The notes under the pieces are model-generated. The model ran no database searches. It was given only the letters and a program-made list of their open reading frames with translations, and was not told where the DNA came from. Positions 1 through 64,000 of a stretch of DNA of 64,000 nt are shown one piece after another. How positions within the stretch are numbered: position 1 is the first letter of the stretch; each line of letters starts with the position of its first letter. The stretch lies in contig JAOAEQ010000001.1 in assembly GCA_026416715.1 (NCBI GenBank), positions 124,001-188,000 of the forward strand, written 5' to 3'. A program made the translations under genes and the position numbers. This DNA comes from a bacterium (lineage in GTDB: Bacteria > UBP4 > UBA4092 > JAOAEQ01).

Positions 1-1
1 T

Positions 2-214
2 CGCGAACGTGATATCGCAACCCTAATTGATTTAGCGAAACAACAGCAATGCACTATGCTGATTACCACGCTGAAAGATGCGGTTAAACTCTGTCAATTA
101 CTCACAAAATCAGATAACGATGCTGCGATTTTTTTCGCTTTAGAAATCAGAATCGCTATTCAGAACGAATCAGCTTTCTATTCATTTATTACTGAGAAAA
201 TTGCGTTGGAGTAA
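2..214 (+). CDS. lpxK: Tetraacyldisaccharide 4'-kinase, C-terminal fragment
   Basis: An open frame enters from the left edge (codons start at position 2) and stops with TAA at 212-214, so about 70 C-terminal residues are visible. The segment TTLKDAVKL corresponds to the conserved T-E-K-D-A-V-K motif near the end of LpxK, the inner-membrane kinase that phosphorylates the lipid A disaccharide precursor. The usual Glu is replaced by Leu. It is followed closely by the chromate transporter genes on the same strand. The start, Walker A motif and most of the protein lie outside the window, so the call rests on one motif and its position near the C-terminus. Confidence 0.6.
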   Translation, partial: RERDIATLIDLAKQQQCTMLITTLKDAVKLCQLLTKSDNDAAIFFALEIRIAIQNESAFYSFITEKIALE

Positions 215-258
215 AAAAGCAGGAATACCGGTTTTCATTCTATATTTTAACTATAATA

Positions 259-810
259 ATGAATTCGAAAATTCCAACGTTACGTCAATTATTTATCGTC
301 TTCCTGAAAATCGGGATTCTTTCTGTTGGTGGTGGATATGCGATGCTTGCGGTTATGGAACGCGAATTGGTTACCCGCAAACAATGGATTACCCACGACG
401 AATTCCTTGACGCCTGCACGGTCGGACAAAGTTCACCCGGAGTAATGATAACTAATATCGGTGCATTTATTGCATATCGTTTGCATGGAATCCCAGGGTT
501 ATTGACAGCAATCGCCGGACTAGTCACCCCAGCGTTTCTCATCGTTTTGCTGTTAGCTTCAGTGTATTATCATACTGCAAATCTCGAGAATATTCGCGCA
601 ATGTTAACCGGGGTCGCTCCAGCTGTAGTTGGAATGTTTTTAGGGATGACCTTCCGACTAGCGAGAACCTGTATTAAAAAAATAGAACAGGGTATAATCT
701 GCGGAATAGTGTTTATTGCGGTAGCGGTTTTTCATCTACATCCTATTTTAGTTCTTATCGTTGTCGGAGTATATGCCTTATTCCGAACGTATGCGGTAAG
801 AAGCAAGTAA
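259..810 (+). CDS. Chromate transporter, N-half type subunit
   Basis: A hydrophobic 183-residue protein of the CHR family (short, single-domain form). Visible family features are the N-terminal FLKIG..S.GGGYAML segment, the amphipathic ERELV..KQWIT.DEFLDA stretch, and QSSPGVM followed by several membrane helices. Short CHR proteins work as pairs, and the next gene, four bases downstream, encodes the partner. Family members export chromate or take up related oxyanions; the substrate here is unknown. There is no clear Shine-Dalgarno sequence before the ATG at 259, but the family N-terminus starts near this Met. Confidence 0.88.
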   Translation: MNSKIPTLRQLFIVFLKIGILSVGGGYAMLAVMERELVTRKQWITHDEFLDACTVGQSSPGVMITNIGAFIAYRLHGIPGLLTAIAGLVTPAFLIVLLLASVYYHTANLENIRAMLTGVAPAVVGMFLGMTFRLARTCIKKIEQGIICGIVFIAVAVFHLHPILVLIVVGVYALFRTYAVRSK

Positions 811-814
811 ATTT

Positions 815-1348
815 ATGAATACTGATTTCGGAATGCTATTATATATTTGTTTTCAGTTTATGAAAATTGGGTTGTTTACCTTCGGCGGTGGGTATGGTAT
901 GATACCGATAATGCATCATGAGTTTGTTACCAAGTTAAAATGGTTAACCCCATCTCAGTTTCTTGACGCTGCTGCTATTGGACAAGTCACCCCGGGGCCG
1001 GTAGCAATCATGGCGACTTTTATCGGATTTAAATTTGCTGGAGTCCCTGGAGCGGTTTCGGCAACCATCGGGATTTTTCTCCCATCAGTAGTAGTAGTTT
1101 ATCTTGCCGGTAGGTTCTATGCACGGTATCGCAGGTCGCATCTTATGGAACATATTCTACCGACGATAAATGCTGCTGTAGTCGGACTACTTGCAGCCGC
1201 TGCGGTTATGTTATCAAAACCAGCAATAATAAATATTGCTACCGTTGGAATCGGTTTGCTAACATTTCTCGTTGTGATTAGGACAAAAATATCGCCAACC
1301 TGGTTAATTCTTGGCAGTGGATTGATTGGCTGGATATTTTTCCGATAA
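815..1348 (+). CDS. Chromate transporter, C-half type subunit
   Basis: A 177-residue membrane protein homologous to the preceding gene. It repeats the same layout: FMKIGLFTFGGGYGMIPI, then a WLT.SQFLDA helix, then GQVTPGPVAIMATF and helices to the C-terminus. Together the two genes make the heterodimeric equivalent of full-length ChrA. The ATG at 815 lies directly after the upstream stop, which implies translational coupling. The short arrangement is typical of anaerobes. Chromate is the family-name substrate; the natural substrate may be sulfate or another anion. Confidence 0.88.
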   Translation: MNTDFGMLLYICFQFMKIGLFTFGGGYGMIPIMHHEFVTKLKWLTPSQFLDAAAIGQVTPGPVAIMATFIGFKFAGVPGAVSATIGIFLPSVVVVYLAGRFYARYRRSHLMEHILPTINAAVVGLLAAAAVMLSKPAIINIATVGIGLLTFLVVIRTKISPTWLILGSGLIGWIFFR

Positions 1349-1657
1349 AATCCTATAGAGAACATATCACTCTTCTCCGCCGCACATTACACTGACCGCT
1401 CCTGCAACCGAACGATAGCGCTCGGGGCTATCAGTATCCGGCAGACCACTACTATTGCGTGAATATCCCTGATAAATTGGGATATACCCTCAACTAAAAC
1501 CGAGTAGAAAAATTGAGGAGGTAGCGCGAAAAGTGTACCCCTTATTTTATCAGTTTTTTACCATCATATTTTTAATTGGACGAGAGTAATATAGGATATA
1601 ATAATTTAAGAATAATTTTGGTTACTATAATATGATGAGGAAAGGAACATTGATACC
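1349..1657. other. Intergenic region, no gene seen
   Basis: About 310 bases between the chromate transporter stop and the YgeY-like gene. I find no coding frame or strong hairpin. The right half is AT-rich and contains TATAAT-like hexamers near 1598 and 1627. An AGGAAAGGA Shine-Dalgarno sequence precedes the ATG at 1658, so the promoter of the hydrolase gene is probably here, but I could not pair the -10 candidates with a well-spaced -35. Confidence 0.35.
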
Positions 1658-2863
1658 ATGCAAGCATTAGTGAAAAAACTATCGGAACAGGCAGAACATG
1701 AAAAACCACGATTGGTTCGTTTCCTGCGCGAATTAATTGCTATACCGAGTTTAAGTGGAAATGAGAAAAAGGTGGTAGATCGAATTAAAAAAGAAATGAA
1801 CCACGTCGGATTTGATACCGTATGGTCAGATAAATTCGGGAATATCATCGGTCAGATTGGTATCGGAAAAACAAAGATTCTCTACGATGCGCATATTGAT
1901 ACTGTCGGGATCGGCAACCGAGCCGCATGGCAGTTCGACCCATTTAAAGGGAAAGTTGAAGATGGGAATGTTTACGGACTCGGTGCTTCAGATAATAAAG
2001 GGGCGATTGCTAGCATGGTATATGCTGGGAAATTGATTAAACAATTCGGGTTAGACCAGAAGTTTACCCTTTATGTAGTTGGGAGCGTTCAGGAAGAAGA
2101 TTGTGATGGGTTATGCTATCAATACATTTTCGGGCAATCGGGATTGAAACCAGATTACGTTGTTCTCGGTGAAGCGACGAATCTGGATATCTATCGCGGG
2201 CACCGTGGCCGGATGGAAATTCAGGTTACGACTTCCGGTGTTTCCTGTCATGCGAGTGCGCCGGAACGTGGCGTAAACGCTATCTATCAAATGACCCCGA
2301 TTATTCAAGGAATAGAGAAACTGAATCGACGATTGAAATCCGATAAATTTTTAGGTAAAGGGACGGTGGTCGTAACCAAAATTGAATGTCAGACTGCATC
2401 AATCAATGCGGTACCTAACCAGTGCACGATATATCTCGACCGCCGCTTGACGATTGGAGAAACTAAACAAAGCGCAGTCGCTGAAATTAAATCATTATTG
2501 AAAAATACCGAGGCTAAAGTAAGTGTTCTCCAATATCTAAAGCCCAGTTATACCGGCTATTTATTGCCGACAGAAAAATATTTTCCAACTTGGGTGCTGG
2601 AAGAAAATCATCCGCTGGTACAAATCGGAGTTGAAACCGCTACGCTAATCCGCAGGACACGCCCGAAACTTAGCAAATGGATTTTTAGTACTAACGGTGT
2701 TACCACCATGGGCAGGTTTAAAATTCCGACGATCGGCTTTGGTCCAGGAAATGAAATTCATGCGCATACGTCGAATGACCATATTCCTATCGACCATCTG
2801 GTTAAAGCTGTACAATTCTATGCGTTATTCCCAACAATGGTAACCACGAAATTACTGAAATAA
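1658..2863 (+). CDS. ygeY: M20-family hydrolase, YgeY-type (selenium-metabolism-linked)
   Basis: A 401-residue M20/ArgE-DapE metallohydrolase. The metal-binding pattern is seen as DAHIDTV (first metal ligand region), GLGASDNKG (bridging Asp) and SVQEEDCDG (catalytic Glu pair), with a C-terminal GNEIHAHTSNDH His. The stretches LGEATNLDIYRGHRGRMEIQV and VSCHASAPERGVNAIY closely match my memory of the YgeY subgroup, which occurs in selenium-dependent molybdenum hydroxylase clusters and related purine loci. The true substrate is unknown; amidohydrolysis of an N-acyl or carbamoyl amino acid is the family reaction. The start at 1658 has a good upstream AGGAAAGGA. Confidence 0.82.
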   Translation: MQALVKKLSEQAEHEKPRLVRFLRELIAIPSLSGNEKKVVDRIKKEMNHVGFDTVWSDKFGNIIGQIGIGKTKILYDAHIDTVGIGNRAAWQFDPFKGKVEDGNVYGLGASDNKGAIASMVYAGKLIKQFGLDQKFTLYVVGSVQEEDCDGLCYQYIFGQSGLKPDYVVLGEATNLDIYRGHRGRMEIQVTTSGVSCHASAPERGVNAIYQMTPIIQGIEKLNRRLKSDKFLGKGTVVVTKIECQTASINAVPNQCTIYLDRRLTIGETKQSAVAEIKSLLKNTEAKVSVLQYLKPSYTGYLLPTEKYFPTWVLEENHPLVQIGVETATLIRRTRPKLSKWIFSTNGVTTMGRFKIPTIGFGPGNEIHAHTSNDHIPIDHLVKAVQFYALFPTMVTTKLLK

Positions 2864-2900
2864 ATAAATTTAAAAATTTTACTTTACATCCATAGAAATT

Positions 2901-2929
2901 TTGTGTATAGTGTATTTACCGATACACAA
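2901..2929. repeat. 8-bp inverted repeat between ygeY-like gene and pdaD
   Basis: TTGTGTAT at 2901-2908 pairs with ATACACAA at 2922-2929 across a 13-base loop, 38 bases after the ygeY stop and 67 bases before the pdaD ATG. There is no T-run after it. It could be a weak terminator stem or an operator for the decarboxylase gene. Confidence 0.35.
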
Positions 2930-2995
2930 TAATCGTTGCATTTGGTGGAATAAATCACCGTAATCTTTTTATAGAAAGGAGAATAATACCCTAGA

Positions 2996-3544
2996 ATGGA
3001 TGTTGTACCTACTCGAGTTTTTCTGACTAAAGGAGTTGGGATACATCGTGAGAAACTGCAGTCGTTCGAGTTAGCGTTACGGGATGCGAAAATTGAGAAA
3101 TGCAATCTCGTTCGGGTGTCGAGTATTTTTCCGCCGGGATGTAAAATCATCTCACGGAACCAGGGGATAAAATTATTACAACCAGGACAGATAACCTTCT
3201 GTGTATTAAGCGAGAATGCGACGAATGAACCGAATCGGTTAATTGCTGCCTCGGTTGGATTAGCGATACCAGCGGATGTGACTCAGCATGGATATTTGAG
3301 TGAACATCATGCATTCGGGCAGACAGGTGAAGATGCTGGGGATTATGCGGAAGACCTTGCCGCCTGTATGTTAGCGACGACGTTAGGAATTGAATACGAT
3401 ACGGAAGTACATTGGGATGCACGGAAAGAAGTCTGGAAAATGAGTCGGAAAATTGTTCGCACAACCAATGTTACCCAATCCGCTGAAGGGCATAAAGATG
3501 GACTCTGGACAACCGTAGTTGCTGCAGCGATATTCTTATTCTAA
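2996..3544 (+). CDS. pdaD: Pyruvoyl-dependent arginine decarboxylase
   Basis: A 182-residue PvlArgDC. It decarboxylates arginine to agmatine, the first step of one polyamine route, using a pyruvoyl cofactor made by self-cleavage instead of pyridoxal phosphate. The cleavage site is visible as VSSIFPPGC, with the Ser42-Ser43 pair preceded by the usual NLV segment. Also visible are the [23 protein letters not shown] region and the C-terminal [15 protein letters not shown]. Length fits the family. An AAAGGAG at about 2975 precedes the ATG. No agmatine-processing gene is in the window. Confidence 0.9.
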
Positions 3545-3649
3545 CCAAAAGCGATTCGAGCCAATTCATACGGATGCAAACCGTTACCCTAGGTATCTGT
3601 TTGTATCCGTTATCAATGGTTTGCATTGTCTTTTTTTTTGTTTTTGTTT

Positions 3650-4069
3650 ATGGGACGCTTTCCGGTTTCTCCAGCGAAAGAAAAAGAATTATATGACCGG
3701 ATGAATCAACTGGGAGTTAAAGAAGAGGAACTGACTGAAACTTTCGTTCGCTCTTCCGGAAAAGGTGGTCAGCGTCTAAACAAAGCGTCAACTTGCGTTA
3801 TTCTAGTTCATCAGCCGAGCGGGTTATCGGTTAGGTGTCAACAGGAACGCTCGCAAGCGTTGAATCGCTATCTTGCACGGAGAATTTTATTAGATAAAAT
3901 TGAAGCGCGACAGTTAGGTGAACAAAGCGCTCGGGAACGGGAACGGGAACGAATCCGGCGGCAGAAACGGAAACGGTCGAAACGCGCTAAAGAAAAAATC
4001 CTCGCGAATAAACGGCATCAAGCGGAAAAGAAATTGTTACGTGCTCCAGTAAGAATCATAGATGAATAG
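3650..4069 (+). CDS. GGQ-motif peptide-chain release factor-like protein (RF-1 domain only)
   Basis: A small basic protein of about 139 residues with the class I release factor catalytic segment SSGKGGQRLNKAST (GGQ near residues 39-41), then VRCQQERSQALNRYLARRILL, and a long Arg/Lys-rich tail. The codon-recognition domains of RF1/RF2 are missing. Such stand-alone RF-1 domain proteins act, or are inferred to act, in rescue of stalled ribosomes, with the basic tail probing the empty mRNA channel as in ArfB. I chose the ATG at 3650 because an upstream in-frame TTG at 3626 would add only a low-complexity, T-rich-encoded MSFFLFLF. Confidence 0.82.
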   Translation: MGRFPVSPAKEKELYDRMNQLGVKEEELTETFVRSSGKGGQRLNKASTCVILVHQPSGLSVRCQQERSQALNRYLARRILLDKIEARQLGEQSARERERERIRRQKRKRSKRAKEKILANKRHQAEKKLLRAPVRIIDE

Positions 4070-4174
4070 TCCCGAGGTTTAACTCGAGTCAAAATAGTGA
4101 GAAGTCTAACGGGATTTAACCTGAATATTTCATTGAGTTAGTTTCAGGATTAAATCTGCTATGTTGAATTTACT

Positions 4175-4939
4175 ATGTCCATAACGCAAAGGAAGATAAT
4201 TTCTCTCCATATAATATTTTGTATAATTCTTATGTCATGTTCAACGATGAATGCAACGAAACGAGGAGCTATTCCCTCGCCGCCAGCCGGGTTTACTCCG
4301 ATGGAAACAAATGCTCCAGGAAAAGAGAAAATCTCTGATTTCGCCAAACAGCGAATACTAGAGTTTGCTCACGAAGATATGAGCAAGCTACAAGGCGGAA
4401 TCGTTTTTGTTGGAGATTCACTAACCCACCGATTTCCAGTAGAACAATATTTCCCGAATCTTAAAGTTATCAATCGCGGTATCGGCGGAGATACCATGGG
4501 ATGTATTCGGCATTATGGAGTCTATAACCGTTTGGAATCGACGATATATAACCTGCATCCGAAAATGATTATTATGATGATTGGCATCAACGACTTGCTG
4601 TTTAGTGCAGGAACGCCGTTCGAGGTTAAACTGCAACAGTATGAATATCTGGTTTGGAAAATCCGAAAAGATTTACCGGAAACCGAACTCTGGTGTATTT
4701 CAGTTCTCCCAGTGCGATTAAAATTTGCACCGAAAAATCCGGATATAATCAAATTCAATATCCATGGGAAAAAGGTAGCGAAACGATACGGCGCGAAGTG
4801 GCTGGATGTATATTCGAAATTCTTAGATGAAAAAGGGGAACTAAAAGAAGAACTCGCTATTGATAGCGTTCATCTTAGCCCTGCTGGATACGAGTTACTT
4901 GCTTCGCTTTATAAAAAAACCATCTTCGCAAAAAAATAG
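4175..4939 (+). CDS. SGNH/GDSL hydrolase, predicted lipoprotein
   Basis: A 254-residue secreted esterase-like protein. The N-terminus has a hydrophobic stretch ending LMSC with Cys22, a plausible lipobox. The SGNH blocks are clear: GDSLTHRF with Ser82 as nucleophile, NRGIGGDTMG (block II Gly), IGINDLLF (block III Asn) and DSVHLSPAGY (catalytic Asp/His). The layout matches the platelet-activating-factor acetylhydrolase/TesA-like group. Substrate is unknown; carbohydrate esters or lipids are common for the family. It stands alone on the + strand. Confidence 0.85.
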   Translation: MSITQRKIISLHIIFCIILMSCSTMNATKRGAIPSPPAGFTPMETNAPGKEKISDFAKQRILEFAHEDMSKLQGGIVFVGDSLTHRFPVEQYFPNLKVINRGIGGDTMGCIRHYGVYNRLESTIYNLHPKMIIMMIGINDLLFSAGTPFEVKLQQYEYLVWKIRKDLPETELWCISVLPVRLKFAPKNPDIIKFNIHGKKVAKRYGAKWLDVYSKFLDEKGELKEELAIDSVHLSPAGYELLASLYKKTIFAKK

Positions 4940-5025
4940 GTTCGACCCTAATAATAGATCGTTCTCCATAAAATTTATAGCACGTTCTTTTAGACGGATT
5001 CTTATATAAGATTAACATTAACCAT

Positions 5026-5048
5026 CAAACTCCAGCGTCTGGAGTTTG
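5026..5048 (+). terminator. Stem-loop, possible terminator
   Basis: CAAACTCCAG at 5026-5035 pairs perfectly with CTGGAGTTTG at 5039-5048 over a 3-base loop, and flanking AACC/GGTT can extend it with a two-base bulge. A short T-rich segment (GGTTTCAT) follows. It lies about 90 bases after the SGNH lipoprotein stop and could end that transcript, though the T-run is poor. Confidence 0.4.
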
Positions 5049-5145
5049 GTTTCATAAAGATTTTATTGAAGTCTAGCATCCTGCCATTACGGTAGTTGCT
5101 TATCGGCTATCCCCCTTTCTATAGCAACTAAAGAAAGCTGTACCT

Positions 5146-5190
5146 TCGAAGCAAGGATGAACGAGCTCGAGCTCGTTCATCCTTGCTCGA
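5146..5190. repeat. 36-bp perfect palindrome (extended to 45 bp with one bulge)
   Basis: Bases 5151-5168 are exactly complementary to 5169-5186, with no loop bases. The stem extends by TCGA on both sides (5146-5149 and 5187-5190) if A5150 is bulged. The centre reads GAGCTCGAGCTC. No T-run follows. It may form a cruciform or an mRNA hairpin upstream of the YfhO-like gene. Confidence 0.8.
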
Positions 5191-5253
5191 GATAAAATCG
5201 GATTAAATCATCTAGACAAAACATCGCCTGATACCGTATGCTTTTATAAGCAT

Positions 5254-7524
5254 ATGAACAAAGGTCTATATCCGGTATTGGTATTTTTATTCCTACCGTT
5301 GCTTTTTTTCGGCTACCCGCTGATTACTGGTAAAATCTATTTCGGAGAAGATTATCTCTGGCAATTCTTACCGTTCCACCAGCTTGGTGTCGAACTGATT
5401 ACATCCGGTCAACTGCCGTTATGGAATTCGTATATCTATTCGGGGATGCCGCTGTTTGCCAACGGTTCATTTGCCTGGTTTTATCCGACTATACTATTTC
5501 TTATCTTCTGCTCGCAGGAACTTGCAATTAATCTGATTTATTATCTCCATATTTTTATCGCAGGATATTTCACCTACCGAGTCTGCCGAACGTTGCGATT
5601 ATCCCGACCTGCAGGAGTCATCGCCGGTATAACGTTTATGTTTTCCGGTAACTTGATTACGTTAATCTATCCCGGACATACCATGAAACTGGTTGCCGCA
5701 TCGCTGATTCCGGTTATTTTCTATTTTTTCGCTGAAGCATTACATCGGAAGAAACTAGCTTGGTTCATCTATACAGCGATAGCGGTCAGTATCCAAATTT
5801 TTTCTACCCATTGGCAGGTCTGCTATTATACCTGGATAGGCATCTTTTTCTATCTCATATTCTACTTCATTCGATTCAAAATCCTGTATGCTCCGGTTCG
5901 AAACCAGGTATTCCAATATCTAATGATCCTGGCATTATTAGCTATCGGATTAACTGCGGTTCAATGGCTACCATTTGCCGAATATTCCCAATGGTCAACC
6001 CGAGCGAAAGGTTTATCTTATCAGGAAGCGACGGAAGCATCGTTCCCACCGGAAGAATGGTTAAGTATGATTCTGGTCAGTCCGTTTGGTGACCAAGTCC
6101 GACTCGGTTCCGGAAGTTCTTATCTCAATCTCGGACGGTTCTTTTCACCAGCAGGGGTGATACCGTATATCGGTCGGTTCAATGCGCCGAGAACGTTAAG
6201 TGAATATCTCGGGGTTCTACCGTTTTTATTAGCGGGTATCGGATTGATTTATTCGCGTAGAAAATATGTTTGGTTTTTTCTCGGGCTGATGCTTTTTTCT
6301 CTCTTCTTATCGTTAGGCAAATTTAATCCGGTTTATCCGCTGGTATATCAATTCATTCCCGGATTGAAATGGCTACGGGTACCTGCAGAGATTTTATTGC
6401 TCTTTTCATTTTCGTTAGCTATACTCGCCGGAACGGGCGTGGAATATATTATGTACCAAGTTTACTCCGAAAGTTCAATGGGGGAACCAAGGATAAAGGA
6501 CAAAAAAAAGAAGATTTGCTTTATTCTATTGACCGGATTAAGTTTGATTTTGTTTCTTATCTTTGTGTTTCTCGTATTACCAAATTCAAAACCGCACTTT
6601 AATCATTTCAAACTGGTTATCACCCGGTTTCTGTTTTTTACCACAATCATTGGTCTGCAGTTTAATCTAATGTTATTCTACTTGGTTCCAGACGAGGGGA
6701 ACAGAAATTCAAATCTTACGGATAATAGCCAGCAACCAAAATTGGGTCGAAAATATCGATTGTTAACCGCAGCCTATCTTTCCCTTATCCTAATCTTTCT
6801 TTTCGATGTAGGAACTGCACATGCACCCTATCTGCAGACAATGCGACTTGCGGATTTCAAACGGTTCGTTTATAACGACCCGATTGTAGAAAAATTGAAA
6901 GAAGATAAAACCCCATATCGGATTCTACCGTTAGGGAACGAAATGATTAGCAATAAATGGATTCTGCCGCATATCCAAAGCGTTTATGGATATCAATCGT
7001 TCCCGTTGAATCATTATGAACAGTTCTGGAAAGCATCCGGATTCGATAACGAAACCTTATGGCAACTGCTGAATGTGAAATATATCATTTCACCGTTCCC
7101 GATTGACAATGAACGTTTATCATTGGTCTATGATGCAGGTTATAAAGTACTATATCAGTTCAATCGAGCATATCCCCGTGCGTGGGTTGTATCCGGACAA
7201 ACCGATGCGCGGGATTCAACTGCAACCGTTAAGGTGGTTCACCATAGCGCAAATCGTATCATTCTGCAGGTGATTTCATCAGCTCCGGGTTCGGTAATTC
7301 TTAGTGAAATATACTATCCCGGTTGGAAAGCGAAATTAGATGGACAACCGGTGCAAATCGGCGTGTATAAATCCTTGCTTCGTTCACTGCCGATTCCTGA
7401 AGGTGAACATCAAATCGAGTTTGTTTTTTCACCGTTTACTTTCTGGTTAGGAGCGATTGTCTCTGGGATAAGTATATTTGGATTGGGATTGCTGCTCGGA
7501 TATGCAAGAAAGAAAAAGATATAA
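5254..7524 (+). CDS. YfhO-family multi-spanning membrane protein
   Basis: A 756-residue polytopic protein. The N-terminal two thirds holds roughly a dozen hydrophobic helices, starting with a signal-anchor-like segment and an early FGEDYLWQFLPFHQLG loop containing the Glu/Asp pair typical of GT-C glycosyltransferase folds. The C-terminal soluble part has the YfhO-type SEIYYPGWKAKLDGQPV and EGEHQIEFVFSP motifs before a last membrane helix. YfhO relatives are implicated in glycosylation of cell-surface polymers. Its substrate cannot be inferred, and no polysaccharide genes are adjacent. Confidence 0.82.
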   Translation: MNKGLYPVLVFLFLPLLFFGYPLITGKIYFGEDYLWQFLPFHQLGVELITSGQLPLWNSYIYSGMPLFANGSFAWFYPTILFLIFCSQELAINLIYYLHIFIAGYFTYRVCRTLRLSRPAGVIAGITFMFSGNLITLIYPGHTMKLVAASLIPVIFYFFAEALHRKKLAWFIYTAIAVSIQIFSTHWQVCYYTWIGIFFYLIFYFIRFKILYAPVRNQVFQYLMILALLAIGLTAVQWLPFAEYSQWSTRAKGLSYQEATEASFPPEEWLSMILVSPFGDQVRLGSGSSYLNLGRFFSPAGVIPYIGRFNAPRTLSEYLGVLPFLLAGIGLIYSRRKYVWFFLGLMLFSLFLSLGKFNPVYPLVYQFIPGLKWLRVPAEILLLFSFSLAILAGTGVEYIMYQVYSESSMGEPRIKDKKKKICFILLTGLSLILFLIFVFLVLPNSKPHFNHFKLVITRFLFFTTIIGLQFNLMLFYLVPDEGNRNSNLTDNSQQPKLGRKYRLLTAAYLSLILIFLFDVGTAHAPYLQTMRLADFKRFVYNDPIVEKLKEDKTPYRILPLGNEMISNKWILPHIQSVYGYQSFPLNHYEQFWKASGFDNETLWQLLNVKYIISPFPIDNERLSLVYDAGYKVLYQFNRAYPRAWVVSGQTDARDSTATVKVVHHSANRIILQVISSAPGSVILSEIYYPGWKAKLDGQPVQIGVYKSLLRSLPIPEGEHQIEFVFSPFTFWLGAIVSGISIFGLGLLLGYARKKKI

Positions 7525-7682
7525 TACATTATGTTGTTCGACCCGAATTCAGTCGAAAGTCTGACTTCGCTGAAGCTTCGTCAGATAAATTATCCCTAAT
7601 TTATCAGGAATTATTGCAGGGAGATAGTGATGCGATCAATAGCAAAAACCCTAAGCTGAAACTTGGTAGAAATTTTTCTCAT

Positions 7683-8447
7683 TTATCTTTTCTGTTCGCT
7701 TATTTCTCGGGCGGTATAATATTCATGCAGTAAATCTATATCCATACCCAGATTCGGTGAAGCGTTTAGGATTGCTTTCACTCTCCCGCCAAGAATATCG
7801 CTAACCTTATTCTCAATATCCGTAACCGTTAATTGCCGAAAGAGAAACCGAACTATAAACGTAATACCGAGTAGTCGGCACATTCGGAACTGGCTTTTTC
7901 GCGCCCGGAATACTGCCGTGATAAGTTCTTGATACTGCGTGAACAAATCCGTATGTACCAGAAACAAATTCCCACCGGTATATGCACCATCTTTCAAATA
8001 CACATATTCCCGTCTAACATCAGGATACGTTCGTTCTATCATTTCTTTAAGAAAAATCGGATAATTGGCGATAGTATCTTCTGGGCAGAGCTCGATAAAT
8101 TCATCTACATCTCGGCTCTGAATAAACGGCATATCCGAACAGCAGATGATAAACCTGCCGGAATAAGAGATTGCTGACGCACCACGAAAAATATTCTCTT
8201 CGCCAGATTCCCCTTCAGGAATAAACTGGTAGGAACGACCAACAGATTCCTCAAATTTAATTTCAGGCGGGCCGACAACATAAATTTGATTAATATATTT
8301 ACTACCCAGCAATGCGTTCAATGCTATAGATAAACAGGTCTTACCATTGAACGGAATCAATGCTTTAATCGTCTGTCCGGTAACCCGTGCGTATTCGCCG
8401 GTGATTCGGCCTCCAGCAAGAACAACCGCCGCATAGCATTTGTTCAT
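7683..8447 (-). CDS. MobA-like nucleotidyltransferase family protein
   Basis: A protein of about 254 residues with a nucleotidyltransferase Rossmann-like fold. AVVLAGG near the start is the nucleotide-binding loop, KALIPFNGKTCL carries the Lys that normally contacts the substrate, and CSDMPFI holds the metal-binding Asp. It resembles NTP_transf_3 proteins (MobA, GlmU N-domain, IspD relatives) but lacks the typical MobA K-x-x-L-x-G spacing. The TTG at 8468 is an alternative start; I prefer the ATG at 8447 because the strand beginning NKCYAAVVLAGG starts there. The gene is downstream of the activase on the same strand, 86 bases away. Confidence 0.7.
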   Translation of the reverse strand: MNKCYAAVVLAGGRITGEYARVTGQTIKALIPFNGKTCLSIALNALLGSKYINQIYVVGPPEIKFEESVGRSYQFIPEGESGEENIFRGASAISYSGRFIICCSDMPFIQSRDVDEFIELCPEDTIANYPIFLKEMIERTYPDVRREYVYLKDGAYTGGNLFLVHTDLFTQYQELITAVFRARKSQFRMCRLLGITFIVRFLFRQLTVTDIENKVSDILGGRVKAILNASPNLGMDIDLLHEYYTAREISEQKR

Positions 8448-8533
8448 AAATTCAAAATCCAACACCAAAAACCTAAATTAAATATAATTATAATGGTAAA
8501 TGATTAAATGATGTATTTGAAATTGGGTTTTTG

Positions 8534-11500
8534 TTATTTGGATTTAGCGATGTTCGCTTTCGCTTGGAACATAAATGCTTCTATTTGGGTCTGGACTGCG
8601 GCAATTTCGGTACCGTCATACGCAATGGTAAGTAGCGGGATTTCTGGGTATTTCTGTTTCAATCGTTTCTGGATAGCTTGTACTATCGTTCCTGGCATGC
8701 AGGTGAACGGAATGGTATTAACGATTCCCGCTATTCCGGATTGCATATAATCTAGCGATTTCCCAATACTTAGAATCGCTTCCCCTTCAAAATCCGGAAC
8801 TAGATATGACGAAGCGTAATCGATAATCGTCTCTGTATCCGGTTCGATAGCATTTGCTAAATCTACCGCCAGAATATTGGCTATCCGATGTTCATCTTTT
8901 TTCTGTACCCAATCTTGAAGTAGCGCAGTAATATACTTCCCGTATCGTTTTTCAATCCACTGGTTCCTTTTATGGATGAAATTAGTATAGAATATCCATT
9001 CTACCATTGGGGCAATGGTAACTTCTGCGCCGAGCGATTCGAGTTTACGGACTAAATCCTGATTGCTATACCGATTCCATCGGATAAAAATTTCGCCTAT
9101 AACCCCAATCAATGGTTTCTTGATATCACGATTGACTGGTATCTGGCGGAACGCATCACGAGCAGCGATTAATACTGGTTCTAGTGGTTGTTTCGACTCG
9201 ATTGCTTGACTAATTTGCGTTAAGTAATAGCGATATACCCGCTCCGTTTCGCCAGGATTTTTCTCATATGGGCGAGTATGCAAGCACAGTTTAATCAAGA
9301 GATCTATAGCAACCATTCCTTGCCAGGCGCGACGCCGAAACGTTTGACTAAGTCCATTATATGAATTTCGGCTAGTAGGCGTAATAAACGGGATATCTGC
9401 TAGTTCTAATTCCGCTAATATTTTTTTCTGGAGGACATAATATTGTCCGAACCGACAGGGACCTTCAGCGGTTGGCATAAAAATAGCTGATTTCTCCGGA
9501 TTGAATCCAGGTGTTTTTACCAGCTTGACGATATCTCCCGTTGTTACGATACAGGGGAAACATTCGCGCCCGCTGGTATATTTTCGGCCATACTCCAGCG
9601 TTGTATCATCCGATTCTGGCATAACTTCTGCCGGAATCCCTTCTGCGCGAAACGCTCCACACACCGCAAATGCATGGTCGCACATATACGGCAGATAAAT
9701 TGTTCGCCCACCGTTTACTTGTACGTTTACTTGTAAAATAGTCACACCTCTATCTCCGATTGCGGAACGCGATTGATTTTGACCACTAACTTCTAGCCGA
9801 TCCATTCTAGCTTCATAATTCCGTAAGCTGTCCAAAAACGCTTCACAGCGGGTGATAATTCCAGCGTCAGCGCTATGTTCATCAACTTCAATTTGCAGAT
9901 ATGGTTTTCCGCACATTTTCTGTTTGAAGAAATGGGTAATAAACGAATCCGGACCACAGGAAAAATTGGTTAAATACAGCGCATAGAGATTCGGGTGATT
10001 CCGGATATATTCCGCTGCGGCAAGAATCCGTTGTCCCGACCGCCAATACATTTCCGGATATTCCGTAGATATATCCGTTTGCTCAAGCGGTAAATAATCA
10101 ATCGGGATAGACTTCACACCAAGTTGTGCGAGTTTCCGTGGTATATCGAGGTTTAATCCCGGATCACAGCCGTTATACGGCCGACTAACCAGAACAAGCA
10201 TTTTTTCGGATGGTGTAAGTGATTGCAGTGCACGCGTTCCTGCAGCACGAATTGATTGGTAGAACTTTTGTTGCGCAGCAATCGCTGCTGATAGAGCTTC
10301 ATCAACCTCGGTTATGCTTTTACCGAGCGCTTTCCCGACCCCTGCCAATGCTTTCAGGAGTTGTTTTTTATCCCGTTGAAAATGAACTACCGGCTGCAAT
10401 ACTTTCACCGGATACTTTTCCAAATCTATGCCGGAATATACCAGATGCGGAAATGATTGGACATACGGACAGTAATGGTTCAGTTCAAATTTTTGGTCTG
10501 GTTCTCGCCAAAGATTGATTATGTTCGGTAAAAATAGGTAAGCAACTTGTTTCTCTAATAGATTTAAAATATGCCCATGCGCAAGTTTTACTGGAAAACA
10601 GGTTTCTGCGGGTACCGTTTCAATTCCTTCATGAATAATCTGCGTATTACTTTTATCTGATACCACCACGTCGCACCCAAGCTGCGTAAAGAATTCTCGC
10701 CAGAACGGGAAGTATTCATAAAAATGAAGCACACGAGGTATACCGACAGTTAAATCTTTTCTACCTGCTGACTTCGACGTTTTAACCTCAGATTTCTGCC
10801 CGTTACCTCCTAGTAAGATTTTATCACGTTCTGCAAAATAGTCCGGCAGTTTAACAACCGCTTTTTTTCGGCCAACCTCATATTTTTCGCACCGTGAACC
10901 ATAGAATAACGGCGGTTCTCCTTCAATACTCACCTTATTTATTTCGCAAAGGTTTGCACAACCGTTGCAGGTAAATGATGAAAGTTCATACTTCCGTTTC
11001 GCTAAATCGAACCCTTTAAAATTGCTTTTTTCCAATTGTAATTCCATCGCTAATATAGCGACGCCAATTGCTCCGGTTACATCATGGTGTGGTGGAACAG
11101 TTATCTTTTTGCCGGTAACCTGTTCAAATGCGGCAACCACGCCTTGATTCGCTGCGACACCACCTTGGAAAAAAATATTATTTCCGACCCGTTTATCGCC
11201 GACAACTTTATTCAAATAGTTATATACAATCGCATAACTTAACCCGGCAACTAAGTCCGGTTTACTTGCACCTTCCTGCTGATGGTAAATCAAATCGGAT
11301 TCGATAAACACGGTACATCGTTCACCTAACTTCGCTGGTTGTTCTGCAGATAACGCTAATTTCCCGAATTCGTTCTCGATTTTAATCCCTAATTTTTCCG
11401 CCTGTTCTTCTAGAAACGAACCGGTGCCTGCAGCGCAAACTTTATTCATCTCGAAATCTACTACGACACCATCATCTAGACTAATATATTTCGAATCCTG

Positions 11501-12790
11501 CCCACCGATTTCGAAAATGGTATCTACTGTTCGGTCAAAATGAATTGCCGCCGTCGCTTGAGCAGTAATTTCGTTCCGAACAATATCCGCTCCGATAAAA
11601 TCCGCGATGAGATACCGACCAGAACCGGTCGTCCCTGCACCGCAAACCCGAACTCGACTACCAACTTCTTCTCCAATTTCTTCGAGACCGCGACGGACGG
11701 CATCTATCGGTCGTCCAGCAGTCATTAGATATCGGCGGGCAACGACATTTTTATCTCTATCAATTAAAACAACATTCGTGCTGATTGAACCGACATCAAC
11801 GCCGAGAAATACATCTATAATCGGGTCGACCGCTGCACTCAGATGTAATCTTGCTAGTTCATCTTTTTCTGCTTTCGTCCTGTCATCCTTTAGTTGGTGC
11901 AGTTTATTCCAACTAGTTCTCGGTCGTTTCGGCTGCGCGAGATATTTTTCAAGAGTATTGAGTATCGTTCCTACATCATGTGATGGTGCTTGGTATTTGC
12001 TACATGTCACCTGGGTAACCGCAGCGCCAATTGCTCCCATATTTGCATGATATTCTGGGATAAACAATTCTCCGGGGTTCAGCTCGAGAACTGATTCGAA
12101 TGCTCTAACCATTCCAACGTTCGCCGCAACTCCACCATAAAATGCTATCGGTTTTTGAAACGATTTTCCGCGACCGATGATACTTTTAAAACTCCGCGCA
12201 ACCGCATAACAAAGTCCGGCAACAATATCATAGTCCGGAGTTCCGATTTGCTGCAGATGGATCATATCAGTTTTTGCAAAGACACTACAACGTCCAGCAA
12301 TTCGCGGTGGATTTTTTGATTTCAATGCGAGTTCTCCGAACTCTTTTTCTATGGAAATCCCAAGGCGATGCGCTTGTTGGTCGAGAAACGATCCGGTTCC
12401 CGCAGCACAAATGGTATTCGTTGCGAAATCAACCAACCGGACTTTTTCATCATTATTTTCCGGTTCAAGTAAGATTAATTTAGAATCTTCTCCGCCGAGT
12501 TCGATAATTGTTCGCAGATGTGGATAGAGTAAGCCTGTTGCTTTAGTTACTGCAATAATTTCGTTCAGATACAAGCATCCGAGAATTTCAGCAAGTAATT
12601 TTCCGCCTGACCCAGTGCACGCTAGAAAAAGTTTAGAGTTCGGAATCGGAAGATGGGAAAGACCCTGGATGACCGTTGGAATCGGTTGTCCGTGATGCCG
12701 AGTATATGAATGGAAGATAATCTGTTGCGCTGAATCGAGCGCTACCACCTTGACACTAACCGACCCAATATCAATACCTAAATAGACCAT
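8534..12790 (-). CDS. Giant acyl-CoA dehydratase activase (double BadF/BcrA-type ATPase plus HgdBC-like domains)
   Basis: A protein of about 1,418 residues. The N-terminal part holds two tandem ASKHA ATPase domains, each with an LGIDIGS- or LGVDVGS-type phosphate loop and a CAAGTGSFL.EQ Cys motif that in HgdC-type activases helps hold the bridging [4Fe-4S] cluster. The C-terminal half (starting near GIPRVLHFYEYFPFW) is the DUF2229/HGD-D-like part. Family members couple ATP hydrolysis to one-electron transfer to 2-hydroxyacyl-CoA dehydratases or related enzymes; the partner is not in this window. I use the ATG at 12790 because AAAAGGATAT lies directly upstream; a GTG at 12886 would overlap the preceding gene. 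Confidence 0.83.
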   Translation of the reverse strand: MVYLGIDIGSVSVKVVALDSAQQIIFHSYTRHHGQPIPTVIQGLSHLPIPNSKLFLACTGSGGKLLAEILGCLYLNEIIAVTKATGLLYPHLRTIIELGGEDSKLILLEPENNDEKVRLVDFATNTICAAGTGSFLDQQAHRLGISIEKEFGELALKSKNPPRIAGRCSVFAKTDMIHLQQIGTPDYDIVAGLCYAVARSFKSIIGRGKSFQKPIAFYGGVAANVGMVRAFESVLELNPGELFIPEYHANMGAIGAAVTQVTCSKYQAPSHDVGTILNTLEKYLAQPKRPRTSWNKLHQLKDDRTKAEKDELARLHLSAAVDPIIDVFLGVDVGSISTNVVLIDRDKNVVARRYLMTAGRPIDAVRRGLEEIGEEVGSRVRVCGAGTTGSGRYLIADFIGADIVRNEITAQATAAIHFDRTVDTIFEIGGQDSKYISLDDGVVVDFEMNKVCAAGTGSFLEEQAEKLGIKIENEFGKLALSAEQPAKLGERCTVFIESDLIYHQQEGASKPDLVAGLSYAIVYNYLNKVVGDKRVGNNIFFQGGVAANQGVVAAFEQVTGKKITVPPHHDVTGAIGVAILAMELQLEKSNFKGFDLAKRKYELSSFTCNGCANLCEINKVSIEGEPPLFYGSRCEKYEVGRKKAVVKLPDYFAERDKILLGGNGQKSEVKTSKSAGRKDLTVGIPRVLHFYEYFPFWREFFTQLGCDVVVSDKSNTQIIHEGIETVPAETCFPVKLAHGHILNLLEKQVAYLFLPNIINLWREPDQKFELNHYCPYVQSFPHLVYSGIDLEKYPVKVLQPVVHFQRDKKQLLKALAGVGKALGKSITEVDEALSAAIAAQQKFYQSIRAAGTRALQSLTPSEKMLVLVSRPYNGCDPGLNLDIPRKLAQLGVKSIPIDYLPLEQTDISTEYPEMYWRSGQRILAAAEYIRNHPNLYALYLTNFSCGPDSFITHFFKQKMCGKPYLQIEVDEHSADAGIITRCEAFLDSLRNYEARMDRLEVSGQNQSRSAIGDRGVTILQVNVQVNGGRTIYLPYMCDHAFAVCGAFRAEGIPAEVMPESDDTTLEYGRKYTSGRECFPCIVTTGDIVKLVKTPGFNPEKSAIFMPTAEGPCRFGQYYVLQKKILAELELADIPFITPTSRNSYNGLSQTFRRRAWQGMVAIDLLIKLCLHTRPYEKNPGETERVYRYYLTQISQAIESKQPLEPVLIAARDAFRQIPVNRDIKKPLIGVIGEIFIRWNRYSNQDLVRKLESLGAEVTIAPMVEWIFYTNFIHKRNQWIEKRYGKYITALLQDWVQKKDEHRIANILAVDLANAIEPDTETIIDYASSYLVPDFEGEAILSIGKSLDYMQSGIAGIVNTIPFTCMPGTIVQAIQKRLKQKYPEIPLLTIAYDGTEIAAVQTQIEAFMFQAKANIAKSK

Positions 12791-12857
12791 ATATCCTTTT
12801 GAACTTAAAATCTCAACTGATACTTTATAGTTTACTTTATTTTTGTAGAATGCAAAA

Positions 12858-13625
12858 TTATCGTTGGGTACGACTATCTTTCTCACGAACCGCTTGGAGA
12901 GATTTTACCATCGTTTTGATGCTACCTTTTAATCCGCCTTTAAACGCAGCGTTCGCTATATCCCGATATACCTGTCGGTCGATAATTTCAGACGCGATGT
13001 TATCCATTGTCTCCTGCGTAACCTTACCGAATTCAACCAGCTCTTTTCCGGCTTGCCGAATCAGCCTATATTTCTCGTCAAAGAAATGGGGAATATTCGC
13101 TGCACCAGAACCGGAAATCAAAATCATCCCAGCATCTTCTCCCCAATGGTTAACCACTGCTAAATAATGCTGCTTCAAAACCTCAAAATTCTCGATTTCA
13201 GGGAATCCGCAAGATGAAATGAGCACCATTTTCTGGGATTTCTGCAAACGTCGTTTATGGTAAGAGAATCCCTTTTCATTGGTAGTGATATAGCATTCAA
13301 CACTTGGTATTAACCGGTCAAGTACCGTTTTCATCTGGGCAGTGAATCCGAATACATAGAGCGGACTTGCGAGAATAATTACATCTGCCGTGTTGAACCA
13401 TTTCATAATTTCTGTCATATCATCCTGCTGGACACAAACGCCAGGGGTTTTCAGCCAGCAAGTGAAACAGCCGGTGCACGGATTAATTTTCATCCGATGC
13501 GGATAGAATTTATGGAGTTCAATATCTTCCCCCATCCCTTCCAGAAACAGCGAGAGTATTTTATCGGTAAACGATTTTGCTCTTGGTGACGCTGATACTG
13601 CTAAAACCGTTCGTTTCATAGCCAT
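12858..13625 (-). CDS. Iron-sulfur flavoprotein / NADPH-dependent FMN reductase-like
   Basis: A 255-residue flavodoxin-fold protein. The FMN phosphate loop is visible as SASPRAKSFTDKIL at the N-terminus. CTGCFTCWLKTPGVC carries a compact Cys cluster as in archaeal iron-sulfur flavoproteins, and ASPLYVFGFTAQMKTVLDRL is the usual second FMN contact. It probably moves electrons between a pyridine nucleotide or ferredoxin and an unknown acceptor. It is upstream of the activase on the same strand (68 bases to the chosen start), so it may supply reductant to that protein. Either the ATG at 13625 or the one two codons in could start it. Confidence 0.8.
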   Translation of the reverse strand: MAMKRTVLAVSASPRAKSFTDKILSLFLEGMGEDIELHKFYPHRMKINPCTGCFTCWLKTPGVCVQQDDMTEIMKWFNTADVIILASPLYVFGFTAQMKTVLDRLIPSVECYITTNEKGFSYHKRRLQKSQKMVLISSCGFPEIENFEVLKQHYLAVVNHWGEDAGMILISGSGAANIPHFFDEKYRLIRQAGKELVEFGKVTQETMDNIASEIIDRQVYRDIANAAFKGGLKGSIKTMVKSLQAVREKDSRTQR

Positions 13626-13958
13626 AATCCTATTAGACCCAAATTGTGTATGAGCCCCAATTCGTGAATAGTCTTGCGTTCAGCTCGGAGAGCCGGTACA
13701 TACAAAATCCTGATGGGGTTAACCCTGCATCTCCTAATTTCGTGCAAAGCCGAACATAAAAACCGAAGAATCTGATAGTAGATTTTGATTGAATTATCCC
13801 AAAATGTTATATTGTATGGTAGTTTACTATAAAAATATGAATATTGTCTATCTATCTTCGATTTTTTATAATCTCTTATTGTTGTTGAAATAGAGAAAAT
13901 AATGTTACAATCCTCGTTGGAATAATCAGTTAAAATTTAAAGAAAGAGGCGAGATTTT
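13626..13958. other. Divergent intergenic region
   Basis: About 333 bases between the flavoprotein (-) and the Met-rich protein (+). No coding frame is apparent. It holds a small GGGTTAACCC palindrome near 13716-13725, then an AT-rich stretch with the promoter candidate at 13882-13911. Confidence 0.4.
13882..13911 (+). promoter_or_regulatory. Sigma-70-like promoter candidate
   Basis: TTGTTG at 13882-13887 and TACAAT at 13906-13911 are separated by 18 bases and lie about 48 bases upstream of the ATG of the Met-rich secreted protein. An AAAGAAAGAGGCGAG stretch gives a Shine-Dalgarno-like site before the start codon. Confidence 0.45.
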
Positions 13959-14957
13959 ATGAGGGTATCCGTTATAGTAACAAGTATCATCTGGACGGTA
14001 GTTTTTTTGGTTGGAGCATATGCGCAGGAAAAAGCTGTGGTTTTAGAATATAACTATCAGGTAGGTGAAGTAATGAAATATCAGATGACCGGAAAAGGCA
14101 ACGGAACCATGAACATAAGCGGGTTAGAGAACCAGCGTTTCGGAATGTTCACCGCCAGTTCTATGCCGATAACGCTCAATTTGCAAGGGTATATTATTAT
14201 GAGCACGAAAAATGTTGATACTTCCGGCACTGCGGAATTAGAAATGATGTTTGATAAATTAATTGAGAATATGGAGTTTATGGGTCAGCGAATCGTAATA
14301 ACAATCAACTCGGGAGAATTCGAGATGAGTGTAAACAATCAGCTGATGTTCTCCTCGAAATCCGCAACGAAACCGTTCCCATTTTTGGGGCAACCGATTT
14401 CGATGAAAGTTACTAAAACCGGACAAATGCTCGAATTCAGCGGGATGGAGCAGTTAAAAGAATTGATGCCGGGTCTAAGTCGTGGATTCGACTTCAATGA
14501 TATGACCAAAAATATGCCGCCGGTTCTGCCTGAGCATCCGGTTAACGTTGGTGAAGTCTGGTCATCAACCACCCAGATTAAACTACCGTTTATGCAAGAA
14601 AAATCAGCGCAGGTGATGAAAGAATCAACGTTATTAAGTATCGAAACTGTTTCCGGAAAACGCTATGCAGTTATTACTTTGTTTGAGAAAATGCTCGTTA
14701 AAGATTGGAAGTTAGATAGGGTTAATTCAGAAAATAGTTACGACACAATGCCGGAAATGAAGTTTAACCGGATGGAGCAGATGGTTTTAGGAAAGGTCAA
14801 ACATTCACTTGATGCCGGGCGGATGATCAAATCTGAATATACGCAGAATATGTTTATGGAAATGAATATGAACATGGCAATACCAACCCAAGTGAAACCA
14901 ATGGATATGACCATGAAAATGAATATAGCGATGGATATGGTTATAGAATTGAAATAA
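13959..14957 (+). CDS. Methionine-rich secreted protein of unknown function
   Basis: A 332-residue protein with a clear signal peptide (MRVSVIVTSIIWTVVFLVGAYAQ; cleavage probably after Ala-Tyr-Ala). I count 38 Met residues, about 11 percent, densest in the last 40 residues where Met alternates with Asn, Asp, Lys and Ile. The mature part looks all-beta with repeated hydrophobic-polar alternation and a PEHPVNVGEVWSS segment. It resembles the general plan of DUF6263-type proteins, but I cannot confirm a family. No neighbour suggests a role. Met richness could reflect metal (Cu/Ag) binding or simply a beta-barrel-like core. Confidence 0.7.
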   Translation: MRVSVIVTSIIWTVVFLVGAYAQEKAVVLEYNYQVGEVMKYQMTGKGNGTMNISGLENQRFGMFTASSMPITLNLQGYIIMSTKNVDTSGTAELEMMFDKLIENMEFMGQRIVITINSGEFEMSVNNQLMFSSKSATKPFPFLGQPISMKVTKTGQMLEFSGMEQLKELMPGLSRGFDFNDMTKNMPPVLPEHPVNVGEVWSSTTQIKLPFMQEKSAQVMKESTLLSIETVSGKRYAVITLFEKMLVKDWKLDRVNSENSYDTMPEMKFNRMEQMVLGKVKHSLDAGRMIKSEYTQNMFMEMNMNMAIPTQVKPMDMTMKMNIAMDMVIELK

Positions 14958-15095
14958 AACAAGGTGGCATAGGTTATAAGCTTCCGTTTAGCGTTATTGT
15001 GGTTAGCTTTTTATTCGACCGACTTACATCGAGAGAGTTCTCATCGTTTAGCTATTATCTCTAATTGGCATATATCGTTGAGGTAAAAAAACTGT

Positions 15096-15125
15096 TTGAC
15101 AAATTCATTTCTAACTTTATATAAT
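15096..15125 (+). promoter_or_regulatory. Consensus sigma-70 promoter for the deoxynucleoside kinase gene
   Basis: TTGACA at 15096-15101 and TATAAT at 15120-15125 are both exact consensus hexamers with an 18-base spacer. The ATG of the kinase gene follows 37 bases after the -10, leaving a short leader with a GAGGGA Shine-Dalgarno sequence. Confidence 0.8.
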
Positions 15126-15162
15126 GGTAATCATCGGAGAATAAATTTTCGAGGGATAGATT

Positions 15163-15963
15163 ATGGCTCAAAATAATCTTCAAAATCATAAACTAAAGAA
15201 ACAAGGGTTATTTATCACGGTAGATGCGAATATCGGTGCTGGGAAAACTAATGCTTGTCACGCGATAGCTTCAGCGGCAACCGCAAGTGGTTGGCCAGCT
15301 AAAGTTCTTGAAGAACCGACCCACCATCCGAAATTCACCCATTTCCTGAACCGATACTACGATGATTTGCGCACCGGCAAGAATACCGGTGGCGGGTTTG
15401 CGATGCAGATGTTTATGCTCACGCAGCGGTATGAACAGCATCGGTTAGCCGTCGAACTCGCCTGGGGTGAACAAGGAATCGTCGTGGTGCAAGACCGACC
15501 GATTTATGGCGATACAGTTTTCGCAACGACCGCAATGGAACGTGGGTTCATGACCCCAGAAGAATATGAGTTGTATGTGACTGTATTCCGGAATATGAGT
15601 CGTGATGTTATGCCACCGGATATTTTCGTTTTCCTTGAAGTTCCGCCGGAAGAATGCTATCGCCGGATGGAAGCGCGTGCTCGCGAGGAAGAAGTCGGGG
15701 TTCCGCTTGATTATCTCCAGCATTTAGATAAGAATTATAAACTGTTGATTCAAGAGATGCGGCGTCGTGGTGTTCGAGTTATGGTGGTTGATTGGCAGGA
15801 ATTCGGTCCGCCGGTCGAACTCTGGAAACAAATCCTGCGGATGGTGATTTCGTCCGACTCATGGTATGAACAGTTAACCTTCTCGTTCACCAAACATGCA
15901 CGAATGCCGCTGGTCTCCAAACCGGAAGAAAAAAACAGTTGTCAGCAAACTGACAACCAGTAA
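15163..15963 (+). CDS. Deoxynucleoside kinase
   Basis: A 266-residue P-loop kinase of the dNK family (deoxyadenosine/deoxyguanosine or thymidine kinase-like) that phosphorylates salvaged deoxynucleosides. Visible are the Walker A motif ANIGAGKT at residues 22-29, an EEPTH segment, the DRPIYGDTVF motif (equivalent to the ERS/DRS substrate-base motif) and the LEVPPEECYRRM.ARAREEE lid region. Length fits. It is monocistronic behind a consensus promoter. Which deoxynucleoside is preferred cannot be read from the sequence. Confidence 0.85.
   Translation: MAQNNLQNHKLKKQGLFITVDANIGAGKTNACHAIASAATASGWPAKVLEEPTHHPKFTHFLNRYYDDLRTGKNTGGGFAMQMFMLTQRYEQHRLAVELAWGEQGIVVVQDRPIYGDTVFATTAMERGFMTPEEYELYVTVFRNMSRDVMPPDIFVFLEVPPEECYRRMEARAREEEVGVPLDYLQHLDKNYKLLIQEMRRRGVRVMVVDWQEFGPPVELWKQILRMVISSDSWYEQLTFSFTKHARMPLVSKPEEKNSCQQTDNQ
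15938..15957 (+). terminator. Hairpin overlapping the kinase 3' end
   Basis: GTTGTCAG at 15938-15945 pairs exactly with CTGACAAC at 15950-15957 around CAAA, ending just before the stop codon. The final codons (SCQQTDNQ) are therefore inside a stem. The downstream sequence is A-rich rather than T-rich, so it is a poor intrinsic terminator on this strand. Confidence 0.35.
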
Positions 15964-16104
15964 AACATAAAAACCTTTCCTTTTAACTACTGTTTACTTG
16001 CCGTAGAGTTTAAATACTCGGTATTCGGATTTGTATAGAGGAAGTGCTCCAGTTTTATCGTAGATTCTTGCTAAACAAGTTAACCCTATTGTGATACCGA
16101 AGGA

Positions 16105-16135
16105 GAACCAGTGTGGGTTAAAGGCACACTGGTTC
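16105..16135. terminator. 11-bp perfect stem between convergent genes
   Basis: GAACCAGTGTG at 16105-16115 pairs with CACACTGGTTC at 16125-16135 over a 9-base loop. It lies between the kinase gene (+, ending 15963) and the permease gene (-, ending 16261). Bidirectional termination is the simplest role, but neither side has a strong T-run. The rest of this 297-base gap shows no credible gene. Confidence 0.45.
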
Positions 16136-16260
16136 AACTTCGTTTCATCGCTCTTTTCGGATAGTATCCAATCAATGTATAACTCGATATAAATCAATAC
16201 GTTAAATAAATAAAACCCCTAGAAACTAGAACAATAGGGAATCGAGCGATTCGTTGGCGT

Positions 16261-18228
16261 TTATCCGATAGCGCGAATCGGGAGGATAACCATATTTATC
16301 CCGTGGAAAAGTAGTTGGCGTTGAATTGCGAACGCTGCTTGGTTATGGAGTTGGCGGGTAGCCCAGTTTTCTTTCGGGAAAATAAGCTGACCAGCGAAAC
16401 AGACCGAATTCGGAAACTCTTTCGTCGCTTCACGGCAGAGGATTTCTAGTTCATCAATTGCATCGGTGCCGATTGAATAGCGGTATTCGGCATAGAATCC
16501 GAGTTTATTCGCTATTTCAACATATTTTTTAAGAGCAGATTCGGTAGCTTCCCGGAGTCGGTCGAGTTCTTCTACTCCTTTAAACTTGCTGGTATCAACT
16601 TCGCCAACGGAAACGAAAACGAATTGGGTAAACTGCTTTCGAAACGATTTGATTATCGCGAGCATAGAATGGATACCTAACCCGTTAAATTGGTTGACCA
16701 TCAAGATTGCCGTCGGAGCTTTTGGATCCTTCGGCGGAAGTTTCGGCGGGTGTTCCGGTAGCGGAAGGTCGGTGAGAATCGCATCCAGCCGTTTGAATAC
16801 CTTTCGAACCGCAGTATAATGCGATTTTATCCATAAACAGAAGAGAATGAATGAAACTGTGATAACCAACGTCACCCAACCGCCAACTTCAAATTTCAGG
16901 ATAACCGTTGCGCAAAGAATCCCAGTCGTTATCACCAACCCGATGCCATTAATCAGCAGCCGTTTAATCCATTTCGATTCAGTCCGCCGTTTTTTCCACC
17001 AATGCACACACATCCCGAGTTGCGATAAGGTAAAGGTTAGAAAAACATTGATACTATATAATACTACGAGAACGCTGACATTCCCTTTGGTATACCAAAC
17101 CGTCAATAATGCCGCTAACCCCATCAGGATGATTCCGTTCCGCGTAACCAATCGGTCACTTAAATGCGCGAATCGCCGTGGGATCCAGCCGTCCTGCGCC
17201 ATATTCGCGAGCACTCGTGGTCCGGCTAAGAATCCGGTTTGCGCTGCAATAAATAGTAGTAAAGCTTCTGAGAGCAAGGTGAGAATAATAAATCCATATC
17301 CTATCGGAATCCCTTGAACAATCCATTGTCCAGCAACGGTTGAGATAAGCACCGCATTCATCGTTTTGCCCGGCTGCGGATGGATATTGTTCAATAAATA
17401 ACAAACAATAATCCCACCAGCAGTAAACGCGAGTGAAACTGCCATATACAGCATGGTTCGTTTAGCTGTTTTAACTTTCGGCTCTCGCAATATCTGAAGT
17501 CCATTACTTACCGCTTCAATCCCGGTATACGTTCCGCCACCGAGACTATACGCCCGCATGAGGATAACTAGAACAGCGAAAAATCCGAGGTTCTGAATCC
17601 CATATTGCGTTTCGCGCACGGTTTCAGCAACCATCGCCGGTAATGCGCTCGTATGTCCGAAAATACCGACCAGAATGACTAACGTATGCGTGATAACGAA
17701 GGTTAGAAATACCGGCGCAAGAACTAATACTGATTCTTTAACCCCACGTAGATTAAGTATGGTTAGAAATCCGATTACCAGAAATGCCGTAACCAGTTTA
17801 TGCTCTAAAAAGAACGGCGGCATAAAACTTAATACTGCATCCATACCGCTGGAAACAGAAATCGCAATCGTTAAAACATAATCTACGACAAGCGCACAGC
17901 CGGAAACGAGCCCGGCATATTGCCCGAGGAGTTTTGAAGCAACCAGATATCCGCCACCGCCAGTTGGAAATAGTTCGATTATCTGCGAATAACTAGCAGA
18001 AATTATAAACACGGTTGCTGCAGTCGCTAACGCTAGATATATCCCGAGATGACTATACATTCCGAGCGCACGATATGCTTCTTCCGGACCGTAGCAGGAT
18101 GAGGATAACCCATCTACACCAAGTCCTATCCAGGCAAGAAATGCAATTAATGAAATTTGGTGGAATACATGCGGGTCTTCAAGGTTTTTCGCTCTGCCGA
18201 TAATCAAATTTTTTATTTTTTTTAGCAT
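16261..18228 (-). CDS. kimA: KimA-like APC-superfamily permease under a c-di-AMP riboswitch
   Basis: A 655-residue transporter. The N-terminal 450 residues hold about 12 hydrophobic helices, with helix 1 motifs IGLGVDGLSSSCYGPEEAY and the TGGGGYLVASKLLG segment typical of the KimA (YdaO)/APC group. A soluble tail of about 180 residues follows, as in KimA, a potassium importer shut off by c-di-AMP. The leader on the same strand carries a ydaO-type riboswitch (18380-18512), which strongly supports a potassium or osmolyte transport role. The ATG at 18228 is the natural start. Amino-acid permease is the less likely alternative. Confidence 0.82.
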   Translation of the reverse strand: MLKKIKNLIIGRAKNLEDPHVFHQISLIAFLAWIGLGVDGLSSSCYGPEEAYRALGMYSHLGIYLALATAATVFIISASYSQIIELFPTGGGGYLVASKLLGQYAGLVSGCALVVDYVLTIAISVSSGMDAVLSFMPPFFLEHKLVTAFLVIGFLTILNLRGVKESVLVLAPVFLTFVITHTLVILVGIFGHTSALPAMVAETVRETQYGIQNLGFFAVLVILMRAYSLGGGTYTGIEAVSNGLQILREPKVKTAKRTMLYMAVSLAFTAGGIIVCYLLNNIHPQPGKTMNAVLISTVAGQWIVQGIPIGYGFIILTLLSEALLLFIAAQTGFLAGPRVLANMAQDGWIPRRFAHLSDRLVTRNGIILMGLAALLTVWYTKGNVSVLVVLYSINVFLTFTLSQLGMCVHWWKKRRTESKWIKRLLINGIGLVITTGILCATVILKFEVGGWVTLVITVSFILFCLWIKSHYTAVRKVFKRLDAILTDLPLPEHPPKLPPKDPKAPTAILMVNQFNGLGIHSMLAIIKSFRKQFTQFVFVSVGEVDTSKFKGVEELDRLREATESALKKYVEIANKLGFYAEYRYSIGTDAIDELEILCREATKEFPNSVCFAGQLIFPKENWATRQLHNQAAFAIQRQLLFHGINMVILPIRAIG

Positions 18229-18379
18229 ACGCTATATAAATGAGATACACAAAATTAACACCGGTAACGTTTTATGCTCGCTCAATTCTGGTTATCTTTT
18301 ATAAAATTCGGGAAGTGTATAAGCAGGTATGTAATGTATCATTGTAATTGTGCATTGGTTTCAGTTAAGGCAGGTTTAC

Positions 18380-18512
18380 TCACCTTCCCACGCCTACGAG
18401 GTTAGCTGACGGGTTCGGGTCGAAAAGTAACCCTATGCTCAATGAGCAATTCACCCCTAAAACTTGGTTCCCCCGTCTCACATAAGTTCGGCGACTGTTA
18501 TCGTGTAGGTTT
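18380..18512 (-). promoter_or_regulatory. c-di-AMP riboswitch (ydaO/yuaA type)
   Basis: On the minus strand the leader contains, in order, GACGGGGGAACCAAG, a GGGGTGAATTG segment, a short hairpin around GCTCATTGAGC, ATAGGGTTAC, then GACCCGAACCCGTCAGC, TAACCTCGTAGGCG and a purine-rich GGGAAGG. These are the conserved blocks of the ydaO/yuaA motif, which binds c-di-AMP and turns off downstream genes. CCTAC near 18509 can pair with GTAGG near 18395 to close the element. About 150 bases separate it from the permease ATG. I could not identify a clear terminator in that stretch. Confidence 0.9.
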
Positions 18513-18520
18513 GATTATAT

Positions 18521-18529
18521 AGTATACCA
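18521..18529 (-). promoter_or_regulatory. Extended -10 promoter for riboswitch transcript
   Basis: Read on the minus strand this is TGG-TATACT, a TGn-extended -10. Transcription would begin around 18513, right at the 5' edge of the riboswitch. I see no good -35 at the right distance, which an extended -10 can tolerate. Confidence 0.5.
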
Positions 18530-18897
18530 TAAATCTATATGTTTTATATATCATTACAGTCAAAACCGGAAATTCAAGACTCAGGGGAGAAATGTATGCA
18601 TAATTGACATTTTGCCATTATAACAGTATAAACAGGCAAAAAAATATTCATTCATATATCTCATTATCACGATGGGTATTTTTAGTATAATTCATTGATA
18701 TTATTATTGTTATTTTGACTTAAAACGGAGTCGGTTTCACCTCAGATTTCTAACAAAATAGCATAGATTTTTCAGGTATATTTTTTGCTTAAGATTATTT
18801 TGAGATTCTATGATTTTATTTCAATGAAATATATAGTTATATTGTTATATAATTGTTATATAATATTATATACTTGCTCTGATGTTTAAGGTGGTCA
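18530..18897. other. AT-rich divergent intergenic region before dnaJ
   Basis: About 370 very AT-rich bases between the riboswitch promoter and dnaJ. I looked for a CIRCE operator (TTAGCACTC-N9-GAGTGCTAA) and found none, so HrcA control of this dnaJ is not supported. Poly-AT runs such as 18840-18870 give many TATAAT-like hexamers but no unambiguous promoter. No gene is seen. Confidence 0.4.
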
Positions 18898-20016
18898 ATG
18901 GCAGCGAAAGATTATTATGCGATATTAGGTGTAGATAAAAATGCTACAGAAGCGCAGATAAAATCTGCGTTCCGTAGACTAGCGAAAAAATACCATCCAG
19001 ACGCCAATCCGAATAATAAATCCGCTGAAGAAAAGTTCAAAGAAATAAATGAAGCGTATGAAGTGTTAAGTGATAAACAGAAACGAGCGCAGTATGACCA
19101 GTTACGGGAAGCGCAATCGCGTGGATTTAGCGGATTCGGGTTTGGCTATGGGCCGGAATATGCTGGATATACTGCTGGCGCTGGTCAATCCGGAGCAAAC
19201 TTCTCATTTTCATTCGATGATTTTGGCCGATTTGGTGGATTAGGTGATATATTCAGTCAGATTTTCGACCGTGGTGAGTTCTCTCGATATCAGCAGTATG
19301 CTCCGCAAAAAGGACAAGATATAGAAACTGAACTCGAAATTCCGTTTCTGCAAGCGATTTCCGGCGGTACCACAGTCATTCAAATTCCACGCTCTGATAC
19401 TTGTTCTACCTGCAGCGGAACCGGATTGCAACCGAGTAGTAGAACTCAGAATTGCCCGCACTGTCATGGAAGAGGAACAGTTCAATTTGCGCACGGTGGT
19501 TTTGCGGTAAGCCGACCATGTCCTTACTGCAATGGACGAGGGAAAATCGGTGGGAATGTATGTTATGATTGTCAGGGACGTGGAGAATCTACCCGAACGC
19601 GAAAACTCCGCATTACCATTCCGCCTGGCGTGGATAATGGAACCCGAATTCGGATTCGCGGGGAAGGAGGACCAGGGATTAGCGGTGGTCCACGCGGTGA
19701 TTTATATGTAACCTTTCGGGTGCAGGGACATGATACGTTCGAACGCAAAGGAAACGATATTTATACCACGGTCAAAATTAGTCTGGCACAAGCGCTACTC
19801 GGTGGCGAAATTGAAGTGCCAACCGTTGATGGCCGAGTCAAAATGAAAATCCCCGCAGGAACCCAGCCCGGAACATTAATGCGCTTGAAAGGAAAAGGTG
19901 TATCCGGCCTTAAGGGTTCCAAAAGGGGTGACCAATTTGTTAAAATAAATGTTGAAATACCTCGGCATCTAACTCCGAAACAACGGAAGTTGATTGAAGA
20001 GTTTAGTAAAGCGTAG
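18898..20016 (+). CDS. dnaJ: Chaperone DnaJ (type I Hsp40)
   Basis: A 372-residue DnaJ with the J-domain at residues 4-70 (HPD at 33-35), a Gly/Phe-rich linker at about 75-140, four CxxCxGxG zinc repeats ([32 protein letters not shown]) and the C-terminal peptide-binding domains. It delivers substrates to DnaK and stimulates its ATPase. dnaK and grpE are not adjacent; instead the gene heads a cluster with an HtrA protease, a truncated J-protein and a baeRF protein. The linker is unusually Tyr- and Ala-rich ([10 protein letters not shown]). Confidence 0.93.
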
Positions 20017-20080
20017 CCATGATAAATTGAAATAAAATACTATAATCTAATCTACCATTATCTAACAAAGGAAAAACAAT

Positions 20081-21589
20081 ATGAATACTCTGTTGAATAA
20101 ATTTGGAAAAGCACAAACGGTTTTATTGGTTATCATCTTGTTACTTATTGGCGGTTTGGCAGGTGGAGCGTTGGTATACATATCCGTGTTTAAAAATATT
20201 GGGAAAACCGCTGCGGTAATGCATCAGCCGACTCTGGTATTTCCGAGCGGTTCTTCAATGCAATCGTTTGCGCCGATTGTCGCTGCGGTTAAACCAGCGG
20301 TGGTTAATATTCATACTGAACAGATAATCAAATCGCCGTTCCGGGGAATACGAAACCCATTCGGTCGTGACCCGTTTTTTGAAGAATTTTTTGGTGAAGA
20401 TTTTTTCCGTCGGTTTTTTGATGACCAATGGCGTGATTCGAAAGTCACCAACCTTGGTTCCGGTGTGATAATCGACCCTGCTGGGTATATTTTAACCAAT
20501 AACCATGTAGTCGACCGAGCGGATAAGATTAGCGTCAAACTTGCTGACGGTACTCTGTATAAAGCTGAAATCGTTGGGAAAGACCCGAAAACAGACATTG
20601 CGGTACTCAAAATTACTCGCATTGGCGGCGGATTTCCGGTAGCAAAACTCGGTGACTCGGATACGATTAATGTCGGTGATTATGTGCTGGCTATCGGTAT
20701 TCCTTTTGGATTATCGGAAACTGTGACCCACGGGATTATTAGCGCACTTGGTCGGCGCGGATTCGGCGTTGCGGATTATGAAGATTTTATCCAAACCGAT
20801 GCGCCGATTAATCCAGGTAACAGCGGGGGACCGCTGGTAAATATGAAAGGGGAAGTGATTGGAATAAATACTTTTATTGTTACCCAAGGGGCGCCGCAGA
20901 GTGCTGGAGTTGGATTCGCTATTCCGTCAAATATTGCACGGAAGGTTTATATTGACCTGCGCGCTAAAGGAAAAGTTGTTCGTGGATATCTTGGCGTCGG
21001 ATTACAAGATTTAACCCCGGAATTAGCGCAACATTTTGGTGTTAAACAGGGAGTATTGATAACGAATGTCTGGGAGAACAGTCCGGCAGCAAAAATTGGA
21101 TTGAAACCTGATGATGTAATCATTCGGTTTGATGGAAAAGCAATTAAAAACGGGAGTGAACTTAGAAATCTAGTCGGCAATACGCCGGTCGGGAAAAAAG
21201 TTGAACTGGAAATATGGCGCGACCATAAAGCATATAAATTTCAAGTGACTATTGCGGAGATGCCAACTGAACTGTCTACGACCCAACCTGAAGCCAGTGA
21301 AACAGTTCCTGATAAATTAGGGCTAACTGTGAAAAACATTACGCCTGAGATAGCGCGTGAACTGAATTTACGTCGAACCAGTGGAGTTGTTATTATTGAT
21401 ATAGACTCTAGCAGTCCTGCTAGTGATATCTTGCAACCGGGTGATGTTCTCTTGAAAATTAATGATATTGAAATTAACACTATTGCGGATTACAACCGGG
21501 CGCTTGCCAAACTTAAAAAAGGTGATACGGTAATATTACGCATTTATCGCGATGGTGGTTATCTTTATGTAACTATCCAGTTGGAGTAA
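20081..21589 (+). CDS. degP: Periplasmic serine protease HtrA/DegP with two PDZ domains
   Basis: A 502-residue HtrA protease. An N-terminal uncleaved or signal helix (residues 13-37) leads to the trypsin-like domain with catalytic His142 (TNNHVVD), Asp172 (PKTDIAVLK) and Ser248 (NPGNSGGPL). PDZ1 begins near residue 300 (GYLGVGLQDL) and PDZ2 near 410 (KLGLTVKNI). It degrades or refolds damaged envelope proteins. The Phe/Asp/Glu-rich insert at about 95-118 matches the Q-linker/LA-loop region of DegP. It follows dnaJ by 64 bases and is probably cotranscribed. Confidence 0.92.
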   Translation: MNTLLNKFGKAQTVLLVIILLLIGGLAGGALVYISVFKNIGKTAAVMHQPTLVFPSGSSMQSFAPIVAAVKPAVVNIHTEQIIKSPFRGIRNPFGRDPFFEEFFGEDFFRRFFDDQWRDSKVTNLGSGVIIDPAGYILTNNHVVDRADKISVKLADGTLYKAEIVGKDPKTDIAVLKITRIGGGFPVAKLGDSDTINVGDYVLAIGIPFGLSETVTHGIISALGRRGFGVADYEDFIQTDAPINPGNSGGPLVNMKGEVIGINTFIVTQGAPQSAGVGFAIPSNIARKVYIDLRAKGKVVRGYLGVGLQDLTPELAQHFGVKQGVLITNVWENSPAAKIGLKPDDVIIRFDGKAIKNGSELRNLVGNTPVGKKVELEIWRDHKAYKFQVTIAEMPTELSTTQPEASETVPDKLGLTVKNITPEIARELNLRRTSGVVIIDIDSSSPASDILQPGDVLLKINDIEINTIADYNRALAKLKKGDTVILRIYRDGGYLYVTIQLE

Positions 21590-21703
21590 TCTGCAAATAG
21601 TGCTAAGCTATATCCCAATACGTAAACGGATTTAAGCGGATCCAAACGGATAGAATATCTATCGGTATGAATCTGTAAAAATCCGGTTGAATCATGATAA
21701 TCT

Positions 21704-22285
21704 ATGCCTAAAAAGAAAGACTATTATCGGACGCTCGGGGTCAAACCGGATGCGGATTTAAAAACGATTAAATCCGCATACCGAAAATTAGCGAAAGAAT
21801 ATCATCCGGATCGGCATACTGGAAGTAAATCGAAAGCGTGGGAAGAAAAATTTAAAGAAGTCCAGGAAGCTTACGAAACGTTGAGTGATGCCCAGAAACG
21901 AAAGCAATATGATGAACAGCGGCTAGCCCAACATATTTCATCGTATCCGGTTGCAAGTTCGGTGGATGAAGTGTTTGATGTTTTCCCATTCGATGAATTT
22001 GATTTTGATTGGGATGACGAAATTATTGCTGAAAATTTCTCGTTTTCGCATTTCACGCATACGGAAGATTTAGAGATTATCCTAACTCCAGCTGAAGCGA
22101 GAACAGGGGGGGTTCTCCCAATAGATTTACCGGCATATTTCGGATTTGGATTTTGGAGTAGTCCATATTCGCGGCATCAGTTCATACTCAATATTCCTGC
22201 TGGCGTTGAAGATGGAACGAGACAAGACGTCTATCTTGCTGACTGTGACCTCTGGCTGCGGGTACGTTATCGCATAAAAAAATAA
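21704..22285 (+). CDS. Short J-domain protein with vestigial C-terminal domain
   Basis: A 193-residue protein. The N-terminal J-domain is intact ([19 protein letters not shown] near residue 36, [21 protein letters not shown]). It is followed by an acidic Asp/Glu/Phe stretch in place of the Gly/Phe linker, and then only a fragment of the DnaJ C-terminal domain ([11 protein letters not shown]..., [14 protein letters not shown]). The zinc-finger domain and the second C-terminal domain are absent. It should still stimulate a DnaK ATPase but cannot bind clients like full DnaJ. The ATG at 21704 lacks a strong Shine-Dalgarno sequence. Confidence 0.85.
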
Positions 22286-22391
22286 CCGCCATAGTGGTAA
22301 TCCGCAAAATCATAGTAAGTAATTGGAGTAGTCCTTTTGAATAATTAGACCGGTGGTCATTGATACTTCGACACATTCGGAGGTGTAGCTT

Positions 22392-23531
22392 ATGCTCATT
22401 ACTCGCCAGCACGTTCAGGAATTATCTTCATTCTCTGGAAATAAATTTCCGGTAACCTCGTGTTATCTCAATACTACACACAAACAAACTCCGCAAAAAA
22501 CTTACATAACTACGGCAAAAGATTTAATCAAATCATCGTTAGCTACGCTCGATGAAAAAAATTTATCTGCTGAACAGCGAAAATCCGTTGAGTCTGACTG
22601 CAAACGAATCTCGCGATATATAACGTCGGAGTTTACTCCAAATAAAACGCGGGGAGTAGCACTATTTTCATCTAGCGGAAATAATTTTTGGCAGGTATTC
22701 CAACTTCCATGTCCGTTCCCCAATGAATTGGTTATTGATGCAAAACCATACATTCAACCGATGGTACGTATGCTCGATGAATATGAACGATACTGTGTCG
22801 TTTTGGTCAATAAAGAAAAAGCGCGGATCTTTATTGTTTATCTCGGGCAAATAGAAGAATATACCTCCCTGTTTGATGAAGTCCCCAAAAAGGTTCGACG
22901 CCCAGGTTGGGCTTCCGGTGCAGCGTCACATGTGGAACGGCATATCCAGTATCATGTTCATTTGCATCTGAAACACACCGCTGATGTTCTCTGGTCATAT
23001 TATAAAAAGGAACCGTTCGACCGTCTCATTATCGGTGGAACGAAAGAAATTCTATCGGATTTCGAACGGGCGCTGCATAGTTATCTCCAACAACGGATTG
23101 CCGGAAGATTGAATTTAGAACTTACCGCATCGATTGAACAGGTACTCGAACAATCGCTAGCGGTGGAACAGAAAATTGAACGCGCTGCGGAAGCGAAACT
23201 AGTTGCTAAATTACTTGAAGGACAACAGACCAATCAGTTTACGGTTACCGGAATTTCGGATACGCTGTTAGCGTTACAGGAAGATAAAGTCCATACCTTA
23301 ATTATCGCTGACGGATTCAAAAAATCGGGGTATAAATGTTTGCATTGCGGATATTTTAATATTGATAATGGAAATTGCCCGTTCTGTTCAGAAAAAATGC
23401 AACCGATTACGGATGTGGTCGAAGAAGCGGTTAAACTTGCAATAAAACAGAACTGCGAAATTGAATATGTTGTCGGGCATCCAATTATGCCAGAACTCGG
23501 AAACATCGGCGCTTTACTCCGATTTCAATGA
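22392..23531 (+). CDS. baeRF-family (bacterial eRF1-like) protein with zinc ribbon
   Basis: A 379-residue protein resembling the bacterial archaeo-eukaryotic release factor families (baeRF, probably the family-10 type). The central part has VLVNKEKARIFIVYLGQIEEY, an arch of basic residues (PKKVRRPGWASG), and HVERHIQYHVHLHLKHTADVLW. A C-terminal C-x2-C...C-x2-C zinc ribbon (CLHC, CPFC) and an L7Ae-like ending (IEYVVGHPIMPELGNIGALLRF) follow. Relatives of eRF1/Vms1 are proposed to act on ribosomes or peptidyl-tRNA. It ends the dnaJ-degP cluster, which suggests a quality-control role. The exact subfamily is my inference. Confidence 0.75.
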   Translation: MLITRQHVQELSSFSGNKFPVTSCYLNTTHKQTPQKTYITTAKDLIKSSLATLDEKNLSAEQRKSVESDCKRISRYITSEFTPNKTRGVALFSSSGNNFWQVFQLPCPFPNELVIDAKPYIQPMVRMLDEYERYCVVLVNKEKARIFIVYLGQIEEYTSLFDEVPKKVRRPGWASGAASHVERHIQYHVHLHLKHTADVLWSYYKKEPFDRLIIGGTKEILSDFERALHSYLQQRIAGRLNLELTASIEQVLEQSLAVEQKIERAAEAKLVAKLLEGQQTNQFTVTGISDTLLALQEDKVHTLIIADGFKKSGYKCLHCGYFNIDNGNCPFCSEKMQPITDVVEEAVKLAIKQNCEIEYVVGHPIMPELGNIGALLRFQ

Positions 23532-23657
23532 TCATAATCTTAGTTCAGGATACGACTATATGCGATAACTCAAGAAATTAGTCTTGGCTATTGCATGACG
23601 ACAGATACAACATCAATGTAACAGTGGTTGTCGGTTCAATCTTTTTCTTCAAAAAAC

Positions 23658-23686
23658 TTGTCAATTTATATTAAGTGCGCTATACT
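23658..23686 (+). promoter_or_regulatory. Strong sigma-70 promoter for a structured RNA
   Basis: TTGTCA at 23658-23663 and TATACT at 23681-23686 are separated by exactly 17 bases. The predicted start is around 23693. No coding frame follows; instead a structured RNA ends in an intrinsic terminator. Confidence 0.75.
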
Positions 23687-23692
23687 AAATGA

Positions 23693-23898
23693 AACGATTT
23701 AGGGATGTGAGGGGAGCATTGATAAGCAGACCTATATTAAAAATACGAAATCCTTGAGATTGGAACTCGAGGTGATGCAGAATCATGCCTCCCTAAACAA
23801 AGAAACAGGTTCATACAACCAATTCAACTAACCCGCTTTTTCTTCCGGTAGAAAATTTATGCTACCGAAAAAATGAAAAGGCGGGTTTTTGTTTTTTA
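23693..23898 (+). ncRNA. Candidate small structured RNA of about 205 nt (6S-like rod)
   Basis: From the promoter start to the terminator there is no plausible reading frame. TTTAGGGA (23698-23705) pairs with TCCCTAAA (23790-23797). Inside, GCAT/ATGC and GAT/ATC (23716-23723 with 23782-23788) continue the rod across an asymmetric bubble of ten unpaired bases on the 5' side. CCTTGAG/CTCGAGG (23752-23758, 23766-23772) caps it. A single-stranded tail and a terminator follow. Size, rod shape and bubble recall 6S RNA, but I see no diagnostic sequence, and SRP and tmRNA signatures are absent. Confidence 0.6.
23829..23898 (+). terminator. Intrinsic terminator of the candidate ncRNA
   Basis: ACCCGC at 23831-23836 pairs with GCGGGT at 23881-23886. 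An inner stem CGGTAG/CTACCG lies at 23846-23851 and 23862-23867, and the polypyrimidine and polypurine flanks between them can extend pairing. A run of T (TTTTTGTTTTTT) follows at once, which is a classic rho-independent terminator. Confidence 0.88.
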
Positions 23899-24024
23899 TG
23901 GTTTTGTAGGAGGTAAGGAGGTGTAACGGCAAGGACGAATTCCCCAATACTGAGTGCTGAGTTTTACCTAAAACCTTTAAATAGATTGAGCATGTAAAAC
24001 TTAGGACTTCAGACAGCCGAAACT

Positions 24025-24273
24025 ATGAACCCACGTGATATAAGCATTTTCCGTGATGTTGAACGTAAGCTGGATAAAGAAGGGGTGGATTTAGCACATA
24101 TCGATGTTCTGGTACATCGCGGTGAAGTAACTTTAACTGGGCATTTCATGGACCGCATATCACATCGAGATTTAACGGATTTAGAAATTAACCGAATTAA
24201 ACAAATTCTGTTGCATATCCCCGGCGTTTCAGAAGTAATCATCCATCAAGCGAAAGCCAGCGCGTTTGTCTAA
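24025..24273 (+). CDS. Small BON-domain protein
   Basis: An 82-residue protein that is almost entirely one BON-like domain. It shows a conserved Gly in VLVHRGEVTLTGHF, then RISHRDLTDLEINRIKQILLHIPGVSEVI, the two-strand, helix, strand pattern of the family. BON domains usually bind phospholipid or partner proteins in the periplasm (OsmY), but this one has no signal peptide, so it is probably cytoplasmic. It is preceded by the ncRNA terminator and has no clear Shine-Dalgarno sequence. Confidence 0.72.
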   Translation: MNPRDISIFRDVERKLDKEGVDLAHIDVLVHRGEVTLTGHFMDRISHRDLTDLEINRIKQILLHIPGVSEVIIHQAKASAFV

Positions 24274-24414
24274 TCATCATTCTATATTTTATAATTATTA
24301 TTGATATTATTAATTATGCAGCTGACTTGAATCCGAACTCTATCGGAATTCAGATAGTATCATCTATTGTTCGGTCATATTTAAGTCAGCTGATTATTTA
24401 ACTGGAGGGTTTCA

Positions 24415-24936
24415 ATGGATTTCTATGAAGCGCTAAAAGTTCGAAAAAGTGTCCGAAAATATTTAGATAAACCTGTTGAACCATCGAAACTTAACCGGAT
24501 TCTTGAAGCAGCACGAATCGCACCGTCTGGATGCAATGCGCAACCCTGGAAATTTATTCTGGTGACCGACCCGGAATTGAAACAGAAATTAGTTGCCGCA
24601 TGTCGAAATCAAAAGTTTATCGCTGAAGCGAATCTGGTTATTATCGCCTGCGGTAATCCTGAACTTGCCTATCCTCGGCAGGGCGGATATATGAACGCAT
24701 TTCCGATAGATGTAGCGATTGCGGTCGAACATCTCTGTCTCGCTGCCGCTGTTGAAGGACTTGGCACCTGTTGGATTGGTGCATTTGATGAACAAGAAGT
24801 GAAAAAAATCTTGCGGATCCCCGACCCATGGCGAGTCGTAGCGTTAACTCCGCTCGGCTATCCTGCGGAAACACCGCCTGACCGGGGCAGAAAACCGCTG
24901 GGCGAAATAACATGTCAAAATAAATGGAAGGAGTAA
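24415..24936 (+). CDS. Nitroreductase-family FMN oxidoreductase
   Basis: A 173-residue nitroreductase with the FMN-binding RKSVRKYLDKPVE at the N-terminus, the IAPSGCNAQPWKFILV substrate/FMN loop and the GLGTCWIGAFDE motif. Such short anaerobe-type nitroreductases reduce nitro or quinone compounds, or serve as flavin-linked electron sinks. A good GGAGGG Shine-Dalgarno site precedes the ATG. The secreted repeat protein follows after 7 bases, so the two are probably cotranscribed although no functional link is evident. Confidence 0.88.
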   Translation: MDFYEALKVRKSVRKYLDKPVEPSKLNRILEAARIAPSGCNAQPWKFILVTDPELKQKLVAACRNQKFIAEANLVIIACGNPELAYPRQGGYMNAFPIDVAIAVEHLCLAAAVEGLGTCWIGAFDEQEVKKILRIPDPWRVVALTPLGYPAETPPDRGRKPLGEITCQNKWKE

Positions 24937-24943
24937 TTTTATT

Positions 24944-27394
24944 ATGATTAGACTTCTTTTTCACAGGATTTACTTTATCTGGTTCTTCTTGTATTCATTG
25001 TTTATCTTTATAGGCTTTGGCTACGGATTCGATTTGAGTTCTCTTCTAATTACTTCTTGGAAACCATTGGCTACCCCGAATATTTATTCTGGTAGCACAT
25101 CGGTTGGTTTCGGTGCGGGACAGCAGGAATACGCTTTTGCGGTTGACCGGAACGGTTATCCCCATATAGTTTATGCAGTCAGTGATTTTGGCAATTGGGA
25201 AATTTATTATGTTTACTGGAATGGATCGGTCTGGACGACACGTGGGACAGGTAAAATTAGCAATACTTTGGGAATTTCAAAATATCCGAGTATCACGCTA
25301 GATAAGAATGATTTCCCTTATATTGCTTGGACGGAGATTCCCGTAGGAACGACTGGACTCAATAGAAGATTTTGGTCATTTAATAAATGGATGGAATACA
25401 CTGAATCAGGAAGCCAGATTTATTTAATCCGATGGGACGGCACGAATTGGGTTACGGTAGGCGAAGATAGTAACATTAGCAAAACTACTGCGCGTGCATC
25501 AGAACCTTATCTTACAATAAATTCGCAAGATAATCTATGTATAATTTGGAAAGAAGATTTCGGAGACTATACTGAGTTACAATATCGGGAATGGACAGGA
25601 ACAATATGGACTACACAATTTCCTTTTTTATTTGAAAGTCGTTCACCTTATATTTTTAATCACCAAATACAGTTCGACTCGAACGATACTCCTCATCTCG
25701 TTTGGCATGGTGGAAACAAAATATTTTATGCATATTTGCAGAATACAGCATGGATTGTCGACAGTTCATTATGTAACGAATTTTTTTATTCAAACCAACC
25801 TTCGCTTGCCTTAACCAAATCTGGAAATCCTTGTATTGCTTGGGTAGTGAGTAGTAGTGCGTATCATGCTCAGATTGTTTATCGTGAATGGAATGGTTCA
25901 ATATGGACTACGAAGGGAAATCTATTCTTAACCGATCCCGCTTGTTTTTCTGCATATCCGAGTCTGGCATTAGATACCGATGATCAACCGCATATTTCGT
26001 GGTGGCATAATTCAAATGGCGATGGTGAGGTTTATTATCAATATTGGAATGGTTCTATCTGGACGACGTTAGGAAAAATTAACATTAGTAATAATCCGAC
26101 CTATTCCGAAAGCCCACGACTCGTTATAGATAAATTTAATCGGTCGCATATACTCTGGCAAAATGAAAATGCTGCAACTGAAATATTAGCATATAAATAC
26201 TGGACTGGTTCACATTGGACGACACGTGGAGGATCATTATATATCACACCTGTACCAATTCGTGCAGGTCTCGGTATGCATGGGTTAGCAACTGACATAC
26301 ATGGTCATCCACATTTAGTCTGGTCTGATTATCTGAATGGGAATTTGGAAATTTGTTATCTCGAATGGAACGGTTCAATCTGGACAACGAAGGGAACTTC
26401 GATTAATATCAGTCAAACTCCGGCTGATTCTAGAAATCCGTGTTTAGTTTTAGATAATTTTGATAATCCCCATATTGCCTGGCAAGAAGGGAATATTGAT
26501 TCCGAACAAATCTATTATGTAAAATGGAACGGATCGGTCTGGACCACGTTAGGAACTTCTCGCAATATCAGTCAAAGTACGGGAATAGCTTTAAGTCCTT
26601 CACTTGCATTAGATAAGCTCGGGTATCCGCATATCGCTTGGATGGATAGTGCTTCCGGAAATTTCGATATCTATTATCGGAAATGGACTGGAACCGATTG
26701 GTCAAACAGCGAAAATATAACAAGGAGTTCTGCACCATCATATCAACCTTCGTTAGCAGTAGATACAAATAGCTACCCCCATCTCGCTTGGTTAGAACAT
26801 CTACCTGGAACTATTCCCGGGGGAAGCGGAGAAATCTATTATCAATTTTGGAATGGTTCAGTTTGGACTACCTTAGCTAATTTAAATATTAGTCAAACAC
26901 ACGATTCCTGGTCGTATTCCCAATTACCTTCACTTTGCTTAGATTCAAGGGGATATCCCCATGTAGTTTGGAGTGAAGTAACCTTCCTTGGAACAGAACA
27001 AGTATATTACCGAGAATGGAATGGAACCCATTGGGTAACACGCGGTTCATTGAATATCAGTAGTACTGTGGGTAATGCACGTTCACCATGTTTGGCGCTC
27101 GATACGATTGGTTATCCACATATTGCTTGGTACGATACATCTTCAGGAAACAAAGAGATATATTACAAATACTGGAACGGCAATTCATGGACGAGTCTTA
27201 ATGACCTAAATATCAGCCATACCTCTGGGGGTTCAGAATGGCCAGCACTTTCACTCGACCAGAATGGGCTACCACATATCGCTTGGAATGATTGGACTCC
27301 CGGTGTATTCAGCATATACTATTTGGAATGGCATCCTACTCGGATAGAAACTACATTCTGGGAATCACTTCATGAAAGTTTACTGCTTAAGTAA
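24944..27394 (+). CDS. Secreted 14-repeat beta-propeller-like protein
   Basis: An 816-residue protein with an N-terminal signal peptide (hydrophobic to about residue 28). The rest is about 14 units of 50-58 residues, each with the pattern I-Y-Y-x-x-W-N-G-S-x-W-T-T...N-I-S, then P-S-L-A-L-D-x-x-G-x-P-H-I-A-W. The Asp/Gly turn and Trp-rich strands suggest propeller blades, possibly two seven-bladed domains. No catalytic residues or anchor domain are recognisable. A related seven-unit protein lies at 47406-48506. The last 15 bases overlap tail-to-tail with the radical SAM gene on the other strand. Confidence 0.8.
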   Translation: MIRLLFHRIYFIWFFLYSLFIFIGFGYGFDLSSLLITSWKPLATPNIYSGSTSVGFGAGQQEYAFAVDRNGYPHIVYAVSDFGNWEIYYVYWNGSVWTTRGTGKISNTLGISKYPSITLDKNDFPYIAWTEIPVGTTGLNRRFWSFNKWMEYTESGSQIYLIRWDGTNWVTVGEDSNISKTTARASEPYLTINSQDNLCIIWKEDFGDYTELQYREWTGTIWTTQFPFLFESRSPYIFNHQIQFDSNDTPHLVWHGGNKIFYAYLQNTAWIVDSSLCNEFFYSNQPSLALTKSGNPCIAWVVSSSAYHAQIVYREWNGSIWTTKGNLFLTDPACFSAYPSLALDTDDQPHISWWHNSNGDGEVYYQYWNGSIWTTLGKINISNNPTYSESPRLVIDKFNRSHILWQNENAATEILAYKYWTGSHWTTRGGSLYITPVPIRAGLGMHGLATDIHGHPHLVWSDYLNGNLEICYLEWNGSIWTTKGTSINISQTPADSRNPCLVLDNFDNPHIAWQEGNIDSEQIYYVKWNGSVWTTLGTSRNISQSTGIALSPSLALDKLGYPHIAWMDSASGNFDIYYRKWTGTDWSNSENITRSSAPSYQPSLAVDTNSYPHLAWLEHLPGTIPGGSGEIYYQFWNGSVWTTLANLNISQTHDSWSYSQLPSLCLDSRGYPHVVWSEVTFLGTEQVYYREWNGTHWVTRGSLNISSTVGNARSPCLALDTIGYPHIAWYDTSSGNKEIYYKYWNGNSWTSLNDLNISHTSGGSEWPALSLDQNGLPHIAWNDWTPGVFSIYYLEWHPTRIETTFWESLHESLLLK

Positions 27395-28714
27395 CAGTTT
27401 CAATCGCTGGAGTTGTTCCCACGTAAATCCTTTCCATTGGCAAGGAAAAATCGAATTGTTATGATATAACGGGTCAGAAGCGATATCGAACCGAGATACA
27501 GTTATCGCTTGTTCCCATAACTTCGTTCCAGGAATTGGCGAATATTCGCTTAAATACGGGCGCGCTCCGCAGGATTTAACGTATCGAATACTTCGTTCAA
27601 CTTCTTCTGCACGTTGATTTGGTAATCCGGTTAAAAGATATACTCCGATCTGGTTTGGGGAATATCCCGCAGCATGCAGATGCTTGATTGCGGATTCGAA
27701 TTCCGGATTCGATATCTTCCCACCGGATTGAATCTGAAACTCAGGGTCGCTACTCTCTAATCCTAACCGCAAAGTTTTAAATCCGGCGTGATACATCATT
27801 CGGGCAACAGATTCAGTTATCCCACGAGTATGCAAACCATTTGGAGTATGAAAATATATCGGCAGATTTTTTGCAATAATAAGTTTTAGTAAGGGAATAA
27901 AATGTGACTCTGGTTCAAAAGTCAATGCATCGTCGTAAAATACAAAATTTTTAACTCCATATTCCCGATACCAGAACTCGATTTCTTGCATGATTTTTTC
28001 CGGGTGCCGCCGCTGAAACCCCGGATTAAGGAAATGCGATGCGCAATAGGTACACCGATAGGGACATCCACGAGTGGTTAACAGACAAACATAATCCAGC
28101 GGATTGATTAAATCAAACGCTGGATATGGATATGAATCGAAATTCGCTATGTCGGGAATAAACCTTGATTGATTTCCGGTAAGCTGGTCAACCAGTCGGA
28201 GTAATTCTCCTTCACCTACCCCGGCGATCACATAATCCGCTCCGGATAACTCTACCGCATGCTGATAACATATCGTTACATAAATCCCACCCAAAATAAC
28301 CGGAATATCCGGATATATTTCTTTAACCAGTTCGATGGTTCGGAATACGCCAAGATACCAATAAGTCATTATCGAAGTTATGAGAATGATATCTGGTTTC
28401 GGCAGCTGATTGAGTTGTGAGCGAACCTGCGCTTCTGATATCCCGTACCGACCGTACCGGCGGGGGATATGCTGATATACCGCAGGTTTAGTGATAACCT
28501 CTTTCCGGAACTTCTTCTGCCCGAATTCTTGCAGATGAAGTTTGGCTGTCGATACTTCGGCTCGGTCGTCAAGTAAATCTAGATAATAGATGGGGTAACC
28601 ATTTTCACGAAGGATACTTGCGAGGTAAAGTAATCCAAGCGGTTTAACCCATAAATCATACGCCGCAAAATCATATATCCATGGATTGATTAATAGAATT
28701 CGATTATTTTTCAT
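27380..28714 (-). CDS. B12-binding-domain radical SAM protein
   Basis: A 444-residue protein. Residues 1-180 form a cobalamin-binding-like Rossmann domain (LLINPWIYDFAAYD, then ILLITSIMTYW and VILGGIYVT). The radical SAM core follows with the cluster Cys217, Cys221 and Cys224 in TTRGCPYRCTYC, and the Elp3/MiaB-like motifs FYDDALTF and LRLGLESSD. Proteins of this layout carry out methylations or ring and carbon rearrangements; hopanoid, lipid and tRNA substrates are all known. It is isolated, so the substrate cannot be inferred. Confidence 0.85.
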   Translation of the reverse strand: MKNNRILLINPWIYDFAAYDLWVKPLGLLYLASILRENGYPIYYLDLLDDRAEVSTAKLHLQEFGQKKFRKEVITKPAVYQHIPRRYGRYGISEAQVRSQLNQLPKPDIILITSIMTYWYLGVFRTIELVKEIYPDIPVILGGIYVTICYQHAVELSGADYVIAGVGEGELLRLVDQLTGNQSRFIPDIANFDSYPYPAFDLINPLDYVCLLTTRGCPYRCTYCASHFLNPGFQRRHPEKIMQEIEFWYREYGVKNFVFYDDALTFEPESHFIPLLKLIIAKNLPIYFHTPNGLHTRGITESVARMMYHAGFKTLRLGLESSDPEFQIQSGGKISNPEFESAIKHLHAAGYSPNQIGVYLLTGLPNQRAEEVERSIRYVKSCGARPYLSEYSPIPGTKLWEQAITVSRFDIASDPLYHNNSIFPCQWKGFTWEQLQRLKLLLKQ

Positions 28715-28843
28715 CGGAATTAATTTAAATGATGTGCTAGTACCATATTAGATATTTTTATTAAATTATTGAACCTACTTGCAAAATCGGTGTTATCAGG
28801 GTAAACTATTTTAGCTTAAAATGTTCAACGAAATAGGATATTT

Positions 28844-29380
28844 ATGCCGAATTTCCGACAAATTCCGATTGTTATCCAACTCCGTGAATTGGTCGCAGAT
28901 ATTTTCGGAACCATCTTACTAGCGCTTCGTCAGCGTCGGCCTACCGTCCAACACTGTCCGATTTTTATAGTTAAAATACTAAGTTTTATTCCCGGGGTCG
29001 GTCATATGTTTACCGGATATTATATTCGGGGAATTTTTTGGTTTATCATCGCTTTGCCGATAATCGTCGCGTTTAGTTATGTTATAGTCACCGAAAAGTT
29101 TACGAGTCAATATACCTGGCATACTCTCGAAGCTATTGGGGCAATGTATTTAGTTCTCGTTTATTTTTGTAGTCGCGATATCGGGAATATTGTTAATGCC
29201 AAATGTGGTACTGAACGATTTATCGAATATTTCGAACGGGAAAAAGCTGTAGCCCGAAAATATAAAGAGTTTCTCGAGCGGCAGTATAATCAAAAACCTG
29301 ATGACGAAATTCCAGAAGATATTGTTACCAACAAAGACCATGAACAAAATAAGTCTTCTCAGAACAATAAACTTTTTTAA
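28844..29380 (+). CDS. Hypothetical membrane protein
   Basis: A 178-residue protein I do not recognise. It has two clear hydrophobic helices at about residues 66-86 and 95-112, preceded by a HCPIFIVKILSFIPGVGHMFTGYYIRG segment recalling the P-G-x-G-x-x-Y-x-G pattern of TM2-like small membrane proteins. The C-terminal third is charged, with a KYKEFLERQ helix and an acidic-polar tail rich in Asn, Gln and Lys. The start at 28844 is an ATG without a strong Shine-Dalgarno sequence. Confidence 0.65.
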   Translation: MPNFRQIPIVIQLRELVADIFGTILLALRQRRPTVQHCPIFIVKILSFIPGVGHMFTGYYIRGIFWFIIALPIIVAFSYVIVTEKFTSQYTWHTLEAIGAMYLVLVYFCSRDIGNIVNAKCGTERFIEYFEREKAVARKYKEFLERQYNQKPDDEIPEDIVTNKDHEQNKSSQNNKLF

Positions 29381-29400
29381 CAAAAAAATGCATTTTTTTA

Positions 29401-29429
29401 TTGACCAATTTGACAAATTCAGGTATATT
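29401..29429 (+). promoter_or_regulatory. Sigma-70-like promoter for the small Pro/Ala-rich protein
   Basis: TTGACC at 29401-29406 and TATATT at 29424-29429 with a 17-base spacer, about 85 bases before the ATG of the 77-residue protein. A GAGAGGGGGG Shine-Dalgarno-like run precedes that ATG. Confidence 0.6.
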
Positions 29430-29513
29430 ATGAAATAGTAATTAAATAATTCAATCAGGTATTTTTCGGCAATTGCGTGGAAATTTTCGCCAAGAGAGGG
29501 GGGAAATTATTAC

Positions 29514-29747
29514 ATGGACGCGAAAAAAATCATCTGGACAATTGTATTAATCGTGATAATTATCGTAGCTGGGTATTTCTTCTGGAAACAGATGCAACCG
29601 TATTTAAGTCGAGGTGGGACCCCAGCCGCTGGTCCAGAAATCCCGCCGGGCGCGCCGCCGGAAGGTGCACAACCGCCAGCACCACCAGCTGAAGGTGCAC
29701 CAGCACCAGCACCAGCACCGGCACCGGCTCCTGAAGCTGGTAAATAG
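29514..29747 (+). CDS. Small single-pass membrane protein with Pro/Ala-rich tail
   Basis: A 77-residue protein: a short basic N-terminus, one hydrophobic helix (residues 6-24, IIWTIVLIVIIIVAGYFFW), then a low-complexity tail rich in Pro, Ala, Gly and Glu ending in an (AP) repeat. It has its own promoter and Shine-Dalgarno sequence, which argues for a real gene. Topology predicts N-in with the tail on the periplasmic side, where it could span the cell wall or act as a spacer. No family recognised. Confidence 0.68.
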   Translation: MDAKKIIWTIVLIVIIIVAGYFFWKQMQPYLSRGGTPAAGPEIPPGAPPEGAQPPAPPAEGAPAPAPAPAPAPEAGK

Positions 29748-29873
29748 TGTCGGTTAGAGTTTAACACAAATTTAGAATTACATATTTAACTAAAGAAGCT
29801 AACCTTGATGCATTCAACCGTTGCGGAGTTCAGAGAACAACCTGGACTCCGCAATGGAATATATACTTTGTTT

Positions 29874-30158
29874 CTAAATTTCACGGAATAGTATCCACGT
29901 TTTCTTCTTTGCGGTGCGGTCGCAATATATTTCAAATACCTTTCCGTCATCAGTTTCGACCTGAAAATAATTCCGATGATGCCGTAGCCGCCATGCTACC
30001 CGTTTCGGTATTATTCGATGACCGAATCCGACATCCTGCCAAGACGAACGAATGGTTCTAATTAGATATTTTTTCTTCCGCCAACAGAACATTATCGGCT
30101 GACGAGAAGCAGCGTCTAGCTCTACTTCAATTGGTTCGCCATAGAATTTCGTTGGCAT
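29874..30158 (-). CDS. DUF6504-like small protein
   Basis: A 94-residue basic protein starting PTKFYGEPIEVELD, with FCWRKKKYLIRTI and a NYFQVETDDGKVFEIYCDR stretch. This matches the small actinobacterial and other DUF6504-type proteins, often found beside DNA polymerase Y-family or repair genes; here it is alone. Its role is unknown. The ATG at 30158 is supported by the family N-terminus. The downstream gap on this strand contains no obvious partner. Confidence 0.65.
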   Translation of the reverse strand: MPTKFYGEPIEVELDAASRQPIMFCWRKKKYLIRTIRSSWQDVGFGHRIIPKRVAWRLRHHRNYFQVETDDGKVFEIYCDRTAKKKTWILFREI

Positions 30159-30232
30159 AATTCTTATATTTTCATGCTAAAAAAATCGAGATATGCTAAA
30201 ATAGTATTATCAATAATAGCGTAAAAAACCGA

Positions 30233-30272
30233 CACCACGAAAGGAAAACGAACAAAATTAACTTTCGTGGTG
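30233..30272. promoter_or_regulatory. 11-bp inverted repeat in the nfnA leader
   Basis: CACCACGAAAG at 30233-30243 pairs exactly with CTTTCGTGGTG at 30262-30272 over an 18-base loop. It lies 20 bases upstream of the nfnA ATG and just downstream of an extended -10 candidate (TGC-TAAAAT near 30196). It may be an operator or a leader hairpin controlling nfnAB. Confidence 0.55.
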
Positions 30273-30291
30273 CTTATTATTTATATCCGAT

Positions 30292-31176
30292 ATGCATACC
30301 ATTATTCGTAAAGAAAATTTAGCTCCGAAAATCGTTCTATTTGAAGTTTCCGCACCGTTAGTTGCAGCAAAAGCGAAACCTGGTCATTTTGTTATTGTTC
30401 GTGCCTATGAATGGAGTGAACGGATTCCGTTAACTATTGCTGACCATAATGCTGAGACCGGAACCATTACACTCATTATCCAAGAAATTGGACAGGGAAC
30501 CAGAGAAATCTGCGCGATGGAGGTCGGGAGTGCGTTTCTTGATATAGTCGGTCCGCTAGGCAATCCGGCGGAAATTAAACGTGTCGGGACGATGGTTTTT
30601 ATTGGTGGCGGAGTGGGGGTTCCTGCAATATATCCAGAAGTAAAAGAAGCAAAACGGCTCGGAAATAAAGTTATCACTATCCTTGGCGCGCAGACTAAAG
30701 AATTGTTGATTTTAGCAAAAGAACTTGAAGCGGTCAGCGACCAGGTATTATATAGCACCAATGACGGTTCGTTTGGGATACACGGGTTCGTAACAGATGT
30801 ATTGAAGCAATTGCTTGATACTAAAATCGCAATCAACGAAATTATTGCTATCGGACCACTGCCGATGATGAAAGCGGTTAGTGAACTGACAAAACCCTAT
30901 GGGATTAAGACTATCGTTAGTTTGAACGCGATTATGGTAGATGGAACCGGGATGTGTGGCGGATGTCGTGTAACGGTTGGCGGAAAAAATAAATTTTCCT
31001 GTGTTGACGGACCGGAATTTGATGGGCATCAGGTAGATTTTGATGAGTTACTTCGTCGAACGAAACAATATTTGCATTACGAAAAAATTGCTGTTGAACA
31101 TGCGCAAAAAATCGGTCAGGGAAATTGCAGACTTGCTCCGCTTCTCCAATCCGTTCAAAAAGAATCATCATCGTAA
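30292..31176 (+). CDS. nfnA: NADH-dependent ferredoxin:NADP oxidoreductase, small subunit (NfnA-like)
   Basis: A 294-residue protein with ferredoxin-NADP-reductase fold. RIPLTIAD is the FAD site, GGGVGVPAIYPEVK the nucleotide loop, and a C-terminal [2Fe-2S] ligand set is visible in GTGMCGGCRVTV...FSCVDGPEFDG. With the next gene it forms NfnAB, which bifurcates electrons between NAD(H), NADP(H) and ferredoxin in anaerobes. Older names are sulfide dehydrogenase SudB and GltB-associated FAD subunit. Unusually for cotranscribed partners, the 87-base gap to nfnB holds a strong hairpin. Confidence 0.86.
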   Translation: MHTIIRKENLAPKIVLFEVSAPLVAAKAKPGHFVIVRAYEWSERIPLTIADHNAETGTITLIIQEIGQGTREICAMEVGSAFLDIVGPLGNPAEIKRVGTMVFIGGGVGVPAIYPEVKEAKRLGNKVITILGAQTKELLILAKELEAVSDQVLYSTNDGSFGIHGFVTDVLKQLLDTKIAINEIIAIGPLPMMKAVSELTKPYGIKTIVSLNAIMVDGTGMCGGCRVTVGGKNKFSCVDGPEFDGHQVDFDELLRRTKQYLHYEKIAVEHAQKIGQGNCRLAPLLQSVQKESSS

Positions 31177-31180
31177 CCTA

Positions 31181-31237
31181 ATCGAGCTCGATAAAAGCTG
31201 TATCAAAAACCTCGACGAGCTCAAGCTCGTCGAGGTT
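31181..31237. repeat. Two palindromes between nfnA and nfnB
   Basis: ATCGAGCTCGAT at 31181-31192 is a 12-base perfect palindrome. AACCTCGACGAGCT at 31208-31221 pairs with AGCTCGTCGAGGTT at 31224-31237 over only two loop bases (14-bp arms). No T-run follows. Both carry the GAGCTCG core seen in the 5151-5186 palindrome. The hairpin may set the nfnA:nfnB ratio through RNA stability. Confidence 0.7.
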
Positions 31238-31263
31238 AACTCCAGATAAAAGATAGAATAACT

Positions 31264-32658
31264 ATGCCTGCAATACAACCGAAAAAAACACCTATTGCTG
31301 AACAGCCAGCTGAACAGCGGCGTACGAATTTTAATGAAGTTTGCCTCGGTTATACCGAAGAAGAGGCGGTAGCAGAAGCGAAACGATGTTTATTCTGCAA
31401 ACGTCCGCCGTGTGTTCCTGGTTGCCCGGTAGAAATTGATATACCCGGATTTATCAAATGTATCGCCGAACGAGATTTCCTCGGTGCAATTAAGAAATTA
31501 AAAGAGAAAAATAATTTGCCCGGCATCTGTGGCAGGGTTTGTCCGCAGGAAACCCAATGCGAAGGCCCGTGTACGTTAGGGAAAAAATATGAGCCGGTTA
31601 ACATCGGCAAACTCGAACGGTTCGCAGCAGACTGGGAAATGCAGAATTTCCCGCAAGTACAGGTTGACTCGGTTTCCAACAATGGAAAAGGTAAAAAAAT
31701 TGCGGTGGTTGGTTCCGGACCAGCCGGATTAACCGCAGCAGCGGATTTAGCTCGAATGGGATATAATGTTTCCCTGTTTGAAGCGTTACATGAACCCGGT
31801 GGCGTATTAATTTATGGAATACCGGAATTTCGGTTACCGAAAGCAATTCTGCGCCGTGAAGTTGAATATGTTCAGCAACTCGGTGTAGAAATTCATACGA
31901 GCAATATTATCGGGGTTACTCTCACTATAGATGACTTAGCTAGGCAAGGGTTCAAAGCATTCTTTATTGGGACAGGCGCCGGACTGCCGTATTTTTTAAA
32001 TATTCCTGGAGAAAATCTTAACGGAGTATATTCGGCAAACGAATTTTTAACTCGGGTTAATCTCATGCGGGCTTATCAGTTTCCGAAATATGGTACTCCG
32101 ATTCGACGTGGAAAAAAAGTTGCGGTAATCGGTGCTGGAAATACGGCAATGGACGCTGCTCGGATTGCGTTACGACTTGGTGCAGAAGAAGTAACTATTG
32201 TTTACCGACGGTCGTTTGCTGAAATGCCAGCGCGTATCGAAGAAATTCATCACGCTGAAGAAGAAGGGGTTAAATTCAAACTATTAACCGCACCGGTAGC
32301 CATTTTAGGAGATGCGGATGGTTGGGTGGTTGGAATGCGCTGTCAACAGATGGCACTCGGCGAACCTGATGCGAGTGGACGGCGTAGACCCGTTCCAATC
32401 GAAGGGTCAGAATTTGAAATGGAAATTGACACGCTTATCAATGCGATAGGACAAGGACCGAATCCATTACTGCCGCGATTTACGCCTGGATTGAAAACGG
32501 ATAAATATGGGCATATCATTGTTGACCCGAAAACATTCCAGACGTCCATTCCTAATATTTTCGCTGGGGGAGATATTGCTACCGGAGAAGGAACGGTTAT
32601 TGCAGCAATGGGAAACGCGAAAATTGCAGCCCGGTCAATTGATGCATATTTAAAATAG
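31264..32658 (+). CDS. nfnB: NADH-dependent ferredoxin:NADP oxidoreductase, large subunit (NfnB / GltD-like)
   Basis: A 464-residue protein. The N-terminus holds two [4Fe-4S] cluster Cys sets (CLFCKRPPCVPGCP; CGRVCPQETQCEGPC). Two dinucleotide-binding folds follow: GSGPAGLTAAADLA for FAD and GAGNTAMDAARIALRLG for NADPH. The C-terminal GGDIATGEGTVI contacts FAD. It is the size of NfnB and of the glutamate synthase small chain; pairing with NfnA just upstream favours NfnB. It carries the b-FAD that bifurcates electrons. Confidence 0.87.
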   Translation: MPAIQPKKTPIAEQPAEQRRTNFNEVCLGYTEEEAVAEAKRCLFCKRPPCVPGCPVEIDIPGFIKCIAERDFLGAIKKLKEKNNLPGICGRVCPQETQCEGPCTLGKKYEPVNIGKLERFAADWEMQNFPQVQVDSVSNNGKGKKIAVVGSGPAGLTAAADLARMGYNVSLFEALHEPGGVLIYGIPEFRLPKAILRREVEYVQQLGVEIHTSNIIGVTLTIDDLARQGFKAFFIGTGAGLPYFLNIPGENLNGVYSANEFLTRVNLMRAYQFPKYGTPIRRGKKVAVIGAGNTAMDAARIALRLGAEEVTIVYRRSFAEMPARIEEIHHAEEEGVKFKLLTAPVAILGDADGWVVGMRCQQMALGEPDASGRRRPVPIEGSEFEMEIDTLINAIGQGPNPLLPRFTPGLKTDKYGHIIVDPKTFQTSIPNIFAGGDIATGEGTVIAAMGNAKIAARSIDAYLK

Positions 32659-32664
32659 GGATTA

Positions 32665-32734
32665 CACAGATTGCTAAAGACGATTACATTGAGTCATGCA
32701 TTTGAATCAATGTAATCTGAATTAATAATCTGTG
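32665..32734. repeat. Nested inverted repeats after nfnB (CACAGATT family)
   Basis: The outer arms CACAGATT (32665-32672) and AATCTGTG (32727-32734) enclose GATTACATTGA (32682-32692) and TCAATGTAATC (32707-32717). It lies entirely between nfnB and folD. The same CACAGATT words recur at 46161-46183 and 60924-61000. Confidence 0.7.
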
Positions 32735-32747
32735 CTATCTACTTTTT

Positions 32748-33590
32748 ATGTCAGCGCAAATTATTGATGGAAAAGCAATTGCAAAAGAGATTCGGCAGCA
32801 GATTAAAGAAGAAATCGCGCAACTCGTTGCTACTGGAAAAACCCAGCCGGGATTAGCCGTAGTGATTGTTGGAAATAATCCTGCATCGCGTGTGTATGTT
32901 AATGCGAAAAAGAAAGCGTGTGCTGAGGTTGGGATTTATTCTGAAGAATATGCGTTACCAGAAACGATTACAGAATCGGAATTGATATCCCTAATTCAGA
33001 AATTAAATCATGACCGGAAAATTCATGGGATTCTAGTCCAGCTACCATTACCGGACCACATTGATGAACAAAAGGTTATCGAAAGTATCAATCCGCAAAA
33101 AGATGTTGACGGATTTCATCCGATGAATATTGGTAATTTATTGATTGGTACTCCGACCTTTATCCCTTGCACTCCTGCTGGGATAATGGTTCTGCTCCAA
33201 AAAACCGGAATTGAATTGAAAGGGAAACACGCGGTGGTTATTGGTAGAAGTAATATTGTTGGCAAACCGGTTTCGATTTTACTGCTTGCACAGCATGCGA
33301 CGGTAACCATTTGCCATTCGCGAACGATAGACTTACCGGCAGTCGCTCGGGAAGCAGATGTTCTCGTGGTCGCGATTGGAAAACCGAATTTTATTACTGG
33401 CGCTGCGATTAAACCCGGAGCGGTGGTTATCGACGTCGGAGTAAATCGGGTAGATGATAAACTAGTCGGCGATGTCGAATTCGAATCGGTTTCGCAAGTT
33501 GCAGGATATATTACGCCGGTTCCCGGCGGAGTCGGTCCGATGACTATCGCTATGCTCCTTCAGAACACTCTCCAAGCTGCAAAACAATAA
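32748..33590 (+). CDS. folD: Bifunctional methylenetetrahydrofolate dehydrogenase/cyclohydrolase
   Basis: A 280-residue FolD. It shows the catalytic Lys region [14 protein letters not shown], the QLPLPDHI and [10 protein letters not shown] signature, [11 protein letters not shown], and the NADP loop [17 protein letters not shown]. It interconverts methylene-, methenyl- and formyl-tetrahydrofolate for purine synthesis and one-carbon metabolism. It follows nfnB by 89 bases, across the nested-hairpin repeat, and may use NADPH made by NfnAB. Confidence 0.94.
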
Positions 33591-34186
33591 TCTACATTAT
33601 AGAAATCCTGGATATCTAAGGGAGCGAAGCGATGAAGAAAAAGGTTAGAGGGTAGAAAACAAAAGCTAAAAAACAGTTTCTAGCTTAAATTTTGCAATAG
33701 AAACTATTCGTTTCTTATGTCTAGCATAGCGCGGAATCAGGAAATGCGGAGTTAAAAATCAAAGATTGTGTATGCACCAGTTCTTCCTGAACTTAAGCTA
33801 AGGGCGATTCACTCTCCTCAACTAACTCATTAACCTCTATCTCTCAAAATATAAATAAGCTTCTTCACTAGAATCGGACTTTAGTCCTCCATATCTTGGT
33901 TCTAATACAAAATTTGAGCTTAATAGGCAAATGTTGATTCAAAACTAATGTGTAGAAAGCAAACTCCGGAACCTGGAATTTGCTTTTTTTTAATCAAGTT
34001 CCTCATAGATAGTTTGATTATGGCTAAAAAACCATGAATTTGTAGGAAATTTTATTCAAAATATATATGAAAGAAAATAAACTTCACAAAAACAATGACT
34101 GAAAGTGTAATAACATACATGCTCCGTGGAAACCCAAGTAAAGATTTACTTACCTAAAGTTCTTACGCTAGAATATATTACAAAAT
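33591..34186. other. Long intergenic region with a terminator and no gene
   Basis: About 600 bases without a credible reading frame. It contains AAGCTA/TAGCTT arms at 33663-33686, a GGACTTTAGTCC palindrome near 33886 and an intrinsic terminator at 33956-33993 that is about 370 bases from the folD stop. The distance suggests that either a long folD 3' end or an independent short RNA ends there. I could not match it to a known RNA family. Confidence 0.4.
33956..33993 (+). terminator. Intrinsic terminator
   Basis: AGCAAA at 33958-33963 pairs with TTTGCT around an inner TCC/GGA helix, followed by an uninterrupted run of eight T. This is a good rho-independent terminator for the + strand. The transcript it ends is uncertain: folD read-through or an unrecognised RNA in 33600-33955. 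Confidence 0.7.
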
Positions 34187-35080
34187 ATGAATCAGCTAAT
34201 TTATTTAATTCCAAGAACATTAGAAGAAACGTTAAAATATTTAGGAGAATATCGGACCGAAGCGACTATCTTAGCTGGTGGAACAGATATAGCTATTGAA
34301 TTGCGCGAATCAAAATTAGCTGCCGGTAGAGTGAGGATTTTTTATCCTAAGAAGATAATTGATATATCCCAGATTCAAGAATTAAAAGGAATAATTGAGA
34401 CTGGCGAGTATATTCAACTCGGTGCATTAGTCACTCAGCGGGAAATTGCAGAATCGGATTTAATCAATAAATATGGGAATATTTTAGCAGAAGCGGCGAG
34501 ACGAATGGGATCGCCACAGGTTCGTAATCGCGGAACACTTGGTGGCAACCTCGGAACCGCATCTCCGGCTGCGGATACCGCGCCGCCGCTTATCGCGCTT
34601 GAAGCAACGGTTATTTTAAAAAGTTTAACGGGACACCGTGAGGTTCCAATCGAAGATTTCTTTTTCGCTCCTGGGAAAACTATTTTGCAACCGGACGAAC
34701 TGATTCTCGGGGTTCGATTCCCAAAAATGAAAAAAAATGAATCTGGCCGATATTATAAAATTGGCCAGCGAAATGCGGTCTCGATATCAATTGTAGCTAT
34801 TGCAATTAAAGCAGAATTAGATAAGAATCGGTTTGGCAAAGTTCGGATTGGGTTAGGAAGTGTTGCGCCAAAACCGATTCGGGCAATCGAAGCAGAACGT
34901 ATCTTGTTCAATCAGCCGTTCAATGCTACAATTATTAATCAATCAGCTGAAGCCGCACTGAGTCGATGTTCGACGATAACCGATATCCGCGCTAGCGGTG
35001 AATACCGCTGTCGGATGGTAAAGGAATTGACCCGGACGTTGTTAATAGACATAGCAAACAATTTTAATAGTCGAGGTTGA
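34187..35080 (+). CDS. Molybdenum hydroxylase FAD-binding subunit (CoxM/XdhB/YgfM type)
   Basis: A 297-residue FAD subunit of the xanthine dehydrogenase family. The FAD loop is ILAGGTDIAIELRE near residues 29-42, and the second FAD segment is MGSPQVRNRGTLGGNLGTASPAADTAPPL near 108-136. A C-terminal CO dehydrogenase flavoprotein-like domain follows. It should pass electrons from a molybdopterin subunit via a [2Fe-2S] subunit to NAD. Neither partner is adjacent, which is unusual. YgfM in selenium-dependent molybdenum hydroxylase loci is a similar stand-alone gene. Confidence 0.87.
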   Translation: MNQLIYLIPRTLEETLKYLGEYRTEATILAGGTDIAIELRESKLAAGRVRIFYPKKIIDISQIQELKGIIETGEYIQLGALVTQREIAESDLINKYGNILAEAARRMGSPQVRNRGTLGGNLGTASPAADTAPPLIALEATVILKSLTGHREVPIEDFFFAPGKTILQPDELILGVRFPKMKKNESGRYYKIGQRNAVSISIVAIAIKAELDKNRFGKVRIGLGSVAPKPIRAIEAERILFNQPFNATIINQSAEAALSRCSTITDIRASGEYRCRMVKELTRTLLIDIANNFNSRG

Positions 35081-35157
35081 ATAAGAGAAAACTATCAATC
35101 TAGTTTTTCTTAATTTAACTCATTTACCCTATAACATTTCAAATTAATGGAGTTACT

Positions 35158-35748
35158 ATGAACTATTCTAAACCATGGGATATTCTTTCAAAAAAAGAAA
35201 TATTAGCTAATAAAACCGCAATTATCTTCTTCGGAATCATCACTGGAATTGTCGTAACCGCATTGGGCGCATTCGTTCGTATACCGCTACCATTTACCCC
35301 GGTCCCGTTAACCTTACAGACATTCTTCGTTATATTTCTCGGTGCTGCGTTAGGGAGAAAATATGCAGCGGTAACGCAATTCGGGTATGTTCTGCTTGGC
35401 GCTAGCGGATTGCCGATATTCGCCGGTGCATCATTTGGACTCATGCATTTATCCGGACCGACCGGCGGCTATTTAATCGGATTCATTGCTGCTGCGTATC
35501 TGGTCGGAAAACTGATTCCGAACACCAAACCAGCATCGTATTTTCAGATATTGCGTGCAATGATTCTCGGGTCGTTGCTTATCCTACTTTTTGGAACATT
35601 CCAATTAGCATTCATTATGCACCTAGACTGGAAACATGCGGTTGTTGCAGGGTTCCTTCCATTTATCCCTGGAGATATGCTTAAATCTATCCTTGCTGCA
35701 GGACTCTATCATAGTATACAAAATAGATGCCGAGTGTTTGCGCGGTAG
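35158..35748 (+). CDS. bioY: Biotin transporter BioY
   Basis: A 196-residue membrane protein, the substrate-binding S-component of a biotin ECF transporter. The first half has the conserved RIPLPFTPVPLTLQTFFV and LGRKYAAVTQFGYVLLGASGLPIFAG segments. GPTGGYLIGFIAAAYLVG and the C-terminal PFIPGDMLKSILAAGLY follow. ECF A/T subunits are not nearby, so it would use shared energising modules. I saw no BirA box or riboswitch in the 77-base leader. Confidence 0.93.
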   Translation: MNYSKPWDILSKKEILANKTAIIFFGIITGIVVTALGAFVRIPLPFTPVPLTLQTFFVIFLGAALGRKYAAVTQFGYVLLGASGLPIFAGASFGLMHLSGPTGGYLIGFIAAAYLVGKLIPNTKPASYFQILRAMILGSLLILLFGTFQLAFIMHLDWKHAVVAGFLPFIPGDMLKSILAAGLYHSIQNRCRVFAR

Positions 35749-35872
35749 TTATTAGAATAAAATCAACGGTTAACGCACGGTAAAGTGCGTAGTTAAAATA
35801 ACATTCCAGAGTAATCAGTTAAAATTTGCCATTTAGCTTTTAATATTTGCACTTTTTATTTAGGGAGAAATT

Positions 35873-36868
35873 ATGGCACTTAACCTCACTGGCCGTCATT
35901 ACATCAGCGATATGGATTGGTCTGACGAAGAAATGGCGTTATTATTTCAGACCGCTGCGGAGTTGAAGGAGAAATTTAAACGGGGTATTCCGCATCCGAT
36001 TCTTCGAGATAAGACGCTCTTTATGATTTTTTTCGAGCAATCTACCCGAACCCGGAACTCGTTTGAAGCGGGAATGACCCAACTCGGTGGACATGCGCAT
36101 GATTTAACCCCGGATAAAATGCAGATTTCGCATGGGGAATCACCAAAAGATACGGCGATCGTTCTATCTCGGTATGGGCATGGGATAGCGATTCGGAACT
36201 GTTTCTGGGGTATCGGGAATAAATATATTAATGAAGTTGCAAAATGGTCAGAAGTACCGGTGTTTAATATGCAATGTGATATTTACCATCCCTGCCAGGC
36301 ATTAGCCGATTTAATGACGATTAAAGAGAAGTTTCATAACGAACTGCGCGGTCGGAAATTTGTTATCTCCTGGGCATATGCACCGAGTTATACCAAACCG
36401 CTATCCGTTCCGCAGTCGTTAATCTTGCTAATGACGCGGTTCGGATTAGATGTTACGTTAGCGCATCCGCCGGAATTTAACCTGATGCCGGAAATTATCA
36501 ACCAAGCGCAACAGAACGCGATAAAAAACAACTGTAAATTTGAAATTGTCCACGATATGGACTTCGCATTTGAAGGCGCACATGTTCTCTACCCCAAAAG
36601 CTGGGGATGCTACCTTACAACCGAGAATAAAGAAGAGTCAATGCAAATTTCGAAAAAATATACCAGCTGGATTTGCGACCAACGGAGAATGAACCTCACC
36701 GCAAAAGATTCGTTGTATATGCATTGTCTTCCCGCTGACCGAGGATATGAAGTTACCGATGAAGTGATTGACGGCCCGCATTCCGTTATCTACGATGAAG
36801 CGGAAAACCGGCTTCATACACAAAAAGCTTTAATGGCATTAACGATGGCTGGTTTAAAAAGACGATAG
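35873..36868 (+). CDS. Knotted carbamoyltransferase, YgeW-like
   Basis: A 331-residue aspartate/ornithine carbamoyltransferase-family protein. The carbamoyl-phosphate site STRTRNSFE is at about residues 57-65, with the K-x-Q-I-S-H-G-E motif, CDIYHPCQALADL, and the HCLPAD segment. The SWAYAPSYTKPLSVPQSLILLMTRFGLDVTLAHPPEF stretch is characteristic of the trefoil-knotted group (YgeW, SOTCase, AOTCase). It is shorter than YgeW (about 396 residues), so the acceptor amine is unknown. It could carbamoylate a purine-catabolism or amino-acid product. The start at 35873 has a GGGAG Shine-Dalgarno site. Confidence 0.8.
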   Translation: MALNLTGRHYISDMDWSDEEMALLFQTAAELKEKFKRGIPHPILRDKTLFMIFFEQSTRTRNSFEAGMTQLGGHAHDLTPDKMQISHGESPKDTAIVLSRYGHGIAIRNCFWGIGNKYINEVAKWSEVPVFNMQCDIYHPCQALADLMTIKEKFHNELRGRKFVISWAYAPSYTKPLSVPQSLILLMTRFGLDVTLAHPPEFNLMPEIINQAQQNAIKNNCKFEIVHDMDFAFEGAHVLYPKSWGCYLTTENKEESMQISKKYTSWICDQRRMNLTAKDSLYMHCLPADRGYEVTDEVIDGPHSVIYDEAENRLHTQKALMALTMAGLKRR

Positions 36869-37145
36869 GCAGTATACATGAGTCGGATAAAAAAGAGAAG
36901 ATGAATGTTCGGATAACCACTATTATCCAATGAACAAAACTTCGCAGTTCTTTTACTGAACAGCCATATCAACAACGACCACAAGGACTTTGCTGAAGAA
37001 AAATTTCCTGCTCCAGTTACTTGCCTTAGTCCTAACCGATTATTTCAGACATAAGATTGAATTGGACTTACTCCCTGTACATGGCGAATCTGAGCTTATT
37101 GATGCTGCTCGATAAACCGGAAAAATTAACCTCAACTAAGTTTCG

Positions 37146-37883
37146 TTAGTAAGCGTAGAGGTTTCCATAAGGACGATGAGAGTAAGGAATTAGCTTAACA
37201 AAATCATTTTTTCGAAATAGTTTTTTATTTACTGAAAAATACGTACAAAACTGATTGAGGTATTCGTTTAGGATATGAAAGTCTTCTTGAGTTACTCTGG
37301 TTTTTTTAACCTCTTTTCCTAATTGATGTTCTGCAACATTACCGTGAATATATATTGTTCCCCCGTGCATTCCTGTCCCGCAATAATTTCCGACAATAGT
37401 TTCATCCGGTTGCTTATCCATGCCAAGCACAATAATTCTTCCTCCAGCCATATATTCTCCTAAAAAATCTCCGGCAGTGCCACCGATAATAATAGCGGGA
37501 TGTGAATTATAATATGATTTCATATGAATCCCTACCCGATACCCAGCGTTTCCTTTTATATAAATCTCGCCACCCCGCATTGAATACCCGACAATATCTC
37601 CGGCATTGCCATATACAATAATTTTCCCTTGATTCATTGTATTGCCGATACCATCCTGTGCATTTGAATTAACGATAAGCGTAGGGCTGTTCATAAACAC
37701 CGCTAAATCATTCCCAGGCGTGCCATTAATAACCATTTCTATTTCCGGGTCGGTCAATCCGGCGCCGATATACCGCTGGCCGTTAACATTATCAAGGGTA
37801 ATTTTTTTTACACCACGTGCAATAGCAGAATGAATTAACGCATTGAGCTCTCGATAATGGAGCCCTTGGGCATCTATTCTCAT
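37146..37883 (-). CDS. Glutamate synthase GXGXG (C-terminal domain) subunit
   Basis: A 245-residue right-handed beta-helix protein corresponding to the last domain of the glutamate synthase large chain. The repeated GXGXG-type turns are visible: GNDLAVFMNSP, GNTMNQGKIIVYGNAGDIVGYSMRGGEIYIKGNAGYRVG, GDFLGEYMAGGRIIVLG, GNYCGTGMHGGTIYIHG. It is the last gene of the glnA-GOGAT operon and overlaps the preceding FAD gene by 4 bases. It would scaffold the GATase and FMN subunits rather than be catalytic. Confidence 0.86.
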   Translation of the reverse strand: MRIDAQGLHYRELNALIHSAIARGVKKITLDNVNGQRYIGAGLTDPEIEMVINGTPGNDLAVFMNSPTLIVNSNAQDGIGNTMNQGKIIVYGNAGDIVGYSMRGGEIYIKGNAGYRVGIHMKSYYNSHPAIIIGGTAGDFLGEYMAGGRIIVLGMDKQPDETIVGNYCGTGMHGGTIYIHGNVAEHQLGKEVKKTRVTQEDFHILNEYLNQFCTYFSVNKKLFRKNDFVKLIPYSHRPYGNLYAY

Positions 37884-39232
37884 ACTTCTAATCCTTCCCC
37901 GGTGACTAAATGTTTGCGATATTCTTTCGGTAGAGAAACTAAGCCGAAATCTTCTCTTCCTAAATATTCCCGAAACTCAGTTACGTCAGCTCTATCCTTG
38001 ATAAGACCAGTATATATTCCCGCACGTTCGATTTCACCTAAAAAAATTATGCCAACTATTCTATTATCTTTCAAAACGACTTTTTTATATATTCCTCTTT
38101 CAGGAAACTCGTATTCTTTCACCTGATAAGTTTTATCTTTCGGCATAGTTATCCCAACCGATATGCTCGGAATCCCGCATAACTCAACGGAATTCATTGG
38201 GATACTTCCCGGATATTCCTTAACTATCCCAGCCATATTAGCTCCAGCAACCCGTCCCTGTCTGGCAGCATTAAACCAAATTGCTATTGGATGATACACA
38301 TGGTTCAGTAAATCTATCGACTCGCAGCAATCACCCGCAGCATAAACATTTTCTACCGAGGTTCGCATAAACGTATCAACTATTATCCCGCGATTAAGTT
38401 TAATCGGTGTTCTACGAACTAATTCGATATTCGGACTTACCCCAATCGCTAAAATTACCAAGCCCGTTTGAATGGTTCTACCGTTATTTAACACGACAGA
38501 TTTGACTCGGGTATGCTCGCCTTTTATTTCCCTAACTGAATTTTTCGTGATTACAGCACAACCTTTGTTTTCTAAAGCGCGTTTGATTATCTGGGATGCT
38601 TTTTTATCAAACGTCGTCGATAGTATTCTATCCGCAAGTTCAATAATCGTTACCTTTATCGCACGTCCCATTAGCCCTTCGGTCGCTTTCAATCCAATCA
38701 GACCACCGCCAACCACCACGGCTTCTGTAATCTGATAGGTATCAATATATCTTGTCATTTGTTCAACATCTTGTAACTTGGTGAAGGGAAATACTCCTTG
38801 TAATTTGGTTCCTTCAATTTTCGGGATTACAGGTTTTGCTCCGGTAGCAATTAATAATTTATCATAGTTAATTTTCGTCTTATCAGATAAGATAACCTGA
38901 GAATTTTTACTATCCACTTGGACAACAGAACTATTGAGTATAAGTTTAACCTGATGAGATTTATAGAAAGTTTCTGGTAGGTAGGGTAATTGGTCAAATG
39001 TTATTTTTTTAGCTAATACATAAGATAACAGCGGACGTGAGTAATTCTGGTATGGTTCATCAGAAATAAGGGTAATTGGGTTATCCCTATCCGTTTCTCG
39101 AATTGCGGCAATAGCGCTTGTTGCCGCTGGACCATTTCCAATAATAACGTAGTGCGTTCTTCCGTGAGCAATACGACGAGCTGAAAAAAAGGATTTAGAA
39201 TTATTGTGTATCCGAGTTTTACGCTTATTCAT
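37880..39232 (-). CDS. FAD-dependent NAD(P)H oxidoreductase of the split GOGAT
   Basis: A protein of about 450 residues of the pyridine nucleotide-disulfide oxidoreductase class. FAD is bound at YVIIGNGPAATSAIAAIRE, NAD(P)H at AVVVGGGLIGLKATEGL, and FAD again at VYAAGDCCES. It resembles NADH-rubredoxin or nitrite-reductase-type reductases. In this operon it should pass NAD(P)H electrons through the Fe-S protein encoded just upstream to the FMN subunit. I chose the ATG at 39232, which overlaps the preceding gene by 8 bases, over a TTG four codons upstream. Confidence 0.84.
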   Translation of the reverse strand: MNKRKTRIHNNSKSFFSARRIAHGRTHYVIIGNGPAATSAIAAIRETDRDNPITLISDEPYQNYSRPLLSYVLAKKITFDQLPYLPETFYKSHQVKLILNSSVVQVDSKNSQVILSDKTKINYDKLLIATGAKPVIPKIEGTKLQGVFPFTKLQDVEQMTRYIDTYQITEAVVVGGGLIGLKATEGLMGRAIKVTIIELADRILSTTFDKKASQIIKRALENKGCAVITKNSVREIKGEHTRVKSVVLNNGRTIQTGLVILAIGVSPNIELVRRTPIKLNRGIIVDTFMRTSVENVYAAGDCCESIDLLNHVYHPIAIWFNAARQGRVAGANMAGIVKEYPGSIPMNSVELCGIPSISVGITMPKDKTYQVKEYEFPERGIYKKVVLKDNRIVGIIFLGEIERAGIYTGLIKDRADVTEFREYLGREDFGLVSLPKEYRKHLVTGEGLEV

Positions 39233-39671
39233 TTTTTTCCTCAAACACCAATGCCTGATTCGGACATTTCATCACACATATCGGTATTTTTTCGCCTTGG
39301 CATAAATCACATTTCGAGCCGACTTTATTTACCGTTTGATTTCTCAAAATAACACCAAACGGACAAACCATAATACACATCCAACATCCAACACATTTAT
39401 CTTCGTTACATAACACCGCTCCAGTTTGTTTTTCACGATACATCGCTCCGGTTATACATGCATCTATACACGGTGCATCTTCGCAATGGCGACATTGTAA
39501 CGCAAAGGAAAGATATCCTTTTTCCTCAATGATAATTCGCGATATCGGTTTCGGTTCTTCCCCTCTATAGATTTTAAAAATATTTTTTGATTTTGAGTGC
39601 TGAACGAGACAATGTATTTCACAGAGACGACAGCCCATACAATACTCTTCGTGAATATATATCTTTTTCAT
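39225..39671 (-). CDS. 4Fe-4S electron-transfer protein of the split GOGAT
   Basis: A 148-residue ferredoxin-like protein with several CxxCxxC(C)-type cluster motifs (CMGCRLCEIHC, CRHCEDAPCIDAC, CVGCWMCIMVC, CDLC), the HycB/DmsB-like layout that binds up to four [4Fe-4S] clusters. Six bases separate it from the FMN subunit gene upstream and it overlaps the FAD gene downstream. The context implies it is the wire between the FAD oxidoreductase and the FMN centre. Confidence 0.87.
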   Translation of the reverse strand: MKKIYIHEEYCMGCRLCEIHCLVQHSKSKNIFKIYRGEEPKPISRIIIEEKGYLSFALQCRHCEDAPCIDACITGAMYREKQTGAVLCNEDKCVGCWMCIMVCPFGVILRNQTVNKVGSKCDLCQGEKIPICVMKCPNQALVFEEKNE

Positions 39672-39677
39672 AATAAC

Positions 39678-41228
39678 TTACCAAGCTTCCCCAGCAGATT
39701 TTATTCCGAGCAATTTTAATTCCGTTTCAGAAAGACCGACTCCGCGGAGTTGTTCGCGATTTCCGCGTAAACTTTCGATAGCATTGATTCCCATGCCACC
39801 GAGCATTTCTTTAATTTCCAAACTCCATGCTCGCAATAGATTGGTTAACCGCCGAGCGCCAAGTTCAGGATTCAACCGTTTCGTTAAATAGGGATCTTGC
39901 GTGGCAATACCCCAATTACATTTACCCGTATAACATTTCTGACATACATGGCATCCTAAAGCAATCAACGCCGCAGTACCGATATAAACTGCATCGGCAC
40001 CTAACGCTATCGCTTTAATTACATCGGCGCTATTTCTAAATCCACCAGCGGCAATAAGTGACGCTTGGTCTCTAATCCCCTCCTGACGTAATCGTTCATC
40101 GACAACCGCTATTGCTAATTCTATAGGAATTCCAACATTGTCTCGAATCACGGTCGGCGCAGCTCCAGTTCCACCACGCAGTCCGTCAATCGAAACAAAA
40201 TCTGCACCGGCACGGACGATCCCGGAAGCTATCGGCGCAACATTATGTACCGCAGCGATTTTTACCCCTACCGGTTTGCGATACCTGGTTGCTTCTTTCA
40301 GCGCAAAAATCAGTTGTTTTAAATCTTCAATTGAGTAAATATCATGATGTGGTGCCGGAGACAATGCATCGGTTCCTAGCGGAATCATTCGGGTCGCTGA
40401 TATTTCTTCAGTAACCTTTTCCCAAGGTAAATGCCCACCGATTCCAGGTTTAGCTCCTTGTCCAACCTTAATTTCTATTGCCGCCCCGATTTCTAAATAT
40501 TCTTTATGTACCCCAAACCGTCCTGAAGCAACCTGAACAATGGTATGGTGTCCAAATTGGTATAAATCTTTATGTAAACCACCTTCCCCGGTATTATAAT
40601 ATGTTCCTGCTTCTTGCGCCGCACGAGCTAACGCTTTACAGGCATTTAAACTGATTGAACCATACGACATTGCGGTGAATAGAATCGGGGTTTCAAGTTT
40701 TAATTGCGGGGCAGACCACCTCTTCCCGGCAGTACCGATATCTGGTTTTATAGAATTCCGTAACAGCATGGCATTGTTTTCTACAAATCGCGAAATATCT
40801 TTGTTGCCAATATAGGTTCGAAGTTCCATTGGTTCTCGAAGCGGGTCAATAGAAGGATTGGTAACCTGCGATGCATTGAGTACAATATGGTCGAAATATA
40901 TGGGGTATGATTTATCGCAGCCCATTCCTGTTAGTAACGCGCCGCCAGTTTCTGCCTGTTTGGTTATATTATTGACTATTTGTAATGACCAGTTTGCGTT
41001 TGGTTTTAATTCCGAGGGATTGCGTTTAACCGTTATCGTTGCTGTCGGACATAATGTTTCACAAAAATGACATCCGACGCATTTCGTTGAATCAGTGATA
41101 ACTCTATCCAGTTCCGCATCGTACGTATGCACATCGTTTGCACAAGTCCGACAACAAACTTGACAGGTTATACAGTTTTCTTCATTACGTTCGGTTATGA
41201 ATTCGTGAACGAAAATTGATTTAGCCAT
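39678..41228 (-). CDS. gltB: Glutamate synthase FMN-binding (central) subunit, archaeal type
   Basis: A 516-residue protein. It begins with a ferredoxin domain (CITCQVCCRTC, CVGCHFCETLCP). The (beta/alpha)8 FMN-binding domain follows, with PILFTAMSYGSIS, GEGGLHKDL, GQGAKPGIGGHLP, SIDGLRGGTGAAP, and a Cys set CHVCQKCYTGKCNWGIATQDP for the 3Fe-4S centre. It makes glutamate from 2-oxoglutarate with ammonia delivered by the amidotransferase. This N-terminal ferredoxin plus central domain layout is that of archaeal-type GltB, where the GATase and GXGXG domains are separate proteins. Confidence 0.9.
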   Translation of the reverse strand: MAKSIFVHEFITERNEENCITCQVCCRTCANDVHTYDAELDRVITDSTKCVGCHFCETLCPTATITVKRNPSELKPNANWSLQIVNNITKQAETGGALLTGMGCDKSYPIYFDHIVLNASQVTNPSIDPLREPMELRTYIGNKDISRFVENNAMLLRNSIKPDIGTAGKRWSAPQLKLETPILFTAMSYGSISLNACKALARAAQEAGTYYNTGEGGLHKDLYQFGHHTIVQVASGRFGVHKEYLEIGAAIEIKVGQGAKPGIGGHLPWEKVTEEISATRMIPLGTDALSPAPHHDIYSIEDLKQLIFALKEATRYRKPVGVKIAAVHNVAPIASGIVRAGADFVSIDGLRGGTGAAPTVIRDNVGIPIELAIAVVDERLRQEGIRDQASLIAAGGFRNSADVIKAIALGADAVYIGTAALIALGCHVCQKCYTGKCNWGIATQDPYLTKRLNPELGARRLTNLLRAWSLEIKEMLGGMGINAIESLRGNREQLRGVGLSETELKLLGIKSAGEAW

Positions 41229-41368
41229 TTTATACTCTTGTTATCCACCCGGTTTCAGCTGTGGTGCTTATGGTTTAACCCTAAAGCAATACTGACCCTG
41301 ACCCAGCCTTTCCAGGGTTCATGGTAATCTTGTAAAAACGAAAATAACGTTGGGTAGAACCTTAAACC

Positions 41369-42502
41369 TTATCCATGTGCGCCTTTTAACCTGCCGATCA
41401 CCGGTTGTCCGGCTTTCGGTGACCAAATTTTATCCGGTGAATGACAAACCGATTTAATCGCTGCTTCTTCAGAAGATATATAAATAAAATCACCTTTATT
41501 CGCGGCAACGAGCGGTCTTAATTTAATTCGGTCATTTAATCCGACCATTGCCGTATTATTTGCCACGATTACCGAAAAAGGACCGTTAACTAAAGCGCTA
41601 CTATAGAAAATACGTAAATCTTGATAAAATTCTTTTTTTCTTTCCGGCATTCGCTCAATCTCATCCCATAGTGGAGCGGCAAGAATTGATGCTATCTGCT
41701 CGAACTCGAAATGATGTTTCCGATATAATAAATCAAATAAATATGCAATCACTTCTGTATCGGTAGCTAAGGTACAGTGGTAACCGAAATTATACAGAAA
41801 TCGTTTATTGATTCCATACGACGATATTTCACCGTTGTGGACGACTGACCAATCAAGGATACCAAACGGATGCGCGCCACCCCACCAGCCAGCAGTATTT
41901 GTTGGGAATCGGCCGTGCGCAGTCCAAGTATATCCAGCGTATTCTTCTAACCGATAAAACCGTCCGATATCTTCCGGATATCCTACGCCTTTAAAAATTC
42001 CCATATTTTTTCCACAGGATACGACAAACGCACCATCGATATGCCGGTTGATATGCATCATTGTTTCAACAACATAATCTTGCTCTTCAGCTGTAGCATC
42101 GGTATATTCATTGGGCGACGATTTCCCGGATTGTCTCTTATTTTCACTCTCGGTAAACCGGGGTTTTAGAAAGTAACGCCAGAGGATATGGACGGGCTTT
42201 ATTTCTTTAATATTTCGGGTTGGGATTGGTTCATCCTTTTTAATAACATACTTCGCTTTAATATACTGTTCTGTTTCCTGCTTTGCCCTATCAGTATCAT
42301 AAAGAAGATGAAAACAATAGTATTCCGCTAATTCCGGATAAATCCCATATCCAGCAAATCCGCCTCCAAGTCCATTCGACCGTTCATGTAAGGTTGCAAT
42401 TGCGGAAATAATGGTTTCACCAGAAAATCGTTTTCCCGTTTGATTCATTATTCCCACTACACCGCAACCACTAATATCTTTTTCGATAAATCTATCGTTC
42501 AT
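41369..42502 (-). CDS. Class II glutamine amidotransferase subunit of glutamate synthase
   Basis: A 377-residue class II (Ntn) amidotransferase. [17 protein letters not shown] carries the nucleophile Cys13, so a 12-residue propeptide must be removed to free it. [19 protein letters not shown] and the [10 protein letters not shown] and [10 protein letters not shown] motifs match the glutamine site. It hydrolyses glutamine and passes ammonia to the FMN subunit. The gap to the FMN gene downstream is about 140 bases, and glnA lies immediately upstream. Confidence 0.88.
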
Positions 42503-42588
42503 TATGTTTTATAGAACAAATAGTTTCTTGAGTTTCGGGATATTACCGAATTTTACTTGACTATGGAGAACCTATCACCTAACGATAG

Positions 42589-43926
42589 TTAGAGAATAGG
42601 TAGATATTTTTCAAGTTCATATTCAGTAATTTGGATGCGATATTCTTCCCATTCTTTCTTTTTCAGTTCAATCAGCCGGTTGAATACATGGGTGCCCAGC
42701 GCCCGCTGAACCAGCTCACTGTTTTCCGCTAACGCAATCGCTTCTCCGAGACTGCTCGGTAACGATTCTATCCCCGCTTGTTTCCGCTCATCTTCATTTA
42801 GATGATAAAGGTTTTCTTCCATAGCTTCCGGAAGTTTATATCCTTTTTCAATTCCATCAAGTCCGGCATGTAACATTACCGCAAACGTTAAATACGGATT
42901 ACACGCCGGGTCTGGCGGACGGAATTCAATTCGGGTAGATATTGCTTTTTTCGTATGATATTCCGGAACTCGAATTATCGCCGAACGATTCTTTTGCGAC
43001 CAAGCGATATAAACTGGCGCTTCATATCCTGGCAGCAATCGTTTATATGAATTTATCCATTGGGCAAATACCAGACACATCTCTTTCGCATGTTTGAGCT
43101 GACCAGCGATAAATCTTTTCGCAGTCTCACTTAAATAATATTTGTCTCTGTTATCATAAAAGATATTCTTATTCCCTTTAAAGAGGGATTGATGCGTATG
43201 CATACCGGAACCATTCCGATTAAACAAGGGTTTGGGCATAAAGGTTGCATACACGCCAAACCGTTGTGCTATTTCTTTAACCACTATTCGGTAGGTAATC
43301 ACATTATCCGCCATTGGTAATGCATCTGCATAATGGATGTCAATCTCATGTTGGCTAGGACCAACTTCGTGGTGGCTATATTTAACTGGGATACCCATTG
43401 CTTCAAGTGCAAAAATCGTTTCACGGCGAAGGTCGCTCGCTGCATCGAGCGTGGTTAAATCGAAATAACTTCCTTTATCCAGAACTTCAGTTGCATCGGC
43501 GGAATTGAAATAGAAATATTCGAGTTCTGGACCGAGATAATAATGGTCAATCCCCATCTTTTTCGCTCGTTCCAGCGCGCGTTTTAAAACATAGCGCGGG
43601 TCGCCGGTATATGGTTTACCACTTGGTTCCAAAATATCGCAAATCATTCGAGCGACAGCATTCTCTCGCGGTCGCCATGGTAGCACCCGGAATGTAGTCG
43701 GGTCAGGCTTAGCAATCATATCACTCTGTTCTATTTCCTGGTATCCGGTAATCGATGAACCGTCAAACCCAATACCGTGATTTAACGCTTCTTCAAGTTC
43801 GGCGTTAGTAATCGAAAAACTTTTCAATTGACCTAAAATATCCGTGAACCATAGACGGATAAACTTAACTCCTTTATCCTTAACAGTCTTTAAAACCATT
43901 TCATTACTAAAATTTGGTCTTGCCAT
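42589..43926 (-). CDS. glnA: Glutamine synthetase, type I
   Basis: A 445-residue GlnA. Visible are GFDGSSITGYQEIEQSDM near residue 51, GPELEYFYF with metal-binding Glu, the glutamate-site NGSGMHTHQS, the ATP-site KNRSAIIRVP and RIEFRPPDPACNPYL. The length and the absence of the adenylylation-type extension place it with the short GSI-alpha type. It heads the GOGAT operon, so the two genes complete the GS-GOGAT ammonia assimilation pathway. No GlnR-like operator or PII gene is seen. Confidence 0.95.
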   Translation of the reverse strand: MARPNFSNEMVLKTVKDKGVKFIRLWFTDILGQLKSFSITNAELEEALNHGIGFDGSSITGYQEIEQSDMIAKPDPTTFRVLPWRPRENAVARMICDILEPSGKPYTGDPRYVLKRALERAKKMGIDHYYLGPELEYFYFNSADATEVLDKGSYFDLTTLDAASDLRRETIFALEAMGIPVKYSHHEVGPSQHEIDIHYADALPMADNVITYRIVVKEIAQRFGVYATFMPKPLFNRNGSGMHTHQSLFKGNKNIFYDNRDKYYLSETAKRFIAGQLKHAKEMCLVFAQWINSYKRLLPGYEAPVYIAWSQKNRSAIIRVPEYHTKKAISTRIEFRPPDPACNPYLTFAVMLHAGLDGIEKGYKLPEAMEENLYHLNEDERKQAGIESLPSSLGEAIALAENSELVQRALGTHVFNRLIELKKKEWEEYRIQITEYELEKYLPIL

Positions 43927-44056
43927 AGGGTATTATCTCCTCATTGATCCATTATTCTATAGAATCATAGAACTTTTAAACTACAATGCAAACTCTAAAA
44001 TAAAATGGAAAGAGGAGGCTATGGATACTTATTGTAAATATATAAGTAAAAAAACA

Positions 44057-44572
44057 TCACTTTTGGTAACCCCCTTTCTTAAATTTTTTACTAATATTTT
44101 TTTTAATTTTTAATACCCGAACATGGGAAATAGCTAATTTCTGGCTGATTTCTCGCAAAGTATATCCTTCAGCAAGGAGTTCAACAACTTCTTTTTCTCT
44201 TCTCGTAAATTCTTTTTCTTTCAATTTACGGATGAACAGTACATCATCGACTCGTTGTTCAACCAGCGCTTTCCGGTCAGGAATCAGCTCTTCAAGCAGC
44301 ATCTCTTCTTCTCCGATTGGATCGTGGAGGCTAGCGATAGTTGCGGTAGGTTTAAACCGACGAAGATAATTCTTGAGATGAAAATAGCAACTACCGATAA
44401 TATATGCATCGGTTTTATCTTCTAATTCGCCTTTTCTCCATCGTTCCCAGAGATGATAGACCATTTCCTGATAGAGGTCTTCTTTATCAATCGCTGAAGA
44501 TGGAACAGCTGATTTTATAGCTAAATGTTTGATGCGGCGAGAATATTTTTTTAGTAGAGATTCAAATTCCAT
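44057..44572 (-). CDS. Sigma-70-like transcription factor of unusual type
   Basis: A protein of about 171 residues if started at the internal ATG 44572; a TTG at 44653 would add 27 residues of no clear homology. Residues 10-70 look like sigma region 2 (KEDLYQEMVYHLWERW, AYIIGSCYFHLKNYLRR). The C-terminal 50 residues form a helix-turn-helix of region 4 or LuxR type (FTRREKEVVELLAEGYTLREISQKLAISHVRVLKIKKN). It lies upstream of glnA on the same strand. An ECF-like or phage-like sigma is plausible; confidence in its role is moderate. Confidence 0.65.
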   Translation of the reverse strand: MEFESLLKKYSRRIKHLAIKSAVPSSAIDKEDLYQEMVYHLWERWRKGELEDKTDAYIIGSCYFHLKNYLRRFKPTATIASLHDPIGEEEMLLEELIPDRKALVEQRVDDVLFIRKLKEKEFTRREKEVVELLAEGYTLREISQKLAISHVRVLKIKKNISKKFKKGGYQK

Positions 44573-44716
44573 TATTTTATTATTGCATACACATATCTGA
44601 TACGAAAAGAATGGTTCCAAAATTGGTTTGAAATATGCTAATATTGTTTTCAAACTATCACCGAAATAACTATAAATTGCTCAATAAGGAACATTTCTTT
44701 ATTTTAATTTTTCTCT

Positions 44717-45580
44717 ATGCCGGAACTCCCTGAAGTTGAAACCGTCCGCCGTTATCTTCTACCAGAAGTTAAGGGGAGAAAGATAACCGCAGTGAAATTA
44801 ACCCTACCTAAACAGTTGGTTACTCCGAAACCCGTTAAATTTATCAAGCTCCTAACCGGCACGAAAATCAACGATATTCATCGTCGGGGAAAATATCTCT
44901 TATTCCATCTGGATAATGAATATGATTTAATGTTTCATCTCGGGATGAGTGGTAGGATCGCGATGGTCAAACCCAACGCGCCAACTGAGAAACATACACA
45001 TTTAAGACTCAAGTTGCTTGAAGTTAGCGGTCAGAAGGTAGAAAAAGAATTGCGGTTTATTGACCCGCGACAATTCGGGAAAATCGCTCTCATACCGCAT
45101 GGAGATTATTCTGCGGTTCCTGGATTAGCAAATCTTGGCATCGAACCTTTCGCTCGGAAATTCACGCTAGCGAAATTACGAGCATTATTATCTGGTAGAA
45201 GAAAAATGAAACCGTTACTTCTCGACCAGACCAAAATTGCTGGAATAGGCAATATTTATGCGGATGAATCGCTATTTGCGGCGCGTATTCATCCGGAAGA
45301 ATTGAGCTGTAATCTCACCGAACTTCAACTCCGGAAACTTCATCAAGCCATTCCGACAATTCTGAAAAAATCTATTCGTTTCCAAGGGACAACTCTGTTC
45401 GATGAAGGATATACCAACCCCCGAGGCGAATCTGGTCGATTTATCCGGTTTCTAAAAGTTTATGGTCATGAGAACGACCCTTGTCCAAGATGTGGTATTC
45501 CGATTAAACGGATAGTTATTTCTGGTCGAAGTTCGTTTTTCTGCCCTTATTGCCAACCGAAAAATCATGCCAAACAATAA
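44717..45580 (+). CDS. mutM: Formamidopyrimidine-DNA glycosylase
   Basis: A 287-residue Fpg/MutM. It starts PELPEVETVRR, where Pro1 of the mature protein is the catalytic nucleophile and Glu2 assists. The conserved Lys is in RRGKYLLF, and the GIGNIYADE H2TH motif and a C-terminal zinc finger (CPRCGIPIKR...FFCPYC) are present. It removes oxidised purines such as 8-oxoguanine and nicks the backbone by beta/delta elimination. It is monocistronic. The slightly longer loop at about 95-110 (EVSGQKVEKELR) is still within family variation. Confidence 0.95.
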   Translation: MPELPEVETVRRYLLPEVKGRKITAVKLTLPKQLVTPKPVKFIKLLTGTKINDIHRRGKYLLFHLDNEYDLMFHLGMSGRIAMVKPNAPTEKHTHLRLKLLEVSGQKVEKELRFIDPRQFGKIALIPHGDYSAVPGLANLGIEPFARKFTLAKLRALLSGRRKMKPLLLDQTKIAGIGNIYADESLFAARIHPEELSCNLTELQLRKLHQAIPTILKKSIRFQGTTLFDEGYTNPRGESGRFIRFLKVYGHENDPCPRCGIPIKRIVISGRSSFFCPYCQPKNHAKQ

Positions 45581-45664
45581 AGAATAATTTCAATGTAACT
45601 TCAGTGAATTCAGCCGCCTGCGCTCCAAAGCTTCAGCGTCGGTGCGTGGTTTCAGTGGTAAAAA

Positions 45665-46150
45665 TTATGTAAGTTCAATAATTTTAATGGCTAGAGTATC
45701 GGTATCAAGGAGCACCGCAGTTTTACGGCGGGTTAGCCAACCGCAGAGTTCTCCGGGATTGATAATCAGACAAGGTTGAGTGCGGATATCAAGTTTATGA
45801 GTATGACCAAAGATAACGACCTCGAATTGGTTTGATGTAGCGAGTGAGTTAACATTATCCTGATAATGCTCCATTGCAAATTTTCGAGTGCCTAACTCGA
45901 ATATAAATGGTGCCTCTTTAATTTCAGCGAATCCTTCCGCAGATTGAGTTAGCATAATTTTATCGCCATCGTTATTCCCGAAAACCGCTTTCATCGGGAT
46001 CCCAAACTGTTTTATCGCTCGGACTGCAAACGGTGCGCAGAAATCGCCAGCGTGTAATAAAAAATCTGGTTTGATTTCTTTCAGCTTTTCGCCAAACGCA
46101 GTGATTGCGTTCAGATTATCGTGGGTATCGGAGATAATGACTATCTTCAT
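45665..46150 (-). CDS. YfcE/MJ0936-type metallophosphoesterase
   Basis: A protein of about 161 residues if started at the ATG 46150, the usual length for this small phosphodiesterase family. An ATG at 46282 would add 44 residues of unrelated sequence through a repeat-bearing region. Metal-binding motifs are SDTHDNLNAI, HAGDF, GNNDG and the C-terminal GHTHKLD plus NPGE. It hydrolyses phosphodiesters such as cyclic nucleotides in vitro; the natural substrate is unknown. Confidence 0.88.
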   Translation of the reverse strand: MKIVIISDTHDNLNAITAFGEKLKEIKPDFLLHAGDFCAPFAVRAIKQFGIPMKAVFGNNDGDKIMLTQSAEGFAEIKEAPFIFELGTRKFAMEHYQDNVNSLATSNQFEVVIFGHTHKLDIRTQPCLIINPGELCGWLTRRKTAVLLDTDTLAIKIIELT

Positions 46151-46160
46151 ACAATCAATT

Positions 46161-46183
46161 AACCACAGATTAACACAGATTAA
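46161..46183. repeat. CACAGATT-family intergenic repeat
   Basis: AACCACAGATTAACACAGATTAA, read as two near-identical CACAGATTAA units, sits just upstream of the phosphodiesterase ATG. Related words occur at 32665-32734, 60176-60218 and 60924-61000. Confidence 0.5.
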
Positions 46184-46427
46184 TACGGTTGTTAATTCAC
46201 CGAAATCACTTGTTTTGGATATAATGTAACATAATCCACACATCGGGCATATTGGCAAGAAAAAATCGGGGGAAACTTTCAATCACCGGAACGGTTGCCA
46301 AATGCTCATTTTTTATAAGACAATACCACAAACACTTTTGCCCCAACCTCGTTTTTGAAAACTAACCATAGTGAACGCAGAAAAGAGTTATGTAGATTTC
46401 AACTGTTTCGTTCATATCCACAGTGGT

Positions 46428-47321
46428 TTATTTCTTAATCGCTTTAGCAATAGCTTTCAGATGTGTAGGAGTAGTTCCACAACAGCCGCCAATAATATTC
46501 GCTCCGGCGTTAACCAATTTCGGCGCTAACGATGCCATATATTCTGGCGATTCATCATAAACCGTTTTTCCATCAATCAGTTTCGGGAGCCCGGCGTTCG
46601 GTTCAGCAATCAGCGGTTTTGCGGTATATTTCCGCATTTCACAGATGATATCTGCCATCTGTTCGACTCTAACTCCGCCGCAGTTTGTCCCGATAATATC
46701 CGCGCCGGCAGCGGCAAGTTGTTCCGCCGCTTGTTGCGGAGATACCCCGAACATCGTTCTAAACCCTTGCGCGCCCGCAGGATTAAACGTCATCGTTGCA
46801 ATCACCGGCATTTTCGTATTCTCTTTTACGGCTCGAACTGCGCAAACCGCTTCTTCAATTGCGCTCATCGTTTCGATAATAATCGCATCTACCCCGCCGG
46901 CAACTAATGCGACTGCTTGTTCTTTAAACGCTGTATATAGTTCTTCATAAGTCAGTTCACCTAACGGCTGAAGAAATTCGCCGGTCGGACCGATATCTCC
47001 AAGCACATACCGATGCGGATATGTATCTGCAACCGCGCGGGCGATTTGCGCACCTGCCTGATTAAGTTTCATCACCAGATTTTCTTGATTAAATTTCTTT
47101 AGTTTAAACCGGGTTCCGCCGAAGGTATTGGTTATTACCATATCACAACCAACTTCAAAATATTCTTTATGAATTTCAGCGACATCTTCCGGTCGGTCAA
47201 TATTCCATAATTCCGCACAATGACCTGGTTGTAGTCCTGCCTGAAGTAGCATAGTTCCCATTGCGCCATCACAAATCAGGATTTCACCTTGTTGAATTCG
47301 GGTTAACATATCCGTTGGCAT
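46428..47321 (-). CDS. Homocysteine S-methyltransferase domain protein (MetH N-domain/BHMT-like)
   Basis: A 297-residue barrel protein equal to the N-terminal homocysteine domain of MetH. It begins ILICDGAMGTMLLQAGL, continues with ITNTFGGTRFKLKKF, and has the zinc-binding Cys in GTNCGGVRVEQ and the Cys pair in GGCCGTTPTHL. It would transfer a methyl group to homocysteine to form methionine. The folate, cobalamin and activation domains of full-length MetH are missing, so it either acts alone with a methylated donor or uses a separate corrinoid protein. Confidence 0.88.
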   Translation of the reverse strand: MPTDMLTRIQQGEILICDGAMGTMLLQAGLQPGHCAELWNIDRPEDVAEIHKEYFEVGCDMVITNTFGGTRFKLKKFNQENLVMKLNQAGAQIARAVADTYPHRYVLGDIGPTGEFLQPLGELTYEELYTAFKEQAVALVAGGVDAIIIETMSAIEEAVCAVRAVKENTKMPVIATMTFNPAGAQGFRTMFGVSPQQAAEQLAAAGADIIGTNCGGVRVEQMADIICEMRKYTAKPLIAEPNAGLPKLIDGKTVYDESPEYMASLAPKLVNAGANIIGGCCGTTPTHLKAIAKAIKK

Positions 47322-47405
47322 ATAAAAACATTACCTTTTTTACGATAGATTTGGATAAATATTATTTATTACAATATATCATAGGTTATAATAGAAATAC
47401 AAATT

Positions 47406-48506
47406 ATGAATATATCGGGTAAAAAAATATTATTTTTGTTTCCATTGATTCTTAGTATAGTTTTTAACGCCTCGTTATCGAGCGCAAAGTTTCTGTGGAG
47501 TAAACCTGAAATTGTTGACTATGTCGGGTCGGTTGGTAGTTTCACGTCACTTGCACTCGATACATTCGATATTCCGCACATCAGCTACTATGATGCTAGT
47601 CATAGTGATTTAAAGTATGCAACGAAAACTGATAGCCATTGGAAAACATATACTATTGATTCACTTGGGTATATCGGAAACTACACCTCTTTAGCAATAG
47701 CACCGAACGGTACTCTCTGGGTCGCATATCAAGATATAGCGCATCGGTCACTACGAATAGCGCATAAAGAACCCCATAGTTCAATCTGGATTCTTGATAC
47801 CGTTGACCGATATAATCAAGCTGGGTTTCTCGGGATTTCTTTAGGAATAGGGAATTCGGTTAACGCTAATCTCCCGCAAATCGGATACTACGCGAAACAA
47901 GCAGGAATGTTACGCTATGCCAGTTTCGTGAATGGGAAATGGAAAGTAGACATTGTTGACCAGAACGCTGATGTCGGGATGACACCGTCTTTAGCGATAA
48001 ATAAATCCGGTAATCCCTACATTGCGTATTTCGATGTTAGCAATTCCTGTTTGAAATATGCATTCTGGAACGGAATAAAATGGATAACGCAAGTGGTAGA
48101 TTGGAATCGGTCTGCTGGATTATATCCATCAATGGCTATAGATAAACAGGGGTATCCGCATATTGCTTATGAAGATAACTATCACTACGATTTGAAATAT
48201 GCACATTGGAATGGCAGAAAATGGATTATCGAAACTGTAGATTGGCTCGGGGTGGTTGGGAAATTCGCATCGTTATCACTTGATTCTTCGGATAACCCGC
48301 GAATAGCATATTTTGATTATCACAACGGGCACTTAAAGTTTGCTTATCGGAATGGTAAAGAGAAATGGATTATTCAAACTATTGATTCGCGTCTTGGCGT
48401 AGGCGGGTATAGTTCATTAGCGTTAGATAGCCACGGAAATCCGCATATCAGTTACTATGACTATATCAACAGGGATTTAAGATATATACAAGGCACTATA
48501 AGGTAA
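47406..48506 (+). CDS. Secreted seven-repeat beta-propeller-like protein
   Basis: A 366-residue protein with an N-terminal signal peptide (to about residue 27). It contains seven units of about 47 residues, each with S-L-A-L-D-x-x-G-x-P-H-I-x-Y-x-D-x-x-x-x-D-L-K-Y-A, then a K/W-rich strand and V-D-W/T. Seven units fit a single propeller. It is clearly related in pattern to the 816-residue protein at 24944-27394, though the units differ. No catalytic motif or cell-surface anchor is seen. Confidence 0.78.
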   Translation: MNISGKKILFLFPLILSIVFNASLSSAKFLWSKPEIVDYVGSVGSFTSLALDTFDIPHISYYDASHSDLKYATKTDSHWKTYTIDSLGYIGNYTSLAIAPNGTLWVAYQDIAHRSLRIAHKEPHSSIWILDTVDRYNQAGFLGISLGIGNSVNANLPQIGYYAKQAGMLRYASFVNGKWKVDIVDQNADVGMTPSLAINKSGNPYIAYFDVSNSCLKYAFWNGIKWITQVVDWNRSAGLYPSMAIDKQGYPHIAYEDNYHYDLKYAHWNGRKWIIETVDWLGVVGKFASLSLDSSDNPRIAYFDYHNGHLKFAYRNGKEKWIIQTIDSRLGVGGYSSLALDSHGNPHISYYDYINRDLRYIQGTIR

Positions 48507-48610
48507 ATCTAAATGGCAACACCCAAATGTCAAATTAAATCTGATACTTTTCAAATCATAAAATATTAATCGGTTAAAGATTACATATTTTATTGAGATT
48601 TTGGATTATG

Positions 48611-50008
48611 CTATAAAGCGACAGTCCATTTCAACTCGTCTAATGCTGGGCGGGATTTCAGAATTGTTTCTTTCATTTTATTTAAATCCGCAGCCGCTTT
48701 TTTCCTAGCGGTAGTATCGCTGGTAACCGTCGCTTTCGGGTAAGTAATCTTCTGTTTAGATGAAGGCGGTTTCTGCGGTAGCAGTTTTGGGTTCGGCCAA
48801 GTGGTATCATCAATTTGTATATCTATTTCAACTCCGCCATACGATACAAGCCAGACGAATACTTGCTCATTGCTATTCGAGATAACAATTTTCTTAATTT
48901 CGGTTATTCCTGGTAACGTCTCCGGGACACGAGCTGGTCGGACGGTATATTTATCGAACAGAAAACCTTGATTTAATCCTGCAGTAGCAAATGCGTCAAT
49001 ATGTTTCATTCCTTTCGCAATCGCTACGAACCGAAACAACGATTTCAATTCTGCATACATCGGCTGAACCGCAGCAATTTCATCATATCGGTTCGTGAAC
49101 TCTTGCACGAACTGTTGTGCGAGTGGCGATTCTTTTCCCGAACCGATAAGTTTCCCTTGCGTTGAAAAAAACTGTTGTTCAGTCAATAGTTGCACTTCAC
49201 ATTCGGCTAATCGCACAATTTCATCCCCTGGTTCGAACCTAACTTTTCCCGGGGTAAACCAGAAACGATTATACATCGTTAACTGCGGATTTCTACCGGC
49301 AGCTACATCTTGTTTTAATTTTTCAATAGCAATCGCGAATAAACTTTTGAAATCTTTCAGTTCAGTTATTGCGGTTCCGTTAGAAATCCGTTTGGTGAAA
49401 TAATCTGCTGCCACCATAATCTGGGCGAAATGGGTGTTACGCGGAACTGACATAACTCGCACAGCTTGCGGCTCAGCGCCTATTTTCGGAAAGTCTTTCA
49501 GAATCTCTTCTGCATGCGCGATTGACGTTGTCTGACTGAACTGCTGACTAAACTGTCGGAATGTTAACAATGTTTCTTCCTTCGGGTCAATCGAACATCC
49601 CGGAGGTTCTGTATTTTTCCAAACGCTGCGGAATGCGATTACCAAATCATCTAGCTGCAATGCTGGAGCGGAACCCGTTGTTGTCCCGAATAAAATCACA
49701 TCCTGATTTTTCTTATCGAGAATGAATCCGTCAATCCGCTTAAGTCCACCAAGTTGCATTAGCTCTGGTGATACCGAACCCGCTTGTAATTGTTGCTGAA
49801 GTACTTTTAGCGAAAGAGCAGTAATAGGTGAATTGGTTTCTTGTGCGATTGTATGAAAAGCGAATAATAAGCAGAAAATAGATATCAAATGTAATGAAAG
49901 ACAGTGAGAACTTAAGAACTGAAAACGTGATGTATCAAAAAATTTCAGGTTCTTTCGTCCTAACGTTTCTCGGTTTTTACATTGGGGTTGACTTTGAAAT
50001 GGTGCCAT
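48611..50008 (-). CDS. DUF1598-like secreted protein
   Basis: A 465-residue protein. A hydrophobic stretch at about residues 37-54 (SLHLISIFCLLFAFHTIAQ) looks like a signal peptide, so the real start may be downstream of the ATG at 50008. Beyond it, LGGLKRIDGFILD, the DPKEETLLTFRQF segment, VMVAADYFTKRI-type motif (IMVAADYFTKRI) and MYNRFWFTPGKVRF recall DUF1598 proteins, mainly known from Planctomycetes. Its function is unknown. It is downstream of the PduS-like gene by six bases. Confidence 0.6.
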   Translation of the reverse strand: MAPFQSQPQCKNRETLGRKNLKFFDTSRFQFLSSHCLSLHLISIFCLLFAFHTIAQETNSPITALSLKVLQQQLQAGSVSPELMQLGGLKRIDGFILDKKNQDVILFGTTTGSAPALQLDDLVIAFRSVWKNTEPPGCSIDPKEETLLTFRQFSQQFSQTTSIAHAEEILKDFPKIGAEPQAVRVMSVPRNTHFAQIMVAADYFTKRISNGTAITELKDFKSLFAIAIEKLKQDVAAGRNPQLTMYNRFWFTPGKVRFEPGDEIVRLAECEVQLLTEQQFFSTQGKLIGSGKESPLAQQFVQEFTNRYDEIAAVQPMYAELKSLFRFVAIAKGMKHIDAFATAGLNQGFLFDKYTVRPARVPETLPGITEIKKIVISNSNEQVFVWLVSYGGVEIDIQIDDTTWPNPKLLPQKPPSSKQKITYPKATVTSDTTARKKAAADLNKMKETILKSRPALDELKWTVAL

Positions 50009-50014
50009 TTGGAA

Positions 50015-51343
50015 TTATGGTGATTCTATCCGGATATATTGCTCGGTTATTTCTTTAACGATTCCAGCGATACTGGAATGGATACGTGCACCACGCGCTC
50101 CTTCGGGAATATCAGCAATACACTGCCCTTTACTCACTCGTTGCCCGCGTTGAACAATTGGCGCGCTGGGGGCACCAAGATGCTGACGTAACCGTATCGT
50201 AACCGATTTCGGTTGATATTCTGTTTCAATGAACGGAGCGGAAGATTGATATCGCGTTAACCCGAGTCGCAGGATAAGCCGTTTCAGCGGTGTTTGCCGT
50301 CCATTCCGAGTCCAACGCGGCTGTAAATCAGTGCGGTTATGCGGATTCGGAATTTTCTTTTCAGCCATGAGCTTTTTCAGCATCGCATTGATTTCGCGCG
50401 GAACTAAATCCATCGGGCAGGCGTATAAATCGCAAACTCCACATTCACAGCATAACCACGCTTGCGTAATAATTTCCGCTTCAGTATTAATTCCATAACT
50501 TACCCCGCGCATAATCATATGCGGCTGCAAGTTATGGCCAAGCAGATATCTCGGGCATAAATCGGTACACATCAGGCAGGTTTCGCATGCCGCTTTAATC
50601 TGCTGGAGCATCGCTATCGGTCGTTGCAATTTCCGTTTAACAACCACATTATCCGCAGGAAGGATAACCAATCCTTTCGTCGTTTTCGTTACCGGTGTAT
50701 CGAGGTCGAACACGACTTTCCCCATCATCGGGCCGCCTTCCAGAACGATATCTGCATCATTGTTCATTCCGCCAGCTAGTCGGATAACTTCTCGAATTGG
50801 AGAACCGATAGGAACTCGAACCGTAACCGGCTTTTTTACATTACCAACGACGCTCAAATAGGTTTCGGTTACCGGGATATCTTCCAGCGCATAACTGACA
50901 TTTAATAACGTCTCAACATTAATGACTACGACACCAACCTGCAACGGAATACCACTTTCTGGAACAATGCGACCGGTAACTTCATAGACGAGGATATGTT
51001 CATCTCCCGCAGGATATATATCCGGAAGTTCGAACACCTCAACGTCTGATTTCTGGTTAATCGCAAGGCGTAAAGTCGCGCAAGATTCTTTCTGTTTCTT
51101 TTTAATCCCGAAGGTGACTTTTTTCGCACCGGTATATTCTCTGATTTTAACCACTGCATCTACCAGCCGGTCAGCATATCGGCAGACCAATTGCGGGTCA
51201 ACGTTAAGCAGCGGTTCACATTCCGCCCCGTTAACGATTATCCAATCAACTTTGGTATCGAGTTTAATGTGCGTTGGAAATCCGGCGCCACCAGCGCCAA
51301 CAACTCCCGCAAATTTAATTTTATTAATCAGACTATTAACCAT
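50015..51343 (-). CDS. pduS: PduS/RnfC-like electron-transfer flavo-iron-sulfur protein
   Basis: A 442-residue protein with the RnfC fold: GVVGAGGAGFPTHIKL and VNGAECEPLL near the N-terminus form the FMN/NAD-binding part, followed by a SLBB segment. Two [4Fe-4S] Cys sets (CETCLMCTDLCP; CCECGVCDLYACP) follow, and the C-terminus is biotinyl/RnfC N-like (QRVSKGQCIADIPEG). PduS reduces cob(III)alamin in propanediol microcompartments; many BMC loci keep a homologue as an electron shuttle. No B12-dependent diol dehydratase is in the window, so here it may relay electrons for the BMC aldehyde dehydrogenase. Confidence 0.86.
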   Translation of the reverse strand: MVNSLINKIKFAGVVGAGGAGFPTHIKLDTKVDWIIVNGAECEPLLNVDPQLVCRYADRLVDAVVKIREYTGAKKVTFGIKKKQKESCATLRLAINQKSDVEVFELPDIYPAGDEHILVYEVTGRIVPESGIPLQVGVVVINVETLLNVSYALEDIPVTETYLSVVGNVKKPVTVRVPIGSPIREVIRLAGGMNNDADIVLEGGPMMGKVVFDLDTPVTKTTKGLVILPADNVVVKRKLQRPIAMLQQIKAACETCLMCTDLCPRYLLGHNLQPHMIMRGVSYGINTEAEIITQAWLCCECGVCDLYACPMDLVPREINAMLKKLMAEKKIPNPHNRTDLQPRWTRNGRQTPLKRLILRLGLTRYQSSAPFIETEYQPKSVTIRLRQHLGAPSAPIVQRGQRVSKGQCIADIPEGARGARIHSSIAGIVKEITEQYIRIESP

Positions 51344-51450
51344 TAAAAATCAATCGTTGCATGCGTAACAATTATCATTCCGTTCTCTGCGAGAGATATT
51401 CTTCTGGGTTCTCGCGAGGTCTACTGCGAAATCATTCGGACATAATACAT

Positions 51451-52674
51451 TTACAACAATCTCTTTTCACCTTCGAGTTTTTTGATTTCAGTAATATCCT
51501 GACTGACCTCAAGACACCCGAGATATTCACCGGTTTCATTACGCACCGCAAAATATCGGATATATATCAGTTTCCCGCCAAGGTTAATCCAAAACACGGC
51601 AGAATCACGTTTCCCGGATTTGAATTCATCTAGAATCTGGTTAACCACATGAAGACTTTTCTGCGGATGGCAGTTTTTAACATTGCGACCAAGCACTGCG
51701 GTCGTTCGAACGAAAATCCTATCTTTTGCGTTACTAAAATATTTCACTTCGTCGTTCTTATCAACGAACGTTATATCTACCGGTAACGAATTCAAGATAC
51801 ATTCAAGTTCTTCCGGAGATAAACTTCCAGTAGTAAATTTGATTGAACCGGCAGCTGGTTGCGAGACCGCAGCAGGTTTACCGGTTTCTGGTATCGCAAA
51901 CGATATCGGCGATTTCGCGAGTTCGGGAGTAAAACAGCAATACCCGATTTCATCAAACTGCGTTCGGATTTCTGGCCATTCTGGCATCGAGATAACTCGT
52001 AATGCCGTCGGAAAAAGAACGTTATTCTCCTTATAGAAATGGCTGGATAGCATATCCGCTAATGCACGCGCGTTTTCACCGAGCTTTTCAACAAATTCCG
52101 AATAGTTCACCTGCGGTTGATTATCTACGATTTGATAGAGCGCTTTTTCAATCTCGCGAATCTGGTCATGTTCCTGCCACATGATCGCTGGCGGCTGCGT
52201 TATTCCATGTTTTTCGAGATATGGGAATAAAACATTCTCTTCCCGGAGATAGTGTTTCGCTGAATCTTTAAAATGAGCAATTAAATGGGTAACCTGTTGC
52301 ATCGGTTCGGATGCAGCAGAGAATTCATTAACCTGATTCAGCTGGTTTGCGGTCTCCCGCAGTTTATTCGTATAATCCAGCAGGAGTTTATGCTCTTCCA
52401 TCAGGATATATATCGGATGCCCAGGCGGCGCAATCGGTTTCGCTTGTTCCAACGATTCCTTAAATACTGCCAGATGTACATCACATAACCGCATGATTTC
52501 TTCTTTCGACATCCCTTCTTTTATCAACTCTTCTTCAATTTGAGCAATATCCAGCACATCGGTTCCTTTCAGAATCTCTTGAAATTCAGATTTGACTTGT
52601 TGCGGGTCAGCGCCATCATGCAGTTTCCTGATCAACTGTTTAATCTTTTGCTTCTTGATTTCTGGTATACCCAT
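51451..52674 (-). CDS. DUF438-hemerythrin-PAS protein
   Basis: A 407-residue protein: DUF438 at residues 10-80, an HHE hemerythrin-like helical bundle at about 85-240 with the metal-binding His and Glu residues in EEHKLLLDY, HFKDSAKHYLREENVLFPYLEKHG, EHDQIREIE and HFYKENNVLFP, and a C-terminal PAS domain (FVDKNDEVKYFSNAKDRIF... GCLEVSQDI). Proteins of this type are candidate oxygen or nitric-oxide sensors in anaerobes. Shared orientation with the nrfHA genes upstream suggests a role in nitrite/NO stress. A clear GGAGGGT Shine-Dalgarno site precedes the ATG. Confidence 0.85.
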   Translation of the reverse strand: MGIPEIKKQKIKQLIRKLHDGADPQQVKSEFQEILKGTDVLDIAQIEEELIKEGMSKEEIMRLCDVHLAVFKESLEQAKPIAPPGHPIYILMEEHKLLLDYTNKLRETANQLNQVNEFSAASEPMQQVTHLIAHFKDSAKHYLREENVLFPYLEKHGITQPPAIMWQEHDQIREIEKALYQIVDNQPQVNYSEFVEKLGENARALADMLSSHFYKENNVLFPTALRVISMPEWPEIRTQFDEIGYCCFTPELAKSPISFAIPETGKPAAVSQPAAGSIKFTTGSLSPEELECILNSLPVDITFVDKNDEVKYFSNAKDRIFVRTTAVLGRNVKNCHPQKSLHVVNQILDEFKSGKRDSAVFWINLGGKLIYIRYFAVRNETGEYLGCLEVSQDITEIKKLEGEKRLL

Positions 52675-52701
52675 AGCACCCTCCTCTTAAAAGATATATT
52701 T

Positions 52702-52782
52702 AACCGTACAGTTCGCAGAAACTACAAAAATTAACAATCTTATAAACCTTTTTACACTGCATGCACTGCGCACTCTGCGGTT
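52702..52782. repeat. AACCG...CGGTT imperfect inverted repeat
   Basis: AACCGTACAGTTCGCAG at about 52702-52718 faces CTGCGCACTCTGCGGTT ending at 52782, with a 45-base spacer. AACCG and CGGTT plus a CAG/CTG pair match, with mismatches between. It lies between the DUF438 gene start and the nrfH stop. The words resemble the 60176-60218 element. Confidence 0.5.
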
Positions 52783-52791
52783 TACAATATT

Positions 52792-53256
52792 TTACAATGA
52801 ATGACCGGAATGCCCGACATCTCGATGGCAACGGGTGCATGATTTCAGCGAGACTGGGCTCTCTTGAAACATCGAATGCGCAATATTCTGATGGCAGCGG
52901 ATACAATTCTGCTGGATATATCTCAGATTACGCTCGGTGATTGTTAACACCTGCACATTCTTGAACGTAAACGCATACGAATGCCGGAATCCATTATCAG
53001 CTTTGGCGATATATTTTCCAATCAAATGATGTGGAACATGACAATCGTTACAGGTTGCGCTCCGATGCGGGGAAACTATCCAGCTATCATAATTCTCGCG
53101 CATAATATGGCAGTTAACGCATATTTCCGGATCGTTGAATATATAGGAATACCCCCGAGCGTAAATGAACGTATATGCCCCAACTCCTGTCAGCACACCA
53201 ATAGCAATTATTGATAATAGTAACCACAAATTAAAATTTCGGATTTGATTCATCAT
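52792..53256 (-). CDS. nrfH: Cytochrome c nitrite reductase membrane subunit NrfH
   Basis: A 154-residue tetraheme quinol dehydrogenase of the NapC/NirT family. A single N-terminal membrane helix (residues 9-31) is followed by four CxxCH motifs beginning at Cys46, Cys69, Cys118 and Cys140. It takes electrons from menaquinol to NrfA. The ATG at 53256 overlaps the nrfA stop by four bases (ATGA), so translation is coupled. The Met at 53253 is an alternative start. Confidence 0.93.
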   Translation of the reverse strand: MMNQIRNFNLWLLLSIIAIGVLTGVGAYTFIYARGYSYIFNDPEICVNCHIMRENYDSWIVSPHRSATCNDCHVPHHLIGKYIAKADNGFRHSYAFTFKNVQVLTITERNLRYIQQNCIRCHQNIAHSMFQESPVSLKSCTRCHRDVGHSGHSL

Positions 53257-54553
53257 TTCGTCATTGCCTTATATGCCGCTAATTCACTCTGTCGCGCAAA
53301 ATCAATCGCATCTCCAAGCACACGAACGGTTTCTTGCGGGCTATGAAACCCCATACTATTCTCTGCGCTAACGAAATCCCAGCGGATATATGCGCGCCGA
53401 TGTAGCTGTTGCGCTTCTTTCAGCTTTTCGATAGGAACCCCTTGCTTTTTCGCCAGGATAATCGCATCTTGCGCCGCGATGATTGCTTTTTCTGCTCGGG
53501 TTAATAAGCTGAACGTTCGGTCTTGGATTTCAAGTACACGAGCGCGCAGTTCTGCTTCATTTATCGGATGACAACTCCGACAGGCATTATTGAGATTTAC
53601 GAGTGGCGTTCGAACCCAATGGTCAGAAATTTTAATCGCTCCCTGCCGCAGATACGGCATATGACAATCCGCACAGGCTACCTCCGCTCGCGCATGGATT
53701 CCGCTAGACCAGATTTCAAACTCCGGATGTTGCATTTTCACTAATGGTGTGCCGGTTTCTTCATGTTCCCAATCTTTAAACTTAATTTCATCATAGTATG
53801 CTTCGATATTATCAATCAGCAACCCTTTATCCCATGGGAACGTCAGATATTTTCCATCGCCTTTAAAATAATATTCGACATGACATTGCGCACAGACATA
53901 CGTTCGCATTTCCTGCCGAGTCGCTTTCGTAACATCAATTCCACGACGTGACATCGCTTCAACAAACGCTGGTCGAGTTATTTTCAGCGCCATTGTTTTT
54001 GCATCATGACAATCCGCACAACCGATTGAATTCGATATGGTATATTGTGACATTAACTCTTTAACCGGCGTGGCATAGAATTTTTCTGCTCCTATAGTTT
54101 GGAGTAACTGCGGGATATTACTGCTTTTACAGCCATACAACTACCCGGTTTTTTATCTCCGAGCCGTTTTGACGATAGCATATCAGCGAGCGCATTCGCA
54201 TGACCGCGATCTTCAGTATACTGAACTGAAAACGGATACCCAGCAAATAACCGTTTCAGTTCCGGATATTTATCCAGCCGCGAGAACGCTTCCGACCCGC
54301 CGTACCGGCCGTAGGTACTATAATACACCAGTTCGGAGGTTTTCATTGTTTTCATCAGCCCTTCATATTCTCGTGGGAAATTTTTACCCCAAATAGCCGA
54401 ATCCGGTTCGTTCTCTTGGATATCGACCAGTTTAAAATAGGTTAATTTCGCTTCCTGCTTCCGGTTGAAAATGTTGATTAACAACGCTACTACTAACATC
54501 GTTAAAATTACGGTTACCACGAAAACAAACACGAGATATCCTACTTTTCTCAT
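53253..54553 (-). pseudogene. nrfA: Ammonia-forming nitrite reductase NrfA, frameshifted in the catalytic-heme motif
   Basis: Two overlapping frames together make a near full-length NrfA. Frame one (from ATG 54553, with AGGAGG upstream) has a membrane anchor and ends KKPGSCM. Frame two resumes at GCKSSNIPQLL and continues with CADCH, CAQCH, CADCH and CRSCH. NrfA heme 1 is bound by CxxCK, and here its first Cys (C of GSCM) and last Cys-Lys (CK) fall in different frames. One missing base within 54131-54139 explains the break; frame two has a TAG just upstream, so the shift cannot be earlier. Either a real inactivation or a sequencing error. Confidence 0.85.
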
Positions 54554-54984
54554 AGTATCCTCCGAAATTAAATAAACGCAAATTTTGTTATCTGAAATAT
54601 TCTTCTGGTATCTCAATCTCAATCGCAATCAAACTCAGGTCTATCCACTTTCTAGAACCGACTCGTCCCTTATCCGCAGATATAGGAAACAAGATTTATT
54701 ATGAAAATCAGATTTTAGTCCAGAATCCGCTTTAGGTATAGTCAAAATTCGAAAGAGAGATAATGTTATATCCAAAAAATTGCGTATTGTTCTGATTACG
54801 GAGAGGAACAAGAACAAGAGCGGCTTTAACCCGCTCTTGTTCCTCTCCGTAGATTAAACAAATGGTAACGAAGACTATCAGCCTGTTAACCTAATATATT
54901 TCTGCTTAACAGACATTGATAACCTTGCTTAAAATTGCCCGGTTTACATCGCGGGTCAACAGAAGTGTGACTCCGCGTTAAACA
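54554..54984. other. Intergenic region with a long hairpin
   Basis: About 430 bases between wrbA and nrfA, both on the minus strand. The Shine-Dalgarno site and leader of nrfA occupy the right end near 54560. The left end holds the hairpin at 54798-54850. No gene is seen; a promoter for nrfHA is expected but I could not single one out. Confidence 0.4.
54798..54850. repeat. Long hairpin with tandem AACAAG in one arm
   Basis: The right arm CCGCTCTTGTTCCTCTCCGT (54831-54850) pairs with ACGGAGAGGAACAAG (54798-54812) and AGCGG (54819-54823). The left arm carries an extra AACAAG (54813-54818), a tandem copy of 54807-54812, that must bulge out. It lies about 130 bases downstream of the wrbA stop on that gene's strand, but has no T-run. 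Confidence 0.75.
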
Positions 54985-55596
54985 CTATTTCGCTAGTTTC
55001 GCAGCGATTGTTGCCACATGTTTCCCTTGGAACCGCGCGCCAGCAAGCTCGTTCTCACTCGGGAACCGTTCACCCTTTGTGCCGGCAATCGTTGATGCGC
55101 CGTACGGTGAGCAACCGGTAATTTCATCATTACGCATCTGCCCTTGAAAACTATACGGTAGACCAACAACTACCATTCCATGATGTAACAGCGTGATGAT
55201 GAAACTTAAGATAGTTGCTTCCTGCCCGCCATGTTGTGTTGCGGCACTAACGAAAATACTGCCGACTTTCCCGATCAATGCGCCTTTCGCCCAGAGTTGA
55301 CCGGTTGCATCGAGAAACTGCCGCATCTGCCCGCAGATATTCCCGAATCGCGTCGGAGTCCCGAAAATAATCGCATCCGCAGTCTCGAGTTCATCAACCG
55401 TACATATCGGAACATGCGCGAACGATTTCTGCGCATCTACCGCACCCATCATCTGCAGAACTGCCGGTGGTAAAGTTTCCGGTACCCGACGCAAGACTAC
55501 TTCCGTTCCTGGGACTTCTTTCGCCCCTTCAGCAACCGCTTCCGCCATCCGATAGGTATGCCCATACATCGAATAGAAAACTATCAGGATTTTCAT
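54985..55596 (-). CDS. wrbA: NAD(P)H:quinone oxidoreductase WrbA-type flavodoxin
   Basis: A 203-residue flavodoxin-like protein with [20 protein letters not shown] (FMN phosphate loop), the [25 protein letters not shown] motif characteristic of WrbA, and [23 protein letters not shown] near the C-terminus. It makes two-electron quinone reductions that avoid semiquinone radicals, fitting an organism exposed to occasional oxygen. It is monocistronic upstream of the nrf genes. Confidence 0.93.
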
Positions 55597-55861
55597 AAGC
55601 GATACCTCCAGAAAACTTGATTAAACGCTAATATAACAAATTTCAACTATAGCATTATAAAATTGGTCTTCCTGTCTCTTGAATTTTTTGTACAACAGAC
55701 AAAAATTCAACTTGATAGAATAACTTCAATTAAATAAGCAAATTACCCAAATTTTAATCTTATTTGGAATACTTAGTCTATGATTTATATCACATCATTA
55801 ATTACCCTGAACTTGGTATAAGTCAATTTATTACAGTTAAGGCAAGCCACAAATAATACGT

Positions 55862-57634
55862 TTACTTCAAATATTTTTGAACCCATCTCCAACGACTATA
55901 TGCAAAATTCATGCTGCGTTCATAAGCCTTATTAGCACGCAAGAAACTATAATTTCCTTCTGCAACTTTATCCGCATAAAATTTATCCTCTACTACACTT
56001 GAAATAATCGGTCTACAACGAGTAGAAGCAAGGTTTGCTAAGTAATCAGTATATTGTGCTGACATACTCATATCCTTACCATAATTTTCAGCCAGAGAAT
56101 TAATATCAGGACTATTTAATAATCCCTGACAGAGTAATGCCCACAAGAGATTTCTGGCGCGATAAATAAACCAATACTTATTTGGTCCTCTCTCTTCAAT
56201 TTCTCTTAGCAACCTATGCAAACGGAATTGTATTTTATAACAAAGTACTATTAAACGAACATCTGAACGCAAACGACCTTGATTGAAAACCTGATTGTAA
56301 GCCCTGTCATCTTCAAATATTCTACGCATATTAGATAAAGCTGCAATATTTCCATCACTTACCAAGAATGTTTGAGCAAGTTTTACTAATTGAATAGCTC
56401 TAACTTCTTCTGTAATTCCTTCCTCTTCCATTTCTTCGGGACTAAGATTTTGAAATGCGGCTTCTTGCCGTTCGTAATAGATTCCTAATTCATCTCTAAA
56501 TCTGTCTTGCAGTTCAAGTTGTATTAAATCGTTTGCATGTAGATTCCATGGTTCTATAGGATTTTGACGATTATTATTTATAGTTACTGATGTTACAAAT
56601 TCTTGATCTGCTTGTGTTATTATTTTACACGGTACAAAAAGTTTATTTAAAATCTCTCTGTTCTCTTCCAAACGCTTATTATCTTTATTATTGTCAATAA
56701 ACTCTCTAAAAGTGGTTATGGTTTGAGCTCCGTTAAGAAGTCGAGGAGCAGTTATATGACAATGTTCATCTTTATATTCTACTTTTTCAGCATAGAGAGT
56801 AATTCCATTATGATTAAAAGTAAAAACTTCAGGGCGTTCTATATTATCTAATACTATATGTTTTAGAGCTTTAGAAATTGCACGATTTACAGCCTTACTA
56901 CTTCCAAGACCGTATCTAATATTTCTTTCAAAAAAGCGTTGTCCCATTTCTCTATACATATCCAATAAATCAACAAGTCGTACAAAACTGAAGTACATCT
57001 TTTCATCTTTTGGTCCAACACGAGAAAGTATATCTTTTAAAGGTGTCTTATAAGTATATGTTCTTGTTATGTCTTTAACTGTCCCCACTTTACCTGTTAC
57101 AGATCTAAATTCTACTACCATATTAACCTGTCTTCCACTGAAAAATTGATCGATCAAGTATTTCTTATTTTCTAGATCTTCTCGAAGTTTATCCAAGACT
57201 TCACTCAGTTTTGCTTCTTGGGGATCTCCAGTAAACACAAATCGGAAACAAACTTGTTCAATAATTGCTCTATTATCAACCATACAACTTCTAAGCTGAA
57301 GAATTATCTGATTTTTCTCAACATCAACATTAGGTGATGAAAAAATACGTTCCATACCCTTATCGATCAATCTTTGAAGAGAATCTTTAAATAAATGATA
57401 TGAATTAGAATATTTAAATTGAAATAGATATAAATTACGCTTATTCTTATCAAAATGAAATCCATCGATACCATAATCATTTCCACCAAAAGCTATTTGA
57501 TTAATAGCTTCTTCTCTTTTCAAATCAAATTCATGTTCAAGGTATACTAAACCAAAATAATCATTTTTCACTCCACCATGAATATTTTTTAAGTCTGAGT
57601 ACGCTTGATCAATTAATCGATCGAGATTCGCCAT
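55862..57634 (-). CDS. AIPR-family protein with nuclease-like N-terminus
   Basis: A 590-residue protein. The first 80 residues look like a restriction-endonuclease fold: Asp57 in NDYGIDGFHFD, and QFK at 72-74 in LYLFQFKYS, the D...(E/Q)xK pattern. The middle carries the AIPR signature region RLLNGAQTITTFREFI. AIPR proteins are associated with abortive infection against phages. Codon use looks more AT-rich than the flanking BMC and wrbA genes, which suggests recent acquisition. It is a lone gene with a strong AGGAGG Shine-Dalgarno site and no partner methylase or toxin. Confidence 0.83.
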   Translation of the reverse strand: MANLDRLIDQAYSDLKNIHGGVKNDYFGLVYLEHEFDLKREEAINQIAFGGNDYGIDGFHFDKNKRNLYLFQFKYSNSYHLFKDSLQRLIDKGMERIFSSPNVDVEKNQIILQLRSCMVDNRAIIEQVCFRFVFTGDPQEAKLSEVLDKLREDLENKKYLIDQFFSGRQVNMVVEFRSVTGKVGTVKDITRTYTYKTPLKDILSRVGPKDEKMYFSFVRLVDLLDMYREMGQRFFERNIRYGLGSSKAVNRAISKALKHIVLDNIERPEVFTFNHNGITLYAEKVEYKDEHCHITAPRLLNGAQTITTFREFIDNNKDNKRLEENREILNKLFVPCKIITQADQEFVTSVTINNNRQNPIEPWNLHANDLIQLELQDRFRDELGIYYERQEAAFQNLSPEEMEEEGITEEVRAIQLVKLAQTFLVSDGNIAALSNMRRIFEDDRAYNQVFNQGRLRSDVRLIVLCYKIQFRLHRLLREIEERGPNKYWFIYRARNLLWALLCQGLLNSPDINSLAENYGKDMSMSAQYTDYLANLASTRCRPIISSVVEDKFYADKVAEGNYSFLRANKAYERSMNFAYSRWRWVQKYLK

Positions 57635-57784
57635 ATAAATTATCCTCCTATTGATTTCTCTTAAATCCTTAATTTATCAGATTACAAAAATTACATCTGA
57701 TTTTTATTTTATAGCCTTTATATGTTCTAGAACCAGAAAAGATTGTTTATAATACTTCCTGAATTCATAATAATTTGCAGAATC

Positions 57785-59215
57785 TTAACTTATTTCTAGA
57801 CTCTTTCTAAGCACTAACCGTCGGGCACGAGTAAAATGCCGGGCGGTAGTCGGTCCTTCCCCAGTTGGTCCGGCAATCGTGAACGAAGTCGGTCCATCAG
57901 CTTCATAACCGAGCGTTGACCCGCAATGCGTATTCGCAGCGAATAACGTGCATTGGATAGCTTTCGCAAACGCGGTTATCCGGTCGATATTCTTCGAATG
58001 AATTAATGCGGTATGCCGGAACCCATGTTCAACTTCAACCGCAACTCTGACTGCTTCATCGAAATCGGTAACGCGAACTATCGGTAGTATCGGCATCATC
58101 AATTCTTCCTGCACAAACGGATGGTCTTTGTTCGTTTCAACTATTATTAGGATAATCTCATCACTAACAGTTATCCCGAGTTGCGCAAGTATCAGTTTCG
58201 CATCTTTCCCAACCCAGTTTTTGTTCAGGGTATTATCCGGATTCAATACTACCCAAGCTAACCTATTCAATTCACTTGGCTGAAGTAAATATGCACCGTT
58301 TTTCTGCATTTCATCAATTAGTTTATCCGCAACGGTTCGGATAACAATCAGCTCTTTTTCGCAGACGCACGGCATGTTATTATCAAACGAACTCCCTTGA
58401 ACGATATATTTCGCTGCCGATGCGATATCCGCAGTTTCGTCAACGATAACCGGCGGATTCCCCGGACCGGCGGCGATAACTTTTTTCCCAGCGGTCATCG
58501 CTGCACGAACCACACCACCGCCGCCCGTTGCCGCAATCATATTCACTTTCGGATGTTTCATTAATTCTGCAGAAGTGCGTAACGTCGGGTCCGCAACGGA
58601 AGTCATTAGATTCTCCGGACCGCCAGCAGCGACTATCGCGCGGTTCAACCGCTGCATCGTTTCAATGGTACAATTTTTAGCGCTCGGATGCGGATTGAAT
58701 ACCACCGCATTTCCTGCAGCAATCATGCTAATCCCGTTATTGATAACGGTCGCGGTCGGATTGGTTACCGGAGTTATCGCTGCAATAACGCCTATCGGTG
58801 AATAGAGCGAAAATTCCGTAGTTTCATCGCCGCTTCGCGAGAGTAACGGTAAATCTTCTACACCGGGAGTTTTAGTCGCAACCAGAACATTTTTTATCTT
58901 TTTATCCGCAACACGACCCATTTTTGTTTCCGCAACCGCTAGTTCAGCTAGCGATAACGCATTATCGAGCGCGCATTTGCGCATCGCAGCAATGATTTCT
59001 TTCCGTTTCTCGAACCCGAGTTTGATAAGCTGTTTCTGCGCTCTTGCCGCAGCTTCAACTGCAGAATCTATATCTGCAAAAACGCCGTCTTTTTGCAGCG
59101 GGCGAGTTGCGACATCGCTTCCGGTTCCTTGAACTGCAGAAACGATTTTTTCCTGCTGGATATTTTTTAAGACCTGGTTAACAATTCGGTTAAGTTCTTG
59201 TTCGCTAATAGCCAT
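57785..59215 (-). CDS. pduP: CoA-acylating aldehyde dehydrogenase of a microcompartment (PduP/EutE)
   Basis: A 476-residue aldehyde dehydrogenase. The N-terminal 22 residues (ISEQELNRIVNQVLKNIQ) form an amphipathic helix like the PduP encapsulation peptide, joined by a polar linker to the catalytic core. NAD-binding and active-site features include TGGGGVVRAAM and NMPC with catalytic-position Cys283. It converts an aldehyde (propionaldehyde or lactaldehyde type) to acyl-CoA inside the shell. It is the last gene of the BMC operon. Confidence 0.9.
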   Translation of the reverse strand: MAISEQELNRIVNQVLKNIQQEKIVSAVQGTGSDVATRPLQKDGVFADIDSAVEAAARAQKQLIKLGFEKRKEIIAAMRKCALDNALSLAELAVAETKMGRVADKKIKNVLVATKTPGVEDLPLLSRSGDETTEFSLYSPIGVIAAITPVTNPTATVINNGISMIAAGNAVVFNPHPSAKNCTIETMQRLNRAIVAAGGPENLMTSVADPTLRTSAELMKHPKVNMIAATGGGGVVRAAMTAGKKVIAAGPGNPPVIVDETADIASAAKYIVQGSSFDNNMPCVCEKELIVIRTVADKLIDEMQKNGAYLLQPSELNRLAWVVLNPDNTLNKNWVGKDAKLILAQLGITVSDEIILIIVETNKDHPFVQEELMMPILPIVRVTDFDEAVRVAVEVEHGFRHTALIHSKNIDRITAFAKAIQCTLFAANTHCGSTLGYEADGPTSFTIAGPTGEGPTTARHFTRARRLVLRKSLEIS

Positions 59216-59374
59216 AATAGGTTACCTTTTCACTCGCTCCTATCGGAGCGTCTTTATTGTTGTCTTATCGTATCCAGCGCTTCTGCGCTGGGCTATGGTC
59301 ATCTTGTTGCTACCAGAACTAAAAATTGACTAGTAATCTGAGCTGGGGCTAACGGGACGAATTGATAGTATCTG
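59216..59374. other. Short intergenic region in the BMC operon
   Basis: About 160 bases between the flavoprotein and pduP. I looked for a vertex-protein (EutN/CcmL) frame here and found none. It has GGAGCG- and GCGCTGGG-type GC-rich words but no strong inverted repeat I trust. Confidence 0.4.
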
Positions 59375-60163
59375 TTAAATCCATTCTAATTCGATATTTA
59401 ATTCTTTTGCGGTATCGCGAGCGAGCGGTGTAACGATACTTCCTTTGCGAACCCTAATTTTTTTATCACCGCTACTCGCTGCGGATTTGATATCGTATTC
59501 AGTTATGATTTTTTTCTCCGGTCCTTTCCGTGGGATTGATTCTAGTATAGAAACTGTCTCTTCAGCGAGATCGTCTACCGGAACCAATCGGATACCATAT
59601 TGGATTAATTTATCTAATTCGGTATGAATCGATTGGATGATTGCCGGAGCCATTTCCGGTGTTCCGCAACGCGGGCAGTTAGCCAGCATCGGGTCAGCGC
59701 CGTTCCGCGCTGCGATAATCGGTTTTTTATTAACTAATGCGGTATATAATAAATCCGTAACTAAGGTATCAGTTATCGTGGAAGCGAGTTTAATTGCGGT
59801 AGTCCGACTTAAAGTAGCTACCAAAACAAGCTCTTGCTCCTGAATAAACGATAAAACGTTCTCAGCCGGAATATCGGTTAAAACCTGATATCCGGTGGTT
59901 ATGGGAAGAAGTTTATCGGTGCCGATAATTTTTTGTGCGGCGTGACTTAATAGAAAGGTAAATGTATATTTTTTCTGCTGCTGGAGTTGTTTGATTTGGT
60001 CAATTGCCGGAACGAGTCCGACATCAGACCCAGTGAAAATAACTAGGATATTCCGACCACCTGGGTTCGGGATATTTTCCGGTATATTCATCGGCCGGCT
60101 GGAAAGATATTTTTCTATTTCTTCCCGAACGATTTTAGCGATTTGCGTAGAATCGAATTCCAT
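59375..60163 (-). CDS. BMC-associated flavoprotein-family protein
   Basis: A 262-residue protein. The N-terminus (MEFDSTQIAKIVREEIEKYL) is an amphipathic helix resembling an encapsulation peptide. A flavoprotein (HFCD/DFP-like) Rossmann domain follows (NILVIFTGSDVGLVPAIDQI, ATLSRTTAIKLASTITDTLVTDLLYTALVNKKPIIAARNG). It includes a CPRC pair near residue 170 and ends RKGSIVTPLARDTAKELNIELEWI, a C-terminal motif seen in other BMC-operon proteins. It may bind FMN for redox inside or at the shell. Function unproven. Confidence 0.75.
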   Translation of the reverse strand: MEFDSTQIAKIVREEIEKYLSSRPMNIPENIPNPGGRNILVIFTGSDVGLVPAIDQIKQLQQQKKYTFTFLLSHAAQKIIGTDKLLPITTGYQVLTDIPAENVLSFIQEQELVLVATLSRTTAIKLASTITDTLVTDLLYTALVNKKPIIAARNGADPMLANCPRCGTPEMAPAIIQSIHTELDKLIQYGIRLVPVDDLAEETVSILESIPRKGPEKKIITEYDIKSAASSGDKKIRVRKGSIVTPLARDTAKELNIELEWI

Positions 60164-60175
60164 TAGAGAAAACTT

Positions 60176-60218
60176 AACCGCAGAGTTCGCAGAGAAATTC
60201 TCTGTTCGCGCTGTGGTT
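60176..60218. repeat. Imperfect inverted repeat at the pduL stop (AACCRCAG family)
   Basis: AACCGCAG...CAGAGAA (60176-60196) faces TTCTCTG...CTGTGGTT (60198-60218): the outer eight bases pair with one wobble and the inner seven pair exactly around a single-base loop, with a six-base internal mismatch. It overlaps the last base of the pduL stop on the minus strand. Confidence 0.6.
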
Positions 60219-60916
60219 TATTTTATGATTTCAGCTACGGAATTACAATGGACGCCGGCAGCGTTGGCATCATCAGTATCAAGATGGAGTTCAAGCCGGA
60301 AATTCGGACTAACCCGAATGAGCACGTTATCAAATACAACTCCGGTTTCGCCCGGGATTCGAACTCGAACTACGTCCCGGTCTTTAACTCCAAACCGTTT
60401 CGCGTCATCCGGATGCATATGGATATGCCGAATTGACCGGATCACCGCATTGATATGAACCGACCCTTTCGGCCCGATAATAGTTACCGCAGCACCGCCT
60501 TTAACTTTGACCGATTCAGCGACCGGCGGGTCGATTCCTAACGGAATCGCATCCGTTCGCGCGAGTTCAACCTGTGTCTGGTCACGTTCCGGACCAAGGA
60601 TACGAACCTCAGGTAACGCCCGTAATTTCGGTCCGACTAGCGTAACCACTTCTTTAGCGGCAAACTGTCCCGGCTGGGATAACTCGTTCCGTTTCGTGAG
60701 CGTATAACCTGAACCGTAAAGGATATCCAAATGTTCCCGGCTAATATGGATATGCCGAACGGAAACTCCAATTGGAATTCGTAACGGCTCTTTCACAACA
60801 CGACTAACAGCTATCGGCTGGACAGACGGTTCTTCCGGAGCAACGGTGATACCGGCTTTCTGCAATTCCGCAATGACGCGCTGGCTGATAATATTAACCA
60901 GCGTCTCCCATTCCAT
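60218..60916 (-). CDS. pduL: Phosphate propanoyltransferase PduL
   Basis: A protein of about 232 residues if started at the ATG 60916 (a GTG at 60925 adds three). Residues 1-20 (EWETLVNIISQRVIAELQKA) form an amphipathic helix like an encapsulation peptide. Two PTAC domains follow: the first with GVSVRHIHISREHLDILYG and LTKRNELSQPGQFAAKEVV, the second with RHIHMHPDDAKRFGVKDRD and the metal-binding His pairs. It moves phosphate onto the acyl-CoA from PduP to give acyl-phosphate, recycling CoA inside the shell. Confidence 0.92.
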   Translation of the reverse strand: MEWETLVNIISQRVIAELQKAGITVAPEEPSVQPIAVSRVVKEPLRIPIGVSVRHIHISREHLDILYGSGYTLTKRNELSQPGQFAAKEVVTLVGPKLRALPEVRILGPERDQTQVELARTDAIPLGIDPPVAESVKVKGGAAVTIIGPKGSVHINAVIRSIRHIHMHPDDAKRFGVKDRDVVRVRIPGETGVVFDNVLIRVSPNFRLELHLDTDDANAAGVHCNSVAEIIK

Positions 60917-60923
60917 AGAAAAC

Positions 60924-61000
60924 ACTGATTACACAGATTAAAAGAAATCGATTCCACCGCTCTAAAATCGGTGGTTTCATTCTCAATCTGTGTAATCAGT
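60924..61000. repeat. Nested hairpins between BMC-H and pduL (16-bp outer arms)
   Basis: ACTGATTACACAGATT (60924-60939) pairs perfectly with AATCTGTGTAATCAGT (60985-61000); CCACCG and CGGTGG inside form a second stem. The left arm's first two bases lie in the alternative GTG start codon of pduL. The element separates the shell gene (stop at 61009) from pduL, and in mRNA would form a strong double hairpin. Confidence 0.85.
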
Positions 61001-61008
61001 TTTTATGT

Positions 61009-61287
61009 TTACTTTCCGCTCGGTAGAATTTTATCCAGTTCCTGATGCGGTCGCGGGATAACATGCACGCTCACCAGTTCCCCGACGCGTTTCGCTGCCG
61101 CAGCTCCAGCATCAGTTGCGGCTTTCACCGCACCGACATCACCACGAACCATAACGGTTACATACCCGCCCCCGATTTTTTCTTTTCCAATCAGGGTAAC
61201 GTTCGCAGCTTTAACCATCGCATCTGCCGCTTCGATTGAAGCGACGTTTCCTTTCGTTTCAATAAGTCCTAACGCTTCACCGACCAT
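61009..61287 (-). CDS. Microcompartment shell hexamer protein (BMC-H)
   Basis: A 92-residue single BMC domain: [32 protein letters not shown], then the pore loop KIGGGYVTV, and [33 protein letters not shown]. It is the canonical PduA/CcmK-type hexamer size with a Gly-rich pore. It is preceded by a strong AGGAGGGG Shine-Dalgarno run, as expected for the most abundant shell component. Confidence 0.95.
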
Positions 61288-61399
61288 GGTATTTCTCCCC
61301 TCCTTTATATAATTTCGAATAAATCAAATATTAGCGAATATATACCGACTGACATCTGTTTGCGCGCAATTCGCGCTATATAATTCGGATAATTCGATT

Positions 61400-61741
61400 C
61401 TATTTTTTCGGTTTTTCTGATTTCGGTTGGAGAACATCCGGCGCTCCGGTTTCCTGACTGACTACCGGAACCGAATTGATTAACGGTTCAATCTGGTCAT
61501 CCGGTCGTGGAATAACATGCGCACCAACCACTTTCCCGACTTTTTGCGCAGCAACAACTCCAGCTTCAACCGCAGATTTTACCGCACTCACTTCACCAAC
61601 AATTTTAACCGTCGCTAATCCCGCCCCGGGAAAAGATATTTCTTGTATGGTTACCAACGCTGCTTTAACTGCGGCATCCGCAGCTTCTAAACTCCCAACT
61701 AAACCGATCGTTTCAATCATGCCTAGCGCTTGGAGTGCCAT
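61400..61741 (-). CDS. Second shell hexamer protein with C-terminal tail (BMC-H)
   Basis: A 113-residue BMC domain (QALGMIETIGLVGSLEAADAAVKAALV...HVIPRPDDQ) followed by a polar tail of about 24 residues rich in Val, Pro, Glu and Lys. The pore loop reads EISFPGAGLATV instead of the usual KIGSG type, with Phe-Pro at the narrow point, so its pore chemistry should differ from the 92-residue protein. It has a GGAGGA Shine-Dalgarno site and lies just downstream of the aldolase gene. Confidence 0.93.
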   Translation of the reverse strand: MALQALGMIETIGLVGSLEAADAAVKAALVTIQEISFPGAGLATVKIVGEVSAVKSAVEAGVVAAQKVGKVVGAHVIPRPDDQIEPLINSVPVVSQETGAPDVLQPKSEKPKK

Positions 61742-61878
61742 GGTCTTCCTCCATTAAACTATCGTTAATAGTTATCTTCGCTTAGCGGTTATTGTATAGT
61801 TCACGCTATGTGTGTAAAAAACAGCTGAACTGAACTTTGCAAACTTTATAAAATCTAGCGAGCTTTGCGGTCAATTTT

Positions 61879-62733
61879 TTATTTCGATATTACTATGCGT
61901 CGAACGACTTCTTCCGTTATTTTAGCTATTAAATCATTCGCATCTGTTTGGTTGGTTTCCGTGGTAACCGATTTCGCCTGGTGCCATAACTGCTGCTGTT
62001 TCTGCCGTAACCTTTCCTGCATCTCTTCGGTATCGCAGATACCGCATTCTGCACATTCCGCTCCTTTACACGTTAGAACCGGACCGGTTATTCCCATCTG
62101 CTGTCGAACCGCCATTAATTTTTCTACTTGCGGTGCGGTTAAAACTTTTTCTCCGCCAAGTTGTCGCGCCGCAAGACTGATTTTCGCAAAATGCTCTAAT
62201 GATTCCATTTTATAATATGCGTTATAAACATCTTTTCCAACAGTTAACGCACCGTGGTTCGCAAGCAAAACCGCATCGCATTGTTTAATCAAATCGCGAA
62301 TTGAGTTCGGCACTTCTTCAGTTGATGGAGTGCCATATTGTGCGAGCGGTATACTTCCGATAGTCAGGATTATCTCCGGAAGAACGCATTTTTCGAGCGG
62401 AATGCCGGCTACCGCAAATCCGGTAGCTACCGGTGGATGCGCATGAACAACCGCAGTTATATCCGGTCGTTCCATATATACAGCGCAATGCATTTTGATT
62501 TCTGAAGATGGTTTCAAATTCGGGTCACCAGCGATTTTATTACCTAGCATATCGCATTTGATAAGCTGGTCAGGGGTTAAAAACCCTTTCGATAAACCAC
62601 TCGGTGTCGCTAGGATTTCTTTCTCCGATATCCGAATGCTAATATTGCCATCATTTGAAGCAACAAATCCTTTACTATACATTCGTCGACCGATTTCAAC
62701 GATATCTAATTTCGCTTGGTATTCAGTTACCAT
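61879..62733 (-). CDS. Class II aldolase with Cys-rich insert and C-terminal encapsulation peptide
   Basis: A protein of about 284 residues (ATG 62733; a TTG at 62760 adds nine). The aldolase/epimerase core has GNISIRI, the zinc ligands His97, His99 and His160 (VVHAHPPV; LLANHGAL) and a catalytic-position Glu78. It resembles fuculose-1-phosphate/rhamnulose-1-phosphate aldolases that split a deoxysugar phosphate into DHAP and lactaldehyde. Cys222, Cys227, Cys230 and Cys233 form an extra Cys cluster. A Gln-rich linker leads to a C-terminal amphipathic helix (NDLIAKITEEVVRRIVIS) like an encapsulation peptide. It is the first gene of the BMC operon. Confidence 0.88.
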   Translation of the reverse strand: MVTEYQAKLDIVEIGRRMYSKGFVASNDGNISIRISEKEILATPSGLSKGFLTPDQLIKCDMLGNKIAGDPNLKPSSEIKMHCAVYMERPDITAVVHAHPPVATGFAVAGIPLEKCVLPEIILTIGSIPLAQYGTPSTEEVPNSIRDLIKQCDAVLLANHGALTVGKDVYNAYYKMESLEHFAKISLAARQLGGEKVLTAPQVEKLMAVRQQMGITGPVLTCKGAECAECGICDTEEMQERLRQKQQQLWHQAKSVTTETNQTDANDLIAKITEEVVRRIVISK

Positions 62734-63072
62734 ATAGAACCCAAAAGTGGTAGAGTCCAAATAGTGAAAATTTTCCTAGCTTAACTTATTTTTCTTTGTT
62801 TATACATTTATTGAAGATAATCAGATTAAAAATAAACTTTAACGTAACCATATAGCTGTTGTCAAGAGCAAATGTAGGAAAACTAGCAATAAAATCAATC
62901 GCTTAGCTACGCTTGCGACAAGTTGTTTTCCTTGACGAACTCCGAACGGTTTTATGCATAAAATTTATGTAATTTACTTGACGGTATAACCGATTTTACC
63001 GTAGCATACTTGGTTAAACCATTAATATTGTACTATATATTGCAGTATTTAGAATATTAGGGAGAATATATT
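62734..63072. other. Divergent intergenic region upstream of the BMC operon
   Basis: About 339 bases between the aldolase (-) and the metallo-beta-lactamase-fold gene (+). It must contain the BMC promoter, but I could not identify a convincing minus-strand hexamer pair. On the plus strand, TTGGTT (63010) and TATATA (63034) are 18 apart and could serve the hydrolase gene. No adjacent regulator gene is visible. Confidence 0.4.
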
Positions 63073-63828
63073 ATGGAAATATTTATATTGGGTTCAGGTA
63101 CTTGTGAACCGAATCCGAATCGAGGTCATTCGGGAATAGCGATTCGATTACTTGATGGACAGATTATACTATTCGACAGTGGAAGCGGAACAATTCAGAA
63201 AATGGCTCAGATGGGGTTAGACTATCGTCAGGTAGATTATTTATGTTATTCGCATATTCATGCTGACCATACCACCGACTTAATAACTTTTTTATTTGCC
63301 ACGAACTGTTTACCCCAGAATCCGCGGGTGAAACCGTTGCATATCGTTGGGCCGAAAGGATTCCGCAAGTTTATCAAACAGCTGGTTAAATCATTTCCGC
63401 AACTTGAACCGAAATCGTATGAAATATTACTCCATCAGGTGGCAAGTAGCCGGTTGCGGTTCCCAAATTTCATCATTCGGACGAAACCGATGGCACATGG
63501 AGAACTTCCAGCGGTTGGATATCGGCTTGAATACAATCATAAAGTGCTGGTTTATTCCGGAGATACCGGATATTGCGATAATATCATTACATTAGCGCAG
63601 AATGCGGATGCGCTTATTCTGGAATGTTCTCTTCCTGAAGAATACGCTGTGGATACGCATCTGTGTCCAAGTTTAGCTGGTAAACTTGCTAACCTAGCTA
63701 ATGTTAAACGTCTGGTATTAACTCATCTCTATTCGGTCTGCGACCGGTATCCGATTCTAGATCGATGCAAACAAGAATATTCAGGTGACGTACAAATAGC
63801 ATCAGACTTAATGACCATTCAGGTTTAA
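63073..63828 (+). CDS. Metallo-beta-lactamase-fold hydrolase (RNase Z-like)
   Basis: A 251-residue MBL-fold protein. The first metal site is HIHADH with His61, His63, Asp65 and His66; an AHGELPAVGYRLEY His, SGDTGYCDN Asp and THLYSVCD His complete the metal ligands. It resembles the RNase Z and ElaC-like phosphodiesterase group that cleaves tRNA precursors, but also stand-alone phosphohydrolases of that family. The tRNA-binding exosite arm is not obvious. A GGGAGAA Shine-Dalgarno site precedes the ATG. Confidence 0.85.
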   Translation: MEIFILGSGTCEPNPNRGHSGIAIRLLDGQIILFDSGSGTIQKMAQMGLDYRQVDYLCYSHIHADHTTDLITFLFATNCLPQNPRVKPLHIVGPKGFRKFIKQLVKSFPQLEPKSYEILLHQVASSRLRFPNFIIRTKPMAHGELPAVGYRLEYNHKVLVYSGDTGYCDNIITLAQNADALILECSLPEEYAVDTHLCPSLAGKLANLANVKRLVLTHLYSVCDRYPILDRCKQEYSGDVQIASDLMTIQV

Positions 63829-63887
63829 GGAGGATATGTAGATATAATTACGGAGCGAACTTTGCGGTAATAGAAATTTTTTAAATT

Positions 63888-64000
63888 ATGCGTACCTGGC
63901 GATTTTGGCTCGGAATCATTATCAGCGTGATATTTTTATATCTCGCATTTAATAAGGTTAACCTCCAGCAGATGTTCGGCGCATTTCGTACGGTTCAAGT
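63888..64000 (+). CDS. N-terminal fragment of a YbhN-like membrane protein
   Basis: An open frame starts at the ATG 63888 and runs off the right edge. The visible residues (MRTWRFWLGIIISVIFLYLAF, then NKVNLQQMFGAF) look like the first helix and post-helix segment of lysylphosphatidylglycerol-synthase-like (UPF0104/YbhN) membrane proteins. Only 37 residues are seen, so the call is tentative. Confidence 0.45.
   Translation, partial: MRTWRFWLGIIISVIFLYLAFNKVNLQQMFGAFRTVQ

Follow-up and report, generated by a model that had tools for sequence, protein, structure and literature searches.

A candidate small RNA gene between baeRF and BON-domain genes in a bacterium of the little-sampled phylum UBP4

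Results

The window analysed here is the whole stretch of 64,000 nucleotides. Within it, 493 nt separate a baeRF family 10 gene (22392-23531, + strand; Pfam PF18854, E 1.9e-32) from a gene encoding a BON-domain protein (24025-24273, + strand; Pfam PF04972), and a putative RNA unit lies inside this gap on the same strand. The upstream genes form a cluster in the order dnaJ-htrA-dnaJ-baeRF, again in the orientation of the putative RNA. Relatives of baeRF in the named genomes came down to one Patescibacteria locus, without a common neighbourhood. Immediately past the terminator of the unit there is a strong Shine-Dalgarno-like stretch, GGAGGTAAGGAGGTG (23909-23923), with no start codon at normal spacing; no clear Shine-Dalgarno sequence precedes the BON gene, which begins 100 nt further downstream. 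The comparison set includes just one other genome of the phylum, G001, which belongs to the same class. In this genome and in G001, inspection by eye shows small proteins near BON that combine a single hydrophobic helix with a tail rich in Pro and Ala (29514-29747 and L034:252-512).

The unit begins with a sigma70-type promoter, TTGTCA-17-TATACT (23658-23686, + strand), in which a 17-base spacer separates TTGTCA (23658-23663) from TATACT (23681-23686) and 10 of the 12 hexamer positions agree with the consensus. Scored over both strands of the window with a weight matrix built on approximate E. coli frequencies, it ranks second in the 64 kb, and only the site at 15096 scores higher; by hexamer matches counted simply, the region is unremarkable (2 found, 1.8 expected). 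The near-consensus promoter with 17-base spacing, as described in the sequence-only reading, is thereby borne out, and as a predicted site it is too good for chance. Transcription from this promoter would be expected to start at about 23693.

About 140 nt past the expected start begins the hairpin of an intrinsic terminator (23830-23897, + strand). Its 13-nt arms, AACCCGCTTTTTC (23830-23842) and GAAAAGGCGGGTT (23875-23887), pair around an enclosed second hairpin, and a T-tract follows at 23886-23897. The hairpin has a predicted energy of -24.0 kcal/mol and stands second among the terminator-like sites of our own scan. A strong hairpin with a T-tract is thus present, as expected of the 'textbook' terminator reported earlier, but that label does not fit the inner hairpin or the tail TTTTTGTTTTTT, in which 11 of 12 residues are T and a G interrupts the run (5 T, G, 6 T); a strict scan limited to loops of 3-8 nt missed the site. 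When the growing transcript was folded, upstream sequence paired with the 5' arm of the terminator over only 3 nt, and no antiterminator pairing of more than 3 bp that could compete with the terminator was found, as expected for a constitutive terminator. We judge it beyond chance that a strong promoter and a strong terminator occur together on one strand, and a transcription unit at 23658-23897 is credible on sequence grounds.

The body of the putative RNA (23693-23802, + strand) has a rod-like minimum-energy fold of -27.1 kcal/mol, with helices 23711-23723/23782-23794 and 23726-23733/23770-23778. An A-rich bulge, AUAUUAAAAAUA (23734-23745, + strand), is one-sided in this fold, with 12 nt opposite none (12 x 0). 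The whole 206-nt RNA folds better than its shuffles (z -4.3 to -4.7), largely because of the terminator. For the body alone z is -2.1 to -2.9, a value equalled by 12% of intergenic 110-nt segments in the window, and its fold is only marginally beyond chance. Of the rod-like fold with an asymmetric bubble claimed before, the bubble stands as the 12 x 0 bulge, and the rod itself is weak. The closing stem proposed with it, in which UUUAGGGA (23698-23705) pairs with UCCCUAAA (23790-23797), does not occur in the minimum-energy fold: it competes with 23711-23716/23789-23794 for the same UCCC, and a fold constrained to contain it (23698-23797, + strand) reaches -24.5 vs -27.1 kcal/mol, making it an alternative that is 2.6 kcal/mol weaker. 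Between body and terminator lies an A-rich linker (23795-23829, + strand) that, from fold and sequence, is mostly unstructured and may offer a contact for Hfq.

The longest open frame in the unit has 42 codons and stops directly before the terminator; no ATG, GTG or TTG occurs near its beginning. At 0.009 bits per codon, the frame scores no better than wrong frames that are open (-0.007), compared with 0.296 +/- 0.150 for genes. The absence of coding capacity noted from the sequence is in agreement with these values.

Rfam gave no credible match to the locus at the gathering threshold, nor at E<=10 in a search of 23560-24020, where the weak matches listed fell far below the family cut-offs. 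Neither 6S RNA (RF00013) nor any riboswitch family matched at E<=10, and the covariance models for tmRNA, RNase P RNA and SRP RNA had no match at the locus. The genome carries its own copies elsewhere: a 6S RNA on another contig (RF00013, G000:C6:34057-34239; 90 bits, cut-off 46.4), a tmRNA (208.7 bits), an RNase P RNA (308.4 bits) and an SRP RNA (76 bits). The putative RNA is therefore not a displaced housekeeping RNA. The earlier exclusion of tmRNA, SRP and RNase P RNA holds; the suggestion of a divergent 6S RNA does not.

Relatives of the putative RNA were sought by DNA search in 60 genomes and with a covariance model of the body in 386 genomes, and neither search returned a credible one. 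The sole match outside this genome, in G143 (E 0.0014 for one genome), falls inside a protein-coding gene adjacent to a cysteine-desulfurase-like gene and is due to chance. Plasmids, phages and an exact-pattern search of viral contigs gave no match. The RNA is 'something new' in the weak sense that no relatives were detected. Within the genome, an intergenic stretch at G000:C18:54267-54301 (L008:1500-1537), CTTGAG...CGAGTTGATGCAGAATTATAC, resembles 23753-23788 with 80% identity over 34 nt (E 0.67). As a second copy it was rejected, since the 5' arm of its apical hairpin is not the same one, the promoter in front of it scores weakly (8.1) and it lacks a terminator downstream. The similarity may reflect chance or a shared short motif, and is a weak lead; those next-best matches to the shared motif that were checked in this genome lie in open frames.

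Discussion

The putative RNA is most likely either an ordinary orphan small RNA or the leader of BON, ended prematurely. We put it at about an even chance that the locus is a lineage-specific gene for a non-coding small RNA of about 200 nt. RNA polymerase would start near 23693 from the strong sigma70-type promoter and produce an RNA with a moderately stable hairpin body, the A-rich linker and the terminator hairpin, and transcription would stop in the T-tract at about 23890-23897, at an unregulated intrinsic terminator. Such an RNA would most likely act by base pairing with mRNAs in trans, possibly assisted by Hfq. This reading draws its support from the second-best promoter of the window, the strong terminator that lies some 200 nt further along the same strand, the lack of a coding signal and of competing pairing, and the presence of hfq in the genome (PF17209, 92.3 bits, G000:C21). 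Together with the A-rich linker, hfq makes Hfq-assisted pairing in trans plausible. Counting against the small RNA are the marginal fold of the body and the lack of conservation outside this genome.

At the level of sequence, the unit is like Hfq-associated trans-acting small RNAs such as SgrS and RyhB in having its own promoter, a length of about 200 nt, a structured body, an A-rich linker and an intrinsic terminator in a genome with hfq. It differs from them in its T-tract and in having no sequence relation to any Rfam small RNA. For terminators of small RNAs that bind Hfq, a run of at least seven T residues has been described (PMC5558911); the tract here, with T at 11 of 12 residues but broken by a G, may not conform to this, which counts against the small RNA reading as well. 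When duplexes with 13 translation starts of the window were predicted, baeRF reached p 0.02 and the gene at 30292 p 0.015, values that are not significant for 13 tests. If transcribed, the RNA would be a candidate regulatory RNA adjoining a protein quality-control cluster, in a phylum from which two genomes were compared. Orphan small RNAs are usually found in numbers by RNA-seq in any bacterium, and beyond its candidate regulatory role this one would add one more.

The main rival is that the RNA forms the 5' leader of BON. Most transcripts from 23693 would then stop at 23890-23897, and a regulated fraction would read on into BON at 24025, in the manner of a riboswitch or a protein-controlled attenuator. 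We consider this possible, though we lean against it. As in known attenuating leaders, a promoter and a structured RNA are followed by a terminator and then by a co-oriented gene that has no visible promoter: from the terminator to the start of BON, no promoter-like site scores above 4.2 (scan of 23880-24040), which favours a leader over a small RNA. The BON ortholog of G001 (40% identity) is preceded, at a distance of about 165 nt, by TTGACA-17-TATTTT, the strongest promoter of that locus. Over its first 113 nt the leader in between folds into a rod whose bulge is one-sided (z -3.1), though this segment was picked as the best out of three and the leader as a whole is unremarkable (z -0.3). 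In contrast to attenuating leaders, the putative RNA shows no antiterminator pairing in nascent transcripts and no match to a riboswitch family, and BON starts about 130 nt past the terminator. Nor is the G001 leader supported as a homolog of the putative RNA: with this one relative compared, the two RNAs resemble each other in sequence no more than shuffles do (p 0.95 over the first 125 nt, 0.23 overall), their folds are weakly alike (p 0.11), and no terminator was seen in the G001 leader. The comparison thus keeps a BON leader alive as a candidate explanation and does not establish it. The sequence-only reading had called the locus a complete RNA gene. Such a gene, equipped with a promoter and a terminator of its own, is still the best reading, but independence had not been separated there from a terminated BON leader.

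It is unlikely that the unit represents the 3' untranslated end of the dnaJ-htrA-dnaJ-baeRF cluster, with the terminator ending the operon and the promoter either idle or making a 3'-UTR-type small RNA. The orientation is the same, and the hairpin at 23830-23897 is the sole strong terminator between baeRF and BON in our terminator scan. Against an operon end, the promoter at 23658-23686 is too good for chance, and 23600-23650, already before that promoter, reads as a weaker hairpin with T-rich sequence behind it. Less probable still, and clearly speculative, is a new class of regulatory RNA in this little-sampled phylum, in which a rod-like RNA carrying an A-rich bulge on one side would precede BON genes, here and in strongly diverged form in G001, and would control them by termination or in trans.

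Two further explanations have very little in their favour. A coding reading, in which the RNA would be an mRNA translated from the ATT at 23718 into a small protein of about 37 residues, would fit the end of the frame directly before the terminator and the sequence GAGGGGAG that precedes this ATT, but is highly improbable, as the frame scores like wrong open frames in its codons, ATT seldom serves as a start codon and the product has no known relatives. Weakest of all, a divergent or second 6S RNA is hardly credible: the rod-like outline with an internal bulge recalls 6S RNA, but the model does not match even at E<=10, a clear 6S RNA exists elsewhere in the genome, the body is shorter (about 110 nt vs a model of 187 positions), and where 6S RNA has a two-sided bubble at its centre, flanked by long closing and terminal stems, the putative RNA has a 12 x 0 bulge, so that a second 6S RNA invisible to the model is unlikely.

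Other structured elements were seen in the window. Downstream of BON, the leader of a nitroreductase gene (24415-24936) contains a long, very stable hairpin (24308-24404) with a 14-bp base (z -5.8), which none of the shuffles equalled; it has no Rfam match and no T-tract, and a promoter-like site at 24266 (score 11.96) precedes it. Structurally, this hairpin is more remarkable than the putative RNA at 23693-23897. A c-di-AMP riboswitch (RF00379, 104.9 bits) lies at 18376-18503 on the - strand, ahead of a gene (16261-18228) whose product looks like an amino acid or potassium transporter. Very stable intergenic folds also occur at 5100-5250, 29748-29873, 54749-54900 and 60926-61040, with z from -5 to -6.8 (60 shuffles).
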